The notes beneath the pieces are model-generated. The model was not told the origin of the DNA. It saw nothing but the letters and a program-made list of their open reading frames with translations, and did not search any database. A stretch of DNA of 64,000 nucleotides, taken from an uncultured Lachnospiraceae bacterium. GTDB lineage: Bacteria; Bacillota; Clostridia; Lachnospirales; Lachnospiraceae. Position numbers and translations under genes: made by a program. The stretch's first letter is position 1. Each line of letters opens with the position of its first letter. This document shows positions 1 to 64,000 of the stretch, piece after piece. The stretch lies in contig CAMWBY010000005.1 in NCBI GenBank assembly GCA_947172645.1, positions 1-64,000 on the forward strand, in the 5' to 3' direction.

Positions 1-58
<58 letters not shown>

Positions 59-105
59 CTGCGTCCTTTTTATCCCGTTATTATTTTCACATATACAGAA
101 ATGGC

Positions 106-156
106 AAGGCCGGTTAAGAGGCATGGGAATACCCCATGCCTTTTAACCGGCCTTTT
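106..156. terminator. Rho-independent terminator, strong hairpin
   Basis: A long stem (AAGGCCGGTTAA at 106-117, then GGCATGGG) pairs with CCCCATGCC and TTAACCGGCCTT around a short AATA loop and ends in TTTT at 153-156. It would end transcription coming from left of the window. Between it and 310 I see no gene, only a stretch rich in GAAGC/GCCGAAG words near 245-290. Confidence 0.8.
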
Positions 157-310
157 GTACGTAGGCAATGAACCATGCGTAGACAGCAGTGTAAAAGTGA
201 CAGGGAGTTTACTCACCGAAGCTTTTATTTTGCCGGATGTATAGGGCGAAGCCCGCGACTGAAGCGCAGGCGTAAGCCGAAGCCGAAGTGCACATGGCGG
301 TCATAAGGAC

Positions 311-349
311 AACAAACGCTGTCACGCTTCGTAAGCCGGCTTATTGTAA
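311..349 (+). promoter_or_regulatory. Leader repeat copy 1, upstream of LuxR-type regulator
   Basis: This 39-bp stretch matches 2808-2846 at 34 of 39 positions. Each copy lies shortly before a ribosome binding site: this one 18 bp before the regulator gene, the other 23 bp before the giant surface protein gene. The core contains the palindrome AAGCCGGCTT at 333-342. It could be a shared operator for the regulator or a shared mRNA leader element; the sequence alone does not decide. Confidence 0.6.
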
Positions 350-366
350 GAGAGGGAGAAATACAT

Positions 367-2778
367 TTGGATAAAGGATACATAGCGCCGGAGGCTGCCC
401 TGAAAAAGCTGCGTATGGCGAAGGGGTTGGGACAGACGGTCTATATCTATGGGGCAACCGGCTATGGGAAAACGGAACTGGTAAGGCAGTACTTGTCAAA
501 ACGCAGGTACCGCTACATTTCCTGCGCGGAGGATAGCACAAGGCTTTTGGAGATGATGGAAGCGGCACAGGAGACAATGTCACGGAACGTGACAGTACAG
601 GGCGCAACGGCACGGAGTACCGGGCAGGGAAAAGAGGCGCAGGGCCGGATGGTCATGGTAGTGGACGACATGCACTTGCTGAAAAATGCGGAAGGGCGCA
701 GGGCTGTCCTTTCACTTATGAAATGCAGGGACATATGGCTTATCTTAATCTGTCGCAGTCCCATCCCTACATGGCTGATGCCGCCTTATGTGAGAGGCGG
801 GTTCCTTGTCATCACGGAGGATGACCTGCGGCTTGGGGAGAAAGAGATAGCCGCTTACATGGATTCACAGGGGCTTACAGCCACGGAAGAAGAAGTGGCA
901 TTTGTGGCAGTAAGGAGCCAGGGCAACGCCTACACGGTGCGGCACACCGCCCTGAAGATGTTGGAAGACATGCGCCCCGGCCCGGAGATGGCCGAGGAAA
1001 TCGTGGAGGCTTTTGCCGCATACCTGGAAAGCCATGTGATGGTGCAGTGGGACTGCGACTTACTGGAATTCCTCATGCAGATAAGCGTCACCGATGAGTT
1101 TACCCTGCCCCTTGCGGAGATGGTCACAGGCAACCGCCATGCGCCGGAGCTTTTGGAGCGGGCGGTGGAGACCGGGAACTTCCTTTCCTGCAAGGACGGC
1201 GTTTACCGCCTGCGCCCACAGCTTATCCGGGCGCTGCGCAGGCGGGCGGCAAAGGAGTACAGTCCACAGGAGCGGGCAGACCATGCCTACAACGCGGGGC
1301 TTTATTACGAGATGCAGGGGCAGATTGTGCCCGCCCTCGCCATGTATGAACAGTGCGGGAATAAGGAGCGTATCAGGGAGCTTCTGATACGGAACGCCCG
1401 TTTAAATCCCGGCAACGGCCATTACTTCGAGCTGCGCCGTTACTATTTACAGATGGAGGAAAAGGAACTTGAGGACTGCCCCGTGCTGATGGCGGGGATG
1501 AGTATGCTCTATTCCCTGCTGATGCAGGAGGAGGAAAGCGAATACTGGTATCAAAAACTGGAAAAATTTGCAGCCTCCGCAAAGGGCGGGCAGAAGCGGG
1601 AGGCCGTAAGCCGCCTTGCCTACCTTGCCATCGCCCTGCCCCACCGGGGGAGCGCGGACATGATAGAGATTATGAAGAAGATGCCCGCCCTGATCTTTGA
1701 TAAGGGCATGAGCCTGCCGGAGTTTTCCGTCACCAGTAATTACCCCAGCACCATGAACGGGGGCAAGGACTTCTGCCACTGGAGCAGGGAGGACAGGAAG
1801 CTGGTGGAGCGGGTCCTTGGCCGGTACGGGAAAGGGCTTGTGAAAGTGGCTTTAGGCGAGAGCTTTTACGAAAAAGGGGAGGACGCCTACGAGGTCTTAA
1901 CCCTCCTTGCCCGTGCGAAGATGGAGGCGGAGGGCGGCGGCATGACAGAGATTGCCTTTGCCGCCGTGGGCTTGCAGGTGCGGCTTGACACCCTGCAGGG
2001 GGAGATACAGACGGCGGCGGAAGTGCTTGCCTCCTTTGAGAAGGGCGTCAGGGAGCAGGGGGCGGTGCAGCTCCTTCCCAATATCGGTGCCCTGCAATGC
2101 CGCCTTGCACTCTACCAGGGGGACAAAGAAGCAGTGTCGGCGTGGATGGCCCAGGCCCCGGACGAGGACAGGGAATTCTGTATCATGGAACGTTACCGTT
2201 ACCTTACGAAAGTGCGCTGCTACCTTTCCCTTGGGGAATATTTAAAAGCACAGGCACTGCTGGAGAAGCTGCGTTATTACACGGAGAAATGCAGGCGCAC
2301 CTATATCCGCATGGAAGTGAGACTTTTAAGCGCCATAGCGAAATACCGGACGGGCGGGGCGTGGAAGGAGGAATTCCTCTCTGCATTGAAGGAAGCCTGC
2401 GGCTACCACTTTATCCGTCTGATCAGCGAGGAAGGTGCGGCGGCGCAGGAATTGTTTGCGGCGGCGGGGAAGAACTTTCTGGAAAAGGAGATACCGGATA
2501 AAAAGTGGCTCTCCCGGCTGATGGAAGAGACGGGGAAGGTGGCAGTGCGCTACCCGGTGTACTTAAAGGGGCAGCTTGCGAAAGCGCCGGATTTCTGTGA
2601 GGCGGCGTTATCCGTCCTACGGTTACAGGCAGAGGGAAAGAGCGTGGGGAAGATTGCCCAGGAGCTTTCCATGAAAGAGGCCACGGTGAAGTACCATGCG
2701 AAGGAGAACTACCGCAAGCTTGGCGTGTCCGGCAAGGCGGACGCGGTGCTGGCGGCGAGGAATTTAGGGATTTTATAA
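367..2778 (+). CDS. ATP-binding LuxR-type transcriptional regulator (MalT/LAL-like)
   Basis: 803 aa. The N-terminal part is a P-loop ATPase: Walker A GATGYGKT near residues 29-36 and Walker B-like MVVDDMHLL near 97-105. A long helical, TPR-like middle follows. The last ~60 residues form a LuxR-type helix-turn-helix (GKSVGKIAQELSMKEATVKYH). This layout is that of large ATP-dependent activators of the MalT/LAL type, which bind an inducer and oligomerise on DNA. The start is TTG at 367 with GAGGGAG 8 bp upstream. It lies directly upstream of the giant surface protein gene, and both have the same 39-bp leader, so it probably controls that gene and perhaps itself. The inducer is unknown. Base composition looks more GC-rich than the window average. 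Confidence 0.85.
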   Translation: MDKGYIAPEAALKKLRMAKGLGQTVYIYGATGYGKTELVRQYLSKRRYRYISCAEDSTRLLEMMEAAQETMSRNVTVQGATARSTGQGKEAQGRMVMVVDDMHLLKNAEGRRAVLSLMKCRDIWLILICRSPIPTWLMPPYVRGGFLVITEDDLRLGEKEIAAYMDSQGLTATEEEVAFVAVRSQGNAYTVRHTALKMLEDMRPGPEMAEEIVEAFAAYLESHVMVQWDCDLLEFLMQISVTDEFTLPLAEMVTGNRHAPELLERAVETGNFLSCKDGVYRLRPQLIRALRRRAAKEYSPQERADHAYNAGLYYEMQGQIVPALAMYEQCGNKERIRELLIRNARLNPGNGHYFELRRYYLQMEEKELEDCPVLMAGMSMLYSLLMQEEESEYWYQKLEKFAASAKGGQKREAVSRLAYLAIALPHRGSADMIEIMKKMPALIFDKGMSLPEFSVTSNYPSTMNGGKDFCHWSREDRKLVERVLGRYGKGLVKVALGESFYEKGEDAYEVLTLLARAKMEAEGGGMTEIAFAAVGLQVRLDTLQGEIQTAAEVLASFEKGVREQGAVQLLPNIGALQCRLALYQGDKEAVSAWMAQAPDEDREFCIMERYRYLTKVRCYLSLGEYLKAQALLEKLRYYTEKCRRTYIRMEVRLLSAIAKYRTGGAWKEEFLSALKEACGYHFIRLISEEGAAAQELFAAAGKNFLEKEIPDKKWLSRLMEETGKVAVRYPVYLKGQLAKAPDFCEAALSVLRLQAEGKSVGKIAQELSMKEATVKYHAKENYRKLGVSGKADAVLAARNLGIL

Positions 2779-2807
2779 TGGGGATTTCCCTTTAAGGATA
2801 TGAGGAA

Positions 2808-2846
2808 AACAAACGCTGCCACGCTTCGCGGGCCAGCTTATTGTAA
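2808..2846 (+). promoter_or_regulatory. Leader repeat copy 2, upstream of surface protein
   Basis: Second copy of the 39-bp element seen at 311-349, with five mismatches (one at position 12, three clustered at 22-24, one at 28). It ends 23 bp before the surface protein ATG. The mismatches destroy the 10-bp palindrome of copy 1, so the conserved outer parts are the more likely functional core. Confidence 0.6.
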
Positions 2847-2868
2847 CAAAAAACAGGAGTAAAAGGTT

Positions 2869-5800
2869 ATGGGAAAATGGTTTCAGAATAAAAGTTTTTC
2901 TACAGAGAAACAGAAGCAGGGGATAAAAGCCCGAAAGGGACACCGTGGAATAAATGCACGGAAAATTCACCGTGACATAAAAGCACGGAAAATGCACCGT
3001 GCTTTTGGAGTCCTGCTGGCGGCGGCATTGGTATTTCAGGCGGTGCCGTTTGAGGGCATTGCCGTATCCGCGTCGGAGAGCAGCGGGGGTGGGCTGTGCG
3101 AACACCACAGGTCGCATACCCCGGACTGCGGCTATAAAGAGGCGGAACCGGGGCATGAGTGTACCCATGAGCATACGGAGGACTGCTACAGGACAGTGGA
3201 GGGAGAAGACGGCAGCGCCACAAAGGAGCCGGACTGCCATCATGAGCATGACGAATCCTGTGGCTATCGGGAAGCGGCAGAGGGAAGCCCCTGTACCTTC
3301 GTGTGTGAGATATGCAGTGGCGGAACAGACGGAACACCGGAAGATAATACGGAGGATAATGAGATAAATGACGGAGATTCCGAAAATCCGGGAACAGAAA
3401 ACGGAGATGAAGTAAAAGAACCGGATGACGGGCAGGAGGAATGTACCTGTGAGGAACGATGCACAGAGGACAGCATCAACACAGACTGCCCCGTGTGCGG
3501 CGCGGAGGATGCCAGCCTGTCAGACTGCAAGGGGAAGGGTGTAGAAGATAGCACGGAAGATGCGGAAGAAAACACAAAACAGCCGGAAGATACCGGCATT
3601 TGCAAGCACCATCAGGAACATGACGATGCCTGCGGCTACCAGCCGGAATCGGAGGACAGTGAGGGGAGTTCTTGTACTTATGAATGCCGTATCTGTCCGA
3701 TAGAGGACTTGATCGCCGCCCTGCCGGATAAAGTGACGGAGGATAACGTGGAGGATGTGCGGGGGCAGCTTGACGAGATACTTGCGCTTTTTGGAGAGCT
3801 GACAGAGGACGAACAGGAGCAGATCGACCTGTCCCGCTGTTATGAGCTGCAAGAGGCGCTGGACGGGGCCAACGACCCCAACCCAATAACGGAATCTGTC
3901 GAATATCAGGAGGCGTCCTGGGACGGTAGCCAGGTGACCTATGAGAGCAAAACCGAAACCTGTACCCTCGTTGAAAACAGCACCGAGGCAATAGAATGGA
4001 CTGCGGGCTGGTATGCAGTCAGCGGCACCGTCACCATTTCCGAACCCGTCACCGTCAGCGGCGATGTAAGACTGATCCTGACGGACGGCTGCACCCTGAA
4101 CGCAAGCCAGGGCATCGTTGTGACCACCGGCAACAGCCTGACCATCTACGCCCAGTCCGGCGGCAGCGGCATACTGAACGCCACCGGCACAACTGACGGC
4201 GACAAAAACGCCAGCGCAGGCATCGGCGGCGGCACCTCCTCTCTTGACAGCGGCAGCATTACCATCCACGGCGGCGAGATCAACGCTGCTGGCGGCTATG
4301 GAAAAAACATGGGTGGCAGCGGGGCAGGCATCGGCGGCGGCGGTTCCGGTTCCATCGATGGGGACGGCGGCAACAGCGGTGCTATTACAATCTTCGATGG
4401 CGTGATTACCGCTGTCGGCGGCGAATTGGATTATGTCAATCAAATCGCTGCATGCAACAGTGGAGCAGGAATTGGTGGTGGCAGCAGCTTTCAAAGCAGC
4501 GGTGGCGCCGGAAATTCGATTACCATCTATGGCGGCACTGTTACAGCCAAATCTCAGGCTTCCTACAATGGCGGTGCGGGCATTGGCGGTGGTGCTGGCG
4601 ACAAAAATGGTGGCGCCGGAAACAATATTCAAATTCATGGCGGTACGGTAAACGCCACTGGCGGCGACAAAGGCGCGGGCATTGGCGGCGGTTCTGGCAA
4701 CAAGAGCGGCGATGGCACCGTCCAAATCAGCGGCGGCAAAGTGACCGCTGTTGGAGGCAGCAATGCCGCGGGCATTGGCGGCGGCGGCGGGTACAAAGTT
4801 GAGTTTAATGGAACCGTAATATCAAATGTCACCGGCGGCACCGGCAGCGTCACCATTTCCGGCGGCATCGTGGACGCCAAAGGCGGCGCAGGAAACGACG
4901 AGGGCGACTATGCGGGCGCTCCCATCGGCAGCGGCGGGAACGCCAGCGGTGGATCTGTCGAGAAAACCACCGGCATCGTGTTTGAGAACGGCGTGGGGAC
5001 GGTCTGCGGCGATGTGACCTTTAACGGGAGCTGGGAAGTCCCTGCGGGCTATAAGCTGAACATCACCGCCGGGAACAGCCTGTCCGGGAGCGGCACATTA
5101 AGCGGCGGTGGGAAGTTTACCACTGAGAATTTGACGGAGGATATGATTTCTGTTCCCACTGACCTGTATTATAACGGGCAGGACAGGACGGAGGAAATTG
5201 CGGGAAAGGTTGCGATTGACGGCGGGATTACGCTCTGTGGGCAGACTTTTATGGTCAGCGGCTGGACGGTGGAGGTTGTAAAAACGGATGCTTTGACCTA
5301 TACCGCTACTTATATGAATGATAATAACAATGCGAACACTTTTACAAAAACGATTACACTTAGGAAGTCCGGCACGAAGTTTGAGGGCGGTGTGCAAACC
5401 TACAAGGGCAGTATGCAGACTGACACCTTCACCGCCAACGACACGATTACCGTCAAGGCAACGCCCGAAGCGACCGGGGCAGCGCCGAAGAAAGCGGCGC
5501 GTCTGCTGGGTGGCTACGTCGCACCTACAGCGGGCCAGATGGCGGTGTTTGTGAGTGATACGCAGGTGTCCGAAGCGGTGAAAGCGGGTGCGGAGGGCAG
5601 CTATGCCATGACTGTCAGCGCTGTCGATGTGCTGAGGCAGGGGCAGAAGGGGCAGGATGGAAAGTATACCCTGCTTGTAAGATTTCTTGAGAATGACAGC
5701 ATGGCCAGGGCGGAAGCAACCGCAAAGGTTACGGTTATCCCCAATCCGCTGACGGCAGACATGGTAACGCTGTCTGCGGCGAGCGTCACCTACAACGGCG

Positions 5801-8508
5801 CGGAGCAGAAACCCACTATCACCGTTTCCGGGTTGACAGAGGGAACGGATTACGATATTACTTACAGTTCCCAGGACTTTACCAATGCCGGAACCGTTCA
5901 AATCACCGTCACCGGTAAAGGAAGTTACGCGGGAACGGTCAAAAAGATTTTTACCATTAAAAAAGCCACGCCTGTAGTAGCATGGTCTGCGGACGAGGTG
6001 ACATTGACCTACACCGGACAGCCCGCGAACATCAAGCCGACGGTGACACTGGTGAACAAGGAATCTTTTAACGGAACGATTCGTTATAAGTATGGGGATT
6101 ATTCCGGTTCTGTCCTGCCCACCGATGCAGGCACGTACCAAATCAAGGCCGTCATTGCGGAGCAGGGAAACTATGAAGCCGCTGAGTCTGGTTTACTGAC
6201 TTTATACATCGACAAGGCGGATGCGCCAACGATTACTTACCCTGCGGCGGTCAGCATCACTTACGGGCAGAAATTATCCGACAGCGCCCTGACCGGGGGC
6301 AGTACGGAGTACGGGACATTTGCATGGGATAATGGCAGCACGGTACCGACCGTGGGTAACACAGGCTATACGGTGGTTTTCACAGCAAATGAAAAAACGA
6401 AGAAAAATTATAAAGAAATTACAGATGTAACCAAGAAGGTGACAGTCCAAGTAAGGAAAGCGGTTCCGGCGGTCAGCATCACGGCAACGGTTTCCGGCAG
6501 CAAAGACAACAGGCAGGCGACGCTTACCGTGAACGTGGCAAAGGCAGGCGCAGGCGCTTTCCCCACAGGGACGGTAACATTCAAAGACTGCACAGGTGGT
6601 ACGGAAGTGACGATAGGGACAGCCACATTGAGTAGTGGCTGTGCCTCTTACACATGGGATGGGCTTCAGGACCAAACGTATACCGTAAAGGCGGTTTATA
6701 CAGGCGACAACAATTATACGGAAGCTGAGAGCCGGGAGCTTACCTTTGATGCGGCGAAGCAGAACCAGCAGGATTTCGCTCTGGATACAATCGGGACAAA
6801 GACCTATGGCGATGCTGCCATCACCCTTAAGACCGTCGGAGGAAGCGGAAGCGGCGTGGTCAGGTATGAAAGCTCTGATGAGGATGTTATCCGCATAGAG
6901 GACGGCAGGGCGGTCATTGTCGGGGCAGGCACAGCCACCATCACCGCCATCAAAGCGGGGGATAACAATTATAATGAGGCTTCCGCAACCAGAAATGTCA
7001 TGGTTGCGAAGAAGGCGCTCACGGTGAGGGCCGACAGCAAGACGGTTGTGAGGGGGAAGCCCATGCCTGCATTCACTTACCGGGCGGACGGCCTGGTGAA
7101 CGGCGATGCCTTTACGACTGCCCCTTCCATAACAGCCGGCGCGCAGGATACGGATACCCTCGGAAAATATGACATCGTGATTAGCGGTGGCACGCTTAGG
7201 AACAGCGAAAGCTACCGGATTACTTATATAAATGGTATATTGAATATCGTGGAACGTTTTTACACGGTTACCGTAACGGACGGCACCGGAGGCGGCGAAT
7301 ATGCCGAAGGGGACACCGTGACGGTCACGGCAAATGAAAGAAACGGCTATACCTTTACCGGTTGGAGCAGCGAAGGCGGCGTTGCCTTTGCCGACAGCAA
7401 AGCAAAGACCACAACCTTTGCCATGCCCGCAAAATCGGTGACCGTAAAGGCGAACTATACCCGCAACGGCAGCGGCGAAAACACTGGCGGAAATTCGGGC
7501 GGTTCCGGCAATAAAGGCAGCGGCGGAAATTCAGCCGATAACGGGTATAACGGCGGACAGGACAGCGGCGGAGGCGGCAGCACAAATCCGGGCGATGGAA
7601 ACGCTGCGCCACAGATACCGGTGATTCCGCCTGTGGCAAATACCAATCCGAAGAGCGAAGCCGCGCCGGGGACAGGGACAACGCCGGTAAACCCGGGAAT
7701 CGGAAATACAGCAAGGCCGGGAGCAGGTTTGGGTGGCAACACAGGGATATCCGTACAGGGAGCAAAGCAGCCTTTCATCAAGGGTGAGGACGGCAAGATA
7801 GGTTGGGACGTCATCCGCGCCGAGGAAGAAAAGGCACAGGAAGGAAACACCATCAACGTGGATATGAACGGTTCCACCGTGGTTCCGGGAGATATATTTG
7901 ACAGCATTAAGGGAAAGGACATCACTATCACCTTCGACATGGGCAACGGCATCCTCTGGAGCGTGGACGGAAAGAGCATCACGACAGATAAGGCGGGTGA
8001 TATAGATTTTTCCGTAAAGACGGGCGTAAAGACCGTGCCGGTGGATATCATCAATAACGTCACCGGGGAGAGCTACAGCATCCAGATAAGACTCGCCTAC
8101 GAAGGGGAGTTCGGCTTTACCGCCGTGCTTTCCATAGATTTGGGCAGGGAAAATGCGGGGCTTACCGCAAGCCTGTATTATTACGATGAAAGCGCCGGGG
8201 AACTGGAGTTTATCTGCCAAGACCTGATTACGGAGGACGGTACGGCATCCCTTGCCTTTACCCATGCGTCAGATTATGTGATTGCGATAGAGGGGGGAGG
8301 AAGATGGCGCTGCGGAGCCTGCACAGCCGGAGAATGCCGGGCAGGCAGCCGGGAGCGGAACGGCGCAGGGCAGTGGCGGTACACCGGGAAGCCCGGGCAC
8401 CGGGCAGACAGGCGGGGGATGGTGGATTCTTGTGGTTCTCCTGCTGGCAGCCGCCATCGGCGCAGGTGTGTTCGTGGCAGTGAAGAAGAAAGAGGGAAGT
8501 TGAAATGA
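2869..8508 (+). CDS. Giant secreted multidomain surface protein, C-terminal anchor out of frame
   Basis: 1879 aa as read. Residues 1-45 are a long basic lead-in with three 9-residue repeats; 46-66 is the hydrophobic core of a signal peptide with likely cleavage after AVSA. About 75-280 holds His/Cys-rich modules of the kind HxHxxxCGY, possibly metal binding. About 430-700 is a Gly-rich region repeating AGIGGG and a GSITIxGG-type strand, typical of a beta-helix. About 955-1460 resembles MBG/bacterial Ig-like repeats, and 1462-1530 an InlB B-repeat-like domain (YTVTVTDG ... GYTFTGW). A Gly/Pro-rich linker (1531-1634) and a last beta domain follow. The final ~70 residues read as nonsense (Arg/Cys-rich), while the +1-shifted frame encodes a clear membrane anchor. 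Probable adhesin. Start ATG has AGGAG about 10 bp upstream. Confidence 0.85.
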   Translation: MGKWFQNKSFSTEKQKQGIKARKGHRGINARKIHRDIKARKMHRAFGVLLAAALVFQAVPFEGIAVSASESSGGGLCEHHRSHTPDCGYKEAEPGHECTHEHTEDCYRTVEGEDGSATKEPDCHHEHDESCGYREAAEGSPCTFVCEICSGGTDGTPEDNTEDNEINDGDSENPGTENGDEVKEPDDGQEECTCEERCTEDSINTDCPVCGAEDASLSDCKGKGVEDSTEDAEENTKQPEDTGICKHHQEHDDACGYQPESEDSEGSSCTYECRICPIEDLIAALPDKVTEDNVEDVRGQLDEILALFGELTEDEQEQIDLSRCYELQEALDGANDPNPITESVEYQEASWDGSQVTYESKTETCTLVENSTEAIEWTAGWYAVSGTVTISEPVTVSGDVRLILTDGCTLNASQGIVVTTGNSLTIYAQSGGSGILNATGTTDGDKNASAGIGGGTSSLDSGSITIHGGEINAAGGYGKNMGGSGAGIGGGGSGSIDGDGGNSGAITIFDGVITAVGGELDYVNQIAACNSGAGIGGGSSFQSSGGAGNSITIYGGTVTAKSQASYNGGAGIGGGAGDKNGGAGNNIQIHGGTVNATGGDKGAGIGGGSGNKSGDGTVQISGGKVTAVGGSNAAGIGGGGGYKVEFNGTVISNVTGGTGSVTISGGIVDAKGGAGNDEGDYAGAPIGSGGNASGGSVEKTTGIVFENGVGTVCGDVTFNGSWEVPAGYKLNITAGNSLSGSGTLSGGGKFTTENLTEDMISVPTDLYYNGQDRTEEIAGKVAIDGGITLCGQTFMVSGWTVEVVKTDALTYTATYMNDNNNANTFTKTITLRKSGTKFEGGVQTYKGSMQTDTFTANDTITVKATPEATGAAPKKAARLLGGYVAPTAGQMAVFVSDTQVSEAVKAGAEGSYAMTVSAVDVLRQGQKGQDGKYTLLVRFLENDSMARAEATAKVTVIPNPLTADMVTLSAASVTYNGAEQKPTITVSGLTEGTDYDITYSSQDFTNAGTVQITVTGKGSYAGTVKKIFTIKKATPVVAWSADEVTLTYTGQPANIKPTVTLVNKESFNGTIRYKYGDYSGSVLPTDAGTYQIKAVIAEQGNYEAAESGLLTLYIDKADAPTITYPAAVSITYGQKLSDSALTGGSTEYGTFAWDNGSTVPTVGNTGYTVVFTANEKTKKNYKEITDVTKKVTVQVRKAVPAVSITATVSGSKDNRQATLTVNVAKAGAGAFPTGTVTFKDCTGGTEVTIGTATLSSGCASYTWDGLQDQTYTVKAVYTGDNNYTEAESRELTFDAAKQNQQDFALDTIGTKTYGDAAITLKTVGGSGSGVVRYESSDEDVIRIEDGRAVIVGAGTATITAIKAGDNNYNEASATRNVMVAKKALTVRADSKTVVRGKPMPAFTYRADGLVNGDAFTTAPSITAGAQDTDTLGKYDIVISGGTLRNSESYRITYINGILNIVERFYTVTVTDGTGGGEYAEGDTVTVTANERNGYTFTGWSSEGGVAFADSKAKTTTFAMPAKSVTVKANYTRNGSGENTGGNSGGSGNKGSGGNSADNGYNGGQDSGGGGSTNPGDGNAAPQIPVIPPVANTNPKSEAAPGTGTTPVNPGIGNTARPGAGLGGNTGISVQGAKQPFIKGEDGKIGWDVIRAEEEKAQEGNTINVDMNGSTVVPGDIFDSIKGKDITITFDMGNGILWSVDGKSITTDKAGDIDFSVKTGVKTVPVDIINNVTGESYSIQIRLAYEGEFGFTAVLSIDLGRENAGLTASLYYYDESAGELEFICQDLITEDGTASLAFTHASDYVIAIEGGGRWRCGACTAGECRAGSRERNGAGQWRYTGKPGHRADRRGMVDSCGSPAGSRHRRRCVRGSEEERGKLK
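2920..3000 (+). repeat. Three tandem 27-bp repeats in signal-peptide n-region
   Basis: Units at 2920-2946, 2947-2973 and 2974-3000 are each 27 bp and share the pattern ATAAAAGCACGGAAAATKCACCGT. Each encodes nine residues: GIKARKGHR, GINARKIHR, DIKARKMHR. Repeat number can change without breaking the frame, which would lengthen or shorten the charged part of the signal peptide. Confidence 0.9.
8292..8503 (+). other. G6 tract followed by out-of-frame transmembrane anchor
   Basis: After the G6 run at 8292-8297 the +1 frame reads EEDGAAEPAQPEN, a Gly/Thr-rich linker, then GWWILVVLLLAAAIGAG, VFVAV and KKKEGS, with a stop at 8501-8503. That is a spacer, one membrane helix and a positive tail, the expected end for such a surface protein. 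Loss of one G (G5) would join it to the main frame. The frame used by the long ORF has no such anchor. Options are phase variation, a recent inactivating mutation, ribosomal slippage, or a sequencing error. Confidence 0.85.
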
Positions 8509-8539
8509 AAAGTTTTTTGAGTATCATGATGATAACTAT

Positions 8540-8568
8540 TTGACGATGTACAATAACATAGATATAAT
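8540..8568 (+). promoter_or_regulatory. Sigma-A-type promoter for GH112 phosphorylase
   Basis: TTGACG at 8540-8545 and TATAAT at 8563-8568 are separated by 17 bp, close to the housekeeping consensus. Transcription would start near 8575, leaving a leader of about 110 bases before the ATG. Confidence 0.75.
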
Positions 8569-8577
8569 ATTATAAAA

Positions 8578-8602
8578 GTCATCCCACGAAATCACGGATG
8601 AC
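8578..8602 (+). promoter_or_regulatory. Inverted repeat at transcription start, possible operator
   Basis: GTCATCC (8578-8584) and GGATGAC (8596-8602) form a perfect 7-bp inverted repeat with an 11-bp spacer, placed just after the predicted start of transcription. It may be a repressor site or a 5' hairpin. A second small inverted repeat (CATGT/ACATG, 8602-8623) follows. Confidence 0.4.
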
Positions 8603-8685
8603 ATGTGCTCCAAGAGTACATGGAAGAGATTTAGGGGATATATAGCAAAAACGACAGAGGCGGGGGCCTCGGAACGGGGGTAACT

Positions 8686-10848
8686 ATGAATTATGAAACG
8701 ACAGGCAGGCTGACGCTGCCGACAGACGTGGATATGGTGGAAGAGACCATACGGTTAAAAGAACTGCTTGGGGCGGATGCCTTGAGGGACTGCGACGGCA
8801 CGAACATGCCGCAGGAGCTTCTGAGCCAGGATGCCAAGATTTATGCGACTTATTACACGACCAGGAAAGACAATGACTGGGCGATGAAGAACCCGGAAGA
8901 AATACAGCAGGAATATCTGATTAGCGACCGCGTGACGGCCAAAGGGGAGAGCCTGCGTATTGAGTTGATGAAGGGGTTCCATACAGAACAGCTTAAAGTC
9001 AACACAATCGACGACCCGAAGAGATGGTGGGAAGTTATCGACAGGACCACAGGGGAAGTGGTTCCCACAGACAAATGGGAGTATGAAGCGCAGACAGGCG
9101 AGGTAGTGATTGAGACGGTTCCTTACCATCAGTATACGGTAAGCTTCCTTGCGTTTTTAATCTGGGACCCTGTACATATGTACAATTTTATTACCAATGA
9201 CTGGAAGGATGCGCCCCATCAGCTTACATTTGACGTGAGACAGCCCAAGACGCAGGTATATGTCAAAGAAAAATTGAGGAAATGGTGTGAGGACAATCCG
9301 GATGTGGATGTGGTGCGGTTTACCACCTTTTTCCATCAGTTTACGCTGACTTTCGATGACAAGAAGCGGGAGAAATTCGTGGAGTGGTTCGGCTACAGCG
9401 CCAGTGTCAGCCCGTACATTTTAGAGCAGTTTGAGAAATGGGCAGGCTATAAGTTCCGCCCGGAATTTATCGTAGACCAGGGATACCATAACTCTATTTT
9501 CCGGGTGCCTTCCAAAGAGTTTAGAGATTTTATTGAGTTCCAGCAGATTGAAGTGTCCAAATTGGCCAAAGAATTGGTAGACATCGTGCACAGCTATGGA
9601 AAAGAAGCCATGATGTTCCTTGGGGACCACTGGATTGGCACGGAGCCTTTCGGAAAATATTTTAAGAACATCGGTTTGGATGCAGTGGTTGGTTCCGTGG
9701 GGGACGGCGTTACGCTGCGCATGATTTCTGATATCCAGGGCGTGAAATATACGGAAGGACGACTGCTTCCTTATTTCTTCCCGGATGTGTTTACCGAGGG
9801 CGGAGACCCTATCGGGGAGGCGCAGGACAATTGGATGAAGGCAAGAAGGGCCATTCTGCGTTCACCTCTTGACAGGATAGGGTACGGCGGTTATCTGAAA
9901 CTGGCGAGCGAATGGCCGGGATTTATCGACCAGATAAGCAAGGTGGTAAATGAATTCCGTCAAATCCACGAGAATATGCAGGGTACGAAAGCGTACATGG
10001 CTCCGTTTAAGGTTGGTATCCTGAATTGTTGGGGCAATCTGAGAAGGTGGATGGCGAACCAGGTGCACCATGCCCTCTGGTACCGGGAAATCTATTCTTA
10101 TGTGGGCGTGATTGAGTGTCTTAGCGGTATGCCCATTGATGTGGAGTTTATCACTTTTGACCAGGTCAGGGAGGGAATTGACCCTGCCATCAAGGTCATC
10201 ATCAATGCGGGGGATGCATACACTTCATGGAGCGGCGCCGAGAACTGGAAAGACGAACGGGTGGTCTGCGCGATACGGAAATTTGTGGACGAGGGCGGCG
10301 GTTTCATCGGCGTGGGAGAGCCAAGCGCCTGCCAGTACCAGGGGCGTTACTTCCAATTGAGCGATGTGCTCGGCGTGGACAGAGAGCTTGGTTTTTCCAT
10401 GAGCACGGATAAGTATAATGAGATGGACAGCAAGCATTTTATTCTCGAAGACATCGAAGGGGAAGTTGATTTCGGAGAGGGAAAGAGCCGGATTTACGCC
10501 CAGGGAGAGAACTACCAGATTCTGAATATGGACGGCAAATACAGCCGCCTTGTTGTCAACGAGTATGGAAAGGGAAGGAGCGTCTATTTCTCCGGCCTTC
10601 CTTATTCTCCGCAGAATTGCAGGATTTTGCTGCGCGCCATCTATTATGCGGCCCACCAGGAAGAAGAGATGAAGAAATTCTATGTAACCAACGTGGAGAC
10701 AGAACTGGCGGTCTTTGAGAAAAGCGGGAAGATTGCCGTTATCAACAACTCCAGGGAGCCGAAGCAGACGCAGCTTTATGTGTATGGCAAGATGGTGGAG
10801 CAGCTTGACTTGGCGCCCATGGAGATGCGTTGGGTGGATTACAACTAA
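8686..10848 (+). CDS. GH112 beta-galactoside phosphorylase
   Basis: 720 aa, full length for glycoside hydrolase family 112. These cytosolic enzymes use phosphate to split galactosyl-beta-1,3-N-acetylhexosamine (lacto-N-biose, galacto-N-biose from milk glycans and mucin) or galactosyl-beta-1,4-rhamnose, giving galactose 1-phosphate. The N-terminus (GRLTLPTDVD, then GADALRDCDGT) and the GDHWIGTEPF block are family hallmarks; Asp314 in that block matches the proposed general acid. The C-terminal third is the Rossmann-like and beta parts usual for the family. Which galactoside is used cannot be settled by reading: GSVGDGVTLR and PDVF differ from what I recall of lacto-N-biose enzymes and lean toward the galactosyl-rhamnose branch. 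It stands alone with its own promoter; no sugar transporter or Leloir gene is adjacent. GGGGG lies 5 bp before ATG. Confidence 0.9.
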   Translation: MNYETTGRLTLPTDVDMVEETIRLKELLGADALRDCDGTNMPQELLSQDAKIYATYYTTRKDNDWAMKNPEEIQQEYLISDRVTAKGESLRIELMKGFHTEQLKVNTIDDPKRWWEVIDRTTGEVVPTDKWEYEAQTGEVVIETVPYHQYTVSFLAFLIWDPVHMYNFITNDWKDAPHQLTFDVRQPKTQVYVKEKLRKWCEDNPDVDVVRFTTFFHQFTLTFDDKKREKFVEWFGYSASVSPYILEQFEKWAGYKFRPEFIVDQGYHNSIFRVPSKEFRDFIEFQQIEVSKLAKELVDIVHSYGKEAMMFLGDHWIGTEPFGKYFKNIGLDAVVGSVGDGVTLRMISDIQGVKYTEGRLLPYFFPDVFTEGGDPIGEAQDNWMKARRAILRSPLDRIGYGGYLKLASEWPGFIDQISKVVNEFRQIHENMQGTKAYMAPFKVGILNCWGNLRRWMANQVHHALWYREIYSYVGVIECLSGMPIDVEFITFDQVREGIDPAIKVIINAGDAYTSWSGAENWKDERVVCAIRKFVDEGGGFIGVGEPSACQYQGRYFQLSDVLGVDRELGFSMSTDKYNEMDSKHFILEDIEGEVDFGEGKSRIYAQGENYQILNMDGKYSRLVVNEYGKGRSVYFSGLPYSPQNCRILLRAIYYAAHQEEEMKKFYVTNVETELAVFEKSGKIAVINNSREPKQTQLYVYGKMVEQLDLAPMEMRWVDYN

Positions 10849-10865
10849 ATTTTCTGAAAATTTGA

Positions 10866-10894
10866 TTGAGATATGCGAATAGAAAGACTATAAT
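10866..10894 (+). promoter_or_regulatory. Sigma-A-type promoter for cytidylate-kinase-like gene
   Basis: TTGAGA at 10866-10871 and a perfect TATAAT at 10889-10894 are spaced by exactly 17 bp, 43 bp upstream of the next ATG. Confidence 0.75.
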
Positions 10895-10936
10895 ATAAGT
10901 ATACCTTTTGAAAAATAGAATAAAGGGGGTTTGCTT

Positions 10937-11536
10937 ATGTATAATATTATAACAATAGAACGCCGGTATGCCAGTGGAGGCAATGAGATTGGCAAGAAAC
11001 TGGCTGCAGAGCTTGGATATGAATTTCACGACAGGAATATCCTCATAGAAGCGGCAAAAAACCTTGGCATATCTTTTCATCAGATTGAGAGCCTGGAGGA
11101 GAGCAGTGCGGGCGGTATCCTGTTTAATCTCTCCAAGACAGCCTTCGGCGGAACATCTAACAGTAAATCTTTGCCTTTGGCGGATAAACTGTTCCTTGAA
11201 GAAAAGCGTATTATTGAGGAGATTGCCGAAAAGGGGAACTGTGTGATTGTAGGAAGGGCTTCCGGTTATATCCTCCGGGAAAAAGATAACAACCTGAAAG
11301 TATTTATCGACTCGGACAAGAGCAAACGGATACAGCGGGCTATCAAGAAGGAGGGAATAGACGGTTCGGAAGCCGAGAACGCGTTGAAGAAGAATGACAA
11401 GAGAAGAAGCGGCTTCTACAATTCGGTGACCAATTGGGTATGGGGCGCTCCCGAATATTATGAACTGTACCTGAATGCCGGAAGGCTGGGAATTGACAGA
11501 TGCGTAAGGATACTTGCGGAAGCTGTCAAGGAATAA
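10937..11536 (+). CDS. Cytidylate kinase-like protein
   Basis: 199 aa. It matches the cytidylate-kinase-like family (Pfam AAA-type nucleotide kinase fold): an N-terminal ITIERRYASGGNEIGKKLA loop in place of a classic Walker A, FHDRNIL, VGRASGYIL, and an Arg-rich lid near NDKRRSGFYN. Members are small cytosolic proteins, probably nucleotide kinases, with no confirmed substrate. An in-frame TTG at 10931 is possible, but the ATG at 10937 is 7 bp after GGGGG and is preferred. It has its own promoter and a strong terminator, so it is likely monocistronic. Confidence 0.75.
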   Translation: MYNIITIERRYASGGNEIGKKLAAELGYEFHDRNILIEAAKNLGISFHQIESLEESSAGGILFNLSKTAFGGTSNSKSLPLADKLFLEEKRIIEEIAEKGNCVIVGRASGYILREKDNNLKVFIDSDKSKRIQRAIKKEGIDGSEAENALKKNDKRRSGFYNSVTNWVWGAPEYYELYLNAGRLGIDRCVRILAEAVKE

Positions 11537-11555
11537 AATAATATAGATATATAGG

Positions 11556-11590
11556 ACAGCCCTGCCGTTTGTGGCAGGGCTGTTGCTATT
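11556..11590. terminator. Terminator between convergent genes
   Basis: ACAGCCCTGCC (11556-11566) pairs perfectly with GGCAGGGCTGT (11573-11583) around GTTTGT. Followed by TGCTATT on the plus strand and by A/T-rich sequence on the other side, it can serve the kinase-like gene and the convergent minus-strand gene. Confidence 0.75.
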
Positions 11591-12041
11591 CGATTCTTCC
11601 GTCAAGGAAAGCATTGAGAATGTTTTGCGGGGCGTCGTAAAAGAAACTGCTGTTATAATCGTCAATTTTGTCGCTGACGAAGGAATTGTAAGCCTCAAAT
11701 AGCGCATCAACTACGTCTATTTGCTTTTCATGGGCGATGCCGAGTATGAGTCTTTTATATACTTTTCCGATGTCCCAGTGGCTTGGAACGGCGTATTTAG
11801 CGGCAGCCACGTTGTCGAAAGCGCCTTCCTTGATGTGGGCGGATTCAATGAAACTATCGCTGACCGTATCGATATTATCGCTGTGATAGACATCGGCCAA
11901 CTCGTATATTTTGGCGACAGAGGCTTTACCTAGTGCGTTTACTACGGCAGACCTCTTATTTTTTGTCTTTCTTGAGATATAGTCAATCAGGCTGCATGTA
12001 AAAAATAAATCGTTTGACTTGCGTTCTTCCCGTCCTGTCAT
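11586..12041 (-). CDS. DUF3791-like protein, probable antitoxin partner of DUF3990
   Basis: 151 aa from the ATG at 12041, which has AAGGAG 5 bp upstream; a longer frame to 12062 lacks one. The N-terminal half (SNDLFFTCSLIDYISRKT ... SDSFIESAHI) is a small helical module like DUF3791. The C-terminal half (PSHWDIGKVYKRLI ... DDYNSSFFYD) is a second helical part with many Tyr/Asp. No enzyme motif is seen. It follows the DUF3990 gene on the same strand after about 43 bp, and this pairing recurs in Lachnospiraceae as far as I recall. Role as antitoxin or immunity partner is inferred from pairing only. Confidence 0.6.
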   Translation of the reverse strand: MTGREERKSNDLFFTCSLIDYISRKTKNKRSAVVNALGKASVAKIYELADVYHSDNIDTVSDSFIESAHIKEGAFDNVAAAKYAVPSHWDIGKVYKRLILGIAHEKQIDVVDALFEAYNSFVSDKIDDYNSSFFYDAPQNILNAFLDGRIE

Positions 12042-12084
12042 GCTGTCTCCTTTAGTCGTCATATATTTTTATGGATAATAGGTT

Positions 12085-12579
12085 TCAAAGTTTCTCATAA
12101 GATACAAATTCCAGGCATTTTAGAGAGGCAGGTGTACAGAAATTTATCTGGTGGGTTGGATATTTGAATTTTGCCATGGACCAGAACTGCTCTCTGGTAA
12201 GGATGCCTTCCATATAGTCGGCAATATAATTGTAAATTTGGTCATTTGCCATGGCGCCAATCACGATATCATAGCTGTGGGGTGTACCATGGCGACAGTC
12301 AATAATGAAATCGAGCCATTCTTCGGTCATTTCCCGAAATTCCTGTATGTTCAGACTTGTATCTATCCGGACTGTGTAGGTGTTTAACATGGGGGTATCA
12401 TACCGCTTTGCCCATCGTTCGGCTTGCTCACGGATAACAGTACAGTAAAATCCAGGGCCAAAGTCTTTTGTGTTTCTGGTCTTTATGAGTTTTGGTTGCG
12501 ATATGGCGGTGTAGCTGCCATGGTAAACAGTCATTTTGCCCATTTTGAAGACGAATCCTTTCTTTTTGTTTCCAGGCAT
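12085..12579 (-). CDS. DUF3990 protein, ADP-ribosyltransferase-fold toxin candidate
   Basis: 164 aa from the first ATG. MTVYHGS near residue 16, NTKDFGPGFYCTVIREQAERW and the middle Tyr/Asp-rich part match DUF3990, a family placed with ADP-ribosyltransferase folds. The YHGS and DFGxGFY blocks would correspond to the NAD-binding strand-helix core. The start is uncertain: the first ATG (12579) has AAAGGAGG about 22 bp upstream, and ATGs at 12543 and 12534 are also possible; homologues tend to begin close to the xxYHGS motif. First gene of a two-gene minus-strand unit with the DUF3791-like gene. Toxin function is inference from fold and pairing. Confidence 0.65.
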   Translation of the reverse strand: MPGNKKKGFVFKMGKMTVYHGSYTAISQPKLIKTRNTKDFGPGFYCTVIREQAERWAKRYDTPMLNTYTVRIDTSLNIQEFREMTEEWLDFIIDCRHGTPHSYDIVIGAMANDQIYNYIADYMEGILTREQFWSMAKFKYPTHQINFCTPASLKCLEFVSYEKL

Positions 12580-12689
12580 CGGTATGATAGCAACGGAACC
12601 TTCCTCCTTTACTGTATATCATCGGGCGGCTTTTTGCAATAGATAACGGTCTTTATGAAAAAGACAAACGTAACAGACAAAAAGACTGC

Positions 12690-12718
12690 TTGACTTTTAA
12701 ATATGACGTCCTTAATAT
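12690..12718 (+). promoter_or_regulatory. Sigma-A-type promoter
   Basis: TTGACT at 12690-12695 and TAATAT at 12713-12718 are spaced 17 bp. It lies between the divergent DUF3990 gene and the membrane protein gene beginning at 12813 and reads toward the latter. Confidence 0.6.
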
Positions 12719-12812
12719 TTGAGTTGTGTATCCCCAATCAAACAAAAATGTTATGGGGATGGATTTTACGAAGCAGGAATGGGAAGAAACTTACAGAAAG
12801 ACGGGGAGAAGA

Positions 12813-14417
12813 ATGAAGAGAACAGCGAAAATTATAGCATGTGTTATTGGAACGATTTTTGTGATGGCGGCTATCCTTTGGGGAGGTTTCGTCTATCGCA
12901 CAAAATATAAAATAACGGACGATGCTTTATCTGGGTCGGAGCAGGATGATAAACAGGTTCCTCCATTTTTTGACGGGAAGACGGAGAAAATGGATTTGGA
13001 GGAAGAGAAGGAAAATGCGGCGGAAGAGAAGGGAAATACGGCGGATGAGATAAGGCGGACGGATGGGGAGACAGCAGGAAATAACGGGGGACTGCCGCAG
13101 CCGTATGCCCAATATGTGGATGTCCTGGAGCAGATACGGACAGAACACAGGGATTTGAATGGCAGGCAATACCAGGAACATCCGGCTGACGGGAGCGTTG
13201 ATTTCGGCGATAACCGTTTTGCGATAGCGGATGTGGATAATGACGGGAGCCAGGAACTGATTTTTAGCTTTAGCACAAGCACTATGGGAGGTATGTGCGA
13301 GGTCGTCTACGGCTATGACGATGCGAGTGGCTCCTTATATGAAAAATTGGCGGAATGGGTTGACAGCGCCTATTATAGTAACGGCTTTGTAAAGGTGTCC
13401 TTTTCACACAATGATGGCAAAGACCCCGATGCCAGAGGGGTGTGGCCTTATGCACTATATGAATATGACGACGGTGCGGGCAAGTATGAAATACGGTATT
13501 ATGTGAAATCATGGGACGGGGAGATGTATGAAGAGGGATTCCCCGATGAACTTGATACGGACAAAGACGGTATCCTTTATTATATTTTGGAAGAAGGGGA
13601 GACTGTGGACAGCGAAGACGTGGTTCCCCTCAACCGGGAAGAATATGACGCCTGGGAGAAGGAGACGATACCCGAGTGGTGCAGGATGGATGTGTCCTAC
13701 CGCCCTCTGACGGAGGAATCTATCGGGAATATTCGCAGGGCGTATGGACAGGCGACAGAATTTGCGGCGCAGTCTGACCGTTGGCTGACGGGAGGGGCGG
13801 ATATGGGAGCGCCCGTAGGCAGTTACTTGTTTTACGATATGGACCGTGATGGCAGACTGGAGTTAATCACGAACTTGAACCAGGGGACAGGCAGGTATTC
13901 GGAGAACCATTTTTACAGTATGACAAAAAGCGGAGAGTTTATGGAACTGCCGCTTGTGCGGCTGTGCGCCGGAGTGGAAAAGGAGTGGATATCGGATTTC
14001 GATTTATTATGGGAGTATACGGAAGCGTATCAGGATGAATCGGGTGTTATTTATTACGAAGGAAATGATTTTACCAGGGAAGGTATCTTCGGCGGTTACG
14101 ATGAGACGGGGTTTTATTATCTGAAAGACGGCGCTGTTTATCAGGATTCTATACGCACCCGTTCCAGATTCACGGATTCTGAAGGGGAAAATGAAGAAAT
14201 TCATTATTATAGTATCATAGCAGGTGATGCGGTGGAGGAGGAAGAGATTACGGAGGAAGAATATGCCGCCATACGGGAAGATTATGTAAAAGATATGTCG
14301 GCGGTAAAGGTATATCAGAACTGGGTTTATTTTACGGAGGATGAATTGTCGGCGGGGAGGATGTCTCCTGAATTTATTGCGCGCAGGCTGTTGGAAAGTT
14401 TCCTGGGAAGCAGGTAG
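12813..14417 (+). CDS. Membrane-anchored extracytoplasmic protein with DxDxDGxxEL motifs
   Basis: 534 aa from ATG 12813, which has GGGGAG 4 bp upstream; a GTG 87 bp earlier lacks a good site. Residues 5-27 form one N-terminal membrane segment after a short basic start, so the rest is outside the cell. An acidic Glu/Lys-rich linker comes next. Two segments, IADVDNDGSQELIFSF and FYDMDRDGRLELITN, have the Asp-rich DxDxDGxxEL form of EF-hand-like or FG-GAP calcium loops. Proteins of this general type are common and uncharacterised in Lachnospiraceae. Transcribed from the promoter at 12690. I do not recognise a specific function. Confidence 0.6.
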   Translation: MKRTAKIIACVIGTIFVMAAILWGGFVYRTKYKITDDALSGSEQDDKQVPPFFDGKTEKMDLEEEKENAAEEKGNTADEIRRTDGETAGNNGGLPQPYAQYVDVLEQIRTEHRDLNGRQYQEHPADGSVDFGDNRFAIADVDNDGSQELIFSFSTSTMGGMCEVVYGYDDASGSLYEKLAEWVDSAYYSNGFVKVSFSHNDGKDPDARGVWPYALYEYDDGAGKYEIRYYVKSWDGEMYEEGFPDELDTDKDGILYYILEEGETVDSEDVVPLNREEYDAWEKETIPEWCRMDVSYRPLTEESIGNIRRAYGQATEFAAQSDRWLTGGADMGAPVGSYLFYDMDRDGRLELITNLNQGTGRYSENHFYSMTKSGEFMELPLVRLCAGVEKEWISDFDLLWEYTEAYQDESGVIYYEGNDFTREGIFGGYDETGFYYLKDGAVYQDSIRTRSRFTDSEGENEEIHYYSIIAGDAVEEEEITEEEYAAIREDYVKDMSAVKVYQNWVYFTEDELSAGRMSPEFIARRLLESFLGSR

Positions 14418-14561
14418 CCACAGCGTATATCAGGACATTGTAAACAGTCGTAGCGCAAATGTAAGATGTTGTTGCTTTCTTTCGTGGGCGCCTGCCTGCA
14501 TAATGAGGATGTGGTAGAAGAAAAGGGCGCAAGGAAGGAGAGGCTTCGGAATGGAGAAGAA

Positions 14562-15074
14562 ATGCAGATAGGAGAAAAAATCAAACAATTACGAAAGCTT
14601 TCAGGCATGACGCAGGAACAGCTTGCGGGAAAACTGAATATATCAAGACAGGCGTTATCGAAATGGGAGAACGGCGCCGGTATGCCGGACATTGAATGTG
14701 TCATAAAAATCTCTATGTTGTTCCATATTTCTTTGGACGAGTTATTGCTGGAGGAGAAGACAGACATGGAAGAGCAGAAAAGACAGATTACTTTGGAGGA
14801 TTTGACACGGATTAATCTGCATAACAGAAGGATGAACCTGCTTTTGACAAGCGGAATTTTGTTTCTGGCTGTGGGTGTCATGATGGCGGTTTTTGTCTGG
14901 GCGCTTCGATGCACGGAATCCAGTACAGGATATATCTTATACCGGTATATTGCTACGGGGCAGTATGCGGTGGCTCCGGTCAATTATTTAAAGCTCTGGG
15001 TGCCTTCCGTCATGGTGGCGTTTGTCGGGATTGCTTTGTGTGTATATTACTTTATTAAGAGTCGAAAGGATTGA
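14562..15074 (+). CDS. Xre-family HTH regulator with two membrane segments
   Basis: 170 aa. Residues 1-62 are an Xre/Cro helix-turn-helix (IGEKIKQLRKLSGMTQEQLA, then NISRQALSKWENG). A short linker leads to two hydrophobic segments near 95-118 and 140-163, so the DNA-binding domain is tethered to the inner face of the membrane. The start at ATG 14562 has GGAG 5 bp upstream and gives the family N-terminus; the frame is open further up to 14466 without a good site. It overlaps the region just before the lipoprotein at 15080 and probably shares its mRNA. Target genes are unknown, perhaps the neighbouring lipoprotein. Confidence 0.75.
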   Translation: MQIGEKIKQLRKLSGMTQEQLAGKLNISRQALSKWENGAGMPDIECVIKISMLFHISLDELLLEEKTDMEEQKRQITLEDLTRINLHNRRMNLLLTSGILFLAVGVMMAVFVWALRCTESSTGYILYRYIATGQYAVAPVNYLKLWVPSVMVAFVGIALCVYYFIKSRKD

Positions 15075-15079
15075 AGGAT

Positions 15080-15631
15080 ATGAAACGAAAAAGTATATTG
15101 CTTGTTATTATGATGTTTGCTGTGGCGCTTACAGGATGCGGACAGAGTAAAAGCGAGAAAAATAGCGAATATTATGGTGAAATAATTGCCGGATTGGGAG
15201 ATGAGGAACAGTTTGCAATAGAGGATATTGGCGAGAAAAATGATGTGTTGTTTGTGGCTGACGCTACTTATGATGATGGTTTAGCCCACAATGCGGCGAT
15301 GTACTGCGATGTCTATTATGCCGTGGACGGTGAAGCGTATGACCTTGGCAGGATTGAGAGCATGGGCACCGCATACCCTGTCTCCTATGGGAAAAAATGT
15401 ATTTATACAGCGTCTGAGCATACTCTGGAAATTTATGTGATAGATGCCCCGAACCATCGGCTTTTGTTAAAGGAACAGTACGAGGCTGTATATGGGGAGG
15501 GAGATGAGATTTCTTACCGTCGTCTGCAAGGGGACAAGGAGGAAAGCATCCCGGCGGAGGAATACCTTAAGATATATGAGGAATACGGGCAAAGCACTGT
15601 TGTTGATTTCGGATATGGAGCGAGCCGCTAA
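15080..15631 (+). CDS. Small lipoprotein of unknown function
   Basis: 183 aa. MKRKSILLVIMMFAVALTGC is a textbook lipoprotein signal with lipobox LTGC; the mature protein would be fixed to the outer face of the membrane. The mature part is acidic with no family I recognise. Its ATG lies 5 bp after the stop of the membrane-bound Xre regulator with GAAGG just upstream, so the two are probably one transcript. Confidence 0.65.
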   Translation: MKRKSILLVIMMFAVALTGCGQSKSEKNSEYYGEIIAGLGDEEQFAIEDIGEKNDVLFVADATYDDGLAHNAAMYCDVYYAVDGEAYDLGRIESMGTAYPVSYGKKCIYTASEHTLEIYVIDAPNHRLLLKEQYEAVYGEGDEISYRRLQGDKEESIPAEEYLKIYEEYGQSTVVDFGYGASR

Positions 15632-15682
15632 TACACAACTTTGACACATCTGTAGCGTATACTGGTACTCCGTACTGAAAAC

Positions 15683-15722
15683 CTTGTGCAAATATTTTGG
15701 TTGACTTTCCCAATTGCACAAG
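15683..15722. repeat. 9-bp inverted repeat upstream of response regulator
   Basis: CTTGTGCAA (15683-15691) and TTGCACAAG (15714-15722) are a perfect 9-bp inverted repeat with a 22-bp spacer, 65 bp upstream of the response regulator start. It may be a regulator-binding site or a leader hairpin. Confidence 0.5.
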
Positions 15723-15726
15723 CCCA

Positions 15727-15772
15727 GACGCAGCTTTGTGCCTGAGACCCGAAGTTTGCAGGCTATGGAAAG
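15727..15772 (+). repeat. 46-bp dispersed repeat, copy 1
   Basis: This segment matches 37517-37562 at 38 of 46 positions, including the exact run CCCGAAGTTTGCAGG. Both copies lie immediately upstream of a gene start (here 15 bp before the response regulator). A small CCTG/CAGG hairpin is possible. I do not recognise the element. Confidence 0.6.
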
Positions 15773-15786
15773 AAATGGGGATTAAG

Positions 15787-16440
15787 ATGAATGTCCTGAT
15801 TGTGGAAGACGATGAAGCGATTGCCAATCTGCTGTATATGGATTTGACCGATGAAGGGTACAGGTGCGTATGCGCTTACGACGGGAAGCAGGCTGCGGAC
15901 TTGTTGGAAGAGAGGACGGATTTTGATTTCATCCTCTTAGACATTATGCTGCCTGAGATTAACGGATATGAACTGTTGGAATACATAAAACCTATGGAAA
16001 TTCCTGTGATTTTCCTGACTGCAAAGGGCGCTGTGAAAGACCGCATACAGGGGCTGAAAATGGGGGCGGACGATTATATCGTGAAGCCTTTCCAGAGCGG
16101 GGAAGTGATTGCCCGCATGGAAGCGGTGCTCAGGAGGTATGGGAAGAATTTAAAGACCCTTTCTTTTGCGGACGTGACGGTCAACCAGGAGTCCAGGAAA
16201 GCTTACCAGGGCGGCAGGGAGTTGGAACTGACAGTAAAGGAATTTGACTTGTTGGTGGAGCTGATACGGAATAAAAATGTGGCGCAGTACAGGGAACGAC
16301 TCTATGAGAAAGTATGGAATGAACCTTTTATGGGAGATACGAGGACGTTAGACACCCATATCCAGAGGCTGCGCAGGAAGTTGGGATGGGACGATTATAT
16401 CAAGACGGTTTTCCGTATTGGATACCGCCTGGAAGGATAA
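15787..16440 (+). CDS. OmpR-family response regulator
   Basis: 217 aa. The receiver domain (1-115) has the acidic pocket EDDE near 7-10, the phospho-acceptor Asp in FILLDIMLP near residue 52, Thr in FLTAKG and Lys in DYIVKPF. A winged-helix DNA-binding domain (about 125-217) ends in DTHIQRLRRKLG and FRIGYRLEG, typical of OmpR/PhoB. Start at ATG 15787 with GGGG 6 bp before it; the frame is open upstream but homologues start at MNVLIVEDD. The sensor kinase gene follows 23 bp downstream. Confidence 0.93.
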   Translation: MNVLIVEDDEAIANLLYMDLTDEGYRCVCAYDGKQAADLLEERTDFDFILLDIMLPEINGYELLEYIKPMEIPVIFLTAKGAVKDRIQGLKMGADDYIVKPFQSGEVIARMEAVLRRYGKNLKTLSFADVTVNQESRKAYQGGRELELTVKEFDLLVELIRNKNVAQYRERLYEKVWNEPFMGDTRTLDTHIQRLRRKLGWDDYIKTVFRIGYRLEG

Positions 16441-16463
16441 AAAATAGTGTATGGGGGAGCAGG

Positions 16464-17912
16464 ATGAGGCTTGGCACGAAGATTTTCTTCTCGATTACTG
16501 TTTTTTTCAGTGTGGCATTTCTGCTTGGCGGATATGTTTTGTTGTCGTATTTTTATGAGGTTACTATGGAACGGGAAATCTCGTCGGCAGTGGAGGGATA
16601 TCAGTACAATAAATTTGTGATGCAGGCAAATTTGATTACGAGAGGGGAGGATTGGTTCAAAGGAGCCGTGGCGGGAACATATGATATGCGGGATGTCGTT
16701 TCCGATATGCACGATACGGTGGCCGTTTTTTCTATGGAGCAGAAAATGTTGTTTTCAGGTTTTCCGGAGGAGGCAGGGCTTGCGGATTTGCTTGGTGACG
16801 TTAGGCGGGGCCGGGTGGATTACCGTTTTGTGAGGTTGAATGGACGAATATACCTTATGACTGCGGGAATCGTGGAGCACGGACAGGCGGGCATCTATTT
16901 GGTGACAGGGGCGGATGTACAGAGGATACTGGAACAGCAGGAGAAGATGATAGGGAAATTTGGCACGGTATACGGCGTGACGATGGCCGTAGGCACTGTT
17001 TTGATTTACGGGATGTCCATGATGTTAACCAGACCAGTCAAAATTCTGATAAACGCCACGGAGAAGATTGCCGATGGGAATTACGAAGAGCGGGTCGCGG
17101 ATATGGGAAGGGATGAAGTGGGACAGCTCGCGGAGAACTTTAATAAGATGGCCCGTGCCGTGGAGGAAAAGGTTCAGGAGCTTTCGGAGAGCGCGAGGCA
17201 GAAAGAGGATTTTGTCGCAAATTTTGCCCATGAGCTGAAGACGCCGCTTACTTCCGTGATTGGATATGCCGACCGTATTTACCAGAAGGAATTGCCCAGG
17301 GAGGAGCAGAGGCAGGCGGCATGGCACATTTGGAATGAGGGAATGCGCCTGGAGGCGTTGTCTTTGAAATTGATGGACTTAGCGTCCTTGCACCATGGGG
17401 AATTTGTCCTGCAGGAGGTGGCGGCAGACATATTGTTCCGGGAACTGGCGGCGGATATGGAATATATAATGGAAAAGCATGGCGTGGAACTTGTGTGCGA
17501 AGCCCAACCGGCTTATATTAAGGTGGAATATGATTTGTTTAAAACACTTATATTGAATCTGACAGATAATGCCGTCAAGGCGGGGGCGAGGCATATCAGG
17601 ATAACAGGGCGGGTACGGCAGGAAAAGACAGGAGAAGGAAAGGACGGGCAGGGAGTTGTCCGGATGTGGTATCAAATCAATGTGCAGGACGATGGAAGGG
17701 GCATTCCGGAAGAAGAGATTGGCCGGATTACGGAGGCATTCTATATGGTGGATAAGTCCCGTTCCAGAAAACAGCATGGCGTGGGACTTGGCCTTGCTTT
17801 GGCGGAGAAGATTGCGCTGCTTCATGGAGGTAGGTTATCTTTTGAGAGCGATGGGCACAGTGGGACTTCGGTTTACATAAAATTACAGTGCAGAAGAGAC
17901 GGTGCGGTATGA
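16464..17912 (+). CDS. Membrane sensor histidine kinase
   Basis: 482 aa. Two membrane segments (about 8-32 and 170-192) bracket an extracellular sensor region. A HAMP linker (TRPVKILINATEKIADGNYEERV) leads to HisKA with the phospho-acceptor His in FAHELKTPLTS near 256, then an HATPase domain with N-box NLTDNAVKAGA, G1 DDGRGIP and G2 GVGLGLALA. It should phosphorylate the upstream OmpR-type regulator. Start ATG 16464 follows GGGGGAG. The last bases overlap the ATG of the next gene by 4 bp, so the three genes are translationally coupled. The signal is unknown. Confidence 0.92.
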   Translation: MRLGTKIFFSITVFFSVAFLLGGYVLLSYFYEVTMEREISSAVEGYQYNKFVMQANLITRGEDWFKGAVAGTYDMRDVVSDMHDTVAVFSMEQKMLFSGFPEEAGLADLLGDVRRGRVDYRFVRLNGRIYLMTAGIVEHGQAGIYLVTGADVQRILEQQEKMIGKFGTVYGVTMAVGTVLIYGMSMMLTRPVKILINATEKIADGNYEERVADMGRDEVGQLAENFNKMARAVEEKVQELSESARQKEDFVANFAHELKTPLTSVIGYADRIYQKELPREEQRQAAWHIWNEGMRLEALSLKLMDLASLHHGEFVLQEVAADILFRELAADMEYIMEKHGVELVCEAQPAYIKVEYDLFKTLILNLTDNAVKAGARHIRITGRVRQEKTGEGKDGQGVVRMWYQINVQDDGRGIPEEEIGRITEAFYMVDKSRSRKQHGVGLGLALAEKIALLHGGRLSFESDGHSGTSVYIKLQCRRDGAV

Positions 17913-18946
17913 AAGATGCAGAAAAAAATACCAGTCCCATAGGATGGGTGTCGGCAACGGCGCGTAGGGTACGGGGTATCTGGCGTAAAGGCGGGATGTT
18001 CTTTGTGTTCATGCTGTCTTTTTTTGCTGTTTTCGGGGGATGGTTTCTGACAGTGGGGCTTTTGGAGAGCAAAGAAGAAAATTTTTTGGCAAGAGAAGGC
18101 TCGGTTATCCTGCATTCCGCAGAAAGTACTCTTCTCACAGAAGAAGCGGAAAAGGCGGACGATGAAATAGCGGCAGGGGCAGAAGTCATAGAAGCGGAAA
18201 GCATAAAAGAGGAAAGCCGGGACATAGAATTTACAGAATGGCAGGAAGAACAGGTGACTGAGCATGCCGCAGGGGGAGAAACTGGTCAGGAGGCAGATGA
18301 AATAGGCTTCCATGGCGTGACGATGTCTGAGCGCACGCGGTTTCAAGTGCTGTCCGTGTGGGAGAAAGGGGGCAGTGAATTGCTCCACGAACCGAAGCCG
18401 GGACAGATGAATATGGAACAGGCTATCTGTGCGGGGCAGGAATGGATTCGTTCTATGGCGGGATACGGGAATATTCCGAAGGAACTGTCAGGGTGTGATT
18501 TTGATAAGACGAGTGCATCGCTGTGCGCTTTAGATGTGCAAGCTCAGCTTCGGGATGATGAGGGTGCGCTTGATGAGGCCATGCTCAGTTATTGGACCGT
18601 GCGGTTTGAAAAGAGTAACACCATTGTCAGCCTGAAAATCCATGCGGCAAGCGGGGAGGTCTGGGAAGCGGATTTCTCTGTAGAAGATGAAAATAAACTT
18701 GCCGAAACATTGGATGAGGGAGCGTTATTGGACAGGGCGTTTCCCTTTGTGCAGGCGGATGCAGCGCCAAGGGAGCTTGTGTCGGACTTGCGCACCTGTA
18801 CGGTGTATCAGAGCTTTCCGGATGGATTAGTGTATGCTGCGGTAAAGCGGTATGATATCCATGTGAATGATAAGAAACCGATAGAGAGGATTATATTCTG
18901 GATTCATACGAATGAAGACGCGCATGAATCAGGATATTATCATTAA
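17909..18946 (+). CDS. Single-pass membrane protein coupled to two-component system
   Basis: 345 aa, overlapping the kinase stop by ATGA. After a basic N-terminus, one membrane helix (about 30-52) leaves the C-terminal 290 residues outside. The outer part has an acidic linker and a globular domain with WIRSMAGYGN, YWTVRFEKSNTIVSLKIHAASGEVWEADF, somewhat like PepSY-type beta units, but I do not claim that family. By position it could sense or modulate the kinase, or be the output of the circuit. A strong terminator at 18986 closes the unit. Confidence 0.6.
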   Translation: MKDAEKNTSPIGWVSATARRVRGIWRKGGMFFVFMLSFFAVFGGWFLTVGLLESKEENFLAREGSVILHSAESTLLTEEAEKADDEIAAGAEVIEAESIKEESRDIEFTEWQEEQVTEHAAGGETGQEADEIGFHGVTMSERTRFQVLSVWEKGGSELLHEPKPGQMNMEQAICAGQEWIRSMAGYGNIPKELSGCDFDKTSASLCALDVQAQLRDDEGALDEAMLSYWTVRFEKSNTIVSLKIHAASGEVWEADFSVEDENKLAETLDEGALLDRAFPFVQADAAPRELVSDLRTCTVYQSFPDGLVYAAVKRYDIHVNDKKPIERIIFWIHTNEDAHESGYYH

Positions 18947-18985
18947 ATTTGCAACTATTACACAACTTAGCCAAAAGTCAGACGC

Positions 18986-19025
18986 AACACCCAGGTAGGA
19001 TATGGATATCCTGTCCGGGTGTTTT
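18986..19025 (+). terminator. Terminator of the two-component operon
   Basis: AACACCC (18986-18992) pairs with GGGTGTT (19017-19023), with an inner AGGATAT/ATATCCT stem, and is followed by TTTT. It ends the kinase operon 40 bp after the last stop codon. Confidence 0.75.
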
Positions 19026-19092
19026 CTAGTGCGCAGCCCTGATGCGGCGCACGGGGGGCGCGGTGAGCAGGGGAAAGGGGGAGACAGACGTG

Positions 19093-19221
19093 ATGATGGA
19101 AACGGTAAGGGATGTTGTGACGGTGATGGTATATGTGGCAGTGATAGGGTTAGTAAGCTGTCTTGTGTCGGCGGGGTTAGTCGGCTGCACAAGTGTGAGC
19201 AGCGCGGCGTGGGTTTTCTGA
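19093..19221 (+). CDS. Possible 42-residue membrane peptide
   Basis: An ATG at 19093, with GGGGGAG about 9 bp upstream, opens a 42-codon frame in an otherwise gene-free stretch (18947-19387). The peptide begins MMETVRDVV and continues with about 25 hydrophobic residues ending in AGLVGCTSVSS. It looks like one membrane helix, and LVGC resembles a lipobox, although the N-terminus carries little positive charge. No homologue is known to me. It may be real or a chance frame. Confidence 0.35.
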   Translation: MMETVRDVVTVMVYVAVIGLVSCLVSAGLVGCTSVSSAAWVF

Positions 19222-19387
19222 TTCGTGCGGGCAACGGGCCAGGCGGATGCTTAAAACGAACCCGGCGGAAAAACATTTCAGGGCATATCATAAAATAAAA
19301 TGGCATGCGTATGATGGGAATAAGAAAATCGGGTTTGTGAATTATGCAATCGCTTATATAGAAAACGCCATAGAAATGAGGAAAAAC

Positions 19388-20359
19388 ATGGGAGATAGCG
19401 GAGGGAAAACAAAGCAGAACCAGAAGAGAGCGAGGCGGCGAGAACGACAGTTAAGAAAACGTATGTTATTTATACTGAGAATATTAATTCTGGCAGCAAT
19501 TATGCTGCATATCAGGGAGATAGACGGGCAGCTTAAGCAAGTGCAGATTGTACTAAAGAGAATAGAGGCGCCGCAGTACGAGGCATCCGATGAGTTGGAT
19601 GAGACGCCCGGGGAGGCGGACTATGTAAACAGTATAGGCATTATGAATGTGGAACGGCCTATGCAGCGTACATGGACAGAGACGCTAGACAGGCTGGACA
19701 GTTTAGGAAAGTCGAATCCGGTTATTGCAAAAATAAGTGAAGAAAACGACCGTTATCCGGAACGTATGCTGACAGCTCTTGCCAATAATCCCGAAATGGC
19801 GGATTATGTGGCGGGCTATTTGGGCGGAGGCGGAAATTGGTCGGGCGGTTTGACAGAAGCGGAAAAGAATCAGGAATTTCCGCTGTTGTTGCAGTGGGAC
19901 CCCAGGTGGGGATATAGGCCTTATGGAAATGACAGTTACATAGGCGTGTCGGGATGCGGGCCCACATGTCTTTCGATGGTATTATACTACCTGACCGGAG
20001 ACGAGTCGCTTACGCCCGACAGGATTGCCGATTATGCCATAGAGAACAGTTATTATGTGGAAGGGACAGGTACGGCGTGGGCGTTGATGAAAGATTTCCC
20101 ACGGTTTTACGGTATCAGGGTCACACAGCCTCAGATAACGGAAAATGCGCTTAAGGAAGAATTGGATGAGGGACATACGTTGATTTGCGCTATGGGAGAA
20201 GGGGAATTTACGACAGCGGGACATTTTATTGTGATTTATGGATATGATGATACGGGATTTAAAGTCAACGACCCGAATTGTGTGGCAAGAAGCAGAAAAA
20301 GGTGGGACTTCGATGAGATTAAGCGGCAGATTAAGAGCGTATGGGCGATGAGCGGGTAA
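19388..20359 (+). CDS. Membrane-anchored C39-like cysteine peptidase
   Basis: 323 aa from ATG 19388, with GAGG 6 bp upstream. A very basic start (KRARRRERQLRKR) precedes one membrane segment (about 25-42); a stretch with Arg/Glu follows, then a Peptidase_C39_2-like domain in the last 170 residues: WDPRWGYRPYG, the catalytic Cys in VSGCGPTCLSMVL, His in AGHFIVIYGYDD and NDPN. Such proteins act outside the cell and may cut peptides or cell-wall cross-links; the substrate is unknown. Longer in-frame starts to 19247 are possible but have no ribosome site. Confidence 0.75.
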   Translation: MGDSGGKTKQNQKRARRRERQLRKRMLFILRILILAAIMLHIREIDGQLKQVQIVLKRIEAPQYEASDELDETPGEADYVNSIGIMNVERPMQRTWTETLDRLDSLGKSNPVIAKISEENDRYPERMLTALANNPEMADYVAGYLGGGGNWSGGLTEAEKNQEFPLLLQWDPRWGYRPYGNDSYIGVSGCGPTCLSMVLYYLTGDESLTPDRIADYAIENSYYVEGTGTAWALMKDFPRFYGIRVTQPQITENALKEELDEGHTLICAMGEGEFTTAGHFIVIYGYDDTGFKVNDPNCVARSRKRWDFDEIKRQIKSVWAMSG

Positions 20360-20372
20360 GATGTGATATAAT

Positions 20373-20400
20373 AAAAAAAATTGGCCCGGCGGCCAACTTT
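20373..20400. terminator. Hairpin with flanking A and T runs
   Basis: TTGGCC-CGGC-GGCCAA (20381-20396) is a perfect 6-bp hairpin preceded by a run of eight A and followed by CTTT. It is placed after the C39-like gene and before the MGMT gene and looks stronger as a terminator for the minus strand than for the plus strand. Confidence 0.4.
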
Positions 20401-20440
20401 GCAAGAAAGAATTATAATGAGCAGACAGGGGAGTGGAACA

Positions 20441-20749
20441 ATGGGTGTCGTTTTGGATGAAAAATTGATTTACGAGATACTTTCGGCCGTGGAAGAAATA
20501 CCGGAAGGGAAAGTCGCTTCTTACGGACAGATTGCAAAATTAATCGGCAGGGACAAAAATGCAAGGCTTGTAGGCAAGGTTTTGGGGATGTCAGAATATT
20601 ATGGGGAGTATCCGTGCCATCGCGTGGTGAACCATGCGGGCAGGCTTGCCCCGCATTTCTATGAACAGAAGAGCCTGCTTCTGGATGAAAATGTAGAATT
20701 TAAGGATGAAACGCATGTAGATATGGGAAAATGCAGGTGGGATTGCTAG
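20441..20749 (+). CDS. MGMT-family DNA alkyltransferase, C-terminal domain only
   Basis: 102 aa. It matches the DNA-binding/catalytic domain of O6-alkylguanine-DNA alkyltransferase: EIPEGKVASYGQIAKLIG (HTH), ARLVGKVLG, and the active-site block YPCHRVVN with the acceptor Cys, then GRLAPHFYEQKSLLLDENVEF. The usual N-terminal domain is absent, as in many short bacterial forms. It would take alkyl groups from damaged guanine onto itself. ATG 20441 has GGGGAG 7 bp upstream; an ATG at 20417 is a weaker choice. Likely monocistronic with a terminator right behind it. Confidence 0.85.
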   Translation: MGVVLDEKLIYEILSAVEEIPEGKVASYGQIAKLIGRDKNARLVGKVLGMSEYYGEYPCHRVVNHAGRLAPHFYEQKSLLLDENVEFKDETHVDMGKCRWDC

Positions 20750-20750
20750 G

Positions 20751-20786
20751 GAAGAAGCGTGTGGGACGCTCTTCGTCATATTTTCT
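20751..20786 (+). terminator. Weak terminator after MGMT gene
   Basis: GAAGAAGCGT (20751-20760) pairs with ACGCTCTTC (20766-20774) with one bulge; a short ATTTTC follows some bases later, so termination may be partial. Confidence 0.45.
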
Positions 20787-20908
20787 ATGTGTGGCATAGT
20801 GTAAGTCGGTTATTGTAGATTTCATCATAAAACGATGTTATACTAATCAGATAGGCACGATTGTTATGGTAAAGGATTCTAATATAAATCCATAGAAAGG
20901 GTACGCTT

Positions 20909-21691
20909 ATGAAATCTATCATAAACGGGTTTATGATTGCAATAGATATGTATTCGGCCTTTCCTATGCCTAAGGCAGAACGAAACAGGAAGAATATGCA
21001 GTATGTGACTTGTTTTTTTCCGGTAATCGGATTCTTGTTGGGGGCTCTCTTGTGGGTATGGCATAACGCATGTGATTATTATGGGTTTGGACAAGCGTGC
21101 TTTGCGCTGGTGGGAGCCGTTATTCCTGTGGCTGTCACGGGAGGTGTCCATCTGGAGGGATTTATGGAGACGACGGATATCCTTCATGGAAAGTGGCGGC
21201 AGAAGAAAGCACAGGATGCGGCGAAACAGGGTGATGCCCATGTCTTGTATAAGGGTGCGTTTGCCGTGATTGCATTGGCCTGTTATTTTATGTTGTTTGT
21301 GGCAGGCCTGACTTTGATTTGGAAGAAGGAGCAGCTTCTGCTTTTGATGCTAAGCTGCGTCATATCCAGGACATTGGTTGGTATGAGCGTCGCATGGTTT
21401 CCGGCGGCGAAGCAGGGCGGGATACTGTATTCTTTTACTTCCGTGGCGCACAAGCAGAGGCTGCGCACCATTTTGTCTGTGGCGCTTTCGCTTGAATTTG
21501 TCAGTTGCGTGTTGGTTCAGCCAATCATTGGCGCGGTGATGGCGCTTGCGGCGATGTGGGTCTGGACATATTATTATTATATGGCCCGCAGACAGTTGGG
21601 CGGCATTACAGATAATGCAGGAGGGTACTTCCTTTGCCTGTGCGAATTGTCGTCTGTACTTGTGATTGGCATGATGGGAAGAGTTATGTAA
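20909..21691 (+). CDS. cobS: Adenosylcobinamide-GDP ribazoletransferase
   Basis: 260 aa, polytopic membrane enzyme that joins adenosylcobinamide-GDP and alpha-ribazole in the last steps of cobalamin assembly. The family signature GGVHLEGFMETTDI (residues ~72-85; the catalytic acidic side chains) and the late GGITDNAGGYFLCLCEL are present, with at least five hydrophobic helices. Length fits the family. No other cob gene is adjacent and I see no cobalamin riboswitch in the 160 bp upstream. The translational GTPase gene follows 24 bp downstream, so they may share a transcript although their functions are unrelated. Confidence 0.9.
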   Translation: MKSIINGFMIAIDMYSAFPMPKAERNRKNMQYVTCFFPVIGFLLGALLWVWHNACDYYGFGQACFALVGAVIPVAVTGGVHLEGFMETTDILHGKWRQKKAQDAAKQGDAHVLYKGAFAVIALACYFMLFVAGLTLIWKKEQLLLLMLSCVISRTLVGMSVAWFPAAKQGGILYSFTSVAHKQRLRTILSVALSLEFVSCVLVQPIIGAVMALAAMWVWTYYYYMARRQLGGITDNAGGYFLCLCELSSVLVIGMMGRVM

Positions 21692-21715
21692 ACTATAGAA
21701 CGATGAGGATTTTCT

Positions 21716-24628
21716 ATGGATGACAAGAAATTGGTAATCGGTGTTCTGGCCCATGTGGATGCCGGGAAGACAACATTGGCGGAGAGCATTTTATATACAA
21801 GCGGCAGCATACGGAAGATGGGCCGGGTAGACCATAAGGACGCCTTTCTGGATACGGATATGCAGGAGCGGGACAGGGGAATCACCATTTTTTCCAAACA
21901 GGCGAGATTTCGGTGGAAGGATATGGATATCACGCTCTTAGATACGCCGGGACATGTGGACTTTTCGGCGGAGATGGAGCGGACTTTGCAGGTGCTTGAC
22001 TACGCGGTGCTTGTGATAAGCGGGGCGGACGGCGTACAGGGACATGTGCCGACCTTGTGGAGGCTGCTGAAACGTTATGAAGTCCCGGTGTTCCTTTTTA
22101 TCAATAAGATGGACCAGCCGGGAACAGACGCGCAGGGGCTGCTTACGGAAATCAAGGGCAGGCTGGACGAGAGGTGCGTGGCATTCGGAGAACGTGACCG
22201 GGAATTTTATGAGAACATTGCGGTCTGCGACGAGGAACTGTTGGAGCGCTATCTGGCAGGGGAGGATGCCAGGCAAGCTGCCAATGGGGGTTATGGAAGG
22301 CAGGCGGAAAGCACGCCGGAAGAGGCGGATGGGCGGGAAGATGCGCCTATAGACGATGAAACGATAGCGGCGCTTGTTGCAGAGCGTAAGGTGTTTCCCT
22401 GTTTCTTCGGTTCCGCGCTGAAAGCGGAAGGTGTCTGTGAACTGTTGGACGGGATTGCCTGTTATACGCGCATGCCGTCTTACGGGGAGGATTTCGGGGC
22501 GAGAGTCTATAAAATCTCCAGGGACGCCCAGGGGAACCGTCTGACCCATGTAAAAATAACAGGTGGTACGCTTCGGGTAAAAGAGACAATCCATACCCAT
22601 GGCGGAAATGGAAATCCAGAGCATTTCCAGGAAGAAAAAATTGACCAAATCCGTATGTATTCCGGCAGTAAATATACTTTGGAACAGGAAGTGTCCGCAG
22701 GGACAGTCTGCGCATTGACCGGGCCGGTTACCACTTTTTGCGGAGAAGGGCTTGGAGCAGAGCCGGGGAGTGTGGTTCCACTGCTTGTGCCGGTGATGAC
22801 TTACCGCATTGTATTGCCTGAGGGCTGCGACGTGCATCAGACGTATAATAAGTTATGTCAACTTGAAGAGGAAGAGCCGCAGCTCCATATGGTATGGAAG
22901 GAGCAGGTGGGGGAGATTCAGGCACAGCTGATGGGCGAAGTGCAGACGGAAATTTTGCAGAATCTGATTCGGGAGAGATTCGGAATGGAGGTTTCTTTTG
23001 ACGAGGGCAGTATCGTCTATAAGGAGACCATCGCGGACACGGTGGAAGGAGTCGGGCATTATGAGCCGCTCAGGCATTACGCGGAGGTACACCTTCTCAT
23101 GAAACCGGGAGAGCCGGGCAGCGGTTTACAGTTTGGCACAAGATGCAGCGAGGATGTGCTTGACAGGAATTGGCAGCGGCTTGTGATGACGCATTTGGAG
23201 GAAAAAGCGCATCTTGGCGTATTGACAGGTTCTCCGGTGACGGATATGCAGATTACGCTTGTGGCAGGACGCGCCCATTTAAAGCATACGGAGGGTGGGG
23301 ATTTCAGGCAGGCTACATATCGCGCCGTAAGACAGGGGCTTTGCAAAGCGAGGAGTGTTTTGCTTGAGCCAGTGTATGCCTTCAGGCTTGAGCTGCCTGT
23401 GGCCATGATTGGACGAGGCATGACGGATATGCAGGAGAGGCACGGAAGGTTTGCGGCGCCTGAGATTGCAGGAGAATATGCTGTCCTCACTGGCACGGTA
23501 CCTGCATCGAAGATGGCAGGATACCAGGCTCAGGTGCTTTCTTATTCCGCCGGGCAGGGCAGGCTTTATACGGAGCTGAAGGGTTATGCGCCGTGCCACA
23601 ATACGGAGGAAGTGATAGCGGCATTCGGGTATGATGCCGGGCGGGACGTGGAGAATCCCGGCAGTTCCGTGTTCTGTGCCCATGGGGCAGGATTCGTGGT
23701 GGAGTGGGACCAGGTGGAACAGTATATGCATTTGGAGAGTGTGCTGCCGGACAAGGTTCAGGGACAGGCTGGTCAGGCGGAGAAGGATGGCGGATGGCAG
23801 GAGAAGGGCATTGCTTATCATGGCGGAGCGGACAGACGCCAGAGTGAATCTTCGGCGGGCGTGATAGGGCAGGATGAAATCGAAGAGATTATGAGCCGCA
23901 CTTATGGCACGAAAGAACGCAAGAAGCAGGGATGGGCGAGAACCATCAGGGCAGGAGAAGCCTCCAGGGCGCGGGACAGCGCCGGGACTGTGCACGGGGA
24001 ATCTGACAAGGCAGAGAGCAGCGGAACAGACAGGAAAGGACACGTTCAGGGACAAAGCGGCAAGCCTGGGCAGGACGGAGCAGCCAGGGCACAGGAAGAA
24101 TATCTTCTCGTGGACGGTTATAATATTATTTTCGCCTGGGATGCTTTGAAGGACTTGGCACAAGTCAATCTGGACAGCGCAAGGGGCAGGCTGATGGACG
24201 TCTTAAGCAACTTTCAGGGATACCGTAAGATGCATTTAATTCTTGTATTTGACGCTTATAAAGTAAAAGGCAATCCGGGCAGCACGGTGCGTTACCATAA
24301 TATCGATGTGGTATATACGAAAGAAGCGGAGACTGCCGACCAGTATATCGAGAAAGTGACACATGAAATTGGCAGGAAACATTATGTGAGAGTGGCCACA
24401 TCCGATGGTTTGGAGCAGTTAATCATTATGGGTGCGGGAGCAATCCGCGTATCCGCAAGGGAGTTGCTTGAGGAAGTGATGGCAGCAGGGGATGAACTGC
24501 GGGAGATGTTTCTTGAGGACAGTATAGACAGGGCTGTGGGTGACAAGAATTATCTTTTGGACGATGTTTCCAAAGAAGTGTCAGACTATGTGGAACAGGT
24601 CAGGCAAGGAAAAGAGACAAATTGTTAA
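21716..24628 (+). CDS. EF-G/TetM-like translational GTPase fused to Rae1/YacP endoribonuclease
   Basis: 970 aa. Residues 1-~690 are an EF-G-type factor of the ribosomal-protection branch: G1 AHVDAGKTT, switch RGITIFSK, G3 DTPGHVDF, G4 NKMDQ, G5 GSALKAEGV, then domains II-V. A ~100-residue charged, low-complexity linker follows. Residues ~794-960 are a NYN/YacP domain: LLVDGYNIIFAWDAL, LVFDAYKVKG, VVYTKEAETADQYIEK, VATSDGLEQL with its acidic residues kept. In Bacillus YacP (Rae1) cuts mRNA in the ribosomal A site. The fusion would bring a nuclease to ribosomes by means of a translational GTPase. It is not to be read as tetracycline resistance. The Suv3-like helicase gene is 72 bp downstream. 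Confidence 0.88.
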   Translation: MDDKKLVIGVLAHVDAGKTTLAESILYTSGSIRKMGRVDHKDAFLDTDMQERDRGITIFSKQARFRWKDMDITLLDTPGHVDFSAEMERTLQVLDYAVLVISGADGVQGHVPTLWRLLKRYEVPVFLFINKMDQPGTDAQGLLTEIKGRLDERCVAFGERDREFYENIAVCDEELLERYLAGEDARQAANGGYGRQAESTPEEADGREDAPIDDETIAALVAERKVFPCFFGSALKAEGVCELLDGIACYTRMPSYGEDFGARVYKISRDAQGNRLTHVKITGGTLRVKETIHTHGGNGNPEHFQEEKIDQIRMYSGSKYTLEQEVSAGTVCALTGPVTTFCGEGLGAEPGSVVPLLVPVMTYRIVLPEGCDVHQTYNKLCQLEEEEPQLHMVWKEQVGEIQAQLMGEVQTEILQNLIRERFGMEVSFDEGSIVYKETIADTVEGVGHYEPLRHYAEVHLLMKPGEPGSGLQFGTRCSEDVLDRNWQRLVMTHLEEKAHLGVLTGSPVTDMQITLVAGRAHLKHTEGGDFRQATYRAVRQGLCKARSVLLEPVYAFRLELPVAMIGRGMTDMQERHGRFAAPEIAGEYAVLTGTVPASKMAGYQAQVLSYSAGQGRLYTELKGYAPCHNTEEVIAAFGYDAGRDVENPGSSVFCAHGAGFVVEWDQVEQYMHLESVLPDKVQGQAGQAEKDGGWQEKGIAYHGGADRRQSESSAGVIGQDEIEEIMSRTYGTKERKKQGWARTIRAGEASRARDSAGTVHGESDKAESSGTDRKGHVQGQSGKPGQDGAARAQEEYLLVDGYNIIFAWDALKDLAQVNLDSARGRLMDVLSNFQGYRKMHLILVFDAYKVKGNPGSTVRYHNIDVVYTKEAETADQYIEKVTHEIGRKHYVRVATSDGLEQLIIMGAGAIRVSARELLEEVMAAGDELREMFLEDSIDRAVGDKNYLLDDVSKEVSDYVEQVRQGKETNC

Positions 24629-24700
24629 GAAATGGCATGTGTTATGAATAAAAACAGATAGATGCAAACGATAATAGAATGAACGACAAATGGTGGAATA

Positions 24701-26782
24701 ATGGAAAATAGGATGATAGAAAATGACGTGTTAGTAGATACATCCATGCAGGAGACAGGGAATGCGTCATTGGCTGATACGGTGGGCAAAGAAGAGAGGA
24801 CAGCCCAGATTCCCGACGACATACCGGAGAAAGTCTGGAATACTTATGCGGCTGCTTTTACGCAGTTTAGGCCAAACGAACAGCGCAAGTTTGTGAAAGG
24901 CTGCGAGAAGCAGATTGGCCAGCTTGAACGGCGCATCGCGCGTAAGAAGGGGCAGGAGAACCATCAAATACTGGCCGATATGAAAGATTTGCACAAGAAA
25001 GCGGCGGTAATCGGCCATACGGTGGCGAACAGGGACGCCCATCTGCGAAAGAAATTCAGGCGCACGCTGCGCATGCTTATAAGGCTTGATATTTCTTTTC
25101 TTCAGAAGATGGCGGCGGGCGCAAACGCGGAAGACATTCTTGACATGCCAAGGACGGCTGAACTGCTGCGGGTTAAGTCGCTTTATGAGATTTATAAAGA
25201 AGAGTATATGCAGTATCTTGTGGGGCAGCGCATAGAGGGCCTTATGGGGGCGGAACCGGAGAAACAGTATCCTGAGGCGAGGGGCATGAAGCGGCACTTC
25301 ATTCTGCATATCGGTCCTACCAACAGCGGTAAGACTTATGAGGCGCTGCAACGGCTGAAACATGCCTACCATGGGATTTACTTAGGGCCGCTCAGGCTGT
25401 TGGCGTTAGAGATTTACGACAGGATGATGACGGCGGGCATTCCGTGCAGTATGATTACAGGGGAGGAGGCCATACGCACGCCGGGTAGCTTCGTGCAGGC
25501 TTCCACGGTGGAGATTCTTGATATCAGGGAAATCTATGATATTGCGGTGATTGACGAGGCGCAGATGATGGCGGACGAAAACAGGGGCAGCTTCTGGACC
25601 CGCGCCATTCTGGGCATCCGGGCGGAAGAAATCCATGTATGCTGTTCGGGTACTGCGGAAAATCTTTTGGTCAGGATGATACGCAGATGTGGGGATACCT
25701 ATGAGACAGTCCGTCACGAGCGCAATACGAAGTTAGAGTTTATCCCGAAACGTTACGATATGGGGAAGGATGTGGAACCCGGCGATGCGCTGATTGCTTT
25801 TTCCAAGAAAAACGTTTTGGCAATCGCCGCCGCCCTGGAGGGCAGGGGAATCAAGGCAAGTGTTATTTACGGGAATCTGCCTCCGCAGACAAGGCAGGAG
25901 CAGGTGCGGCTTTTTACGGAAGGCGTCAATCAGGTGGTGGTGGCCACAGACGCTATCGGTATGGGCATTAACCTGCCGATACGCCGTATTGTTTTTATGA
26001 ACAGCATGAAGTTCGACGGTACGGACAAGCGTAAGCTGGAAGCGGAAGAAATCAGGCAGATTGCCGGGCGGGCAGGCAGATATGGCTACTATGATACGGG
26101 CTATGTGCAGTCGGCTATGGATACGGAATATATCGGAAGGAAACTGAGTGAGCCGCTTCATCCGATTAAGCGGGCAAGAATCGGGTTCCCGGAGGTGCTT
26201 CTCGATATTGACATGGAGATGGACGAGATTATCGAGGCGTGGGAGCAGACGAAGAATCTGCCCATGTATGACAAGATATCTATGGCGGAGAGCGTGAAGA
26301 AATACCGTTATCTCAAAAATTACCGCAAGAAACTGTCTTATATTGACGACCGGAAATTTGTGCTGTCGCTGATTACCTGTCCCTTTGACGTGAAGGACAG
26401 GGAGGTGCTGCGGCTTTGGCTCAGGTATTGCGAGCGGCCTACGGAACAGCATAACTGTCCGATGTTGCCTCAGGATTTCAGTCTGGAAGGGCTCGAATCC
26501 TACTATAAGCAGTTAGATTTATATACCCAGTTTTCCGGCAGGATGAATTGGGAAGTGGACAGGGAAGAAGTGGCAGTCAACAGGGAGTGGGCACAGCATG
26601 AAATCGGGGAATTATTAAAAGAGAACAAGGACATGTTCGAAAAGAAATGCCGTAACTGCGGGGCGGTGCTGCCGTGGGATTATGCTTTTCCAATCTGCCA
26701 GGAGTGCTATCACAGCGGCGGCATGGAAGATGACCGGGTGCGGCGTTCCATGAGCAGATATCCGAACAGCCATTACAGGTGA
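24701..26782 (+). CDS. Suv3-like DExH RNA helicase
   Basis: 693 aa. The core resembles Suv3, the helicase of the mitochondrial RNA degradosome: motif I IGPTNSGKT near 205, DEAQ box AVIDEAQMM near 283, SGTAE, motif V VVVATDAIGMGINLPI, and motif VI QIAGRAGRYG near 452. The N-terminal ~190 residues are helical and basic. After the core comes a helical C-terminal part and a four-Cys zinc ribbon, CRNC ... CQEC, near 649-668, which I do not know from Suv3 itself. It should unwind RNA or RNA-DNA. It is followed after 6 bp by the phosphopantetheinyl transferase gene, and preceded by the GTPase-Rae1 gene. Confidence 0.82.
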   Translation: MENRMIENDVLVDTSMQETGNASLADTVGKEERTAQIPDDIPEKVWNTYAAAFTQFRPNEQRKFVKGCEKQIGQLERRIARKKGQENHQILADMKDLHKKAAVIGHTVANRDAHLRKKFRRTLRMLIRLDISFLQKMAAGANAEDILDMPRTAELLRVKSLYEIYKEEYMQYLVGQRIEGLMGAEPEKQYPEARGMKRHFILHIGPTNSGKTYEALQRLKHAYHGIYLGPLRLLALEIYDRMMTAGIPCSMITGEEAIRTPGSFVQASTVEILDIREIYDIAVIDEAQMMADENRGSFWTRAILGIRAEEIHVCCSGTAENLLVRMIRRCGDTYETVRHERNTKLEFIPKRYDMGKDVEPGDALIAFSKKNVLAIAAALEGRGIKASVIYGNLPPQTRQEQVRLFTEGVNQVVVATDAIGMGINLPIRRIVFMNSMKFDGTDKRKLEAEEIRQIAGRAGRYGYYDTGYVQSAMDTEYIGRKLSEPLHPIKRARIGFPEVLLDIDMEMDEIIEAWEQTKNLPMYDKISMAESVKKYRYLKNYRKKLSYIDDRKFVLSLITCPFDVKDREVLRLWLRYCERPTEQHNCPMLPQDFSLEGLESYYKQLDLYTQFSGRMNWEVDREEVAVNREWAQHEIGELLKENKDMFEKKCRNCGAVLPWDYAFPICQECYHSGGMEDDRVRRSMSRYPNSHYR

Positions 26783-26788
26783 TATTTT

Positions 26789-27457
26789 ATGGTATACACA
26801 TATTATATTGAAGTAACACAGTTTGAGGATGAGACGCTTTTTCATGAAAAATTGAGTTTGTTGTCGCCCTACAGGCAGCAGAAAATTGCCCTTCTAAAGC
26901 ACAGAAAAGACAAGAACAGGAGTCTTGGGGCAGGGCTTGCGCTAAATTATGCCCTGGAGACTTATGGCCTTAAGGAGCGGGGTATGGAATATGAGTTTGG
27001 CGAGTGGGGCAAGCCCATACTGAAATGCCAGCCCTACATCCACTTTTCACTGTCCCATTCAGGCGACTATGCCATATGCAGCATAGGGGAAAAGAGAATG
27101 GGAAACGACATCGAGGGAGTCAGGCACGGACGGCTTAAGGTTGCGGACCGATTTTTTGCACAGGAAGAGCTGGATTGGATGTATGCGGCGCAGGATGAGG
27201 AGGAGATTACACAGAGAATGTTCCGCGTGTGGACGATGAAGGAGAGCTTCTTAAAAGCGACCGGGAAGGGCATTTCGCTTCCGCTTGACGAGTTTGCGGT
27301 GCTTGTGGATGAGGAGAGCGGTAAGATACGGGTAAAACACAGGTTCAATGCCAGGTATTATTATATGAAAGAATACTGCGAGATTCCGGGATACCGTGTG
27401 GCGGTGTGCTGTGAGGAGAGCAACGATGTGGCGGACAGGCTGATTCTGGTTGGCTAA
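26789..27457 (+). CDS. Sfp-type 4'-phosphopantetheinyl transferase
   Basis: 222 aa, the length of Sfp-type enzymes, which move phosphopantetheine from CoA to carrier proteins. Seen are WGKPIL, HFSLSHSGDYAICSIG, the Mg-binding MGNDIE, and WTMKESFLKATGKG, the full set of conserved blocks. No carrier protein or NRPS/PKS gene is in the window, so its target is unknown. It begins 6 bp after the helicase stop and is clearly in the same transcript. Confidence 0.9.
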   Translation: MVYTYYIEVTQFEDETLFHEKLSLLSPYRQQKIALLKHRKDKNRSLGAGLALNYALETYGLKERGMEYEFGEWGKPILKCQPYIHFSLSHSGDYAICSIGEKRMGNDIEGVRHGRLKVADRFFAQEELDWMYAAQDEEEITQRMFRVWTMKESFLKATGKGISLPLDEFAVLVDEESGKIRVKHRFNARYYYMKEYCEIPGYRVAVCCEESNDVADRLILVG

Positions 27458-27620
27458 CGGTATTTTGTCTGTATAGATTTGCCTTTTCTAATCCATACTA
27501 TCTTTATCAGAATATTATTGGCCAAAATGTATATTCTGGTGACTTATGAATGTCATGGCTGAACTGTTACAATATGAAGTATGATGTTTCATAAAATTTT
27601 CGCCTAAAGGAGATAGTGGG

Positions 27621-28637
27621 ATGTTAGGAAAGCAGAGCTTACAGTTTGTAAATCAGCCTTATTTAATCAGCAGCGGTTCCATCGTGGGGAGTAAAGAAGC
27701 GGAAGGCCCGATGGGGCAGTTGTTTGACAAGGTGTGTTATGACGATAAATTCGGGGCCGATACGTGGGAGGATGCGGAGAGCAGTCTACAGAAAGAAGCT
27801 TTGGAGATTGCCTTGCAGAAAGGTGGGTTGCAGAAACAGGATTTGCAGCTTGTCTATGCAGGGGATTTGTTAGGGCAGTCCATTGCCAGCAGTTTCGGGT
27901 TGTCGGGCTATCAGGTTCCCCATATAGGGCTGTACGGCGCATGTTCTACCTGCGGGTTGTCACTGACTATGGGCAGTATCGCGGTATCGGGCGCTTTTGC
28001 GGAGAAAGTGGCGTGTATTACGTCAAGCCATTTCGCCAGTGCGGAGAAAGAATTTCGTTTTCCGTTGGCATACGGCAACCAACGGCCGAAGTCGGCTACC
28101 TGGACGGTAACAGGAAGCGGCGCGTTTGTGCTTTCTGCGCAGCCCGGCAAACAGGTGCGGGCGGTTGTTTCAGGGGCTACCGTCGGTAAAATTGTGGATT
28201 ACGGGCTGAAAGATTCCATGAATATGGGGGCGTGTATGGCTCCGGCGGCTGCGGATACCATCCGGCAGAATCTGGAGGATTTCGGCAGGACGCCGGGAGA
28301 CTATGACAAGATTATTACGGGCGATTTAGGCACGGTGGGGCAGAAGCTGCTTTTTGATTTGCTTGATGAGAAGCAGATTGACATCACCAAACAGCATATG
28401 GACTGTGGAATAGAGATTTACGACAGCGAGAGGCAGGACACCAATGCAGGCGGTTCGGGCTGTGGGTGCAGCGCGGTGGTGTTGTCCGCCTATATCTTAA
28501 AGAAAATTGAGGACGGAATCTGGAAGCGGGTGCTTTTTATGCCTACGGGCGCCCTACTCAGTAAGACAAGCTTCAATGAAGGACAGAGTATTCCCGGGAT
28601 TGCGCACGGGGTTGTGTTGGAGCATTATGAGGGGTAG
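27621..28637 (+). CDS. spoVAD: Stage V sporulation protein AD
   Basis: 338 aa, thiolase-like fold without the catalytic role; part of the SpoVA channel that moves dipicolinic acid into the forespore and releases it in germination. MLGKQSLQF ... SSGSIVGSKEAEGP, GACSTCGLS, ATWTVTGSGAFVLS and the C-terminal GALLSKTSFNEGQSIPGIAHGVV are all typical. AAAGGAG lies 8 bp before ATG. A loose sigma-G-like pair (GAATG near 27549, CAATATG near 27569) lies upstream. Normally flanked by spoVAC and spoVAE; here spoVAC is absent and spoVAE is 3.4 kb away. Confidence 0.93.
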   Translation: MLGKQSLQFVNQPYLISSGSIVGSKEAEGPMGQLFDKVCYDDKFGADTWEDAESSLQKEALEIALQKGGLQKQDLQLVYAGDLLGQSIASSFGLSGYQVPHIGLYGACSTCGLSLTMGSIAVSGAFAEKVACITSSHFASAEKEFRFPLAYGNQRPKSATWTVTGSGAFVLSAQPGKQVRAVVSGATVGKIVDYGLKDSMNMGACMAPAAADTIRQNLEDFGRTPGDYDKIITGDLGTVGQKLLFDLLDEKQIDITKQHMDCGIEIYDSERQDTNAGGSGCGCSAVVLSAYILKKIEDGIWKRVLFMPTGALLSKTSFNEGQSIPGIAHGVVLEHYEG

Positions 28638-28699
28638 ACGGTTCTTTATGTTTTTCATGTGCAGTAGGCTGCGTTGGCCTGATGATTATGATGTTTTCA

Positions 28700-28728
28700 T
28701 TGTTTAGAATAAAGAAAACTGTTATAAT
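28700..28728 (+). promoter_or_regulatory. Sigma-A-type promoter for MNT/HEPN pair
   Basis: TTGTTT at 28700-28705 and perfect TATAAT at 28723-28728 with a 17-bp spacer, about 88 bp before the MNT gene. This gives the pair transcription independent of spoVAD. Confidence 0.65.
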
Positions 28729-28815
28729 AATTATTGTTTATTCTCTGATGGAATTGCCAGATAAAATAATAACGGATGAAAATAAGAGGGTAAGGATGTA
28801 TAGGGAGCAGCGGCT

Positions 28816-29154
28816 ATGTGTACAGAAGTTCAAGTTAAGAGTATATTGAGGCAAATATCCCACTTTTATCATTTGGTATATGGAGACGATGTTGTAGCGG
28901 TTTACTTATATGGTTCTTATGCGAGGGGAAACTACAATGAAGAATCAGATATAGATGTTACAGCTATTGTAAAAGGAGAACGCTTTGATTTGCAAAATAA
29001 GTTAAAGCAGATATGGAATGAATCTGCGGATATTGGGCTTGAAAATGATGTTGTTGTGTCGCCCACAGTTATACCATTTGATGAGTATGAGCGTTATAAA
29101 GAAATACTTCCTTATTATATGAATATACAAAAAGAAGGAAAGCGGATTGGATAA
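28816..29154 (+). CDS. Minimal nucleotidyltransferase (MNT) of MNT/HEPN pair
   Basis: 112 aa. The signature GSYARGNYNEESDID is the GSx10DxD motif of polymerase-beta-fold nucleotidyltransferases, and a later Asp/Glu completes the site. In characterised MNT/HEPN toxin-antitoxin pairs the MNT protein adds AMP to the HEPN toxin and silences it. ATG 28816 has GGGAG 8 bp upstream. The HEPN gene overlaps its end by 8 bp. The pair looks AT-rich compared with its neighbours, suggesting acquisition. Confidence 0.85.
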   Translation: MCTEVQVKSILRQISHFYHLVYGDDVVAVYLYGSYARGNYNEESDIDVTAIVKGERFDLQNKLKQIWNESADIGLENDVVVSPTVIPFDEYERYKEILPYYMNIQKEGKRIG

Positions 29155-29527
29155 TTTAATAAATTACAGGCTTGAAAATGCAAAAGAAAAATTGGAATCG
29201 GCAAAACTTTTATTGGATGCTGGAAAATTCCGTGATTCAATTGGGCGCTCCTACTATGCTATATTTACGGCAGTTAGGGCGGTTTTAGCAAGCGATAAGG
29301 TGGATTTTTCTAAACATGCAGGAGTAATAGCTTATTTTCAAAAAGAGTATATCAAGACAGGAAAGTTTGATGTGAAATATTCTAAATATTTGCAATCTGC
29401 TTTTCAAATAAGAAATAGTTGTGACTATGATGATTTTTTTGTAGTATCTAGGCAGGATGCAGAAGAGCAGTACTATAAAGCGTCCGAATTTTACGACCAA
29501 ATTTGTAACTATATCACAAATTTATAA
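29147..29527 (+). CDS. HEPN-domain protein, probable toxin of MNT/HEPN pair
   Basis: 126 aa, all-helical HEPN domain: LENAKEKLESAKLLLDAGKFRDSIGRSYYAIF at the N-terminus and RNSCDYDDFF in the C-terminal helix. That last block takes the place of the RNase motif Rx4-6H, but with Tyr in the His position (RNSCDY). Start is TTG 29147, with AAGGA about 9 bp upstream, inside the end of the MNT gene. HEPN proteins act as RNases in many defence and toxin-antitoxin systems; whether this variant cuts RNA is open. Confidence 0.8.
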   Translation: MDNLINYRLENAKEKLESAKLLLDAGKFRDSIGRSYYAIFTAVRAVLASDKVDFSKHAGVIAYFQKEYIKTGKFDVKYSKYLQSAFQIRNSCDYDDFFVVSRQDAEEQYYKASEFYDQICNYITNL

Positions 29528-29609
29528 TTTATTTCTTGATAATATTGAAAAAGATAGACTTAAAAGGAGTGCATGAAAACAAAATATAGCAGAGAAGGGA
29601 GAAAATGTA

Positions 29610-30629
29610 TTGAAAGCGTTATTTATCGGAGGAACGGGTACAATTAGCATGGCGATTTCGAGGAAGCTTCTCGAGGAGGGGCATGAGCTGTGGCTGTTAA
29701 ACCGTGGCACGCGCAATGCCGCTTTGCCGGAGGGAGCGCATATTATCACGGCAGATATCGGGGACGAGGGCGATGTGGCGCAGAAACTGGAAGGACAGAC
29801 ATTCGATGTGGTGGCGGACTTCATTGCGTTTACGCCCGCGCATCTGGAGCGGGATTACCGCCTGTTCCGGGGCAGGACAAGACAGTTTATTTTTATCAGT
29901 TCTGCGTCTGCTTACCAGAAGCCGTTGTCGGATTACCGTATCACTGAGGGGACGCCGCTTGCCAATCCTTACTGGGAGTACTCGCGGAACAAGATTGCGT
30001 GCGAAGGGCTTTTAATGAAGTTGTACAGGGAAGAGGGGTTCCCGGTTACTATCGTGCGCCCAAGCCATACATATAGTGAGCAGTCGGTACCTCTTGGTTT
30101 ACACGGCCCGGGCGGAAGCTACCAGGTTATTAAGAGAATGATGGAAGGGAAGAAAGTGATAATCCACGGGGATGGGACAGCGCTGTGGACGATGACTTTT
30201 AACAGTGATTTCGCGAAAGGCTTTGTGGGACTGATGGGCAATATACATGCCATCGGCGAGGCAGTGCAGATTACCAGTGACGAATCGGTGACATGGAACC
30301 AGATTTACCAGGCTATTGCGGATGCGCTTGGCGTTGAGCTGCGCCCATGCTATGTGTCCAGTGAGTTTTTGGCGGCGAGCAGTCCTGCGGAATGGGATTT
30401 GCGCGGCGCACTGCTCGGGGATAAATCGAACACGGTTTCTTTTGACAATTCGAAATTAAAACGGCTTGTGCCTGGGTTTACTGCCACAGTACGCTTAGAC
30501 CAGGGTGTGTGCGTAGCGGTGGATTATGTGTTGAGCCATCCTGAATGCCAGAAAGAAGACCCGACATTTGATGCGTGGTGTGATAAAGTGATAGCGGCGC
30601 AGGAAGAAGCGTTGGCAAAGTTTAACTAG
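29610..30629 (+). CDS. NAD-dependent epimerase/dehydratase family protein
   Basis: 339 aa, extended short-chain dehydrogenase fold. The N-terminal Rossmann motif is ALFIGGTGTISMAIS (GxxGxxx), with LLNRGTR after the second strand, ISSASAY, and the catalytic-type YSRNK near residue 130. The substrate part is like those of nucleotide-sugar epimerases or of RNA-binding/plastid-type homologues; substrate not known. The start is TTG 29610 with GAAGGGAGA about 8 bp upstream. It is one of the genes separating spoVAD and spoVAE. Confidence 0.8.
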   Translation: MKALFIGGTGTISMAISRKLLEEGHELWLLNRGTRNAALPEGAHIITADIGDEGDVAQKLEGQTFDVVADFIAFTPAHLERDYRLFRGRTRQFIFISSASAYQKPLSDYRITEGTPLANPYWEYSRNKIACEGLLMKLYREEGFPVTIVRPSHTYSEQSVPLGLHGPGGSYQVIKRMMEGKKVIIHGDGTALWTMTFNSDFAKGFVGLMGNIHAIGEAVQITSDESVTWNQIYQAIADALGVELRPCYVSSEFLAASSPAEWDLRGALLGDKSNTVSFDNSKLKRLVPGFTATVRLDQGVCVAVDYVLSHPECQKEDPTFDAWCDKVIAAQEEALAKFN

Positions 30630-30719
30630 TAAAAAGTGCAGTTGATTGGTAAATGGGGCACTAGTACATTGGATATGTAAACGGTTATAAAGCAGTATAT
30701 GGAAAGAGGGAATAAGACG

Positions 30720-30950
30720 ATGCGGGAGATGGAGTTTAAGATGGAGCGTCCCGGATTGTTGAAGGAAGGGGACCGGGTGACTGTGACGGAAGGTGTCCTT
30801 CCCAGCAACTATTATTATACAATAGACCCTGCTCTCGCCATGTCGGGAAATTTTCCTTTCAGGGAACGCATGTTGGAACGGGAAGGCGTGGTGACGGAAG
30901 TGATTGAAAACGCCAGGGGATTCTATGTGAGGGCAAGGTTTGGCGAGTAA
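30720..30950 (+). CDS. Small conserved hypothetical protein
   Basis: 76 aa from ATG 30720 (AGAGGGA about 7 bp upstream); a start at 30699 lacks a site. The sequence FKMERPGLLKEGDRVTVTEG ... GVVTEVIENARGFYVRARF reads as a small beta-rich domain, perhaps an SH3-like fold. I know no function. It ends 20 bp before ridA and is likely cotranscribed with it. Confidence 0.55.
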   Translation: MREMEFKMERPGLLKEGDRVTVTEGVLPSNYYYTIDPALAMSGNFPFRERMLEREGVVTEVIENARGFYVRARFGE

Positions 30951-30970
30951 GATGAAGGAGGAAAAAAGTT

Positions 30971-31348
30971 ATGTTAACTAAAGTATCTACAGACAAGGCC
31001 CCGGCGGCAATCGGGCCTTATTCACAGGGCATCGTGGCCGGTGATTTCTTATTTGCATCGGGACAGATTCCAATCGACCCTGCCACCGGTAATATTACAG
31101 GCAGCGATATCACCGCGCAGGCGGAACAGGTTATGAAGAATGTAGGGGCAATCCTGTCGGAAGCGGGCGCGGATTATACGAAGGTAGTAAAGACTACATG
31201 CTTTTTGGCTGATATGGCTGATTTCGCCGCTTTTAACGCCGTGTATGAGAAGTATTTTACCGAGAAGCCTGCAAGAAGCTGTGTGGCAGTGCGGCAGCTT
31301 CCGAAGGATGTGCTGTGCGAGGTAGAGGTGACGGTTTATTTAAAGTGA
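30971..31348 (+). CDS. ridA: RidA enamine/imine deaminase
   Basis: 125 aa, full length for RidA. It hydrolyses reactive enamine/imine intermediates from PLP enzymes such as threonine dehydratase. Typical blocks are TDKAPAAIGPYSQGI, FLFASGQIPIDP, the long GADYTKVVKTTCFLADM, and the C-terminal PARSCVAVRQLPKDVLCEVEV with the catalytic-pocket Arg (ARSCV) and the Glu of CEVEV. GGAGGAAAAAAG precedes ATG. Confidence 0.93.
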   Translation: MLTKVSTDKAPAAIGPYSQGIVAGDFLFASGQIPIDPATGNITGSDITAQAEQVMKNVGAILSEAGADYTKVVKTTCFLADMADFAAFNAVYEKYFTEKPARSCVAVRQLPKDVLCEVEVTVYLK

Positions 31349-31428
31349 CGGTAGCGTGATTTGTGATTCCGCAGGGCATAATCAGGAAAGCTATGCCATG
31401 TTTATATTGTATGAGGTTTACATAATAT

Positions 31429-31935
31429 ATGAAGAGAAACAATATTATCCTAATTGGTATGCCCGGGGCAGGCAAAAGCACGGTAGGGGTCGTACTTGCC
31501 AAGAAGCTTGGATATGCTTTTCTGGATTCCGACTTGCTGATTCAGTCCAGGGAAGGAAAACTTTTACATGAAATCATATCCGAGCGCGGTGTGGAAGGCT
31601 TCTGGTTGACGGAAGAGGAGGTGAACGCCTCCATAGATGCCGACAGGACGGTAATCGCCACAGGCGGGAGCGTGGTGTATGGCGCGCACGCGATGGAGCA
31701 TTTGAAAGAGATTGGGACTGTCATCTATCTAAAACTTCCCTGTGAGGAGATTGCCGACAGGCTTGGCGACTTGGACGAGCGTGGCGTGACGCTCCGGGAA
31801 GGGCAGGGACTTACGCAGCTTTATGAGGAACGGGTTCCTTTGTATGAGAAATATGCGGACATTGTGGTGGATTGTCTGCATCTATCAATCCGTGAAGTTG
31901 TGGCGCAGATTGCAGGCAAAATCAGTACGCCGTAA
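31429..31935 (+). CDS. Shikimate kinase-like protein
   Basis: 168 aa. Walker A GMPGAGKST (residues ~10-18), FLDSDLLIQ with the Mg/shikimate Asp, and ERVPLYEKYADIVVD with the third Arg fit shikimate kinase. Two substrate-binding features deviate: the usual GFR is GFW (residues ~59-61), losing the shikimate-binding Arg, and GGG is GGS (ATGGSVVY). The enzyme may use another substrate or bind shikimate differently. No other aro gene is nearby. Confidence 0.75.
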   Translation: MKRNNIILIGMPGAGKSTVGVVLAKKLGYAFLDSDLLIQSREGKLLHEIISERGVEGFWLTEEEVNASIDADRTVIATGGSVVYGAHAMEHLKEIGTVIYLKLPCEEIADRLGDLDERGVTLREGQGLTQLYEERVPLYEKYADIVVDCLHLSIREVVAQIAGKISTP

Positions 31936-32090
31936 CGTGGTAAGATGTCAACAAGAATTTGCAAAGCAGATATGTGTAAAATTGACCGCTAGTCCAACTT
32001 TTTTGATAAATTCCGTATAGTTTTGCTGAAATGACAGAAAATAACCATAACAGTCTTATCAATTTATAAAAAAGGACGGGTGGTTTTGAG

Positions 32091-32447
32091 ATGGATTATT
32101 TCAATGCTTTTTGGGTAGGCGGCGTAATCTGTGCGCTTGTGCAGATATTGATGGAGAAGACGAAGCTCATGCCGGGGCGGATTATGGTTTTGCTCGTATG
32201 TACGGGCGCGTTGATTAGTTTTTTCGGGTGGTATGAGCCTTTCATGGAATATGCAGGCGCGGGCGCCAGCGTACCACTTCTTGGTTACGGCAATATCTTG
32301 ATGAAAGGCGTCAAGGAAGCGGTTGATAAGAGCGGTTTTATCGGGTTATTCCAGGGCGGCTTCAAAACCGGAGCAGTGGGATGCTGTGCGGCGTTGGTGT
32401 TTGGATATCTGGCGAGCATAGTTTTTAGACCTAAGATGAAAGGGTAA
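32091..32447 (+). CDS. spoVAE: Stage V sporulation protein AE
   Basis: 118 aa, small membrane protein of the SpoVA channel for dipicolinic acid. Three to four hydrophobic segments, with VGGVICALVQILMEKTKLMPGRIMV, GAGASVPLLGYGNILMKGV and GLFQGGFKTGAVGCCAALVFGYL typical for SpoVAE/AEB. Usually directly behind spoVAD; here separated by five genes. A strong terminator follows 55 bp later. Confidence 0.9.
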   Translation: MDYFNAFWVGGVICALVQILMEKTKLMPGRIMVLLVCTGALISFFGWYEPFMEYAGAGASVPLLGYGNILMKGVKEAVDKSGFIGLFQGGFKTGAVGCCAALVFGYLASIVFRPKMKG

Positions 32448-32501
32448 AGGATTTCTTCATGAGAAGGTTGACAGGCATGGATAGCATTTGAATGGCAATG
32501 G

Positions 32502-32535
32502 CCGGCGTGGGTTATATCACGCCGGTTTTGTTGTG
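32502..32535 (+). terminator. Terminator after spoVAE
   Basis: CCGGCGTG (32502-32509) pairs with CACGCCGG (32518-32525) followed by TTTTGTTGT. It also marks the left edge of the restriction-modification locus. Confidence 0.8.
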
Positions 32536-32541
32536 GGGAGA

Positions 32542-33375
32542 TTATTTAACTTGAATTTTTTCAAAAAATTTAGTGAAATTTTTAGGTTTAATATAGTTTC
32601 TAAGAGGGGCATAGGGAATCCTTTTCAGTTTGCCGAAATTTGTGTCCTCATTCAAATCTTTTCCTTCTTTTTCCTTACGGCCATAGGAAGAATAATCTAT
32701 AGACTGCCTTGCCTTTAATTTATGTTTTCCTTGTTTACTAAGTATTGTAGGAGTTTCAAATTGTCCGAACCATCCGCCATTGGATTGATACATACGACGG
32801 TCGCGTGCTAGTATACATTCATATACAGGAAAAACCTCAAAGTCAATGATAGTCGGTGAGTAAAATTCAGGATTGTCTTTATTTGACTGTAGAGTATAGG
32901 CGATGACTAGTAGTAAATCTTTTTCGGGCTGTATATTTTTGAATGTTACTTTTTGCGTCAAGCGGGCGGAGGGTTCTCTTGGTGTTGGTGGTTTCTTCAT
33001 TTCTATGTTAGGATTGTCGACAAAAAGAAGCTTTAATTCGAGACGAAATCCTGAACTGTGTATATAATCAGGATAGCCCTCTCTTTCTCCAAGAATGCCA
33101 TCGTTCTTTTTAAGTCCCACCGAATCAAATGTGTCCGATTCTGTTATCTTAGAAAGTTGTGGGATGCAGGCATCCATTAGCGCTCCGATAATACTCCCGA
33201 TTTGGGATGGCTCAAACGCCTTTAATATATCTTTTGGAATAGAGAGAATATTGAATTGTGCACCGATTAATGGCTTCAAAGCTGTCTTTACAGCTAACAT
33301 ATCTTCTTTTGTGACAACATTTGCAGTATGTTCCAATATGTATTTTTCATAATTTTCTTTTGTCATAAATCCCAT
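32542..33375 (-). CDS. PD-(D/E)xK restriction endonuclease
   Basis: 277 aa from the ATG at 33375, which has GGGGA about 6 bp upstream; a longer frame to 33432 would overlap the HTH gene. Near the middle, EREGYPDYIHSSGFRLELK gives the PD ... ExK nuclease motif (Pro-Asp, then Glu-Leu-Lys). The rest has no family I can name. Its place behind an Xre-like protein and divergent from a DNA methylase marks it as the restriction component. No ATPase motor motif is present, so it is not an HsdR. AT-rich compared with its surroundings. Confidence 0.7.
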   Translation of the reverse strand: MGFMTKENYEKYILEHTANVVTKEDMLAVKTALKPLIGAQFNILSIPKDILKAFEPSQIGSIIGALMDACIPQLSKITESDTFDSVGLKKNDGILGEREGYPDYIHSSGFRLELKLLFVDNPNIEMKKPPTPREPSARLTQKVTFKNIQPEKDLLLVIAYTLQSNKDNPEFYSPTIIDFEVFPVYECILARDRRMYQSNGGWFGQFETPTILSKQGKHKLKARQSIDYSSYGRKEKEGKDLNEDTNFGKLKRIPYAPLRNYIKPKNFTKFFEKIQVK

Positions 33376-33400
33376 ATTTTTCCCCACAGATAAAATATAT

Positions 33401-33637
33401 TTATTTATGCAGATATCTATTCGGGAGCACATCTGAAACTGATATTTCCAGGGCGTCTATCCAGGATAGAAATTCAATTACATCCAATCTGCGCTCACAA
33501 TTTTCTACTTTAGAAATAAAAGACTGTGTTACATTTAGTAAACTTGCCATTTCGGATTGCGTAATATTTTTGTTTTTTCTGACAGCACGCAAAACAGAAA
33601 CAATATGAATATAATCATCTGAGTAAATACTTTTCAT
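33401..33637 (-). CDS. Xre-type HTH protein, likely restriction-modification controller
   Basis: 78 aa from ATG 33637 (GGAG 6 bp upstream). Single helix-turn-helix: SVLRAVRKNKNITQSEMASLL, NVTQSFISKVENCERRLDVIEF. Size and position just before the nuclease gene on the same strand fit the C-proteins that delay nuclease expression until methylation is complete. The gap to the nuclease ATG is 25 bp. Confidence 0.75.
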   Translation of the reverse strand: MKSIYSDDYIHIVSVLRAVRKNKNITQSEMASLLNVTQSFISKVENCERRLDVIEFLSWIDALEISVSDVLPNRYLHK

Positions 33638-33782
33638 TCTGTACTCCATGTATATTGCAAGGTTGCTTGTGATACTACTTCAATAGAAAGTAAAATATTT
33701 ATGATTTTACAATGTGGTTTTCTCCAAATAGATTATATATTTAAAAATAAAACATTCCAAATTAGAATAATTTACGATGTAT

Positions 33783-33822
33783 AGACCGGAGTCTTTACTT
33801 CTTCCATTTGTAATGGTATACT
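33783..33822 (+). promoter_or_regulatory. Promoter and palindrome between divergent R and M genes
   Basis: TTTACT (33794-33799) and TATACT (33817-33822) with a 17-bp spacer form a promoter for the methylase. The inverted repeat AGAC-CGGA-GTCT (33783-33794) abuts the -35 box and resembles half-sites of C-protein boxes; binding by the HTH protein is a guess. Confidence 0.45.
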
Positions 33823-33843
33823 TTTTGGGAAGGAGATGCGGTG

Positions 33844-35061
33844 ATGGCAAAACGTAAAAATAGCAGCAACGAATCGTTTGATGTAGTATATAAACGTCTG
33901 GAAGAAATAATGTTGGCGAACTCCGGTGAAAATGAATTTGAGGAAATATTTAAAATTGTTTTAATAAAACTATGGCAGGATATTTATAAGAGAGATTCTG
34001 TAAAAACGCTTGATGAGGCAAATTATTTGTTAATGAGAATCAATTTTGAGTGGCCTGGTGTGCTTACGGAAAATAAACTAAACATATCAGAAGAACAGTT
34101 CGGCGTTTGCCTAGACATCATTAAAATGTATTCGTTTGCAGAAGCAGGTTATGAGGGAATTGACGGAATATTTGAATATATTATTTCCCGGGAAAAGAAG
34201 GGAGCCAAGGGACAATTTTTTACGCCCAGATATATTGTTGACTTTTGTGTTGAAATTCTAAGTCCTAAAAATGGGGAAAGTATTTTAGACCCGGCTGTAG
34301 GTTCAGGGGCTTTTCTTTATCATTCGTATGTATGTGGCGGAATGAAAGGTTCTGACCTTTGGGGATTCGATTTCGACCGTACTGCGATTAGAGTGGCCAA
34401 TCTCTTGATGCATGTGGCTGATATCAAAGGCTTTCATATTCACAAAGTCAATAGTTTGTTAAAAAATGATGTCAGAGAAGTACTTTTGAAAAAGGGGCTT
34501 GGAGAAATAACAACAACCATTGAGGATGTTTTGAGAATAGAAAAGAAAAAGGATTTGTTTGATATTGTCATGACAAACCCACCTTTTGCAGGTGAAATAT
34601 TGGAACCTGATATTCTCAACAGTTACTGCGTTTCCTGTGGAAAAACACGGATTGAAAGAGATGTTCTTTTTATGGAAAGGTGTATCAATCTTTTAAGACC
34701 AGGTGGGAGAATGGCGATTATACTTCCCGATAATATCTTTGGGAGCAAGGAGAATGAAAACCTTCGCCGTTGGATATATGAGACTTGCAGGATTGTTGGC
34801 GTTGTCGGAATACCCCGGAATGCTTTTATGCCTCATACTGCGGTCAAGACTAGCATACTTTTCTTACAGAAAAGAAAGGAACATCGAGAGATGGAAGAAA
34901 CGATATTTTTTGGCATTAGCGAGCAACCGGGCAAGGACAGCAGAGGAAACCTGTTATTTAAAGACGGATGTGGAAAAACATGGAAAAATGTCGACCATGA
35001 TTTAGATGAAATAAGTGTTGAGTTTAAAAAATTTCTTGTTAGTGAAGAGATAGGATGGTGA
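33844..35061 (+). CDS. N6-adenine DNA methylase, HsdM-like
   Basis: 405 aa. Typical type I-like methylase: helical N-terminus, GAKGQFFTPRYIVDFCVEIL, SAM motif DPAVGSGAFLYHSY, and catalytic NPPF in DIVMTNPPFAGEI, then RPGGRMAIILPDNIFG. It needs a specificity subunit, and the next gene supplies one with a 7-bp overlap. A GTG at 33841 is an alternative start; AAGGAG lies 8 bp before this ATG. No hsdR follows. AT-rich, so probably acquired together with the nuclease. Confidence 0.88.
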   Translation: MAKRKNSSNESFDVVYKRLEEIMLANSGENEFEEIFKIVLIKLWQDIYKRDSVKTLDEANYLLMRINFEWPGVLTENKLNISEEQFGVCLDIIKMYSFAEAGYEGIDGIFEYIISREKKGAKGQFFTPRYIVDFCVEILSPKNGESILDPAVGSGAFLYHSYVCGGMKGSDLWGFDFDRTAIRVANLLMHVADIKGFHIHKVNSLLKNDVREVLLKKGLGEITTTIEDVLRIEKKKDLFDIVMTNPPFAGEILEPDILNSYCVSCGKTRIERDVLFMERCINLLRPGGRMAIILPDNIFGSKENENLRRWIYETCRIVGVVGIPRNAFMPHTAVKTSILFLQKRKEHREMEETIFFGISEQPGKDSRGNLLFKDGCGKTWKNVDHDLDEISVEFKKFLVSEEIGW

Positions 35062-35720
35062 TATACTTGTCTATTTGTGTTATAAAAAAATCTACGGAAT
35101 TAGGACTGCAATTTGTATTGACGCCGGAAAGATATAATCCCAAAAGACGGATGAGCTTATTGGAGGAAGATACGGCAATACGGCTGTCAGAAATCGTTAC
35201 ACTAAAGAATGATGTTATTATTGCAAAGAAAAATGATGGCTTGGAGTGGCATCAGATTAATACATCGGATGCAATGGGGGGATATTTGAGGATTCCGGCG
35301 AAAACAGATGTACTAAACTGTAATAAAAAGCTTATCAAATCTGGAGATGTGATTATTTCCCGTTTACGGCCATATCTAAGGCAGGTGGCATATGTTGATA
35401 AAGAAAATGTAAATCTCTGCGCTTCTACAGAATTTTATGTTTTGCGTGCCAGGAACCATGATTCTCTTGCTTATTTAGTTCCTTTTCTGTTGTCTGATGC
35501 GGTTCAGACTGTTTTTGCAAATGCTGTGGAAGGGAGCCAGCATCCCAGGTTTAAAGAGGATGATATTTTAAATTTGATTGTTCCAACAACACTTTTTAAA
35601 GAGCGGGAAGCGATATCCCAACGGATTAAAAATGCAATTGCCAGTTACAGAGCTTATGAGGAAAGTCTCAGTGCAGAAATATTTCATATAAATGATACAC
35701 TTCAAAAATTTCCACAATAA
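35055..35720 (+). CDS. Half-size specificity subunit (HsdS-like, one target domain)
   Basis: 221 aa, about half a type I HsdS. One target recognition domain: IRLSEIVTLKND, then GDVIISRLRPYLRQVAYVD, the loop with NAVEGSQHPRFKEDDILNLIVP, and a helical C-terminal spacer (REAISQRIKNAIASYRAYEESL). A one-domain subunit must dimerise to read a palindromic or split site. Start ATG 35055 overlaps the methylase stop. Confidence 0.82.
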   Translation: MVIYLSICVIKKSTELGLQFVLTPERYNPKRRMSLLEEDTAIRLSEIVTLKNDVIIAKKNDGLEWHQINTSDAMGGYLRIPAKTDVLNCNKKLIKSGDVIISRLRPYLRQVAYVDKENVNLCASTEFYVLRARNHDSLAYLVPFLLSDAVQTVFANAVEGSQHPRFKEDDILNLIVPTTLFKEREAISQRIKNAIASYRAYEESLSAEIFHINDTLQKFPQ

Positions 35721-35854
35721 TCTTGAAGACAATCGAATGCCCACCCCGTTATAATAGATAGAGTTGCTGATGAACACCTATTTTAAATAAAAGCAGCAAA
35801 ATATGCGGCGTATAGCCGGGAAAGGGGGCAGAGCATATCAACCGGGAAGAACAA

Positions 35855-36346
35855 TTGTCAGCGCTGATTGATTCTTACCAACACCTTGTTTTTTCCATAT
35901 GTTATAAAATGACATCGGATTACTTTGCCTCCGAAGATTTAACACAGGAGACATTCCTGTCGGCGTACAGACATTTGAAGGACTTCGATGGCAAGCATGA
36001 GAAAGCATGGCTGTGCAGGATTGCGACGAACAAGTGTCTTGATTATATGCAGAGCGCGGGAAGAAGGAATATTCCGACAGAGGATGTGGGTATGGACGGT
36101 AAGTGCACTTATGAAGAGACGCCGGAGAGTGTATGTCTGGAGGAGGAAGTAAAGGCAACCTTGCTTGCCAGATGCAAGTCATTGAAACCGCCCTATGACG
36201 AGATTGCAAAGGCATACTATTATGATGAAATGGACGCTTCACAGATTGCGATGGAAAAGGGGATGAAGTTAAAAACGGTACAGACGCAGATTTACCGGGC
36301 GAGGGCAATGCTGCGTAAGCTATATGGAAAGGAGAAGGGCGCATGA
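35855..36346 (+). CDS. ECF-type RNA polymerase sigma factor
   Basis: 163 aa as read from TTG 35855. Region 2 (SALIDSYQHLVFSICYKMTSDYFASEDLTQETFLSAYRHL) and region 4 (EIAKAYYYDEMDASQIAMEKGMKLKTVQTQIYRARAMLRKL) are clear. Homologues begin some six residues earlier with an Asn-Arg-Glu-Glu start; the same residues are encoded here (INREEQ), but the initiating codon would be ATC at 35837, with AAGGGGG about 9 bp before it. So either TTG 35855 or a rare ATC start is used. A TATAAT box lies near 35750. The gene overlaps the next by 4 bp. Confidence 0.85.
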   Translation: MSALIDSYQHLVFSICYKMTSDYFASEDLTQETFLSAYRHLKDFDGKHEKAWLCRIATNKCLDYMQSAGRRNIPTEDVGMDGKCTYEETPESVCLEEEVKATLLARCKSLKPPYDEIAKAYYYDEMDASQIAMEKGMKLKTVQTQIYRARAMLRKLYGKEKGA

Positions 36347-36828
36347 TACATAATATGGAAGACGGCAGGAAGAAACAGCAGCATGGCGACGGACTGCAGG
36401 GATATCTGTCTGAGGAAGAGCTTATGGAATTAATCGGGCATGTGGAGTCACACGAGATGCTTCATGCGCCGAAACAGATGAAAGGAAATATCCTCACACA
36501 AATCAGGCAGGAGAGGCGTGCGGCGAAAAAAAGGCAGGTATTTGTCTATCGGGCTAAGGTATTGGTAGCCATGGCGGCAGCGCTTGCGGTACTGGTTATG
36601 ATGCCTGGGCAGGGTACGACAGGCAGGCAGAAGGATGTGCCGGTACAACAGGAGGAGGAGGCGGAATCTCTGGAGCAGATGGCGCTGCGGAGACAGAAAA
36701 ACAGGGATTCGGACTGGAAAAAATATCTCGAGGACCAAGAGCGCGGCGGCATAAGAGGATTTTTTGAAGACATCAACAGGAGAATGGACCAGTTTGGAAA
36801 GAAAATATATTATGATATCACAACATAA
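36343..36828 (+). CDS. Probable anti-sigma factor, single-pass membrane protein
   Basis: 161 aa. A cytosolic N-terminal ~65 residues rich in Glu/His/Lys, one membrane helix (VLVAMAAALAVLVMMPG, ~71-88), and an outer part of ~70 residues. ATGA overlap with the sigma gene and this layout fit an anti-sigma factor holding the ECF sigma at the membrane. I see no zinc-binding HxxxCxxC motif, so it is not of the ZAS type. AAGGAGAAGG precedes ATG. Confidence 0.65.
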   Translation: MIHNMEDGRKKQQHGDGLQGYLSEEELMELIGHVESHEMLHAPKQMKGNILTQIRQERRAAKKRQVFVYRAKVLVAMAAALAVLVMMPGQGTTGRQKDVPVQQEEEAESLEQMALRRQKNRDSDWKKYLEDQERGGIRGFFEDINRRMDQFGKKIYYDITT

Positions 36829-36858
36829 ATGAATGGAAAGAAAGCGGAGGATGGAAAA

Positions 36859-37494
36859 ATGCAGAGAAAGAAAAGTAAGTTTTGGTTGTTTGTTTTCTCA
36901 TTTATGCCTGGGGCAGGGCAGATGTATATGGGATTCATGAAGATGGGAATCAGCCTGATGTTTATTTTTATTACAATGGTGGCGGTTGTTTCATATTTTA
37001 ACCTTGGTTTTTTGGCAGCGTTCCCGTTTGTAGTGTATTTTTACAGTTTTTTTCATGCGAATAACTTGGGCTCTATGGACGATGCAGCGTTTAACGCTGT
37101 GGAAGACAGATATCTTTTCGGGTTAGACAGCCTGGGGGATATGGAATATGTGAAAGAGAAACTAACCGGGAAGAATAAGAAGATTGTAGCGTTGGTATTG
37201 GTTGCGATTGGTGTGGTGATGCTGTGGCATGCGGTGTTTGACTTGTTGTTTGATATTTTCGGATGGGACGCACAGTATCTGAGAGTTGTCTATTTCTTTA
37301 TGCGGGATGACCTTCCAAGATTTGTGGTAGGACTTGTCATTATCTGGATTGGCGTCGTTATGATACGTGGGAAAAAAGTTAATTTGGCGACAGAAGACGA
37401 CCATGTATATACCCAACCGTCCGGCGGGCAGGCACAGGATTTGCCGGAAATAGGGTGCAATAAAGCAGAGGGCAGCCGTGAGGCGGAAGAGTAA
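36859..37494 (+). CDS. Membrane protein, TM2-like, in ECF sigma operon
   Basis: 211 aa from ATG 36859 (GGAGG 8 bp upstream); the ATG at 36829, directly at the preceding stop, lacks a site. The N-terminal SFMPGAGQMYMGFMKMGISL resembles TM2-type proteins, followed by more hydrophobic segments (~35-65, ~112-135, ~155-172) and a charged tail. Function unknown; membership in the sigma operon suggests a role in sensing or answering envelope stress. Confidence 0.6.
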   Translation: MQRKKSKFWLFVFSFMPGAGQMYMGFMKMGISLMFIFITMVAVVSYFNLGFLAAFPFVVYFYSFFHANNLGSMDDAAFNAVEDRYLFGLDSLGDMEYVKEKLTGKNKKIVALVLVAIGVVMLWHAVFDLLFDIFGWDAQYLRVVYFFMRDDLPRFVVGLVIIWIGVVMIRGKKVNLATEDDHVYTQPSGGQAQDLPEIGCNKAEGSREAEE

Positions 37495-37516
37495 TCTTAT
37501 CGCCTGAATCAATTCG

Positions 37517-37562
37517 GACGTAAATTTGTGCCTGCGGCCCGAAGTTTGCAGGTTACAGAAAG
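37517..37562 (+). repeat. 46-bp dispersed repeat, copy 2
   Basis: Second copy of the element at 15727-15772 (38 of 46 identical). It ends 3 bp before the next ATG. Here the CCTGC/GCAGG hairpin has five pairs. Confidence 0.6.
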
Positions 37563-37565
37563 GGT

Positions 37566-37985
37566 ATGGGAATGATTATGGAACGAAAATATAACACAGA
37601 CCAAGAGAACGTTATGAAACAGGGAAACGGGATAGACCAAGGTATGGCTTCCGGACAAGGAGGCGGCGGACCGGAATCAAAATACTGTCAGGTGCGCAGG
37701 GTTGGTTCTTTGACATTCGGTGTTGCATTAATTTGTTATGGGATTCTTTTCCTGGTGCATATATTCATGCCTGTCCTGGGATACCATATTATATTCAGGT
37801 GCTGGCCGGTTATTTTTATCTTACTTGGCGTTGAGATATTGGTGGAAAATTATAAATGCAGGACACAGGAATGGAAAATGGTGTACGATTTTGCCGCAAT
37901 ATTGATGTTGGGCGCAATGCTGCTGTTTGCGATGGTGATGGCGGTGCTTGATTACGCCGTGTCTTATGGAACTATTTATTTTTAG
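37566..37985 (+). CDS. Small LiaI/DUF5668-like membrane protein
   Basis: 139 aa. A polar Gly/Gln-rich N-terminal ~40 residues, then hydrophobic segments GVALICYGILFLVHIF, WPVIFILLGVEILVEN and a last one near 112-132. The order 'GxxLIxxGxxFL ... R.WPxIxIxxGxEIL' is that of LiaI/LiaF-type N-terminal regions found in cell-envelope stress operons. The start is uncertain (ATG 37566, or 37578). Likely last gene of the ECF operon. Confidence 0.6.
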   Translation: MGMIMERKYNTDQENVMKQGNGIDQGMASGQGGGGPESKYCQVRRVGSLTFGVALICYGILFLVHIFMPVLGYHIIFRCWPVIFILLGVEILVENYKCRTQEWKMVYDFAAILMLGAMLLFAMVMAVLDYAVSYGTIYF

Positions 37986-37991
37986 CGGTTT

Positions 37992-38495
37992 TTACAGCTC
38001 CTCGTACATGATTTCCTTCTTGGAAAGGAATTGCCTGACGGACTGGTCCCATAGGCTGTCGGGTGTTTTATCCATAAGAAATGTATGGAAGGCGGTGCCG
38101 GTCACAAGTGTGAGGCCGGTACCGTCGTATTTTATATTTAGGACAAAAGCTTTCACCTGTTCGGGGGTTACGGCGCAGTCGCTTTTTCCAAGGATAGACG
38201 CCACATAGGACGGGATTAGGTGCAGTACAAAGCGGAAGGCGGAGGGCGTATGGGTGCCTTTTATAAGGTCAAAACAGATGGGGCGTATGGTTTTCCATGT
38301 GGAGAAATCATAGGGACGTATGGCGCTGTCCTCCCACTCCTCTGTCGTATAGAAATCCCTGTTCTGGTGCCCGTCGATATAGAAAGTGTTATAGGTACTG
38401 ACAGACGCCTCCTCCAGAAGAAAGGAATCGAAATCCCCGCTGCCCAGGAGCCTGCCCATAAAGTGTTTTACGTTCGTTATTTTCAGTGCAATCAT
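37992..38495 (-). CDS. Conserved hypothetical protein (possibly DUF5721)
   Basis: 167 aa from ATG 38495 with GAGG 6 bp upstream. It begins MIALKITNVKHFMGRLLGS, and contains EASVSTYNTFYIDGHQNRDFY and YDGTGLTLVTGTAFHTFLMD. I believe this is a Lachnospiraceae family (DUF5721), cytosolic, with no known function. It converges on the LiaI-like gene with only 6 bp between stops. Confidence 0.65.
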   Translation of the reverse strand: MIALKITNVKHFMGRLLGSGDFDSFLLEEASVSTYNTFYIDGHQNRDFYTTEEWEDSAIRPYDFSTWKTIRPICFDLIKGTHTPSAFRFVLHLIPSYVASILGKSDCAVTPEQVKAFVLNIKYDGTGLTLVTGTAFHTFLMDKTPDSLWDQSVRQFLSKKEIMYEEL

Positions 38496-38519
38496 CGAAT
38501 GCCTCATTTCTGCAATGTC

Positions 38520-38709
38520 ATTCAGTTAAGCCGGACGCGCCTGACAGTCTATAGTTCTCTTAAGGACGCACTCTCGCTCGGTTCCAAACGCAACGGTACT
38601 AAATTCGTGAGTTGTATTGCAACTCAATACCTCATTAAGTACCGGCGTTTTCCAACGGTCCTTAGAGAAACTATAGACTGTCAGACGCTGTTTATTGGTT
38701 TAACTAAAT
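38520..38709. mobile_element. 190-bp long-hairpin element, MITE-like
   Basis: The left arm from 38520 (ATTCAGTTAAGCC ... CTGACAGTCTATAGTT ... TAAGGAC) is repeated inverted on the right (GTCCTTA ... AACTATAGACTGTCAG ... GGTTTAACTAAAT, ending 38709). The arms are about 50 bp with a few mismatches. Inside, ACGCAACGGTACT/AGTACCGGCGT and GAGTTG-TATTG-CAACTC can pair too, so the whole piece folds as one hairpin. No ORF inside. It sits between the DUF5721-like and MGMT-like genes, both transcribed away from it. Confidence 0.75.
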
Positions 38710-38743
38710 GATATTGCTTATTTCTGTCGCTTTGTTGTAAAAA

Positions 38744-38844
38744 AGTTAATTCGCAAAGCAAATTTACTGGCTGTCAATTTATATTGTCCGAGTTTGCGGA
38801 GCAAAACTCGTAAAGTTAATTCGGGAAGCGAATTTACTTTTTTT
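38744..38844. repeat. Cluster of three short palindromes
   Basis: GTTAATTCGCAAAGCAAATTTAC (type B, ~38745-38767), CGAGTTTGCGGAGCAAAACTCG (type A, ~38789-38810) and another type B (GTTAATTCGGGAAGCGAATTTAC, ~38815-38837) stand in a row, ending in TTTTTTT. The same two types recur at 41262-41400. The last may also terminate transcription. Confidence 0.7.
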
Positions 38845-38937
38845 ATTGTATCATACTATAGAGGCGCATGGAAGCAAATCGTCTCATTGCAAAGATATGT
38901 TTTTTAGCGTATGCTTTGAATCAGGGAGGGTTAGATT

Positions 38938-39417
38938 ATGGCAAATGAGGATAAAAAAGATTTTAACGCAATGCTTCATGATAGCAAAGACATGCCCAAA
39001 TTCGAGATAATTACAGATGAGAATAGTATAAAAAAATATGGCGGAAACAGAATGTATTTTGCCCCGCCTGTTGCGTATGATAAAGTAATGCGGCGCGTAC
39101 CTTTTGGGAAACTGCTTACAGTGGGTACAATTAGGGACTACTTTGCGAAACAGAATGGAGCCGATTTTACAGAACCGATTACTGCGGGGATATTTGTTTC
39201 GATAGCGGCATGGGCGAGTTATCAACGGGAAAACGATGAAACGCCATATTGGAGAACGTTAAAAGCAAACGGAGAGTTAAATCCGAAATATCCCGGTGGG
39301 ACGGACGCCCAAAAAGAAATGCTTGAGAAAGAGGGACACACGATTATTCAAAAGGGTAGGAAAAATATAAAGTATTATGTCAAAAATTACGAGGAGGCTT
39401 TATTTACATTGGAATAA
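38938..39417 (+). CDS. MGMT-fold alkyltransferase-like protein without acceptor Cys
   Basis: 159 aa. The body follows the alkyltransferase DNA-binding fold: VMRRVPFGKLLTVGTIRDYFAKQ (HTH entry), ITAGIFVSIAAWAS, then TPYWRTLKANGELNPKYPGG ... EMLEKEGHTI in the place of the PCHRVV ... GG ... LLxxEG active-site block. The acceptor Cys is replaced (PYWR), as in alkyltransferase-like proteins that bind damaged DNA and flag it for repair. A ~45-residue N-terminal extension is extra. GGGAGG lies 8 bp before ATG. Confidence 0.72.
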   Translation: MANEDKKDFNAMLHDSKDMPKFEIITDENSIKKYGGNRMYFAPPVAYDKVMRRVPFGKLLTVGTIRDYFAKQNGADFTEPITAGIFVSIAAWASYQRENDETPYWRTLKANGELNPKYPGGTDAQKEMLEKEGHTIIQKGRKNIKYYVKNYEEALFTLE

Positions 39418-39549
39418 ATACCGTTCTGTTCAGCTAATTACCGCCACAATTTTGTAGTGACTTTTAGTTTTTCTCTTTACAACACATAAAATCCTATGTT
39501 ATCATAAGTAGTAATTGAAACTATGTGAAATGGCTGCGGGGGAAAGAAT

Positions 39550-40386
39550 ATGCGTTATAGAATTGTGGTAGACAGTTGTTGTGAATTACAGGAGAAATAT
39601 AAGAACGACGAAAGGTTCCGGCGTGTTCCGCTTGGCCTCGAAGTCGGGGACTATCAAATATGGGATGACGAGAATTTTAATCAGAAGGAATTTCTTGAGA
39701 AAGTGGCGGCGTATCCGCTGTGCCCGAAATCATCCTGTCCTTCCCCGGAGAAATATATGGAAGCATATGACTGCGACGCAGAGGAAATTTATGTGGTGAC
39801 GCTTTCATCCCATTTGAGCGGAAGCTATAACAGCGCGGAACTTGGCAAGAATTTGTTTATGGAGAAGCATGGGGAGAAGAAAATACATGTAGTCGATTCC
39901 GAATCTGCAAGCTGTGGGGAGACGCAGATTGCCATGAGAATCATGCGGTATAAAGAGGCGGGTCTGTCCTTTGAAGATACGGTATCGAAGATTGAAGTAT
40001 TCAAACGCAGGATGCGCACCTATTTTGTGTTGGATAATCTTGAGACGCTGCGCAAGAACGGACGGCTGAGCGGCGTCAAGGCATTGGTGGCATCTACGCT
40101 GAACATTAAGCCTGTCATGATTGGGAATCTGGGCGTGATTGAACAGAAGAGCCAAGCTATTGGAATTAATAAGGCGCTTGCCAAATTGGCGGATTGTATC
40201 GTGTCCGATGTGTCGCATCCGGAGAAACGGACGCTCATGATTACTCATTGCAACTGCCCGGAGCGTGCCGAATATATGCGTAAACTGATGGAAAAGAGGG
40301 CGTCTTACAGGAAAGTTGTGATTATGGATACGGCAGGAGTCAGCAGTATGTATGCCAACGACGGGGGCATTATCGTAACATTGTAA
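39550..40386 (+). CDS. DegV-family fatty-acid-binding protein
   Basis: 278 aa, whole DegV fold. VVDSCCELQ at the start, VTLSSHLSGSYNSAELG with the lipid-carboxylate-binding Ser/Thr, VVDSESASCGETQIAM, TLRKNGRLSG, and a C-terminal GVSSMYANDGGIIV. DegV proteins (FakB) present fatty acids to the kinase FakA; no fakA is nearby. Cytosolic. A strong terminator follows. Confidence 0.9.
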   Translation: MRYRIVVDSCCELQEKYKNDERFRRVPLGLEVGDYQIWDDENFNQKEFLEKVAAYPLCPKSSCPSPEKYMEAYDCDAEEIYVVTLSSHLSGSYNSAELGKNLFMEKHGEKKIHVVDSESASCGETQIAMRIMRYKEAGLSFEDTVSKIEVFKRRMRTYFVLDNLETLRKNGRLSGVKALVASTLNIKPVMIGNLGVIEQKSQAIGINKALAKLADCIVSDVSHPEKRTLMITHCNCPERAEYMRKLMEKRASYRKVVIMDTAGVSSMYANDGGIIVTL

Positions 40387-40425
40387 GCAAGTGGCATGGC
40401 CGAACTGTTACTTTGGAGGAAATAT

Positions 40426-40455
40426 CAGGCAGGGAATTACCCCTGCCTGTGGTAT
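40426..40455. terminator. Shared terminator of degV-like and LytTR genes
   Basis: CAGGCAGGG (40426-40434) pairs with CCCTGCCTG (40441-40449) and is followed by TGGTATTTTTC. On the other strand the hairpin overlaps the stop codon of the LytTR gene. Confidence 0.75.
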
Positions 40456-41216
40456 TTTTCTATCGCTTTTTTCAATAGGGAAAGCTCTAGCGGGGAGACG
40501 GTAAAGGTGTGTCCGTCCCGCATCGTCAGTTTGAGCAAAGTTAATTTTCCGATAAAAGACACATTGACAAATGCCTGCTCGGATATCGGGAAAAAATGTT
40601 CGAAACCTGAAACCTGCGTGTAGAGGTTATGCATGGTGGACAGGATGTCTATCTGCCGTCCTTCAGTCAGCGTTACATGAGCAAAATTGCCACTTTTTTC
40701 CGCATACATAATCTCGTCTTCATAGACGTAGAGGGTGTCTTTTTCCCCACGCAGCTCGATGGTGGGGATGGTCTTGGATTTCTGGTCGATAGCATAGTCA
40801 AGCGTTTCGTCCAGCTCTGCAACCCGGATGGGTTTGTTCAAGTACTGAATCTGGGATTTCAGCTTCCGGCGCAGAATGTCGTGATTTGAGTTCTCCACTC
40901 CGTCCGGCGGCACTTGCGCTAGCGCAGCGTCTATGACGGCACGGTAATTAATCGTAGAGACGCATAATACAATGGGTGCTGTGACGCCTGCATCGATAAG
41001 CTTACGCGCAAGCTGGAATCCATTGACAGGACCGGAAGTCATATCGATAAAAAAGGCGTCGTAGAGCATCGGAGAACGCATGACAGCCTCCACGTTGCCA
41101 TACGAATCAATATAGAAAACACCGGTAGTATGTATCCGCCTGTCTGAGGCACGCCCCAGAAGCCGTTCCATCTGTTTACGGTCCGCAATGTTGTCATCAC
41201 AAACTGCAATATGCAT
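40437..41216 (-). CDS. LytTR-family response regulator, orphan
   Basis: 259 aa. Receiver domain with CDDN near residues 6-9 and an Asp in FFIDMTSG near 58, then a long linker and a LytTR DNA-binding domain (~155-259: IELRGEKDTLYVYEDEIMYAEKSG ... VSFIGKLTLLKLTMRDGHTFTVSP). Such regulators usually govern extracellular products or competence/virulence genes and pair with a HPK10-type kinase; none is adjacent. The RBS area upstream (AAAGGATTTGAATT) is good. Confidence 0.9.
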   Translation of the reverse strand: MHIAVCDDNIADRKQMERLLGRASDRRIHTTGVFYIDSYGNVEAVMRSPMLYDAFFIDMTSGPVNGFQLARKLIDAGVTAPIVLCVSTINYRAVIDAALAQVPPDGVENSNHDILRRKLKSQIQYLNKPIRVAELDETLDYAIDQKSKTIPTIELRGEKDTLYVYEDEIMYAEKSGNFAHVTLTEGRQIDILSTMHNLYTQVSGFEHFFPISEQAFVNVSFIGKLTLLKLTMRDGHTFTVSPLELSLLKKAIEKYHRQG

Positions 41217-41261
41217 AATTCAAATCCTTTCTGGCCAGTACCTTTTCTTTTGTGTACCCAA

Positions 41262-41429
41262 AACCGAGTCCGCCAAGCAAATCTTGTTCCCCCCGCTTAT
41301 ACCGAGTCCGCGAAGCGGAACTCGCAAAGTTCATTTGCAAAGCAAATTTACCTTTTTACGGTAAAAGAAACTCTTCCGCTTATACCGAGTCCGCGAAGCG
41401 GAACTCGCAAACGAGCTGTGCTCGTTTTT
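41262..41429. repeat. Cluster of palindromic repeats in LytTR/DUF1294 gap
   Basis: Contains two exact copies of CGAGTCCGCGAAGCGGAACTCG, the longer word CTTATACCGAGTCCGCGAAGCGG also repeated, one type-B palindrome GTTCATTTGCAAAGCAAATTTAC, and at the right end ACGAGCTGTGCTCGTTTTTTT. Related copies lie at 38744-38844. The last hairpin with seven T is a possible terminator for the plus strand. No protein gene is supported here. Confidence 0.75.
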
Positions 41430-41723
41430 TTACATGACAAGAAACTCAATCGGGGAGGTCACAAGTGCAATGACGATGAGCGCTTGTACGATAAGAATGG
41501 CAGGCAGACCATACAGGAAATACCAATGTCTGGTCTTGTGGTGGAACATGTGCATGCCTGCGATGCCGCCGATGCTGCCGCCGATTAAGGCAAGCACAAA
41601 CAAGGTGGATTCCGGGATGCGCCAGGAACGTTTTCTTGCTTTATGCTTGTCGATTCCCATCACTGTAAAACTGATGAAATTAATAACTACTAAATATATA
41701 ATAATCAATGTGATTGCGTTCAT
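41430..41723 (-). CDS. DUF1294 membrane protein
   Basis: 97 aa from ATG 41723; a frame to 41762 adds 13 residues without a better site. Four hydrophobic stretches. The family block GIDKHKARKRSWRIPESTLFVLALIGGSIGGIAGMHMFHHKT, then WYFLYGLP, is unmistakable DUF1294. Function unknown. Confidence 0.85.
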   Translation of the reverse strand: MNAITLIIIYLVVINFISFTVMGIDKHKARKRSWRIPESTLFVLALIGGSIGGIAGMHMFHHKTRHWYFLYGLPAILIVQALIVIALVTSPIEFLVM

Positions 41724-41943
41724 AAAATTAAGAATGTCCTTTTTTAAATATGATATTATCATAGCATAGATAAAGAGAAAAAAAAAGAATGTCGTATGAA
41801 AATTGTATAAAATCTATTGAATCCTAAAGCGTTTCATGTGTCTTTTATTGTAAAGACCGATGTTTTTTTGTATAATTAAAATATAACGGGAGTGGCCGAT
41901 ATTACATATCCTGCTATAGATTTTGAGAAAATGAGGTGATAAA

Positions 41944-42804
41944 GTGCAGGGTGATATAAAACAGTCACAGGATATAAGAGCAAAGCGCAGCGCAAAAAAC
42001 AGTGTTTTCCTAGACCTTTTTCAAAACAAAAATTATCTGTTAAAGTTGTATAAAACGCTTCACCCAGAGGACGTCACAGCGACAGAGGATTCGCTGACGG
42101 GCATAACAATAGAAAATGTTTTGACCGACAATCTATATAATGACTTAGGATTTATTGCTAATAATAAATTGATGATACTTGTAGAAGCACAGTCTACCTG
42201 GACAATGAATATTTTAGTAAGAGTTTTGCTGTATTTGGCGCAAAGTTATCACGAATATTTTCAGCGCACTAGCCAAAACTATTACAAAAGCAAGAAAGTA
42301 AAAATGCCAAAGCCTGAACTCTATGTGATTTATACAGGAAACAAAGGGCAGAAGCCTGATAGAATATCTTTATCAGAAGAATTTTTTAAAGGTGCAGATA
42401 TTGATATTGAAGTAAAAGCAAAGGTCATTTATGAGAGTGATAAGGATGATATCATTAATCAATACATTATTTTTTGTAAGGTTTTTAATGAGCAAACAAG
42501 ACGGCATGGAATGACGAGAACGGCGGTGACAGAAACAATCCGCATATGCAAGGATAGGAATATTTTAAGGGAATATTTAGTGCAAAGGGAGAAGGAGGTT
42601 GTGACCATTATGATGAGTTTGTTTGATGAAGAACAGATAATGAAGTCGTTTATCAAAAGCGAACGGCATGATGAAGCGAGAGAAACAGCAGAAAGGCTTA
42701 TAAAAAAAGGTAAGATGTCACTCGATGAAATTGCGGAATGTGTTCCAACGTTATCATTTGATGAATTAAAAGAACTTGAAGCCGAGGTTATGCAGTTGGC
42801 ATAA
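41944..42804 (+). CDS. Rpn-family PD-(D/E)xK nuclease/transposase-like protein
   Basis: 286 aa from GTG 41944 (GAGGTG 6 bp upstream). The N-terminal part has DNLYNDLGFIANNKLMILVEAQST, the D ... ExQ variant of the PD-(D/E)xK nuclease core found in Rpn (recombination-promoting nuclease) and transposase-31-like proteins. The C-terminal ~100 residues are helical and charged (AERLIKKGKMSLDEIAECVP). Members promote RecA-independent recombination in E. coli. AT-rich, single gene, probably a mobile passenger. Confidence 0.75.
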   Translation: MQGDIKQSQDIRAKRSAKNSVFLDLFQNKNYLLKLYKTLHPEDVTATEDSLTGITIENVLTDNLYNDLGFIANNKLMILVEAQSTWTMNILVRVLLYLAQSYHEYFQRTSQNYYKSKKVKMPKPELYVIYTGNKGQKPDRISLSEEFFKGADIDIEVKAKVIYESDKDDIINQYIIFCKVFNEQTRRHGMTRTAVTETIRICKDRNILREYLVQREKEVVTIMMSLFDEEQIMKSFIKSERHDEARETAERLIKKGKMSLDEIAECVPTLSFDELKELEAEVMQLA

Positions 42805-42883
42805 TCCGTAAAAATTTTAATCTTAAAGCAAAAATGATGAATATTTTCTCGACATGTTGTAACAAAGAAAGAGTGCATCAAAA

Positions 42884-42932
42884 ATCCCCGTAACACCAAC
42901 GCGCCTGGCGTCTGGTTACGGGGATAGATTTT
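42884..42932. terminator. Bidirectional terminator between nuclease gene and argG
   Basis: ATCCCCGTAAC (42884-42894) pairs perfectly with GTTACGGGGAT (42915-42925); an inner CGCCTGGCG segment adds a second small stem. AAAA precedes and ATTTTTG follows, so it serves both strands. Confidence 0.8.
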
Positions 42933-42979
42933 TGTGGGAAACGGTTCAGTCAGCGGCGACTATACAGGCCGATGACACA

Positions 42980-44203
42980 CTAGATTAACTTTACGCCGTT
43001 TTCCTGCATCTTCATGGCGCGGACCTTACTGGACAGGCCGAACAGATTGATGAAGCCTTCCGCATCATGATGGTCGTACATATCTCCGGTTGTGAAGGAG
43101 GCAATACTCTCATTGTAGAGTGTGTAAGGTGAAGTGGTTCCTGCCTTGATGATATTGCCTTTGTAGAGCTTGAATTTCACTTCCCCGGTTACGTACTGCT
43201 GGGTGGATTCGATGAATGCCTGTACTGCTTCACGCAAAGGCGTGAACCATTTTCCTTCATATACAATCTGTGCAAACTTGTTGCCCATGTCGGCTTTGAG
43301 TGCGTAGGTGTCGCGGTCGAGAATCAACTCTTCAAGCTGTTGGTGCGCTTCGTAGAGGATTGTGCCGCCGGGCGTCTCATATACGCCGCGGGATTTCATT
43401 CCCACAACACGGTTTTCTACGATATCCACGATGCCGATGCCATGTTTGCCGCCAAGTTCATTCAGAGTGGAGATAATCTCAGACACCTTCATTTTCTTGC
43501 CGTTGACGGAAGTGGGGATACCCTTTTCAAAAGTCATGGTGACATATTCTCCCTCGTCGGGAGCCTTCTCAGGCGTGGTACCCAGGACTAACAGGTGCTC
43601 GTAGTTCGGCTCGTTGGAAGGGTCTTCCAGTTCCAGGCCCTCATGGCTGATATGCCATAAGTTGCGGTCGCGGCTGTAGCTTGAATCAGCGGAGAAAGGC
43701 AGGTTGATGCCATGCTTGCGGCAGTATTCAATCTCCTCTTCACGGGAGTTTAACGTCCACTTTTCATTTCTCCATGCTGCGATAATCTTTAAGTCGGGAG
43801 CAAGCGCTTTGATGCCCAACTCGAAACGGATTTGGTCGTTTCCTTTGCCGGTAGCGCCGTGGCAGATTGCGGTAGCGCCTTCTTTGCGGGCAATCTCAAC
43901 CAGTTTCTTGGCGATTACCGGACGCGCCATGGATGTGCCAAGCAAATATTTGTTCTCATAGACTGCATGTGCCTGCACGCAGGGCATAATGAAATCATCG
44001 CAGAACTCGTCTGTCAAATCTTCAATATAAAGTTTGGACGCGCCGCTTGACAAAGCTCTTTCTTCAAGCCCTTCAAGTTCCTCAGCCTGACCGCAGTTAC
44101 CGCATACGCAGATAACTTCGTAGTCGAAGTTTTCTTTTAACCAGGGAATGATTGCGGTGGTATCGAGTCCGCCGGAATAAGCAAGGACAATTTTTTCTTT
44201 CAT
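42980..44203 (-). CDS. argG: Argininosuccinate synthase
   Basis: 407 aa, full length. Joins citrulline and aspartate with ATP in arginine synthesis. N-terminal ATP-binding loop [15 protein letters not shown] (SGGxDT), [29 protein letters not shown] and [20 protein letters not shown] are all present. ATG has GGAGG about 10 bp upstream on the minus strand. Transcribed divergently from argC; the gap holds candidate ArgR sites. argH is not in the window. Confidence 0.96.
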
Positions 44204-44298
44204 AATGATGTTTCCTCCATTTTGTATTGAAAACTACTTTTATAACAGCACAGTTATCAATATACAACAAGACAATGAAGAATGCAAGTATAAATATG

Positions 44299-44366
44299 TG
44301 CATATTTATATGAATATTTTAAGAAAAAGTGCATAAAAAGAAAAAGTATTTGCATATTATGCGAAA
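44299..44366. promoter_or_regulatory. Candidate ArgR (AhrC) operators between argG and argC
   Basis: Two AT-rich near-palindromes: TGCATATTTATATGAATATT (44299-44320 area) and TTTGCATATTATGCGAAA (44349-44366). They resemble the TGAATxxxxATTCA form of arginine-repressor boxes, and lie between the two divergent arginine genes. Assignment rests on position and form only. Confidence 0.5.
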
Positions 44367-44541
44367 ATGACGTATTATTATGCAGTACAAAGCTGCCGGC
44401 ATTGCGAAATAGGAAAGGAAAGCGACACAGGAAAGGTAGGCAGTGCGGGGGCCGGCATCTAATGTTTGCGCATAAAGAGATGGCGTGATATAGTGGTGGG
44501 TGAAAATAAAAGGCTACGGCCGAAAGGAACGGGTAAAGAAG

Positions 44542-45606
44542 ATGAAGGCAGGGATTATTGGAGCCACAGGTTATGCGGGCGGCGAGTTGGTCCGTCTCCT
44601 GATGGGGCATAAGGAAGTGGAAATAGAGTGGTATGGTTCGAGAAGCTATGTGGAACAGAAATATGCAGACGTGTACCGGAATATGTTTGAGATTGTGGAC
44701 GCAAGGTGCATGGATGATAATATGGAAGAACTCGCTGACAGAGTGGATGTAATTTTCACGGCGACGCCCCAGGGATATTGCGCGTCGCTTATGAATGAAG
44801 GGATATTGTCCAAGGTGAAAGTTATCGATTTGAGCGCGGACTTCCGTATTAAAAGTGTGCCGGTGTACGAGAAATGGTATGGCATAGAGCACAAATCGCC
44901 ACAGTTTATAGAGGAGGCTGTGTACGGGCTGTGCGAAATCAACAGGGAGGCCGTGAAGACGGCAAGGCTTGTGGCGAATCCAGGCTGTTATACGACCTGC
45001 TCCATCCTGACGGCCTATCCTCTTGTAAAAGAAGGGCTGATTGACATAGATACTTTGATTATCGACGCTAAGAGCGGGACTTCTGGGGCAGGCAGGGGCG
45101 CGAAGCTGCCGAATCTGTACTGCGAAGTCAATGAGAATATCAAGGCTTACGGCGTCACGAACCACAGGCATACGCCGGAGATTGAGGAGCAGCTTGGATA
45201 TGCGGCAGGCCGTGATGTCGTGTTAAATTTCACGCCCCACCTTGTTCCCATGAACAGGGGGATTCTTGTGACGGAGTACGCCAGGTTAAACCAGGTGAAA
45301 AAGGCGGACGGCGCTATGGGGCTTCCGGATTATGAGGAAATTAAAGCAGTGTACGACCGGTATTATGGAAAAGAGAAGTTCGTGCGCGTGTTGGATGCAG
45401 GCGTATGCCCGGAGACGAAGTGGGTGGAAGGAAGCAACTACGTGGATATCAATTTTGTCATAGATGAGCGCACAGGGAGGATTATTATGATGGGTGCGCT
45501 TGACAATCTTGTAAAAGGCGCAGCGGGCCAGGCGGTGCAGAATATGAATCTGATGTTTGGGTTTAAGGAAAGCGAAGGGCTGGAACTCGTCCCGATGTTC
45601 CCTTAG
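44542..45606 (+). CDS. argC: N-acetyl-gamma-glutamyl-phosphate reductase
   Basis: 354 aa from ATG 44542; a GTG at 44500 adds 14 residues not found in the family. Third step of arginine synthesis, NADPH dependent. GIIGATGYAGGELVRLL is the dinucleotide loop; the catalytic Cys is in VANPGCYTTCSILTAYPLV; GVTNHRHTPEIEEQLG has the active-site His region. Divergent from argG. Unlike the common argCJBD order, argJ lies 3.1 kb further on. Confidence 0.95.
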   Translation: MKAGIIGATGYAGGELVRLLMGHKEVEIEWYGSRSYVEQKYADVYRNMFEIVDARCMDDNMEELADRVDVIFTATPQGYCASLMNEGILSKVKVIDLSADFRIKSVPVYEKWYGIEHKSPQFIEEAVYGLCEINREAVKTARLVANPGCYTTCSILTAYPLVKEGLIDIDTLIIDAKSGTSGAGRGAKLPNLYCEVNENIKAYGVTNHRHTPEIEEQLGYAAGRDVVLNFTPHLVPMNRGILVTEYARLNQVKKADGAMGLPDYEEIKAVYDRYYGKEKFVRVLDAGVCPETKWVEGSNYVDINFVIDERTGRIIMMGALDNLVKGAAGQAVQNMNLMFGFKESEGLELVPMFP

Positions 45607-45683
45607 TGTGGCGTTGCAATAAGGCGCTATGAGATGGATGGTTAGGATGGTAAATACTGTTGTGAAAGGAGCGTAGATACAGT

Positions 45684-46172
45684 ATGGAGCGAAGAGATAA
45701 AATAAATTATTATTTAGATTTGGCTAAGATGGTGTCGCAGCGTTCCACATGCCTCAGACGGCATTACGGAGCCGTGATTGTAAAGAACGACGAAGTGATT
45801 TCCACAGGCTATGTAGGCGCGCCCAGAGGGAGAAAGAACTGTACGGATACGGGGGAATGTATCCGGGTGAAGATGGAGATTCCCCGGGGAGAGAGATACG
45901 AGCTGTGCAGAAGTGTCCATGCGGAAGCCAACGCCATCATCAGCGCTTCCAGGGATAAGATGATTGGCAGCGCATTGTATTTGGTCGGGGTGGAAGCGGA
46001 TACAGGAGAATATGTAAAAAATTCCTGTAGCTGTTCCATGTGTAAGAGACTGATTATCAACGCGGGAATCGAGACAGTCTATGTCAGGGATACGGAAGAT
46101 GAGTACCGCGCGATTCCCGTGCAGGAGTGGATTGACAACGATGAATCCTTGGCGGGCGCGATGGGATATTAG
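45684..46172 (+). CDS. Deoxycytidylate deaminase family protein
   Basis: 162 aa. Zinc deaminase motifs: HAEANAII (with the catalytic Glu) near 79-86, and SCSCSMCKR near 113-121 giving the PCxxC-like Cys pair, although Pro is replaced by Ser. The ends resemble dCMP deaminase/ComEB, which makes dUMP from dCMP. LCRSVHAE is preceded by a TGECIR segment with extra Cys/His that may bind structural zinc. AAGGAG lies 12 bp before ATG. Confidence 0.85.
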   Translation: MERRDKINYYLDLAKMVSQRSTCLRRHYGAVIVKNDEVISTGYVGAPRGRKNCTDTGECIRVKMEIPRGERYELCRSVHAEANAIISASRDKMIGSALYLVGVEADTGEYVKNSCSCSMCKRLIINAGIETVYVRDTEDEYRAIPVQEWIDNDESLAGAMGY

Positions 46173-46285
46173 TGTGAGAAGTACTTCTAGCCACTCACAG
46201 CAGAGGCTGTTTCGTGGAGAAGTACTAGGAGTTGCTTTGCAACTCCATCTCACACTGGAGAATGTCCAAAATACGGGCATTCTCC
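46171..46285 (+). repeat. Three-way-junction hairpin element
   Basis: Outer stem AGTGTGAGA/TCTCACACT (46171-46179, 46248-46256) encloses hairpin A (AGTACTTCTAGCCAC/GTGGAGAAGTACT with an inner ACAGC-AGAG-GCTGT) and hairpin B (GGAGTTGC-TTT-GCAACTCC, 46228-46246). Hairpin C (GGAGAATG/CATTCTCC, 46257-46285) follows. A GATTCCG/CGGAATC hairpin lies at about 46315-46334. Placed between the deaminase and acetyltransferase genes. Mobile element or structured RNA. Confidence 0.65.
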
Positions 46286-46360
46286 CAGACAAGCTTGCTT
46301 GCCTTTGGATTTGAGATTCCGTTTAAGCGGAATCATGGAGGATTAAAACGGAGAAAAAAT

Positions 46361-46807
46361 ATGATACGTGAGATGAAGATAGAAGATTATGAGGGTGTGA
46401 AGGCGCTATGGCTGTCCATCAAAGGATTTGCAATCAGGAGTTTAGACGATTCCAGGGAAGGGGTATCCCGTTTCCTGAAGAGAAACCCGGGTGCCAGTGT
46501 GGTTGCCGTAGAAGACGGGAAGATAGTGGGTGCGATTCTGTGCGGGCATGACGGCAGGCGCGGCTGTCTGTACCATGTGTGCGTGGCGCAGGAGTATCGT
46601 ATGCGGGGAATCGGCAAGGCGATGGTAGTCTTTTGTATGGAAGCGCTTAAGGCGGAGAAGATTAATAAGGTTTCTCTTATTGCTTTCACGGCCAACGACA
46701 TCGGCAATGCCTTCTGGAAACAGATTGGGTGGACGAAGCGGGAAGATTTGAATTATTATGATTTCACGCTGAACTGGGAGAATATTACAGCGTTTAATGA
46801 GCTGTAG
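46361..46807 (+). CDS. GNAT-family N-acetyltransferase
   Basis: 148 aa. RimI-like GNAT fold: MIREMKIEDYEGVKALWLS, KIVGAILCGHDGRRGCLYHVCVAQEYRMRGIGKAMVVFC with the acetyl-CoA loop RMRGIGKA, and LIAFTANDIGNAFWKQIGW. Substrate unknown. ATG 46361 has GGAG 7 bp upstream; the open frame extends back through the hairpin element but without homology. Confidence 0.85.
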   Translation: MIREMKIEDYEGVKALWLSIKGFAIRSLDDSREGVSRFLKRNPGASVVAVEDGKIVGAILCGHDGRRGCLYHVCVAQEYRMRGIGKAMVVFCMEALKAEKINKVSLIAFTANDIGNAFWKQIGWTKREDLNYYDFTLNWENITAFNEL

Positions 46808-46950
46808 GAGTTTTCCCTGCTTGAAATGGAGTTTTGGATAGCCTGACGCAGAATATTTGTTGCGCTGGGCGCGACAAAAGAAAGCAAAAAATGCCGGGAC
46901 GCGGGAGAGAGGCAAGTGTATACTGTAGTCATAGCAGGGAGGCGGTTATC

Positions 46951-47814
46951 ATGGAATGGGCACAAGCAATCAGGGATGCGGTACAGTATATGGAAAACCA
47001 TATCACGGAGGATATTACGATGTATGATGTGGCGGAATATGTGCATGTTTCGCCTTTTTACTTTCATAAAGGTTTTAGCATACTGTGCGGGTATACCCTC
47101 GGCGAATATATCAGGAACCGCAGGATGGCGCTTGCGGGAGTGGAATTGCAGACCAGCGACGTCACCGTTATGGAGCTTGCAATGAAATACGGGTATGATT
47201 CCTCCGACAGCTTTACGAGAGCTTTTACCCGCTTCCACGGGTGTACGCCTCTGGCGGTGCGCAGGGATAAGGCGATGGTGAAGACCTTCGCGCCGCTGAA
47301 ACTTACAATCTCATTGAAAGGCGGTTATATTATGGACTACAGGATTACGAAGAAGGAAGCTTTTGCGGTTATGGGGACGGCAAAAGAGTTCACTTATGAG
47401 AATGCAAAACGGGATATTCCTCTATACTGGCAGGAACATTACGCTTCGGGAGGAGGAGAACATGTCTGCGGAATGTATGGCATCAACATTGACCCGCAGA
47501 TGGGGGATGAAAAGTTCGAATATTTGATTGCGGATGTGTACAATCCGTCTGTGGATGTCCCTGGCGGATTTGAGGTAAGGGTTATTCCCGCCATGACATG
47601 GGCGGTTTTCCCGTGCAGGGGCCCGCTCCCGCAGTCTTTGCAGGATGTCAACACGAAAATATTCTCCGAATGGCTTCCGGCGCTGCAGGATTATGAATTT
47701 GCGGCGGGGTATTGCGTGGAAATGTACGATGCGCCGGATAAATATCCGGGCGGGACGAACGACGGGAACTATTATACGGAGATATGGATTCCGGTCAGGA
47801 AGAAGGATGCCTGA
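46951..47814 (+). CDS. AraC-family regulator with GyrI-like effector domain
   Basis: 287 aa from ATG 46951 (GGAGG 8 bp upstream). N-terminal ~110 residues are two AraC helix-turn-helix motifs (ITMYDVAEYVHVSPFYFHKGF; ELAMKYGYDSSDSFTRAFTRFHGCTP). From ~130 on, a GyrI/Rob-like small-molecule-binding domain: YRITKKEAFAVMGTAKEF ... TWAVFPCRGPLP ... NYYTEIWIPV. Such proteins sense small toxic or cationic compounds and activate efflux or detoxification genes; the ligand is unknown. Confidence 0.9.
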   Translation: MEWAQAIRDAVQYMENHITEDITMYDVAEYVHVSPFYFHKGFSILCGYTLGEYIRNRRMALAGVELQTSDVTVMELAMKYGYDSSDSFTRAFTRFHGCTPLAVRRDKAMVKTFAPLKLTISLKGGYIMDYRITKKEAFAVMGTAKEFTYENAKRDIPLYWQEHYASGGGEHVCGMYGINIDPQMGDEKFEYLIADVYNPSVDVPGGFEVRVIPAMTWAVFPCRGPLPQSLQDVNTKIFSEWLPALQDYEFAAGYCVEMYDAPDKYPGGTNDGNYYTEIWIPVRKKDA

Positions 47815-47947
47815 TTTGGAAAATATATGTTGAATATTAAGGATAGTTAGTATAGGACAACCCCTGATAAGCCGATATATACTACAGCATAATTATTGCA
47901 GCGAATATTGAGTAATTGAGATTGTCGGCAGACAGGGGGAAGACCGG

Positions 47948-48544
47948 ATGAAGATTAAAGAAGCGAGGCAGGCATACACGGCGCAGCTTGATATTTTAAG
48001 GAACAGGCAGCGCGAACTGATGAAACAGAAGAAGGAGCATGAAGCCAAAATGCCCGGGCGGACGGAAACAGAGAGCGGTGTGGTGTTAGAACTTTCCGAA
48101 GAATACCGCAAGCGGTCGCAGGAACTACAGGAGAAGATTGACCGGGTGAAGGAGCAGATTGACGAACATATCAAGCTCAGGGACGACGTCATCGAGATGG
48201 AAGTGGGCATCGCCAATGCGGAGGTTTCCAGGCAGCAGGGGGAAGCCATGCAGGAGTATGGCGAGGAGATGGCGAAATGCCTCGAGATTGCCAGGCGGAT
48301 TGCCAACGGAGACAGGGTTCCCGCGTCAGACGAACAGAAATTGATGGATTTCAACATGGAAGTCTATATGGCAGCCAAGAATATGGCGGCTATGAATATC
48401 GATAAGAAGCACAAAGATTACGATTCGCTCTGGGGTGAGGAAGAAGATAAGGCGGAAAATCCCGACCCTCATGAGATGGCGCAGGATGCGGAGGTGAATG
48501 TAGAGATACCGGAGATTGACCTTGCAGAAGACGTGGAAGGCTGA
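47948..48544 (+). CDS. Coiled-coil protein of unknown function
   Basis: 198 aa, very charged. Residues ~10-95 are strongly heptad-like (LRNRQRELMKQKKEHEAK, YRKRSQELQEKIDRVKEQI) and the C-terminal 45 are acidic. No signal peptide or membrane segment. I believe similar proteins occur in other Lachnospiraceae, without a known role. GGGGGA lies 8 bp before ATG. Confidence 0.65.
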   Translation: MKIKEARQAYTAQLDILRNRQRELMKQKKEHEAKMPGRTETESGVVLELSEEYRKRSQELQEKIDRVKEQIDEHIKLRDDVIEMEVGIANAEVSRQQGEAMQEYGEEMAKCLEIARRIANGDRVPASDEQKLMDFNMEVYMAAKNMAAMNIDKKHKDYDSLWGEEEDKAENPDPHEMAQDAEVNVEIPEIDLAEDVEG

Positions 48545-48641
48545 GCTGCTATTTAGCATTTGCTTTGCAAACCATGTGCCCTTGGCAAATATTTTGTGAG
48601 ATTTGTTGCTTCCCAATTGGATGTAAATATATTACAATAAA

Positions 48642-48704
48642 AAGCGTATGTACCCAAATGCTGACGGCATCGCATTGCGTGCCAGTATTTGCGGTCGTAC
48701 GCTT
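48642..48704 (+). promoter_or_regulatory. Long leader hairpin before argJ
   Basis: AAGCGTATGTACCCAAATGC (48642-48661) onward pairs with an inverted near-copy ending GTACGCTT at 48704; about 24 of 28 positions pair. ATTTTGG follows directly, so it could act as an attenuator or terminator 55 bp ahead of the argJ start. A small TTTGC-TTT-GCAAA hairpin lies at 48559-48571. Confidence 0.5.
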
Positions 48705-48758
48705 ATTTTGGCACGAAGGCGTTTTTGGCATTGTACAGGGCAAGAATGGGAGGGCTGG

Positions 48759-49988
48759 ATGAATATGAATATAATAGAAGGCGGCGTTACCGCGGCGAAA
48801 GGTTTTGAGGCGGCGGGAGTTGAAGCGGGAGTCAAATATCAGGGCAGGAAAGACATGGCTTTGGTCTACAGCATGAAACCATGTAAGGCAGCGGGCGTTT
48901 TTACAAGCAATGTGGTGAAGGCGGCCCCGGTTATGTGGGACAAGGAAGTGGTGGCCCATTCTCCGTATGTGCAGGCGGTTGTAGTCAATTCCGGCATTGC
49001 CAATGCGTGTACAGGGGTACAGGGATATGAGTGCTGCAAACAAACTGCAAATAAGGTTTCGGAGCTTCTTGACATCTCCGCAGATACGGTTCTTGTGGCG
49101 TCCACAGGAGTTATCGGCGCACAGATTCCTGTCGACAGGATTTTGGCAGGCGTGGAGAAGTTGGTGGAGGCGAAGAAGGATACGCCGGAAGCTGGCACCC
49201 TTGCCGCGGAGGCGATTATGACTACCGATACGGTGTCCAAGCAGGCGGCGGTGCAGATTGAGGTGGACGGTAAGACGGTGACAGTGGGCGGTATGTGCAA
49301 AGGCTCAGGTATGATTCATCCGAATATGTGCACCATGCTTGGTTTTCTGACTACCGATATTGCAATCTCCAAAGAACTCTTGCAGGAAGCATTGAGCGAG
49401 AATGTGGTGGATACGTTCAATATGATTTCCGTGGACGGGGATACTTCCACCAATGATACGCTCGTGATACTTGCCAACGGCATGGCGGGCAACATGGAGA
49501 TTACAGAGAGAAACGCCGATTATGATAAATTTAAGGAGGCGCTGCATTATATCAATACGACGCTTGCCAAGAAGATGGCCGGCGACGGCGAGGGGGCGAC
49601 GGCGCTTTTTGAGACAAAGGTAATCCATGCGGCGACAAAGCAGGATGCCCGCATCTTAAGCCGCAGCGTCATCTGTTCAAGCCTGTGTAAGGCGGCAATA
49701 TACGGACATGATGCGAACTTCGGCAGATTTCTGTGCGCCCTTGGCTATTCCGGCGTGAAATTTGACCCTGAGAAGGTGGAGCTTTCTTTTGAGAATGAAG
49801 AGAAAAGCATTCTTATCTATAAAGACGGTATCGCCTCGGATTACAGCGAGGAGGAGGCGTCGCAGATTCTTGCATCCCCGGAAGTCAGGGTGCTTGTGGA
49901 CATGCATATGGGCGAGGAAGAAGCCACGGCCTGGGGCTGTGATTTAAGCTATGATTATGTGAAAATTAATGCGGATTACAGGAGTTAA
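48759..49988 (+). CDS. argJ: Bifunctional ornithine acetyltransferase / N-acetylglutamate synthase
   Basis: 409 aa. Moves the acetyl group from N-acetylornithine to glutamate, closing the acetyl cycle of arginine synthesis. The precursor cuts itself before a Thr to give two chains; the site KGSGMIHPNMCTMLGF has that Thr, with Cys in place of the usual Ala before it. N-terminal GGVTAAKGFEAAGVEAGVK and C-terminal WGCDLSYDYVKINADYRS are typical. ATG 48759 has GGGAGG 5 bp upstream. Whether it uses acetyl-CoA as well cannot be read. Confidence 0.94.
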   Translation: MNMNIIEGGVTAAKGFEAAGVEAGVKYQGRKDMALVYSMKPCKAAGVFTSNVVKAAPVMWDKEVVAHSPYVQAVVVNSGIANACTGVQGYECCKQTANKVSELLDISADTVLVASTGVIGAQIPVDRILAGVEKLVEAKKDTPEAGTLAAEAIMTTDTVSKQAAVQIEVDGKTVTVGGMCKGSGMIHPNMCTMLGFLTTDIAISKELLQEALSENVVDTFNMISVDGDTSTNDTLVILANGMAGNMEITERNADYDKFKEALHYINTTLAKKMAGDGEGATALFETKVIHAATKQDARILSRSVICSSLCKAAIYGHDANFGRFLCALGYSGVKFDPEKVELSFENEEKSILIYKDGIASDYSEEEASQILASPEVRVLVDMHMGEEEATAWGCDLSYDYVKINADYRS

Positions 49989-50019
49989 GAAGATATAGAA
50001 AAAGGGGACAGATACAGCC

Positions 50020-50904
50020 ATGGAACAAAGAGAGATGGACAAGATTCTGGAGAAAGCGGAGGTGCTGATTGAGGCTCTTCCTTATATCCAGAAGTTTAAC
50101 CGTAAGATTATCGTTGTCAAATACGGCGGCAGCGCCATGAGCAATGAAGAGCTGCAGAAAAACGTCATCAAGGACGTGACGCTTTTAAAGTTGGTAGGCT
50201 TTAAGCCCATCATCGTGCACGGCGGCGGCAAGGAAATCAGCCGTTGGGTCGGCAAAGTCGGCAAGGAAGCGAAATTCGTAAACGGTCTTCGGGTGACGGA
50301 TGAAGAGACCATGGAGATTGCGGAGATGGTCTTAAACAAAGTCAACAAAAACCTTGTCAGGATGGTGGAAGAACTGGGAGTCAGGGCCATCGGTATCAGC
50401 GGCAAGGATGCGGGGCTTTTGCAGTGTGCCAAGAAATGCCCGGATGGAGAGGACATCGGCTACGTAGGTGAAATCTGCGGCGTTGACCCGAAGGTTTTAT
50501 ACGATTTGTTGGAGAAGGATTTCCTCCCCATTGTGGCGCCTATCGGGTTGGATGAACAGTTTATGACTTATAATATCAATGCGGATGATGCCGCCTGCGC
50601 TATCGCCAAGGCGGTTGGCGCGGACAAGCTTGTCTTTTTGACAGACATTGAGGGGCTGTATAAGGATATCAACGATAAGGCGAGCTTTATTTCCAGGCTG
50701 ACGGCGGGACAGGCGGAGGAATTAATCGAAAGCGGCTGCATCGGCGGCGGTATGCTGCCGAAGCTGAGCAATTGTACGGACGCTATCAGGGAAGGCGTCA
50801 ACAGGGTCCATATCCTGGACGGACGCATCGCCCATTGCCTGTTGTTGGAGATTTTTACGGACAAAGGTATCGGCACGGCGATTATTGCCGACAAGGAGGA
50901 ATAA
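50020..50904 (+). CDS. argB: N-acetylglutamate kinase
   Basis: 294 aa. Second step of arginine synthesis, ATP dependent. [43 protein letters not shown], and [10 protein letters not shown] are family blocks. The N-terminal extra helix ([21 protein letters not shown]) is the form linked to hexameric, arginine-inhibited kinases, so feedback control is likely. It starts 31 bp after argJ and is followed at once by argD. Confidence 0.95.
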
Positions 50905-50905
50905 G

Positions 50906-52111
50906 ATGAGTGTTACGATGCAGAATTATATAGACGAGGCGGAGAAGGCTCTGCTTCATACATACAACCGTTATCAGGTTGTATTTGAAAAAGGGGACGG
51001 CGTGTACCTTTATGATATGGATGGGAAAAAATACCTTGATTTCGTGTCCGGTATCGCGGTATTTGCCCTTGGGTATCATCATAAAGAGTACAACGATGCG
51101 TTAAAAGAACAGATAGACAAGATTATACACACATCCAATTACTATTATAATCTTCCGGCTATAGAGGCGGCTAAGAAGCTGAAAGAGATTTCCGGCATGG
51201 ACAGGGTGTTTTTTACCAACAGCGGTGCGGAGGCGATTGAGGGCGCGATAAAGACAGCCAGGAAATATGCTTACCTGAAAGACGGCGGTACGGACCACGA
51301 GATAATAGCCATGAACCATTCTTTCCACGGAAGGACGATGGGCGCGCTGTCCGTGACGGGCAACCCCCATTACAGGGAGGCGTTCGAGCCGATGATTGGC
51401 AATATCAGGTTCGCGGACCTGAATGACTTTGACAGTGTGACGGCACAGGTGACGGACAAGACTTGCGCGATTATATTTGAGACGGTGCAGGGAGAGGGCG
51501 GCATCTACCCGGCATCGGAAGAGTTCATGAAGCAGGTGCGCAAGCTGTGCGATGAGCGGGACATCCTGTTGATTTTGGACGAGATACAGTGCGGCATGGG
51601 GCGTACAGGGCATATGTTTGCATGGCAGCGATACGGCGTCAAGCCAGATGTGATGACCACTGCGAAAGCTCTGGGATGCGGTGTGCCGGTGGGCGCCTTC
51701 TTAATGACGGAGAAGGTAGGAGCCCATTCCCTTGTGGCGGGCGACCACGGGACGACTTACGGCGGTAATCCGCTTGCCTGCGCGGCAATCTGTAAGGTGG
51801 TGGAATTATTTGAGAAAGAGCATGTCCTGGATAACGTGCGCACTGTGGGCGAGTATCTTGGCGCATGCCTGGACGGGCTTGGGGCGGAGTTTGACTGCAT
51901 CAAGGCGCGGCGCGGCGTAGGGCTTATGCAGGGGCTTGTCTTCGACAGGCCGGTAGGCGATATTATCACGAAGGCCATGGAAAAGGGATTGGTGCTGATT
52001 AATGCGGGCACGGATATTATCCGGTTTGTCCCGCCGCTTGTCATCACGAAAGAAAATGTGGACGATATGATAACCATCCTGCGCCAGAGCCTGCAGGAAG
52101 TATGTGGATAG
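50906..52111 (+). CDS. argD: Acetylornithine aminotransferase
   Basis: 401 aa, PLP-dependent class III aminotransferase making N-acetylornithine. FTNSGAEAIEGAIKTARKY, HSFHGRTMGALSVTG, ETVQGEGGIYPAS, LDEIQCGMGRTG and the PLP Lys in TTAKALGCGVP are all seen. ATG 50906 overlaps the argB end region (1 bp gap) with AAGGAGG upstream, so translation is coupled. Confidence 0.94.
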   Translation: MSVTMQNYIDEAEKALLHTYNRYQVVFEKGDGVYLYDMDGKKYLDFVSGIAVFALGYHHKEYNDALKEQIDKIIHTSNYYYNLPAIEAAKKLKEISGMDRVFFTNSGAEAIEGAIKTARKYAYLKDGGTDHEIIAMNHSFHGRTMGALSVTGNPHYREAFEPMIGNIRFADLNDFDSVTAQVTDKTCAIIFETVQGEGGIYPASEEFMKQVRKLCDERDILLILDEIQCGMGRTGHMFAWQRYGVKPDVMTTAKALGCGVPVGAFLMTEKVGAHSLVAGDHGTTYGGNPLACAAICKVVELFEKEHVLDNVRTVGEYLGACLDGLGAEFDCIKARRGVGLMQGLVFDRPVGDIITKAMEKGLVLINAGTDIIRFVPPLVITKENVDDMITILRQSLQEVCG

Positions 52112-52124
52112 AAGGAGACTGGAA

Positions 52125-53708
52125 GTGACTCTGAGGAAAAGATTGATAACGGTACTGGCGGTCGCGCTGTGCGCAGGCGGCGTATACGGTGCCGGAAAAC
52201 TGGGCCTTGTAGTGCGCCCGGGCGAAGAGGCAGGGGCGGAAGACGATTCGCTTTTCGGGCATAGGGAGACGCTGTACCTGTGGTATGCGGACGAAGCGCT
52301 CACGGATTATTTGAACAGTATCGCAGTATCTTACAGCGAGTTTCAGGATGAGGTGCGGGTGGTGCCTGTCTATACGCCCGGCCGTGAATATCTGGAAACC
52401 ATTAACCAGGCTTCTTTGCATACGGAGGAGATTCCGGATTTATATATTGCAAGCAACGATTCCCTGGAAAAGGCATATCTGGCAGGGCTTGCGGCGGAGG
52501 TGAAGCTGCCGGAAGGCGTGCAGCCGATGCAGGATATGTTCCCGGAAGCGGCGGTGCGTGCGGCGACGTACCATGATAAACAGATTGGATATCCTTTCTA
52601 TTTCGAGACAAGCTGTTTTCTGTATAATGAAACCTACCTGGAAGACTGGGCCAGGGCGCAGATTGAGGCGGAAGCCGACATACAGGCGGGGGAGGAAGCG
52701 CAGGGACAGGCAGAGAACGCAGGAGACTCCGGGGAGAGCACAGAGGCAGGGACGGAGACGACAGGCGGTGAAGAAAATGCCGATGGAATGGTGACGGATG
52801 AAAGCGGGAATGCTGTCTCGGACGATGCGGTGGAGGAAAGGGTGGCGCAGGCGCTTCCCAAGACGATAGACGATATCCTTTCCTTTGCGGATGTTTATGA
52901 TGCGCCGGAGCAGGTGGAAGCGGTCTTTAAATGGGATGTGTCCGACATTTTCTATAACTACTTTTTTGTAGGGGATTCCATCGACGTGGGCGGGCTGGAC
53001 GGCGACCAGGCTGATTCTATCCATATCTATAACGAGAATGCGATTAAGTGTATGAGGGTATACCAGAGCCTGAACCAGTTCTTTTCCATTGATACAAAGG
53101 AAATCAGCTATGACGGCGTCTTACAGGACTTCATGGATGGTAAGATTGTGTACACCATCGCCACGACGGATGCGCTTTCCAAGATTGAGGCGGCTAAGGC
53201 GGAAGGAAATTTTGCTTATGAATATGGCATGTCCATGATGCCGGACGTAAGCGAGGAACTAAGTTCCGCGTCCTTGTCGGTGACACAGTGCGTGGTAGTC
53301 AACGGCTATTCCGTGCAGAAGGATATGGCAAACGATTTCGCGGTGTACCTGACGCAGTACAACACGGATACGTTATATGACAGGACGGGCAAACTGCCTG
53401 TCTATGACAGCGGGGATACCTACAGCGACCCGAACAAAGACGCATTTCGACAAGAATATGCCTGTTCCATCCCTATGCCAAAGATGATTGAGACAAGTAA
53501 TTTCTGGGTGGAACTGGAAATTGCCTTTGCCAAGATTTGGGGCGGTGAAGACGCCAACGAGGATTTGAAAGCGCTGTCCGAGAAGATTATGTCCCAGGTG
53601 GTAGGCGGCGAGTACGAGGAGGAATACATTGACCTCCCAGAGGAAACCGTTGAGGAATATGAAGACGAAGTTGAAGAAACCGTGGATGGGGAAGAAGCGG
53701 AGGAGTAG
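52125..53708 (+). CDS. Extracellular solute-binding protein, orphan
   Basis: 527 aa from GTG 52125 (AAGGAG 7 bp upstream). N-terminal signal/anchor (LITVLAVALCAGGVYGAG) without a clean lipobox. The body resembles family 1 sugar-type binding proteins: LYLWYADEALTDYLNSIAVSY, PDLYIASNDSLEKAYLAGLAAEV, YPFYFETSCFLYNE. A ~55-residue acidic low-complexity insert (~182-236) and an acidic C-terminal tail (Glu/Asp-rich, last 35 residues) are unusual. No permease or ATPase gene is next to it. It begins 13 bp after argD, so it is probably in the arginine transcript; its ligand is unknown. Confidence 0.75.
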   Translation: MTLRKRLITVLAVALCAGGVYGAGKLGLVVRPGEEAGAEDDSLFGHRETLYLWYADEALTDYLNSIAVSYSEFQDEVRVVPVYTPGREYLETINQASLHTEEIPDLYIASNDSLEKAYLAGLAAEVKLPEGVQPMQDMFPEAAVRAATYHDKQIGYPFYFETSCFLYNETYLEDWARAQIEAEADIQAGEEAQGQAENAGDSGESTEAGTETTGGEENADGMVTDESGNAVSDDAVEERVAQALPKTIDDILSFADVYDAPEQVEAVFKWDVSDIFYNYFFVGDSIDVGGLDGDQADSIHIYNENAIKCMRVYQSLNQFFSIDTKEISYDGVLQDFMDGKIVYTIATTDALSKIEAAKAEGNFAYEYGMSMMPDVSEELSSASLSVTQCVVVNGYSVQKDMANDFAVYLTQYNTDTLYDRTGKLPVYDSGDTYSDPNKDAFRQEYACSIPMPKMIETSNFWVELEIAFAKIWGGEDANEDLKALSEKIMSQVVGGEYEEEYIDLPEETVEEYEDEVEETVDGEEAEE

Positions 53709-53807
53709 GGCAGCGGAATACAGTCAAATGTAGACTGAGTAAAATAGTTTTTTACGAATAAGCCATGCTTCTATAAATTTGCATATTTACAATATTGAAT
53801 GGACAAG

Positions 53808-53847
53808 ATAAGACAAGGTACAGTACAAAGCTGCCTTGTCTTATTTT
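53808..53847 (+). terminator. Terminator of argJBD operon
   Basis: ATAAGACAAGG (53808-53818) pairs perfectly with CCTTGTCTTAT (53834-53844), followed by TTT. It ends the arginine operon 100 bp after the solute-binding gene. Confidence 0.8.
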
Positions 53848-53853
53848 GCGCGA

Positions 53854-53910
53854 ATAAGCAGAGTCAGAAGTCTTGCGAGTCTGCTTATGAGAGAAAAGCA
53901 GAGTCAGAAG
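53854..53910. repeat. Direct and inverted short repeats before ydcZ-like gene
   Basis: ATAAGCAGA (53854-53862) and TCTGCTTAT (53880-53888) are an inverted repeat; AAGCAGAGTCAGAAG occurs twice directly (53856-53870, 53896-53910). It may be a control region for the transporter gene or leftover repeats. Confidence 0.55.
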
Positions 53911-53951
53911 GGTAACAGGACATGCATGGGTGCATGGAATGGAGGGTTCAA

Positions 53952-54383
53952 ATGTTTGGATTTTTGATAGCATTGTTGTCGGGGGCGCTGATGAGCGTCC
54001 AGGGGGTGTTCAACACACAGGTTACGAAGACTTCCGGCATCTGGGTGGCGAATGCCTTCGTGCAGTTTACGGCTCTTGTGGTATGCCTTGCGGCATGGCT
54101 TGTCACGGACAGGTCTTCCTTTACAACATTATGGCGTGTAGAACCGAAATATATGCTTCTCGGAGGGGCAATCGGAGCCGTCATAACCTACACGGTCATT
54201 AAGGGTATGGAGATGCTGGGGCCTGCCAGGGCCGTTATGATTATCGTAATCTCGCAGTTAATTGTCGCGTACCTGATTGAGCTGTTTGGGCTTTTTGGCG
54301 TGGAAAAACAGCCTCTCGAGATGCGTAAAATTGTAGGTATGGGGATTGCAATTGCAGGAATTGTGATTTTTAAGTGGACATAA
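53952..54383 (+). CDS. DMT-type small membrane transporter (YdcZ/DUF606 family)
   Basis: 143 aa, four to five hydrophobic helices: MFGFLIALLSGALMSVQGVFNTQVTKTSGIWVANAFVQFTAL at the N-terminus and GMGIAIAGIVIFKWT at the end. This is the YdcZ-type half-size drug/metabolite transporter, which works as dimer. Substrate unknown. ATG 53952 has GGAGG 6 bp upstream. Confidence 0.85.
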   Translation: MFGFLIALLSGALMSVQGVFNTQVTKTSGIWVANAFVQFTALVVCLAAWLVTDRSSFTTLWRVEPKYMLLGGAIGAVITYTVIKGMEMLGPARAVMIIVISQLIVAYLIELFGLFGVEKQPLEMRKIVGMGIAIAGIVIFKWT

Positions 54384-54463
54384 AGCACAATTTACTTTAC
54401 AATGAAAATACAGTGCGTAGCGGGGACTTCCTTGAGGAACTGTCAGAGTCCGGAGAGGAAACT

Positions 54464-55372
54464 ATGCATAGAGAAGAAAAGAAGAAGAGTGCGGCGGACG
54501 GATGTGCCTGTGAGGGCAATATTGGAACAGGCGCGTCAGGTAAAGATGCGCGCAAAGAGAGTAAAAGAACAGGCACAGCGGGCAGGCGGGGTGTGTATCT
54601 TATGATATATGCGGCCGTATTGTCTGTGTGCGTTATATTGTGCGGGTGCACCCGTAAGGAACAGCTTGTCCTGGAAGTGGACGCCGTCAGGGAAGAAGCG
54701 CAGGACGGACAGCCTGGTTCGGCCCAGGATACCGGAAGCATGTATCAGGCGCCAGATGGACAGAATGCGGGCCGGACATCACAGAGCCTGTCTGCCACAG
54801 GGACACAGAAGCCCCAGGAAGCGGGCGGTCTGTCCGGGAAAGAACCGGACAGCGCAGGTACGGAGGCGCGGACGATTTGGGTGCATGTGTGCGGGGCCGT
54901 GGGACATCCCGGCGTCTATGAGTTGCCGGTGGGCAGCAGGGTGCATGAAGCCGTGGAGAAGGCCGGAGGCTTCGCCGAGGATGCGGATGAGAATTATGTA
55001 AACCAAGCGCAAGAATTGACGGACGGCGTGAAGTTGATTATCCCGACTTTGGGGCAGACCCAGGACATGATTCCGGAGGGGAATAGCATGGCGGCGGGGA
55101 TTGTGGACGGGCCTTTGCCGGATGGACAGGCGGATACGGCGAAGGGCTGCGCAGAAAGCGGACAGGATGCGTCTGACGGCAGGATTAATATCAATACGGC
55201 TTCCGAGACGGAACTGTGCAATATACCGGGCATAGGCGCCACAAGGGCGGCGGCGGTGGTGGCATACAGACAGGAGCACGGCGGTTTTACTTCCATAGAA
55301 GATATTATGAACGTAAGCGGAATCAAGGAAGGGACTTACGCGAAAATAAAAGACAGTATTAAAGTGGATTAG
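54464..55372 (+). CDS. comEA: Competence protein ComEA
   Basis: 302 aa, from ATG 54464 with GGAGAGG upstream. A basic N-terminal part, one membrane segment (MIYAAVLSVCVILCGC, ending lipobox-like), a ~75-residue low-complexity linker, an SLBB domain (IWVHVCGAVGHPGVYELPVGSRVHEAVEKAGG), and a C-terminal helix-hairpin-helix (ININTASETELCNIPGIGATRAAAVVAYR) that binds double-stranded DNA outside the cell for uptake. First gene of a run ending in comEC, with a two-component system between. Confidence 0.92.
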   Translation: MHREEKKKSAADGCACEGNIGTGASGKDARKESKRTGTAGRRGVYLMIYAAVLSVCVILCGCTRKEQLVLEVDAVREEAQDGQPGSAQDTGSMYQAPDGQNAGRTSQSLSATGTQKPQEAGGLSGKEPDSAGTEARTIWVHVCGAVGHPGVYELPVGSRVHEAVEKAGGFAEDADENYVNQAQELTDGVKLIIPTLGQTQDMIPEGNSMAAGIVDGPLPDGQADTAKGCAESGQDASDGRININTASETELCNIPGIGATRAAAVVAYRQEHGGFTSIEDIMNVSGIKEGTYAKIKDSIKVD

Positions 55373-55386
55373 GGGCGATATAGGGG

Positions 55387-56073
55387 ATGGGACAGAGGGT
55401 CTTAGTAGTTGATGATGAAAAACTGATAGTGAAGGGAATCCGTTTCAGCCTGGAACAGGATGACATGGAAGTGGATTGCGCCTACGACGGAGAGGAGGCG
55501 CTTGAGTTGGCGAAGCGGAATAAGTACGACATGATTCTGCTCGACGTGATGCTGCCCAAAATGACGGGCTTTGAAGTGTGCCAGCAGATTCGGGAATTTT
55601 CCAATGTTCCAATTGTTATGTTAACCGCTAAAGGCGAAGACATGGACAAAATCCTTGGACTAGAATATGGCGCGGACGATTATATCACGAAACCTTTTAA
55701 TATTCTGGAAGTAAAAGCGCGAATCAAGGCGATTATACGCAGAACGGCCAGGAAGGGTGAGGACAAGGAGCCTGTCAGGGTGGTAGAGAAGGGCGGTATG
55801 CGTCTGGACTGCGACGGCAGGAGAGTCTCGATTGACGGTAGGGAGATTAATCTGACAGCCAAGGAATATGAAGTGCTTGAATTGTTAATGAAAAATCCGG
55901 GCAAGGTATACAGCAGGGAGAATTTGTTGAAACTCGTGTGGGGAAATGATTATCCGGGGGACGTGAGGACTGTGGATGTACATATCAGAAGGCTGCGCGA
56001 GAAGATTGAGAATGTTCCCGGCGAGCCGGTGTATGTGCGGACTAAGTGGGGTGTTGGCTATTACTTTGCTTAA
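55387..56073 (+). CDS. OmpR-family response regulator
   Basis: 228 aa. Receiver: VVDDEKLIVKG, phospho-acceptor Asp in MILLDVMLPKM near 54, MLTAKGED, DYITKPFN; then winged helix with NLTAKEYEVLELLMKNPGKVYSRE, VHIRRLREKIE and TKWGVGYYF. Close in style to WalR/PhoP-like regulators. It starts 14 bp after comEA and is coupled to the next gene by overlap. Confidence 0.93.
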   Translation: MGQRVLVVDDEKLIVKGIRFSLEQDDMEVDCAYDGEEALELAKRNKYDMILLDVMLPKMTGFEVCQQIREFSNVPIVMLTAKGEDMDKILGLEYGADDYITKPFNILEVKARIKAIIRRTARKGEDKEPVRVVEKGGMRLDCDGRRVSIDGREINLTAKEYEVLELLMKNPGKVYSRENLLKLVWGNDYPGDVRTVDVHIRRLREKIENVPGEPVYVRTKWGVGYYFA

Positions 56074-57535
56074 GGATAAATTATGTAATTTTATACTTCT
56101 GAGAAGTCTTAAGACAAGAATCTTTCTGATTTTGCTTATCGTAGGGCTGATTCCCTGTGTCAGTATGCGGTATGCGATTCTGCAGAATTACGAGCAGCGT
56201 GCGGTCAGTGTCAGGACGTCTGACATTACCACGCAGCTTCGGATTCTGGCAAACCACCTGATTACTTATCATTATCTGGAGGACACCTCTTCAGAGGTGA
56301 TTAATGCGGAATTAGACCAGTTATCCAATCTTTATGACGGTCGTGTCATGATTATCAATAATGACCTGCGCATCGTCAAGGACACGTACGGAATCAGTGA
56401 AAATAAGACCATCATCTCCGCGGAGGTTGTCCGCTGCATCAAAGGGGAGAGCACTAACCAGTACGATAAGGATAACGGATATATTGAGATGACGATTCCG
56501 ATTGTGGAGACGGTTATTTTAGGCGACAACCCTGACACCGCGGAACGTAAGGATGTGGTGAGGGGAGTTATGCTTGTCAGCACTTCTACGGACACGATTA
56601 TGGTGACCATGGACATCTTGAGCCGTAAGGCGCTTATCGTGGAGGTCATTGTTATTGTGGCAATCCTCATTGTTTCGATTCTGGCGGCCAAAGTGCTTAT
56701 CAGGCCCTTCGAGAAGATTACGAAAGCGCTGAACAGCGCGCAGGAGGGTTATACGAATGACCCCATTTCGGTTACGGACTGTCTGGAGACGGAGCATATA
56801 GGGGACGCCTTTAACAGGGTGCTCGGGAGGATGAAGCTTTTGGATGATTCCAGGCAGGAATTTGTGTCCAATGTGTCCCATGAGTTAAAGACGCCGATTA
56901 CTTCCATGAAGGTCTTGGCGGATTCCCTGATTAGCCAGAAAGACGTGCCGATTGAAGTATATCAGGAATTTATGACCGATATTGCCCAGGAGATTGAGCG
57001 GGAAGATAAGATTATCACGGATTTGCTTGCGCTTGTGAAGATGGACAGGACAGCCGCAGATTTGAATATTTCGGAGGTGGATATCAACCTGCTTGTGGAG
57101 CTGATTATGCGCAGGCTGCGTCCTATCGCCCAGAAAAGGGATGTGGAGCTTGTATATGAGAGCCTGCGTCCGGTCACTGCGTCTGTGGACGAAGTGAAGA
57201 TGACGCTTATCATATCTAACCTGGTTGAGAATGCGGTGAAATACAATAAAGAACATGGGTGGGTCAAAGTAACCCTCGACGCCGACCAGCGGTTTTTTAT
57301 CGTGGAGGTGGCGGATTCGGGTCTTGGCATTCCGCCGGAATGTATCGACCATATCTATGAGAGGTTCTACCGGGTGGACAAGTCCCGCTCCAGGGAGATT
57401 GGCGGAACCGGGCTGGGCCTTGCGATTACGAGAAGCGCTATCGTGATGCACAGAGGTTCCATCAGGGTGAAAAGCGAAGAAGGGGAAGGAACAACTTTTA
57501 CGGTAAGGATACCGTTGACTTATATCGCGGTCTGA
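56066..57535 (+). CDS. Membrane sensor histidine kinase
   Basis: 489 aa if started at TTG 56066, overlapping the regulator stop by 8 bp. No ATG gives the full first helix; an ATG at 56083, well placed behind AAGGA, is out of frame and directly followed by TAA. Two membrane segments (~14-34 and ~190-212) flank an extracellular domain; HAMP (RPFEKITKALNSAQEG), HisKA with His in VSHELKTPITS near 273, and HATPase with NLVENAVKYN, DSGLGIP, GTGLGLAI. Partner of the upstream regulator. Its place among competence genes suggests envelope or competence control, but the signal is unknown. Confidence 0.88.
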   Translation: MLKDKLCNFILLRSLKTRIFLILLIVGLIPCVSMRYAILQNYEQRAVSVRTSDITTQLRILANHLITYHYLEDTSSEVINAELDQLSNLYDGRVMIINNDLRIVKDTYGISENKTIISAEVVRCIKGESTNQYDKDNGYIEMTIPIVETVILGDNPDTAERKDVVRGVMLVSTSTDTIMVTMDILSRKALIVEVIVIVAILIVSILAAKVLIRPFEKITKALNSAQEGYTNDPISVTDCLETEHIGDAFNRVLGRMKLLDDSRQEFVSNVSHELKTPITSMKVLADSLISQKDVPIEVYQEFMTDIAQEIEREDKIITDLLALVKMDRTAADLNISEVDINLLVELIMRRLRPIAQKRDVELVYESLRPVTASVDEVKMTLIISNLVENAVKYNKEHGWVKVTLDADQRFFIVEVADSGLGIPPECIDHIYERFYRVDKSRSREIGGTGLGLAITRSAIVMHRGSIRVKSEEGEGTTFTVRIPLTYIAV

Positions 57536-57549
57536 CAGGAGAGAAGCGG

Positions 57550-58485
57550 ATGAAAAGAATATGGATGATGTGTTTTGCCGTTTTGCTGCCTGTGCTTTTG
57601 GGTGTGGCGTGTGGCAGGAAGGAACTGCCGGAAGACGGTATGCTTTACAACATATATTATGTGGATAATGATGAGACAAAAACCGTCACACGGGAGTATT
57701 TCAGTGAGACGTCAGACACGAAAATGCTGCTGAATGAATTGCTTGTGCAGCTTGGAACGATTTCTTCTAAATTAGAATACCAAGCGCCTCTTGCAAGCGG
57801 TTTTGATTTGGTGGGTTACACCATAGACAACGGACAGCTCATCATGAATTTTGATGAACATTATAAAGAGATGAACATCACGAAAGAAGTGCTTATGCGC
57901 GCGGCGATTGTCAGGACGGTAACCCAGGTTCCGGGAATTGATTATGTGTCTTTTACGGTGCAGGGCGAGATGATTGCGGACAGCAGCGGGACGGCGATTG
58001 GGACCATGTCTGCGGATTCTTTTATTGACAATGCGGGCAATGAGATTAACGCTTACGAGAAAGTGAACCTGCGCCTTTATTTCGCCGATGAGGTCGGCAC
58101 CGGGTTGGTGGAAGAGAACCGCCGGAACGTGGTGTACAGCAGCAATATTTCCCTGGAAAAATTAGTGGTGGAGAAGCTTGTGGAAGGCCCTGCGTCGGAA
58201 GGGGCGCATCCTACCATAAATCCGCTGACGAAGATTGTCAGCGTGACGGTGAAGGATGGAATATGTTATGTAAACTTAGGGGAAGAATTTTTAAATCAGC
58301 CCTATAAAGCGAGCGCGGAGGTGACGATTTATTCTATCACCAATTCACTGGTGGAATTGTCCAACGTCAATAAAGTGCAGATTTCGATTAACGGGGAGAC
58401 GAATGTTTCCTACCGTGAGAAGATTGATTTGAGCGGGGTGTTTGAGAGAAACCTGGACTTGCTTACGACGCCGGAAGGAGAATAG
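57550..58485 (+). CDS. GerMN-domain lipoprotein
   Basis: 311 aa. Signal peptide MKRIWMMCFAVLLPVLLGVAC with lipobox GVAC. Two GerMN domains (about 35-160 and 175-295): LLVQLGTISSKLEYQAPLASG and LVVEKLVEGPASEGAHPTIN with VSVTVKDGICYVNLGEEFLNQ. GerMN occurs in the spore protein GerM and in LpqB-like proteins encoded next to two-component systems. Here it follows the kinase by 14 bp, as LpqB follows MtrB in actinobacteria, so it may affect that kinase. Confidence 0.88.
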   Translation: MKRIWMMCFAVLLPVLLGVACGRKELPEDGMLYNIYYVDNDETKTVTREYFSETSDTKMLLNELLVQLGTISSKLEYQAPLASGFDLVGYTIDNGQLIMNFDEHYKEMNITKEVLMRAAIVRTVTQVPGIDYVSFTVQGEMIADSSGTAIGTMSADSFIDNAGNEINAYEKVNLRLYFADEVGTGLVEENRRNVVYSSNISLEKLVVEKLVEGPASEGAHPTINPLTKIVSVTVKDGICYVNLGEEFLNQPYKASAEVTIYSITNSLVELSNVNKVQISINGETNVSYREKIDLSGVFERNLDLLTTPEGE

Positions 58486-58559
58486 ACGGGAAATCGGCAC
58501 AGAGGCGGCGCAGAAGAAATTCCGAGAGTACATCAAAGGGATTAGGGGGTAAAGTAAGA

Positions 58560-60857
58560 ATGAGGAGACCGTTGTGTCTGCTCGGGTTGGCGTATGTGGC
58601 GGCGATTTTCTTTGCCATATGGTTTATGGCGGAGGATGCGCCTATCTATGAAAATCTGGACAAAGAGCATGTTACCGTGGCAGGATACGTGGAAGGAAAG
58701 GAATACCGCCTGTCACAGGGAAGAAAAACGCTTGTCATATCGCTGTCTGAGGCAGTGGTTGTCAGAGAAAATCAAATCGCAATTCTGGAACAATTCTTAT
58801 CAGATTCTGAGAAGATTCCACAATACAGATTACATCGTTCCTGGAAAGAGAACCGGGAAAATATACAGAGGGAAGATACCGCAGGGCTAACTGGTATCTT
58901 ATGTTATATGGAGGAAGGCGAGCTGCCCCGGATGGGAAGCCTTGTGATGATGCAGGGGAAGTACCGGGCTTTTTCCCATGCTACCAACCAAGGGGAGTTC
59001 GACGCGGCGGATTATTACCGCGTCATGGGGCGGCAGGGCAGGATTATGGAATGCCGTTTCCTGGCGAAAAGCGGCGTGTACGACGTTTTCCGGGAAAAGA
59101 TGTGGCAGCTTAAGGACTATCTGTCACTGATTCTGGATACATGCTATGATGAGAAAGACGCATCCGTCATGAAGGCCATGCTTTTAGGTGAAAAGGGAAC
59201 GCTGGACGCAGATGTCAAGGAGCTGTACAGACAAAACGGTATTATTCATATTTTGGCGGTAAGCGGTTTGCACCTGTCTATTGTCGGGATGGGGCTCCAC
59301 AGACTTTTGAAAAAAGCGCGCATTCCCAACACAGTTAACATAATCGTGACAATTGCTTTCATGTACTGCTATGGAATCATGACCGGAATGGGGATTTCCA
59401 TGCTCCGGGCCTATATCATGTTCGGCATCCATCTGTGCGCAGGGCTGGCCGGCAGGACTTATGACCTTCTGACAGCCGTGGCTGTGGCGGCGTTTGCGGC
59501 GCTTTTACAGCAGCCTTTCTACATACAGCATAGCGGCTTTTTGTTTTCTTTTGGGGCAGTCTGCGGTATCGGCCTGTTTCTTCCGGCCGTTTTGGAAAAC
59601 CGGTTCGGACACGGTAAGGCGGAGAAGGCATTATTTTCGGGCGTCGCCATATCGCTGTCCACACTGCCTGTGTATCTGTGCTTTTACTATGAGTTTCCGC
59701 CTTATTCGGTGCTGCTTAATCTGATTGTGATTCCGTGCATGACGTTGGTGTTGTTATGCGGGATGATTGGCATGGCGGCTGCGGCGTGTTTCCTGCCTTT
59801 GGGGCAGATTCTGGCGTATCCGGCGCGGTGGCTTCTTGCATTCTATGAAAAGTGTTGCAGCGTCGGTTTAAGCCTGCCGGGAAGCAGATGGGTTACGGGG
59901 TGTCCCGCGCCCTGGCAGGTGGCGGCGTTCCTGGGGATATTAGCGTTTCTTATCATATACAACCGCAGGCTGTCCAAGCTGCATTTCTGGCAGTGTGTGC
60001 TGTGCGCATTGCTCCTGCTGTCCGCCAGGCTGCCCCAGGGGCTTCAGGCGACTGTCGTGGATGTGGGGCAGGGGGATTGCATCTATCTGTCGGAGGGCAG
60101 TATGCATATGCTGATTGACGGGGGAAGCTCCAGTAAGAGTGAAGTGGACGCCTACCAAATAACGCCATTCCTTAAGCACGAAGGGGTGTCACGGTTGGAT
60201 GCGGTCATCGTCACGCACCCGGACGACGACCATATAAGCGGCATCCGCGCCATGTTGGAAACAGCGGCAGGAAAAAGAGATATGGAAATAGGCGCGTTGT
60301 ATCTGCCGGATGTGGGGAGCGCCGGGCGTAATGAAAATTACCGGGAACTGGAAAACTTGGCGGCACAGGCAAGGGTGCCGGTTCGCTATATCGGCTCCGG
60401 CGACCGTATACAGTGCGGGAAAGTTATGTTAACTTGCATCCACCCGGAAAAGGGATGGGATACGGAGGATGTCAATGCCTACTCCACAGTGCTGCATCTT
60501 TCTTACGATGGGTTTACTGCACTATTCACAGGAGACTTGGAAGGGGAAGGAGAGCAGAGGGTGTTACAGATGATGCGGCAAGGAGGGATACCGGGTTTGG
60601 ATTTTCGGGACACCACTCTTTTGAAGGTAGCGCACCATGGGTCAAAAAATTCCACTTCCAAGGCATTTTTACAGGAACTAAATCCCCGGATTGCCCTGAT
60701 TTGTGCCGGCAGGGACAACCGGTACGGACATCCCCATGAAGAATTGCTCGAAAGACTTGAGAAACAGGGATGTATGGTTTACAATACTCAGGAGAGCGGC
60801 GCCGTGACGGTGCGCGTTTTCGGAAGAAAAGTGACAGTGGAGACGTTTTTGGAGTAG
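58560..60857 (+). CDS. comEC: DNA-uptake channel ComEC/Rec2
   Basis: 765 aa. N-terminal OB-like ComEC domain (to ~190), the competence membrane domain with many helices (HILAVSGLHLSIVGMGLHRLL at ~232 is its hallmark), then from ~505 a metallo-beta-lactamase-like domain: VVDVGQGDCIYLSEG, VTHPDDDHISGI, AHHGSKNST, ICAGRDNRYGHPHEE. ComEC carries single-stranded DNA across the membrane during transformation. Together with comEA it shows the organism has at least the DNA-uptake core. Confidence 0.94.
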   Translation: MRRPLCLLGLAYVAAIFFAIWFMAEDAPIYENLDKEHVTVAGYVEGKEYRLSQGRKTLVISLSEAVVVRENQIAILEQFLSDSEKIPQYRLHRSWKENRENIQREDTAGLTGILCYMEEGELPRMGSLVMMQGKYRAFSHATNQGEFDAADYYRVMGRQGRIMECRFLAKSGVYDVFREKMWQLKDYLSLILDTCYDEKDASVMKAMLLGEKGTLDADVKELYRQNGIIHILAVSGLHLSIVGMGLHRLLKKARIPNTVNIIVTIAFMYCYGIMTGMGISMLRAYIMFGIHLCAGLAGRTYDLLTAVAVAAFAALLQQPFYIQHSGFLFSFGAVCGIGLFLPAVLENRFGHGKAEKALFSGVAISLSTLPVYLCFYYEFPPYSVLLNLIVIPCMTLVLLCGMIGMAAAACFLPLGQILAYPARWLLAFYEKCCSVGLSLPGSRWVTGCPAPWQVAAFLGILAFLIIYNRRLSKLHFWQCVLCALLLLSARLPQGLQATVVDVGQGDCIYLSEGSMHMLIDGGSSSKSEVDAYQITPFLKHEGVSRLDAVIVTHPDDDHISGIRAMLETAAGKRDMEIGALYLPDVGSAGRNENYRELENLAAQARVPVRYIGSGDRIQCGKVMLTCIHPEKGWDTEDVNAYSTVLHLSYDGFTALFTGDLEGEGEQRVLQMMRQGGIPGLDFRDTTLLKVAHHGSKNSTSKAFLQELNPRIALICAGRDNRYGHPHEELLERLEKQGCMVYNTQESGAVTVRVFGRKVTVETFLE

Positions 60858-60897
60858 ACGGACTATATAAAATCTTAAGAGTAGGGGCTAGGATGCC

Positions 60898-62067
60898 ATG
60901 AAAAATAAGTACATAGTGAATTTTGTGATTTTTTACATACTTTCTTATGCAATATTCTCCTTTGCATCGACGAAGTTTACGCCCTATTTATCGGAGATAG
61001 GTTATTCTGCGTTTGAGCGAGGAATCATCTTGTCAGGATATGCAGCCGCAACCATTATTATGCAGCTGCTGTTCGGGGTGCTGTCGGACCGATACCAGAC
61101 CATCAAAAAGATTATCATAGTCAGCCTGTGCATGTACGGTATTGTATCCGCAGTGTTGTTTTCCACAGAGAAATCTGTGATTGCCGTCTATTTCGTCTTG
61201 GTGTCCTTGTCGGGAGGTCTGCTGAATGCCTGCTGCGGTCTGTATGACACGTGGATTTTGGGATGCAGTGAAGAAATCCGGAAACACTTATCTTTTATCA
61301 AAGCTTTCGGTTCCATTGGATGGGCGGTGGGAAGCCTGGCGGCGTCTCTGATTATCAGCCTGTTCGCCTACCGTGGACTGGGAATCAGCATTCTCGCCAT
61401 TGCCCTTTTATCTTTGCTCAATATTGCCGTCTTGCCGGATATAGACCGGGTAGGAGAGAAAAGCAAGATATCGGCGGATGATTTCAAGCAGCTTATGACG
61501 GATGGACGGTATGTGCTTCTAATCATTATCCTGCTGTTGTTGTATTCCATGGTTATCGCCAATAACTGTACTGTCATAGATAAGATGATTGATTTAAAAG
61601 CGACGGATGGGCAGATTTCTATGAAATGGTCCGTGCAGTCTCTTGTGGAGATACCGACTTATCTTGCAGGCGCCTATCTGCTGACGAGATTCGGCGGCTT
61701 GAAGCTGCTGCGGTTAAGTTCTGTGATGCTGACGATGCAGTTCGTACTTTTTACGTGGGCGAAAAACCCTGCGGTCATTATCGGTGTGAGCGCCCTGCAG
61801 ATGTTTTCTGCCCCGGTAATTTTGATTGCGTCTAAAGTCCTGATTATGGAGATGGCGCCTGAGAAACTGAAGAACAGCAGTCAGTTGATTGCGCTCAGCA
61901 TTTTCAGCGGGGTTTCCTCCCTGCTAGTGCCCGTCGTCGCAGGATTTTTCAGCGAGCATATCGGCTTCAATTCTACGCTGGGCTGTGTCACGGCGTTGGG
62001 CGTGTGCTCTTTTCTCCTGACATATCCGCTTGCCAGGTTATCCGCGAGACGTCCGGCGGCGGACTGA
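60898..62067 (+). CDS. MFS transporter
   Basis: 389 aa, about 11-12 membrane helices. The first loop has LLFGVLSDRYQTIKKIII, the MFS motif A (GxLSDR), and KAFGSIGWAVGSLAASLI resembles the nucleoside/oligosaccharide-type MFS_1-like permeases. Substrate not readable. It has its own start 40 bp after comEC with a weak site (GGGGCTAGG), so may be cotranscribed. Confidence 0.88.
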   Translation: MKNKYIVNFVIFYILSYAIFSFASTKFTPYLSEIGYSAFERGIILSGYAAATIIMQLLFGVLSDRYQTIKKIIIVSLCMYGIVSAVLFSTEKSVIAVYFVLVSLSGGLLNACCGLYDTWILGCSEEIRKHLSFIKAFGSIGWAVGSLAASLIISLFAYRGLGISILAIALLSLLNIAVLPDIDRVGEKSKISADDFKQLMTDGRYVLLIIILLLLYSMVIANNCTVIDKMIDLKATDGQISMKWSVQSLVEIPTYLAGAYLLTRFGGLKLLRLSSVMLTMQFVLFTWAKNPAVIIGVSALQMFSAPVILIASKVLIMEMAPEKLKNSSQLIALSIFSGVSSLLVPVVAGFFSEHIGFNSTLGCVTALGVCSFLLTYPLARLSARRPAAD

Positions 62068-62091
62068 GCTGACGGCGTTTCATTATACTTA

Positions 62092-62396
62092 AGATTAGGG
62101 TGCCAAAAGGTGCTGTCATAAAAATTAACTGGCAGATTGCACAAAATGTCCACGAAGCTGTCTTTCGCAGGAATATGAGGTTTTCTTAATATTCCGTTCA
62201 GCATCTAGCAATTTTGGGGTATGGATGCCCCAAAAAGCCCTCTCTGAGCCCGGATGGCGAATAGAGGGCGGTTGCGTCCATTTCCATGGATTTCCCGGAA
62301 TATTTTAGAAAATCCATATGACGGAGACAGACACGAGGGGACTTTGTGCAATTTGCCCTTACAATTTATATAGTACACCTTTTGGCACCCTAATCT
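62092..62396. mobile_element. 305-bp MITE-like element with 21-bp perfect terminal repeats
   Basis: AGATTAGGGTGCCAAAAGGTG at 62092-62112 is repeated exactly inverted at 62376-62396. Similarity continues inward (GCAGATTGCACAAAATGTCC near 62132-62151 against GCAAATTGCACAAAGTCCCC read inverted from the right). Inside are smaller hairpins (TTGGGG ... CCCCAA; CCCTCT ... AGAGGG; ATGGATTT ... AAATCCAT). No ORF. Flanks read ACTTA and ACTGA, which may be a decayed target duplication. This fills the gap between the MFS and NhaC genes. Confidence 0.8.
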
Positions 62397-62415
62397 ACTG
62401 AATATACATATATAA

Positions 62416-62460
62416 AAATCCCTGGAGGAATACCGTGGTATACGCTCCAGGGATTTGTTG
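62416..62460 (-). terminator. Terminator of nhaC-like gene
   Basis: AAATCCCTGGAG (62416-62427) pairs with CTCCAGGGATTT (62445-62456), with an inner ATACC/GGTAT stem. On the minus strand it ends in ATTTTTATA and lies 12 bp after the stop of the antiporter gene. Confidence 0.8.
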
Positions 62461-62471
62461 TTTGTTATCGG

Positions 62472-64000
62472 TTATTCTTTGTGCATATTCTTAATGACAG
62501 CCAGTGTCAGCAGCAGAAGGACGACTCCTACAGGTAATGAAATCCAGGCGTTCTGCGCGAAACCGGCCACAATATATGTGACGAAGGAAATCGCCGCAAC
62601 CACGATGACATAAGGAAGCTGTGTGGATACGTGGTTGACATGGTCGCACTGTGCGCCCGCGGAAGCCATGATTGTCGTGTCGGATATGGGAGAGCAATGG
62701 TCGCCGCATACCGCGCCTGCCATACATGCAGAGATGGAGATAATCATAAGCTGCGGGTTGGAGTTCATAAATACATTTACCACGATTGGAATCAAAATTC
62801 CGAAAGTGCCCCAGGACGTTCCTGTGGAGAACGCAAGGAAACATGCCACGAGGAAAATAATTGCAGGCAGGAAGTTCATCAGGGAGCCTGCACTCCTTTG
62901 AACCGCGTCGGCAACGAAAATTGCCGCGCCCAGGGAATCGGTCATCGCCTTAAGCGTCCAGGCGAAGGTCAGGATTAAGATGGCCGGAACCATCGCTTTG
63001 AAGCCGTCAGGCAGACACTTCATACAGTCTGTAAAGCTTAAAACCCTGCGCAGCAGGTAAATAATTACGGTAAGTATCATCGCGCAGATGCTGCCAAGCG
63101 CCAGGCCGACAGATGCGTCGGAGTTGGAGAAAGCGGCCACGAAACCTGCCCCTTCAAAGAACCCTCCGGTATAAATCATTCCGATAACACAGCAAAGTAT
63201 CAATGTGAAAATAGGAATCAGAAGGTCAATTACCTTTCCTTTCGGGTTGATGGGCTCTTCTTCCTGGGCGGAAGCGGAATTTCCCGTGGAGAACAAATCG
63301 CCTTTCAGGGCGTTGTCTTCGTGCGTTTTCATCGGCCCGAAGTCCACCTTCATAAGCACCAGGGCAATCATCATAATAATGGTTAAAATAGCGTAGAAGT
63401 TATAAGGGATAGCACGGATAAAAATAGAGAATCCGTCCTCGCCTTCCACGAAACCGGATACGGCAGCAGCCCACGAAGAGATAGGGGCGATGATGCAGAC
63501 AGGCGCCGCGGTGGCGTCAATCAGGTATGCCAGTTTGGCCCGGGAGACTTTATGTTCGTCTGTGACAGGCTTCATAACGCTGCCTACGGTAAGACAGTTG
63601 AAATAATCGTCGATAAAAATCAGGACGCCGAGAGCGACGGTGGCAAGCTGCGCGCCGGCGCGGGTCTTGATTTTTTCTTTGGCGAAGTGGCCGAAAGCGG
63701 CGGAGCCGCCCGCGCGGTTCATCAGGCTGACCATGGCGCCAAGTATCACGAGGAATACCAGGATGCCGACATTGTAGCTGTCAGAAAGTACAGCCACGAA
63801 ACCGTCGCTGAAAATATGTGTCAGCGTCATCTCAAATGAGAAGCCGGAGAAGAACAGTCCGCCTACCAGTATACCGATAAACAGGGAACTGTAAACTTCT
63901 TTCGTAATTAACGCCAGTACAATGGCGACGATGGGCGGAATCAGAGCCCAGAAAGTAGCGTACATGGCCGGCGTATATTCTGCTTCGACTTCTGCGGCAA
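62472..64000 (-). CDS. NhaC-family Na+/H+ antiporter, 5' end beyond window
   Basis: At least 509 codons visible. A polytopic membrane protein: TFWALIPPIVAIVLALITKEVYSSLFIGILVGGLFF, FIDDYFNCLTVGSVMKPVTD, APVCIIAPISSWAA, FSTGTSWGTFGILIPI and CGDHCSPISDTTIMASAGA are typical for NhaC/YfkA-type antiporters. The first ATG visible (63965) has no ribosome site, and the frame stays open to the window edge (AAEVEAEYTPA before it), so the true start is probably outside. It would exchange sodium or an organic ion for protons. Confidence 0.88.
   Translation of the reverse strand, partial: AAEVEAEYTPAMYATFWALIPPIVAIVLALITKEVYSSLFIGILVGGLFFSGFSFEMTLTHIFSDGFVAVLSDSYNVGILVFLVILGAMVSLMNRAGGSAAFGHFAKEKIKTRAGAQLATVALGVLIFIDDYFNCLTVGSVMKPVTDEHKVSRAKLAYLIDATAAPVCIIAPISSWAAAVSGFVEGEDGFSIFIRAIPYNFYAILTIIMMIALVLMKVDFGPMKTHEDNALKGDLFSTGNSASAQEEEPINPKGKVIDLLIPIFTLILCCVIGMIYTGGFFEGAGFVAAFSNSDASVGLALGSICAMILTVIIYLLRRVLSFTDCMKCLPDGFKAMVPAILILTFAWTLKAMTDSLGAAIFVADAVQRSAGSLMNFLPAIIFLVACFLAFSTGTSWGTFGILIPIVVNVFMNSNPQLMIISISACMAGAVCGDHCSPISDTTIMASAGAQCDHVNHVSTQLPYVIVVAAISFVTYIVAGFAQNAWISLPVGVVLLLLTLAVIKNMHKE

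Follow-up and report, generated by a model that had tools for sequence, protein, structure and literature searches.

The question raised by this locus is what is done by a protein in which a translational GTPase of the EF-G fold and a Rae1/YacP-type endoribonuclease share one chain. In the window (the whole stretch of DNA analysed, 64,000 nucleotides), a single frame with one ATG start runs exactly from 21716 to 24628 on the forward strand and encodes 970 aa without an internal stop. The initial annotation had read this gene as an unbroken fusion of a GTPase with an NYN nuclease, and this was borne out, as no stop or frameshift was found between the parts. The features are the following:

21716 to 24628, + strand: complete gene of the fusion (970 aa), present once in the genome
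21716 to 23740, + strand: EF-G-fold GTPase part, aa 1-675, with domains G and II-V and a conserved tail (Pfam, AlphaFold2, Foldseek)
21734 to 22465, + strand: G domain (GTP_EFTU), aa 7-250, Pfam 173.5 bits; no variation in the G1-G5 residues or in His80 of DTPGH across 60 rows
23009 to 23350, + strand: domain IV (EFG_IV), aa 432-545 (Pfam)
23267 to 23308, + strand: domain IV tip loop, aa 518-531, of the type H-x-K-H-T-E-G-G-D-F-R, neither Tet(M) nor EF-G type (alignment)
23357 to 23602, + strand: domain V (EFG_C), aa 548-629 (Pfam, match listed from aa 548 to 629)
23666 to 23731, + strand: conserved GTPase C-terminal tail, aa 651-672, SVFCAHGAGF...YMH, common to the unfused sister GTPases and unlike the Tet(M) C-terminus
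23741 to 24088, + strand: charged linker, aa 676-791, predicted to be disordered (AlphaFold2 pLDDT mostly below 50)
23876 to 23908, + strand: linker motif, aa 721-731, E-I-x-x-I-x-x-R-T-Y-G (alignment), with a short helix predicted by AlphaFold2 at 719-730
24104 to 24604, + strand: Rae1/YacP NYN endoribonuclease domain, aa 797-963 (PF05991; 5mq8/5mq9)
24113 to 24115, + strand: Asp800, aligned to Rae1 D7 of 5mq9, Asp in 84/84 rows
24251 to 24253, + strand: Asp846, aligned to Rae1 D51 of 5mq9, Asp in 84/84 rows
24338 to 24340, + strand: Asp875, aligned to Rae1 D81 of 5mq9, Asp in 84/84 rows
24404 to 24406, + strand: Asp897, aligned to Rae1 D104 of 5mq9, Asp in 84/84 rows

The N-terminal part was of the EF-G type, as had been proposed, and ended near aa 675 rather than at residue 690. 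All the G motifs that had been claimed were present and invariant in the 60-row alignment: A12-T20 (AHVDAGKTT), R54-T57 (RGIT), D76-H80 (DTPGH), N130, K131, D133 and G232-A234. The match to EFG_III (aa 359-428) was below its Pfam cut-off. AlphaFold2 was confident over most of this part, and the best structural matches in Foldseek were EF-G chains, with an EF-G fold over about 700 columns; the whole-chain match was loose in domain arrangement (target TM-scores of about 0.4-0.7). The G1-G5 motifs, the EF-G domains (domain III below its cut-off) and the EF-G fold place the protein among the EF-G fold translational GTPases (EF2 family). A sequence search of the PDB matched aa 6-627 to TetO and aa 796-936 to YacP (5mq8/5mq9), and it also found many EF-G chains. 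NYN_YacP (PF05991) scored 163.4 bits against a cut-off of 24.6 and covered model positions 1-165 of 166, in agreement with the complete Rae1 domain initially annotated.

An assembly artefact or a chance join was ruled out, since a long frame of this kind, defined as one of at least 800 aa bearing the NYN domain, was found in 250 of 298 sampled Lachnospiraceae genomes, and all 30 fused loci read at full length had both parts in a single frame. The fusion is thus common in this family, and the impression voiced in the initial annotation was correct. PF05991 was detected in 270 of the 298 genomes; besides the 250 with a fusion-length frame, 12 had a stand-alone gene, 4 had broken or partial fusion frames and 4 had matches at contig edges. 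The domain was absent from the remaining 28 (search setting, at least 90% complete), so its function seems dispensable. No genome of the 298 showed both an intact fusion and an intact stand-alone Rae1. One (G030) had a fusion-length frame and a second NYN piece cut by the contig end.

Outside Lachnospiraceae but within the same class, 225 of 230 PF05991-positive genomes were judged by frame (G646, G647, G657, G658 and G669 were left out). The fusion and the stand-alone form were equally frequent (107 genomes each, 11 being unclear), and G572 was the sole genome with both. Among the best 80 of 586 confirmed loci, the frame was fused in 71, truncated at a contig edge in 3, and short or intermediate in 3 each. 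In the source genome (46 contigs, 98% complete), a profile search found the NYN domain of the fusion as the only PF05991 copy, and there was no other full-length match to the fusion besides itself. In almost all carriers, the fusion is the cell's only Rae1.

Stand-alone rae1 lies in the order mrnC-rlmB-rae1-sigH. We read the surroundings of rlmB in 20 fusion-only genomes: no NYN match was present within 1.5 kb in 19, sigH followed rlmB in 13, and a decayed rae1 remnant persisted at the old locus in one, G656, which lies outside Lachnospiraceae. In the source genome, too, no NYN match was found within 1.5 kb of rlmB (locus L175). In genus g305, the ancestral rae1 locus was kept in G347, the fusion was present in G414 and G467, and fusion-length frames were found in G319, G500, G543, G601 and G668. 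The stand-alone rae1 has been displaced from this locus by the fusion, which has taken its place in most of the relatives studied.

For the NYN tree, one in three of the fused loci L010-L039 was taken, and rows that were duplicated, split or at a contig edge were left out. One fused row (L152) fell outside the fused group in a quick tree, and joining all 48 fused rows was not rejected (p-AU 0.628); a topology test on placing the stand-alone Rae1 of G572 with the fused group gave a p-AU of 0.44, which does not decide for or against this placement. The fusion had a single origin, or nearly so, and seems to have spread between families. The idea that stand-alone Lachnospiraceae Rae1 split off from the fusion was not favoured, as its 10 rows stood beside, not inside, the fused NYN rows, with modest support for this placement (SH-aLRT 83 and 86). 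A conserved operon partner was sought within five genes of the fusion at 31 loci and none was found, the commonest gene family occurring 8 times. A gene for a SUV3-like helicase lies just downstream of the fusion in the window; a counterpart was seen only beside the unfused GTPase of G182.

Among plasmid records with any match to the query, 2 of 1367 covered at least 80% of it. Most of the query was found on these two records (Monoglobus pectinilyticus and Agathobacter rectalis) and on 2 unannotated 'Bacteriophage sp.' contigs, which are too few for a mobile-element origin to account for the distribution.

The initial annotation knew of no description of such a joint function. For the fusion itself, a short passage of Atkinson 2015 (PMC4342817) already reports Tet proteins with a YacP-like NYN domain in ten clostridial species and proposes that the RNase activity is a new resistance mechanism. 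Those proteins, from Clostridiales, have the same combination and order of domains as ours. On this reading, also adopted in several NCBI protein names, the fusion is a ribosomal protection protein of the tetracycline type to which an RNase has been added. Indeed, tet_protect was its best-scoring NCBIfam model (399.6 bits), Tet(M) and Tet(O) are EF-G-like five-domain GTPases with about 27-31% identity to it, and no gap is needed to align its domain IV loop with the Tet(M) loop. This score is, however, far below the cut-off of 775 and below every listed Tet cut-off; two other fusions scored 432 and 422 bits, whereas a control Tet(M) (from G457) reached 880.5 bits and passed its own cut-off. At the position of the loop III S-P-V of Tet(M) (S508-V510), which the fusion lacks, 31 of 31 fusions had H-x-(K/Q)-H-T-(E/Q/D)-G-G-D-F-R. 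The 17 unfused sister GTPases have the same tip, whereas the tips of the Tet(M)-type rows (4) and the EF-G-type rows (6) are different. By sequence comparison only, the Tet(M)-type C-terminal helix was also missing, its place being taken by the SVFCAHGAGF...YMH tail and the linker.

Tet(M) Pro509 has been described as overlapping tetracycline (passages of PMC7456112), but a triple S508A/P509A/V510A Tet(M) was reported to be still active (passages of PMC4750697), so that the missing S-P-V is not decisive by itself against a Tet reading. Since two other Tet-like rows below the tet_protect cut-off (L109 and L115) have tips sharing some letters with the fusion type, we take the tip as a clade mark, not as proof of function. 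The presence of the fusion in most family genomes and its near-absence from the matching plasmid records also argue against this explanation, which we consider improbable. Leaving resistance function aside, the NCBIfam cut-offs and the domain IV loop rule out membership of the Tet(M) family; 'EF-G/TetM-type', as initially written, does not hold as a claim of TetM membership, and 'TetM family' names for the fusion are probably misleading. EF-G itself shares the fold and the G motifs, and His521 of the fusion aligns with the tip His of the EF-G rows, but the fusion scored 283.8 bits with TIGR00484, far below the cut-off of 659.4, and the source genome has separate EF-G-like frames, one of them cut by a contig end.

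The nuclease part resembles Rae1/YacP of Bacillus subtilis (5mq8, 5mq9). Twenty columns conserved at 95% or more are identical in fused and stand-alone forms, which also have W808, R823 and Q901 in common, and D800, D846, D875 and D897 correspond to Rae1 D7, D51, D81 and D104. We take these four Asp to be the catalytic residues of the NYN/PIN fold. The tail past D104 was 64-73 aa long in 36/36 stand-alone rows and shorter than 50 aa in 6/31 fusions, indicating that the nuclease end is partly changed in fusions. Unlike B. subtilis Rae1, a protein of about 170 aa encoded on its own after rlmB at the mrnC-rlmB-rae1-sigH locus, the NYN domain is here the C-terminal domain of a GTPase. One may ask if the fusion could be an enzyme of stable-RNA (rRNA or tRNA) maturation mounted on a ribosome-assembly GTPase. 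Maturation of rRNA and tRNA was an early proposal for this NYN domain, cited in a passage of PMC4342817, and the stand-alone gene adjoins mrnC (rRNA-processing) and rlmB (rRNA-methylating; enzyme roles from passages in the later group of papers PMC8266666, PMC6613710 and PMC12320835). In passages of these later papers, however, Rae1 of B. subtilis is an A-site endoribonuclease associated with the ribosome, and the domains of the fusion are of the elongation-factor type; we find this explanation very improbable.

The charged linker of about 100 residues initially annotated does exist; it is about 122 aa long in this fusion (61-142 aa across 31 fusions) and contains a conserved motif. The motif was present in 31/31 fusions (29 by pattern and 2 by eye) and in 0/17 unfused sister GTPases searched. 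In 60 rows, I725 was invariant and E721, R728, T729 and G731 were conserved at 90% or more. This motif, predicted to be helical, is a third part of the fusion protein; it may serve in docking of the nuclease or in binding of a ribosomal partner.

The linker also bears on the possibility that the chain simply carries two independent jobs, Rae1 acting as in Bacillus, the GTPase having a ribosome task of its own and the linker only keeping the nuclease near ribosomes. The length, variability and predicted disorder of the linker fit with this, as does the occurrence of an unfused sister GTPase and a stand-alone Rae1 as separate genes in one genome (e.g. G043, G137, G169 and G269). Close unfused sisters were found in only 16/47 tested genomes with stand-alone Rae1 and 2/32 without NYN (not corrected for kinship), so neither part needs the other. 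Against two separate jobs, the linker motif is kept in all 31 fusions, and the fusion, of single or near-single origin, has been retained in most of Lachnospiraceae and coincides with loss of rae1 from the old locus in other families, which suggests that linkage is an advantage. We hold this alternative to be rather doubtful.

The explanation that we prefer, with a probability of roughly 0.55, is that the fusion is a housekeeping factor, encoded once and on the chromosome, which joins the only Rae1 of the cell to a GTPase that has the EF-G fold and forms a clade of its own. This GTPase would bring Rae1 to paused ribosomes; delivery is the part that we infer, whereas the single chain, the conservation of both active sites and the replacement of stand-alone rae1 are seen in the sequences. 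Passages of PMC8266666, PMC6613710 and PMC12320835 present B. subtilis Rae1 as an endoribonuclease of the ribosomal A site. The initial idea of an A-site mRNA endonuclease is strengthened by the finding that cells with the fusion hardly ever have another Rae1, their genomes having lost the stand-alone gene. Where the A site of a ribosome is vacant or slow, the GTPase would bind at the factor site and its domain IV would probe that A site. A single A site cannot hold domain IV and Rae1 together, so the steps would have to be sequential, or the NYN domain would have to act elsewhere. In the sequential case, after GTP hydrolysis, domain IV would withdraw and the flexibly linked NYN domain, on a linker long enough for this, would enter the A site and cut the codon there. 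With this cut, decay of the mRNA would begin, and the shortened message would be left to rescue of the tmRNA type. Alternatively, the NYN domain may cut where the mRNA enters the ribosome, or it may cut on a neighbouring one. Against the preferred explanation, Rae1 of Bacillus reaches the A site by itself, with no GTPase, so delivery need not be what the GTPase is for. The competition for one A site, the occurrence of each part without the other, the partly changed nuclease end, the 28 family genomes that lack PF05991 and the loose whole-chain fold match also count against it.

More tentatively, the fusion could be a GTP-clocked mRNA cleavage factor. Its GTPase would test if a paused ribosome keeps an empty A site and, once GTP is hydrolysed, pass this site on to the tethered Rae1, so that cutting and rescue of the mRNA would be coupled to the timer of a translation factor. 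The fusion would then count as a separate subfamily of translational GTPases, apart from EF-G, Tet, RF3, LepA and TypA. This subfamily would have assumed the role of Rae1 throughout Lachnospiraceae and passed from one family to another, the linker motif being a third, new functional element. SmrB and MutS2 are ribosome-collision factors with SMR domains. Like the proposed factor, they bring a nuclease or nuclease-like domain to stalled ribosomes (see also the abstract of PMC10897456), but this is an SMR domain and not an NYN domain on a translational GTPase.

In the passage of Atkinson 2015 (PMC4342817) on the fusion we found no mention of sole-Rae1 status, replacement of rae1, transfer, the linker motif or a non-Tet loop. 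New here, relative to that passage, are the status of the fusion as sole Rae1, the displacement of rae1, the near-single origin with apparent spread between families, the distinct domain IV tip and the linker motif. Several public records call the fusion a tetracycline resistance protein, a name that looks wrong and could inflate resistance counts. Ready natural comparisons are offered by G169 and G043, where the parts are separate, by G572, which has both forms, and by G656, with its decaying old gene. Most of the genomes sampled from a major gut family carry the fusion. If the cut is timed or delivered by its GTPase, a single protein would couple an mRNA endonuclease to a ribosome motor, which would offer a direct handle on the cell's decision to destroy the message on a paused ribosome.

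Window positions 21716-24628 on the forward strand form a single open frame of 970 codons, in which Pfam recognized both parts of the chain, bearing out the initial annotation of a GTPase joined to Rae1/YacP.

Pfam matches in the fusion protein
aa 7-250, GTP_EFTU
sub-threshold, EFG_III
aa 432-545, EFG_IV
aa 548-629, EFG_C
aa 797-963, NYN_YacP (PF05991; 163.4 bits)

In a PDB sequence search, the GTPase part matched TetO and EF-G chains and aa 796-936 matched YacP (5mq8, 5mq9). The AlphaFold2 model (60 sequences; mean pLDDT 79.9, pTM 0.64) had high confidence over most of aa 1-675 and 795-930; the stretch in between was disordered, except for a short helix at aa 719-730 (block pLDDT 56). The top solved structures found by Foldseek were EF-G chains, many of them ribosome-bound, aligned over ~700 columns with a loose overall superposition (rmsd 6-15 Å). 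Across 60 aligned rows, no variation was seen in the residues of G1-G5 (His80 of DTPGH among them), nor in Asp800, Asp846, Asp875, and Asp897, the four aspartates that align with D7, D51, D81, and D104 of Rae1, residues that we take to be catalytic. All four aspartates were found in 84 of 84 NYN rows of a second set (48 fused, 36 stand-alone). Twenty columns, including W808, R823, and Q901, were at least 95% conserved with the same residue in fused and stand-alone NYN domains. All G motifs and a complete YacP/Rae1 domain, as first annotated, are thus present, and both active sites are kept.

PF05991 was found in 270 of 298 genomes of Lachnospiraceae. By open frame, 250 had a frame of at least 800 aa, in agreement with the earlier impression that the fusion is widespread in this family, 12 had a stand-alone gene, 4 a broken or partial fusion (genomes G033, G119, G115, and G192), and 4 a contig-edge frame. 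The suggested search for further EF-G-NYN fusions was productive: we fully read 30 fusion loci drawn from a wide range of genera and families, and all 30 were the same fusion, the remaining fusion-length frames being assigned from length. PF05991 was also present in all of the best 120 of 7985 scored protein matches to the GTPase part. Elsewhere in the class, 225 of the 230 positive genomes were examined, of which 107 were fusion-length, 107 stand-alone, and 11 unclear; when four of the latter were re-read, G482, G340, and G367 adjoined fusion-type GTPase sequence, and G573 had a stand-alone gene following rlmB. Across a sample of the whole phylum, a match at E 1e-100 was obtained in 18 of 249 genomes; 16 of these had frames of fusion length, judged by length, and they included families outside the class. 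The fusion is real, widespread, and partly described. Frames interrupted between or inside the parts were seen in G033 (locus L274), G119 (L275), G340 (L278), and G192 (L279); they may be draft-assembly errors or real decay. Fusion-length rows of G023, G071, and G077 contained three or four internal stop codons of mixed kind.

The stand-alone gene lies in a mrnC-rlmB-rae1-sigH locus, often with cysS, an arrangement shared by several Lachnospiraceae and families f37, f54, and f49. It directly followed rlmB in 6 of the 9 stand-alone Lachnospiraceae genomes read; in G048, G182, and G269 (L141-L143), it lay away from rlmB, in a partly shared new neighbourhood. We searched for rlmB in 40 genomes and read the flanks in the 30 that gave loci, 20 of which were fusion-only. 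No NYN match was found beside rlmB in 19 of these 20, and sigH followed rlmB in 13. The window's own genome has cysS-mrnC-rlmB (L175), with no NYN there. In the twentieth of the fusion-only genomes (G656, outside the family), a decayed remnant of rae1 lies between rlmB and sigH (contig C56, about 81209-81444; 2430-2606 of L190). Within one genus (g305), G347 retains mrnC-rlmB-rae1-sigH, G414 and G467 carry the fusion, and G319, G500, G543, G601, and G668 have fusion-length frames. A full fusion together with an intact stand-alone gene was found in G572 only. In nearly all carriers, the fusion is the sole Rae1.

The GTPase had initially been annotated as EF-G/TetM-type. Its EF-G fold held (Pfam, Foldseek), but the Tet assignment did not: it scored 399.6 bits with NCBIfam tet_protect (cut-off 775), and its domain IV tip is not S-P-V. 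The score with NCBIfam EF-G was 283.8 bits (cut-off 659.4), while a control Tet(M) from G457 exceeded its cut-offs. By these cut-offs, the fusion belongs to neither family. Its tip reads H-x-K-H-T-E-G-G-D-F-R in the fusions, whereas 4/4 Tet(M)-type rows have S-P-V and 6/6 EF-G-type rows have D-S-S-E; two further Tet-like rows (L109, L115) had tips of neither kind. His521, His524, Thr525, Gly527, Gly528, Asp529, Phe530, and Arg531 were present in all 31 fusions, Lys523 in 30, and Glu526 in 23. The unfused sister GTPases (without NYN) had the fusion-type tip in 17/17 cases, Glu526 apart. In Tet(M), Pro509 overlaps the drug tetracycline (PMC7456112), but replacement of S508, P509, and V510 together reportedly leaves the protein active (PMC4750697), so that tetracycline resistance as the role of the fusion is unlikely rather than excluded. 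Names in the sources, where given, were 'TetM/TetW/TetO/TetS family', 'translation factor GTPase family protein', 'NYN domain-containing protein', and 'small GTP-binding protein'. A match confined to the GTPase part (aa 4-674, 45.9% identity), named TetM family, was seen on Ligilactobacillus salivarius plasmids (NZ_CP114507.1, others; 214-kb).

Trees of both parts were quick searches without bootstrap. In the GTPase tree, all 31 fused rows formed one clade (SH-aLRT 100), its sister (98) being the unfused GTPase of G169, which still has rae1 after rlmB. In the NYN tree, one group (98) united the Lachnospiraceae stand-alone rows with every fused row except L152 (47 of 48); a constraint keeping all fused NYN rows together was not rejected. 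Because the fusions of families f49, f26, f84, f22, f9, f45, f21, and f58 nest within those of Lachnospiraceae in both trees, these sequence data point to outward transfer from Lachnospiraceae. On a second group of other families (f12, f17, f40, f56, f11, f27, f60, and f18), the two trees disagree: by GTPase it branches outside the fusions of Lachnospiraceae, by NYN beside the fusion of the window. Among the genomes tested, 16 of the 47 with stand-alone Rae1 had a close unfused sister GTPase, versus 2 of the 32 without NYN (Fisher p 0.005, kinship ignored), a hint, short of proof, of a link between GTPase and Rae1 before fusion.

Neighbouring genes in the window
24701-26782, forward strand, SUV3-like RNA helicase (PF22527, 206.8 bits), 72 bases downstream of the fusion
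28816-29154 and 29147-29527, forward strand, small overlapping frames

In G182 (L098), a counterpart of the helicase adjoins the unfused sister GTPase, and none was found within five genes of the fusion in the other 30 fusion loci. The small frames, with translations judged by eye, look like a nucleotidyltransferase and HEPN-type pair in a toxin-antitoxin-like layout.

The tail after D104 measured 64-73 aa in 36/36 stand-alone rows and 37-82 aa in fusions (<50 aa in 6/31). It may be important when Rae1 works alone, since the C-terminal R166P is among the B. subtilis efp suppressors classed as rae1 loss-of-function (PMC6613710). The linker of the 31 fusions was 61-142 aa long (median 76). All contained, with some variation, the motif E-(L/I/V)-x-x-(I/V)-x-x-x-(T/A)-(Y/F)-(G/Y/F) (29 by pattern; L152 and L154 by eye), which was found in 0/17 unfused sisters and is a short helix by AlphaFold2 prediction. 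Our guesses are that it docks the nuclease or binds a ribosomal partner.

Judging from the two families, the EF-G-fold GTPase would dock at the factor-binding site, its domain IV pointing to the A site, and the Rae1 part would cut mRNA in that site. Rae1 is described as a ribosomal A-site endoribonuclease (PMC8266666, PMC6613710, and PMC12320835). A single A site cannot hold domain IV and Rae1 together, and we therefore propose sequential steps: the GTPase part would recruit the fusion to the ribosome, GTP would be hydrolyzed, domain IV would then withdraw, and the tethered nuclease would enter the A site. Even the shortest linker of 61 aa, about 220 Å at 3.6 Å per residue by arithmetic, should let the NYN domain reach it. 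With such a tether, the nuclease might alternatively cut where the mRNA enters the ribosome, or act on an adjacent ribosome. An attractive proposal is that GTP hydrolysis and mRNA cutting would be coupled. The fusion itself is not new: Atkinson 2015 (PMC4342817) described it in ten clostridial species, with its RNase activity proposed as a means of resistance. In the literature searched, most of it at the level of search listings, we found no account of it as a Rae1 replacement. What this analysis adds is the fusion as the replacement Rae1 of Lachnospiraceae, with a separate GTPase clade and a conserved linker motif.
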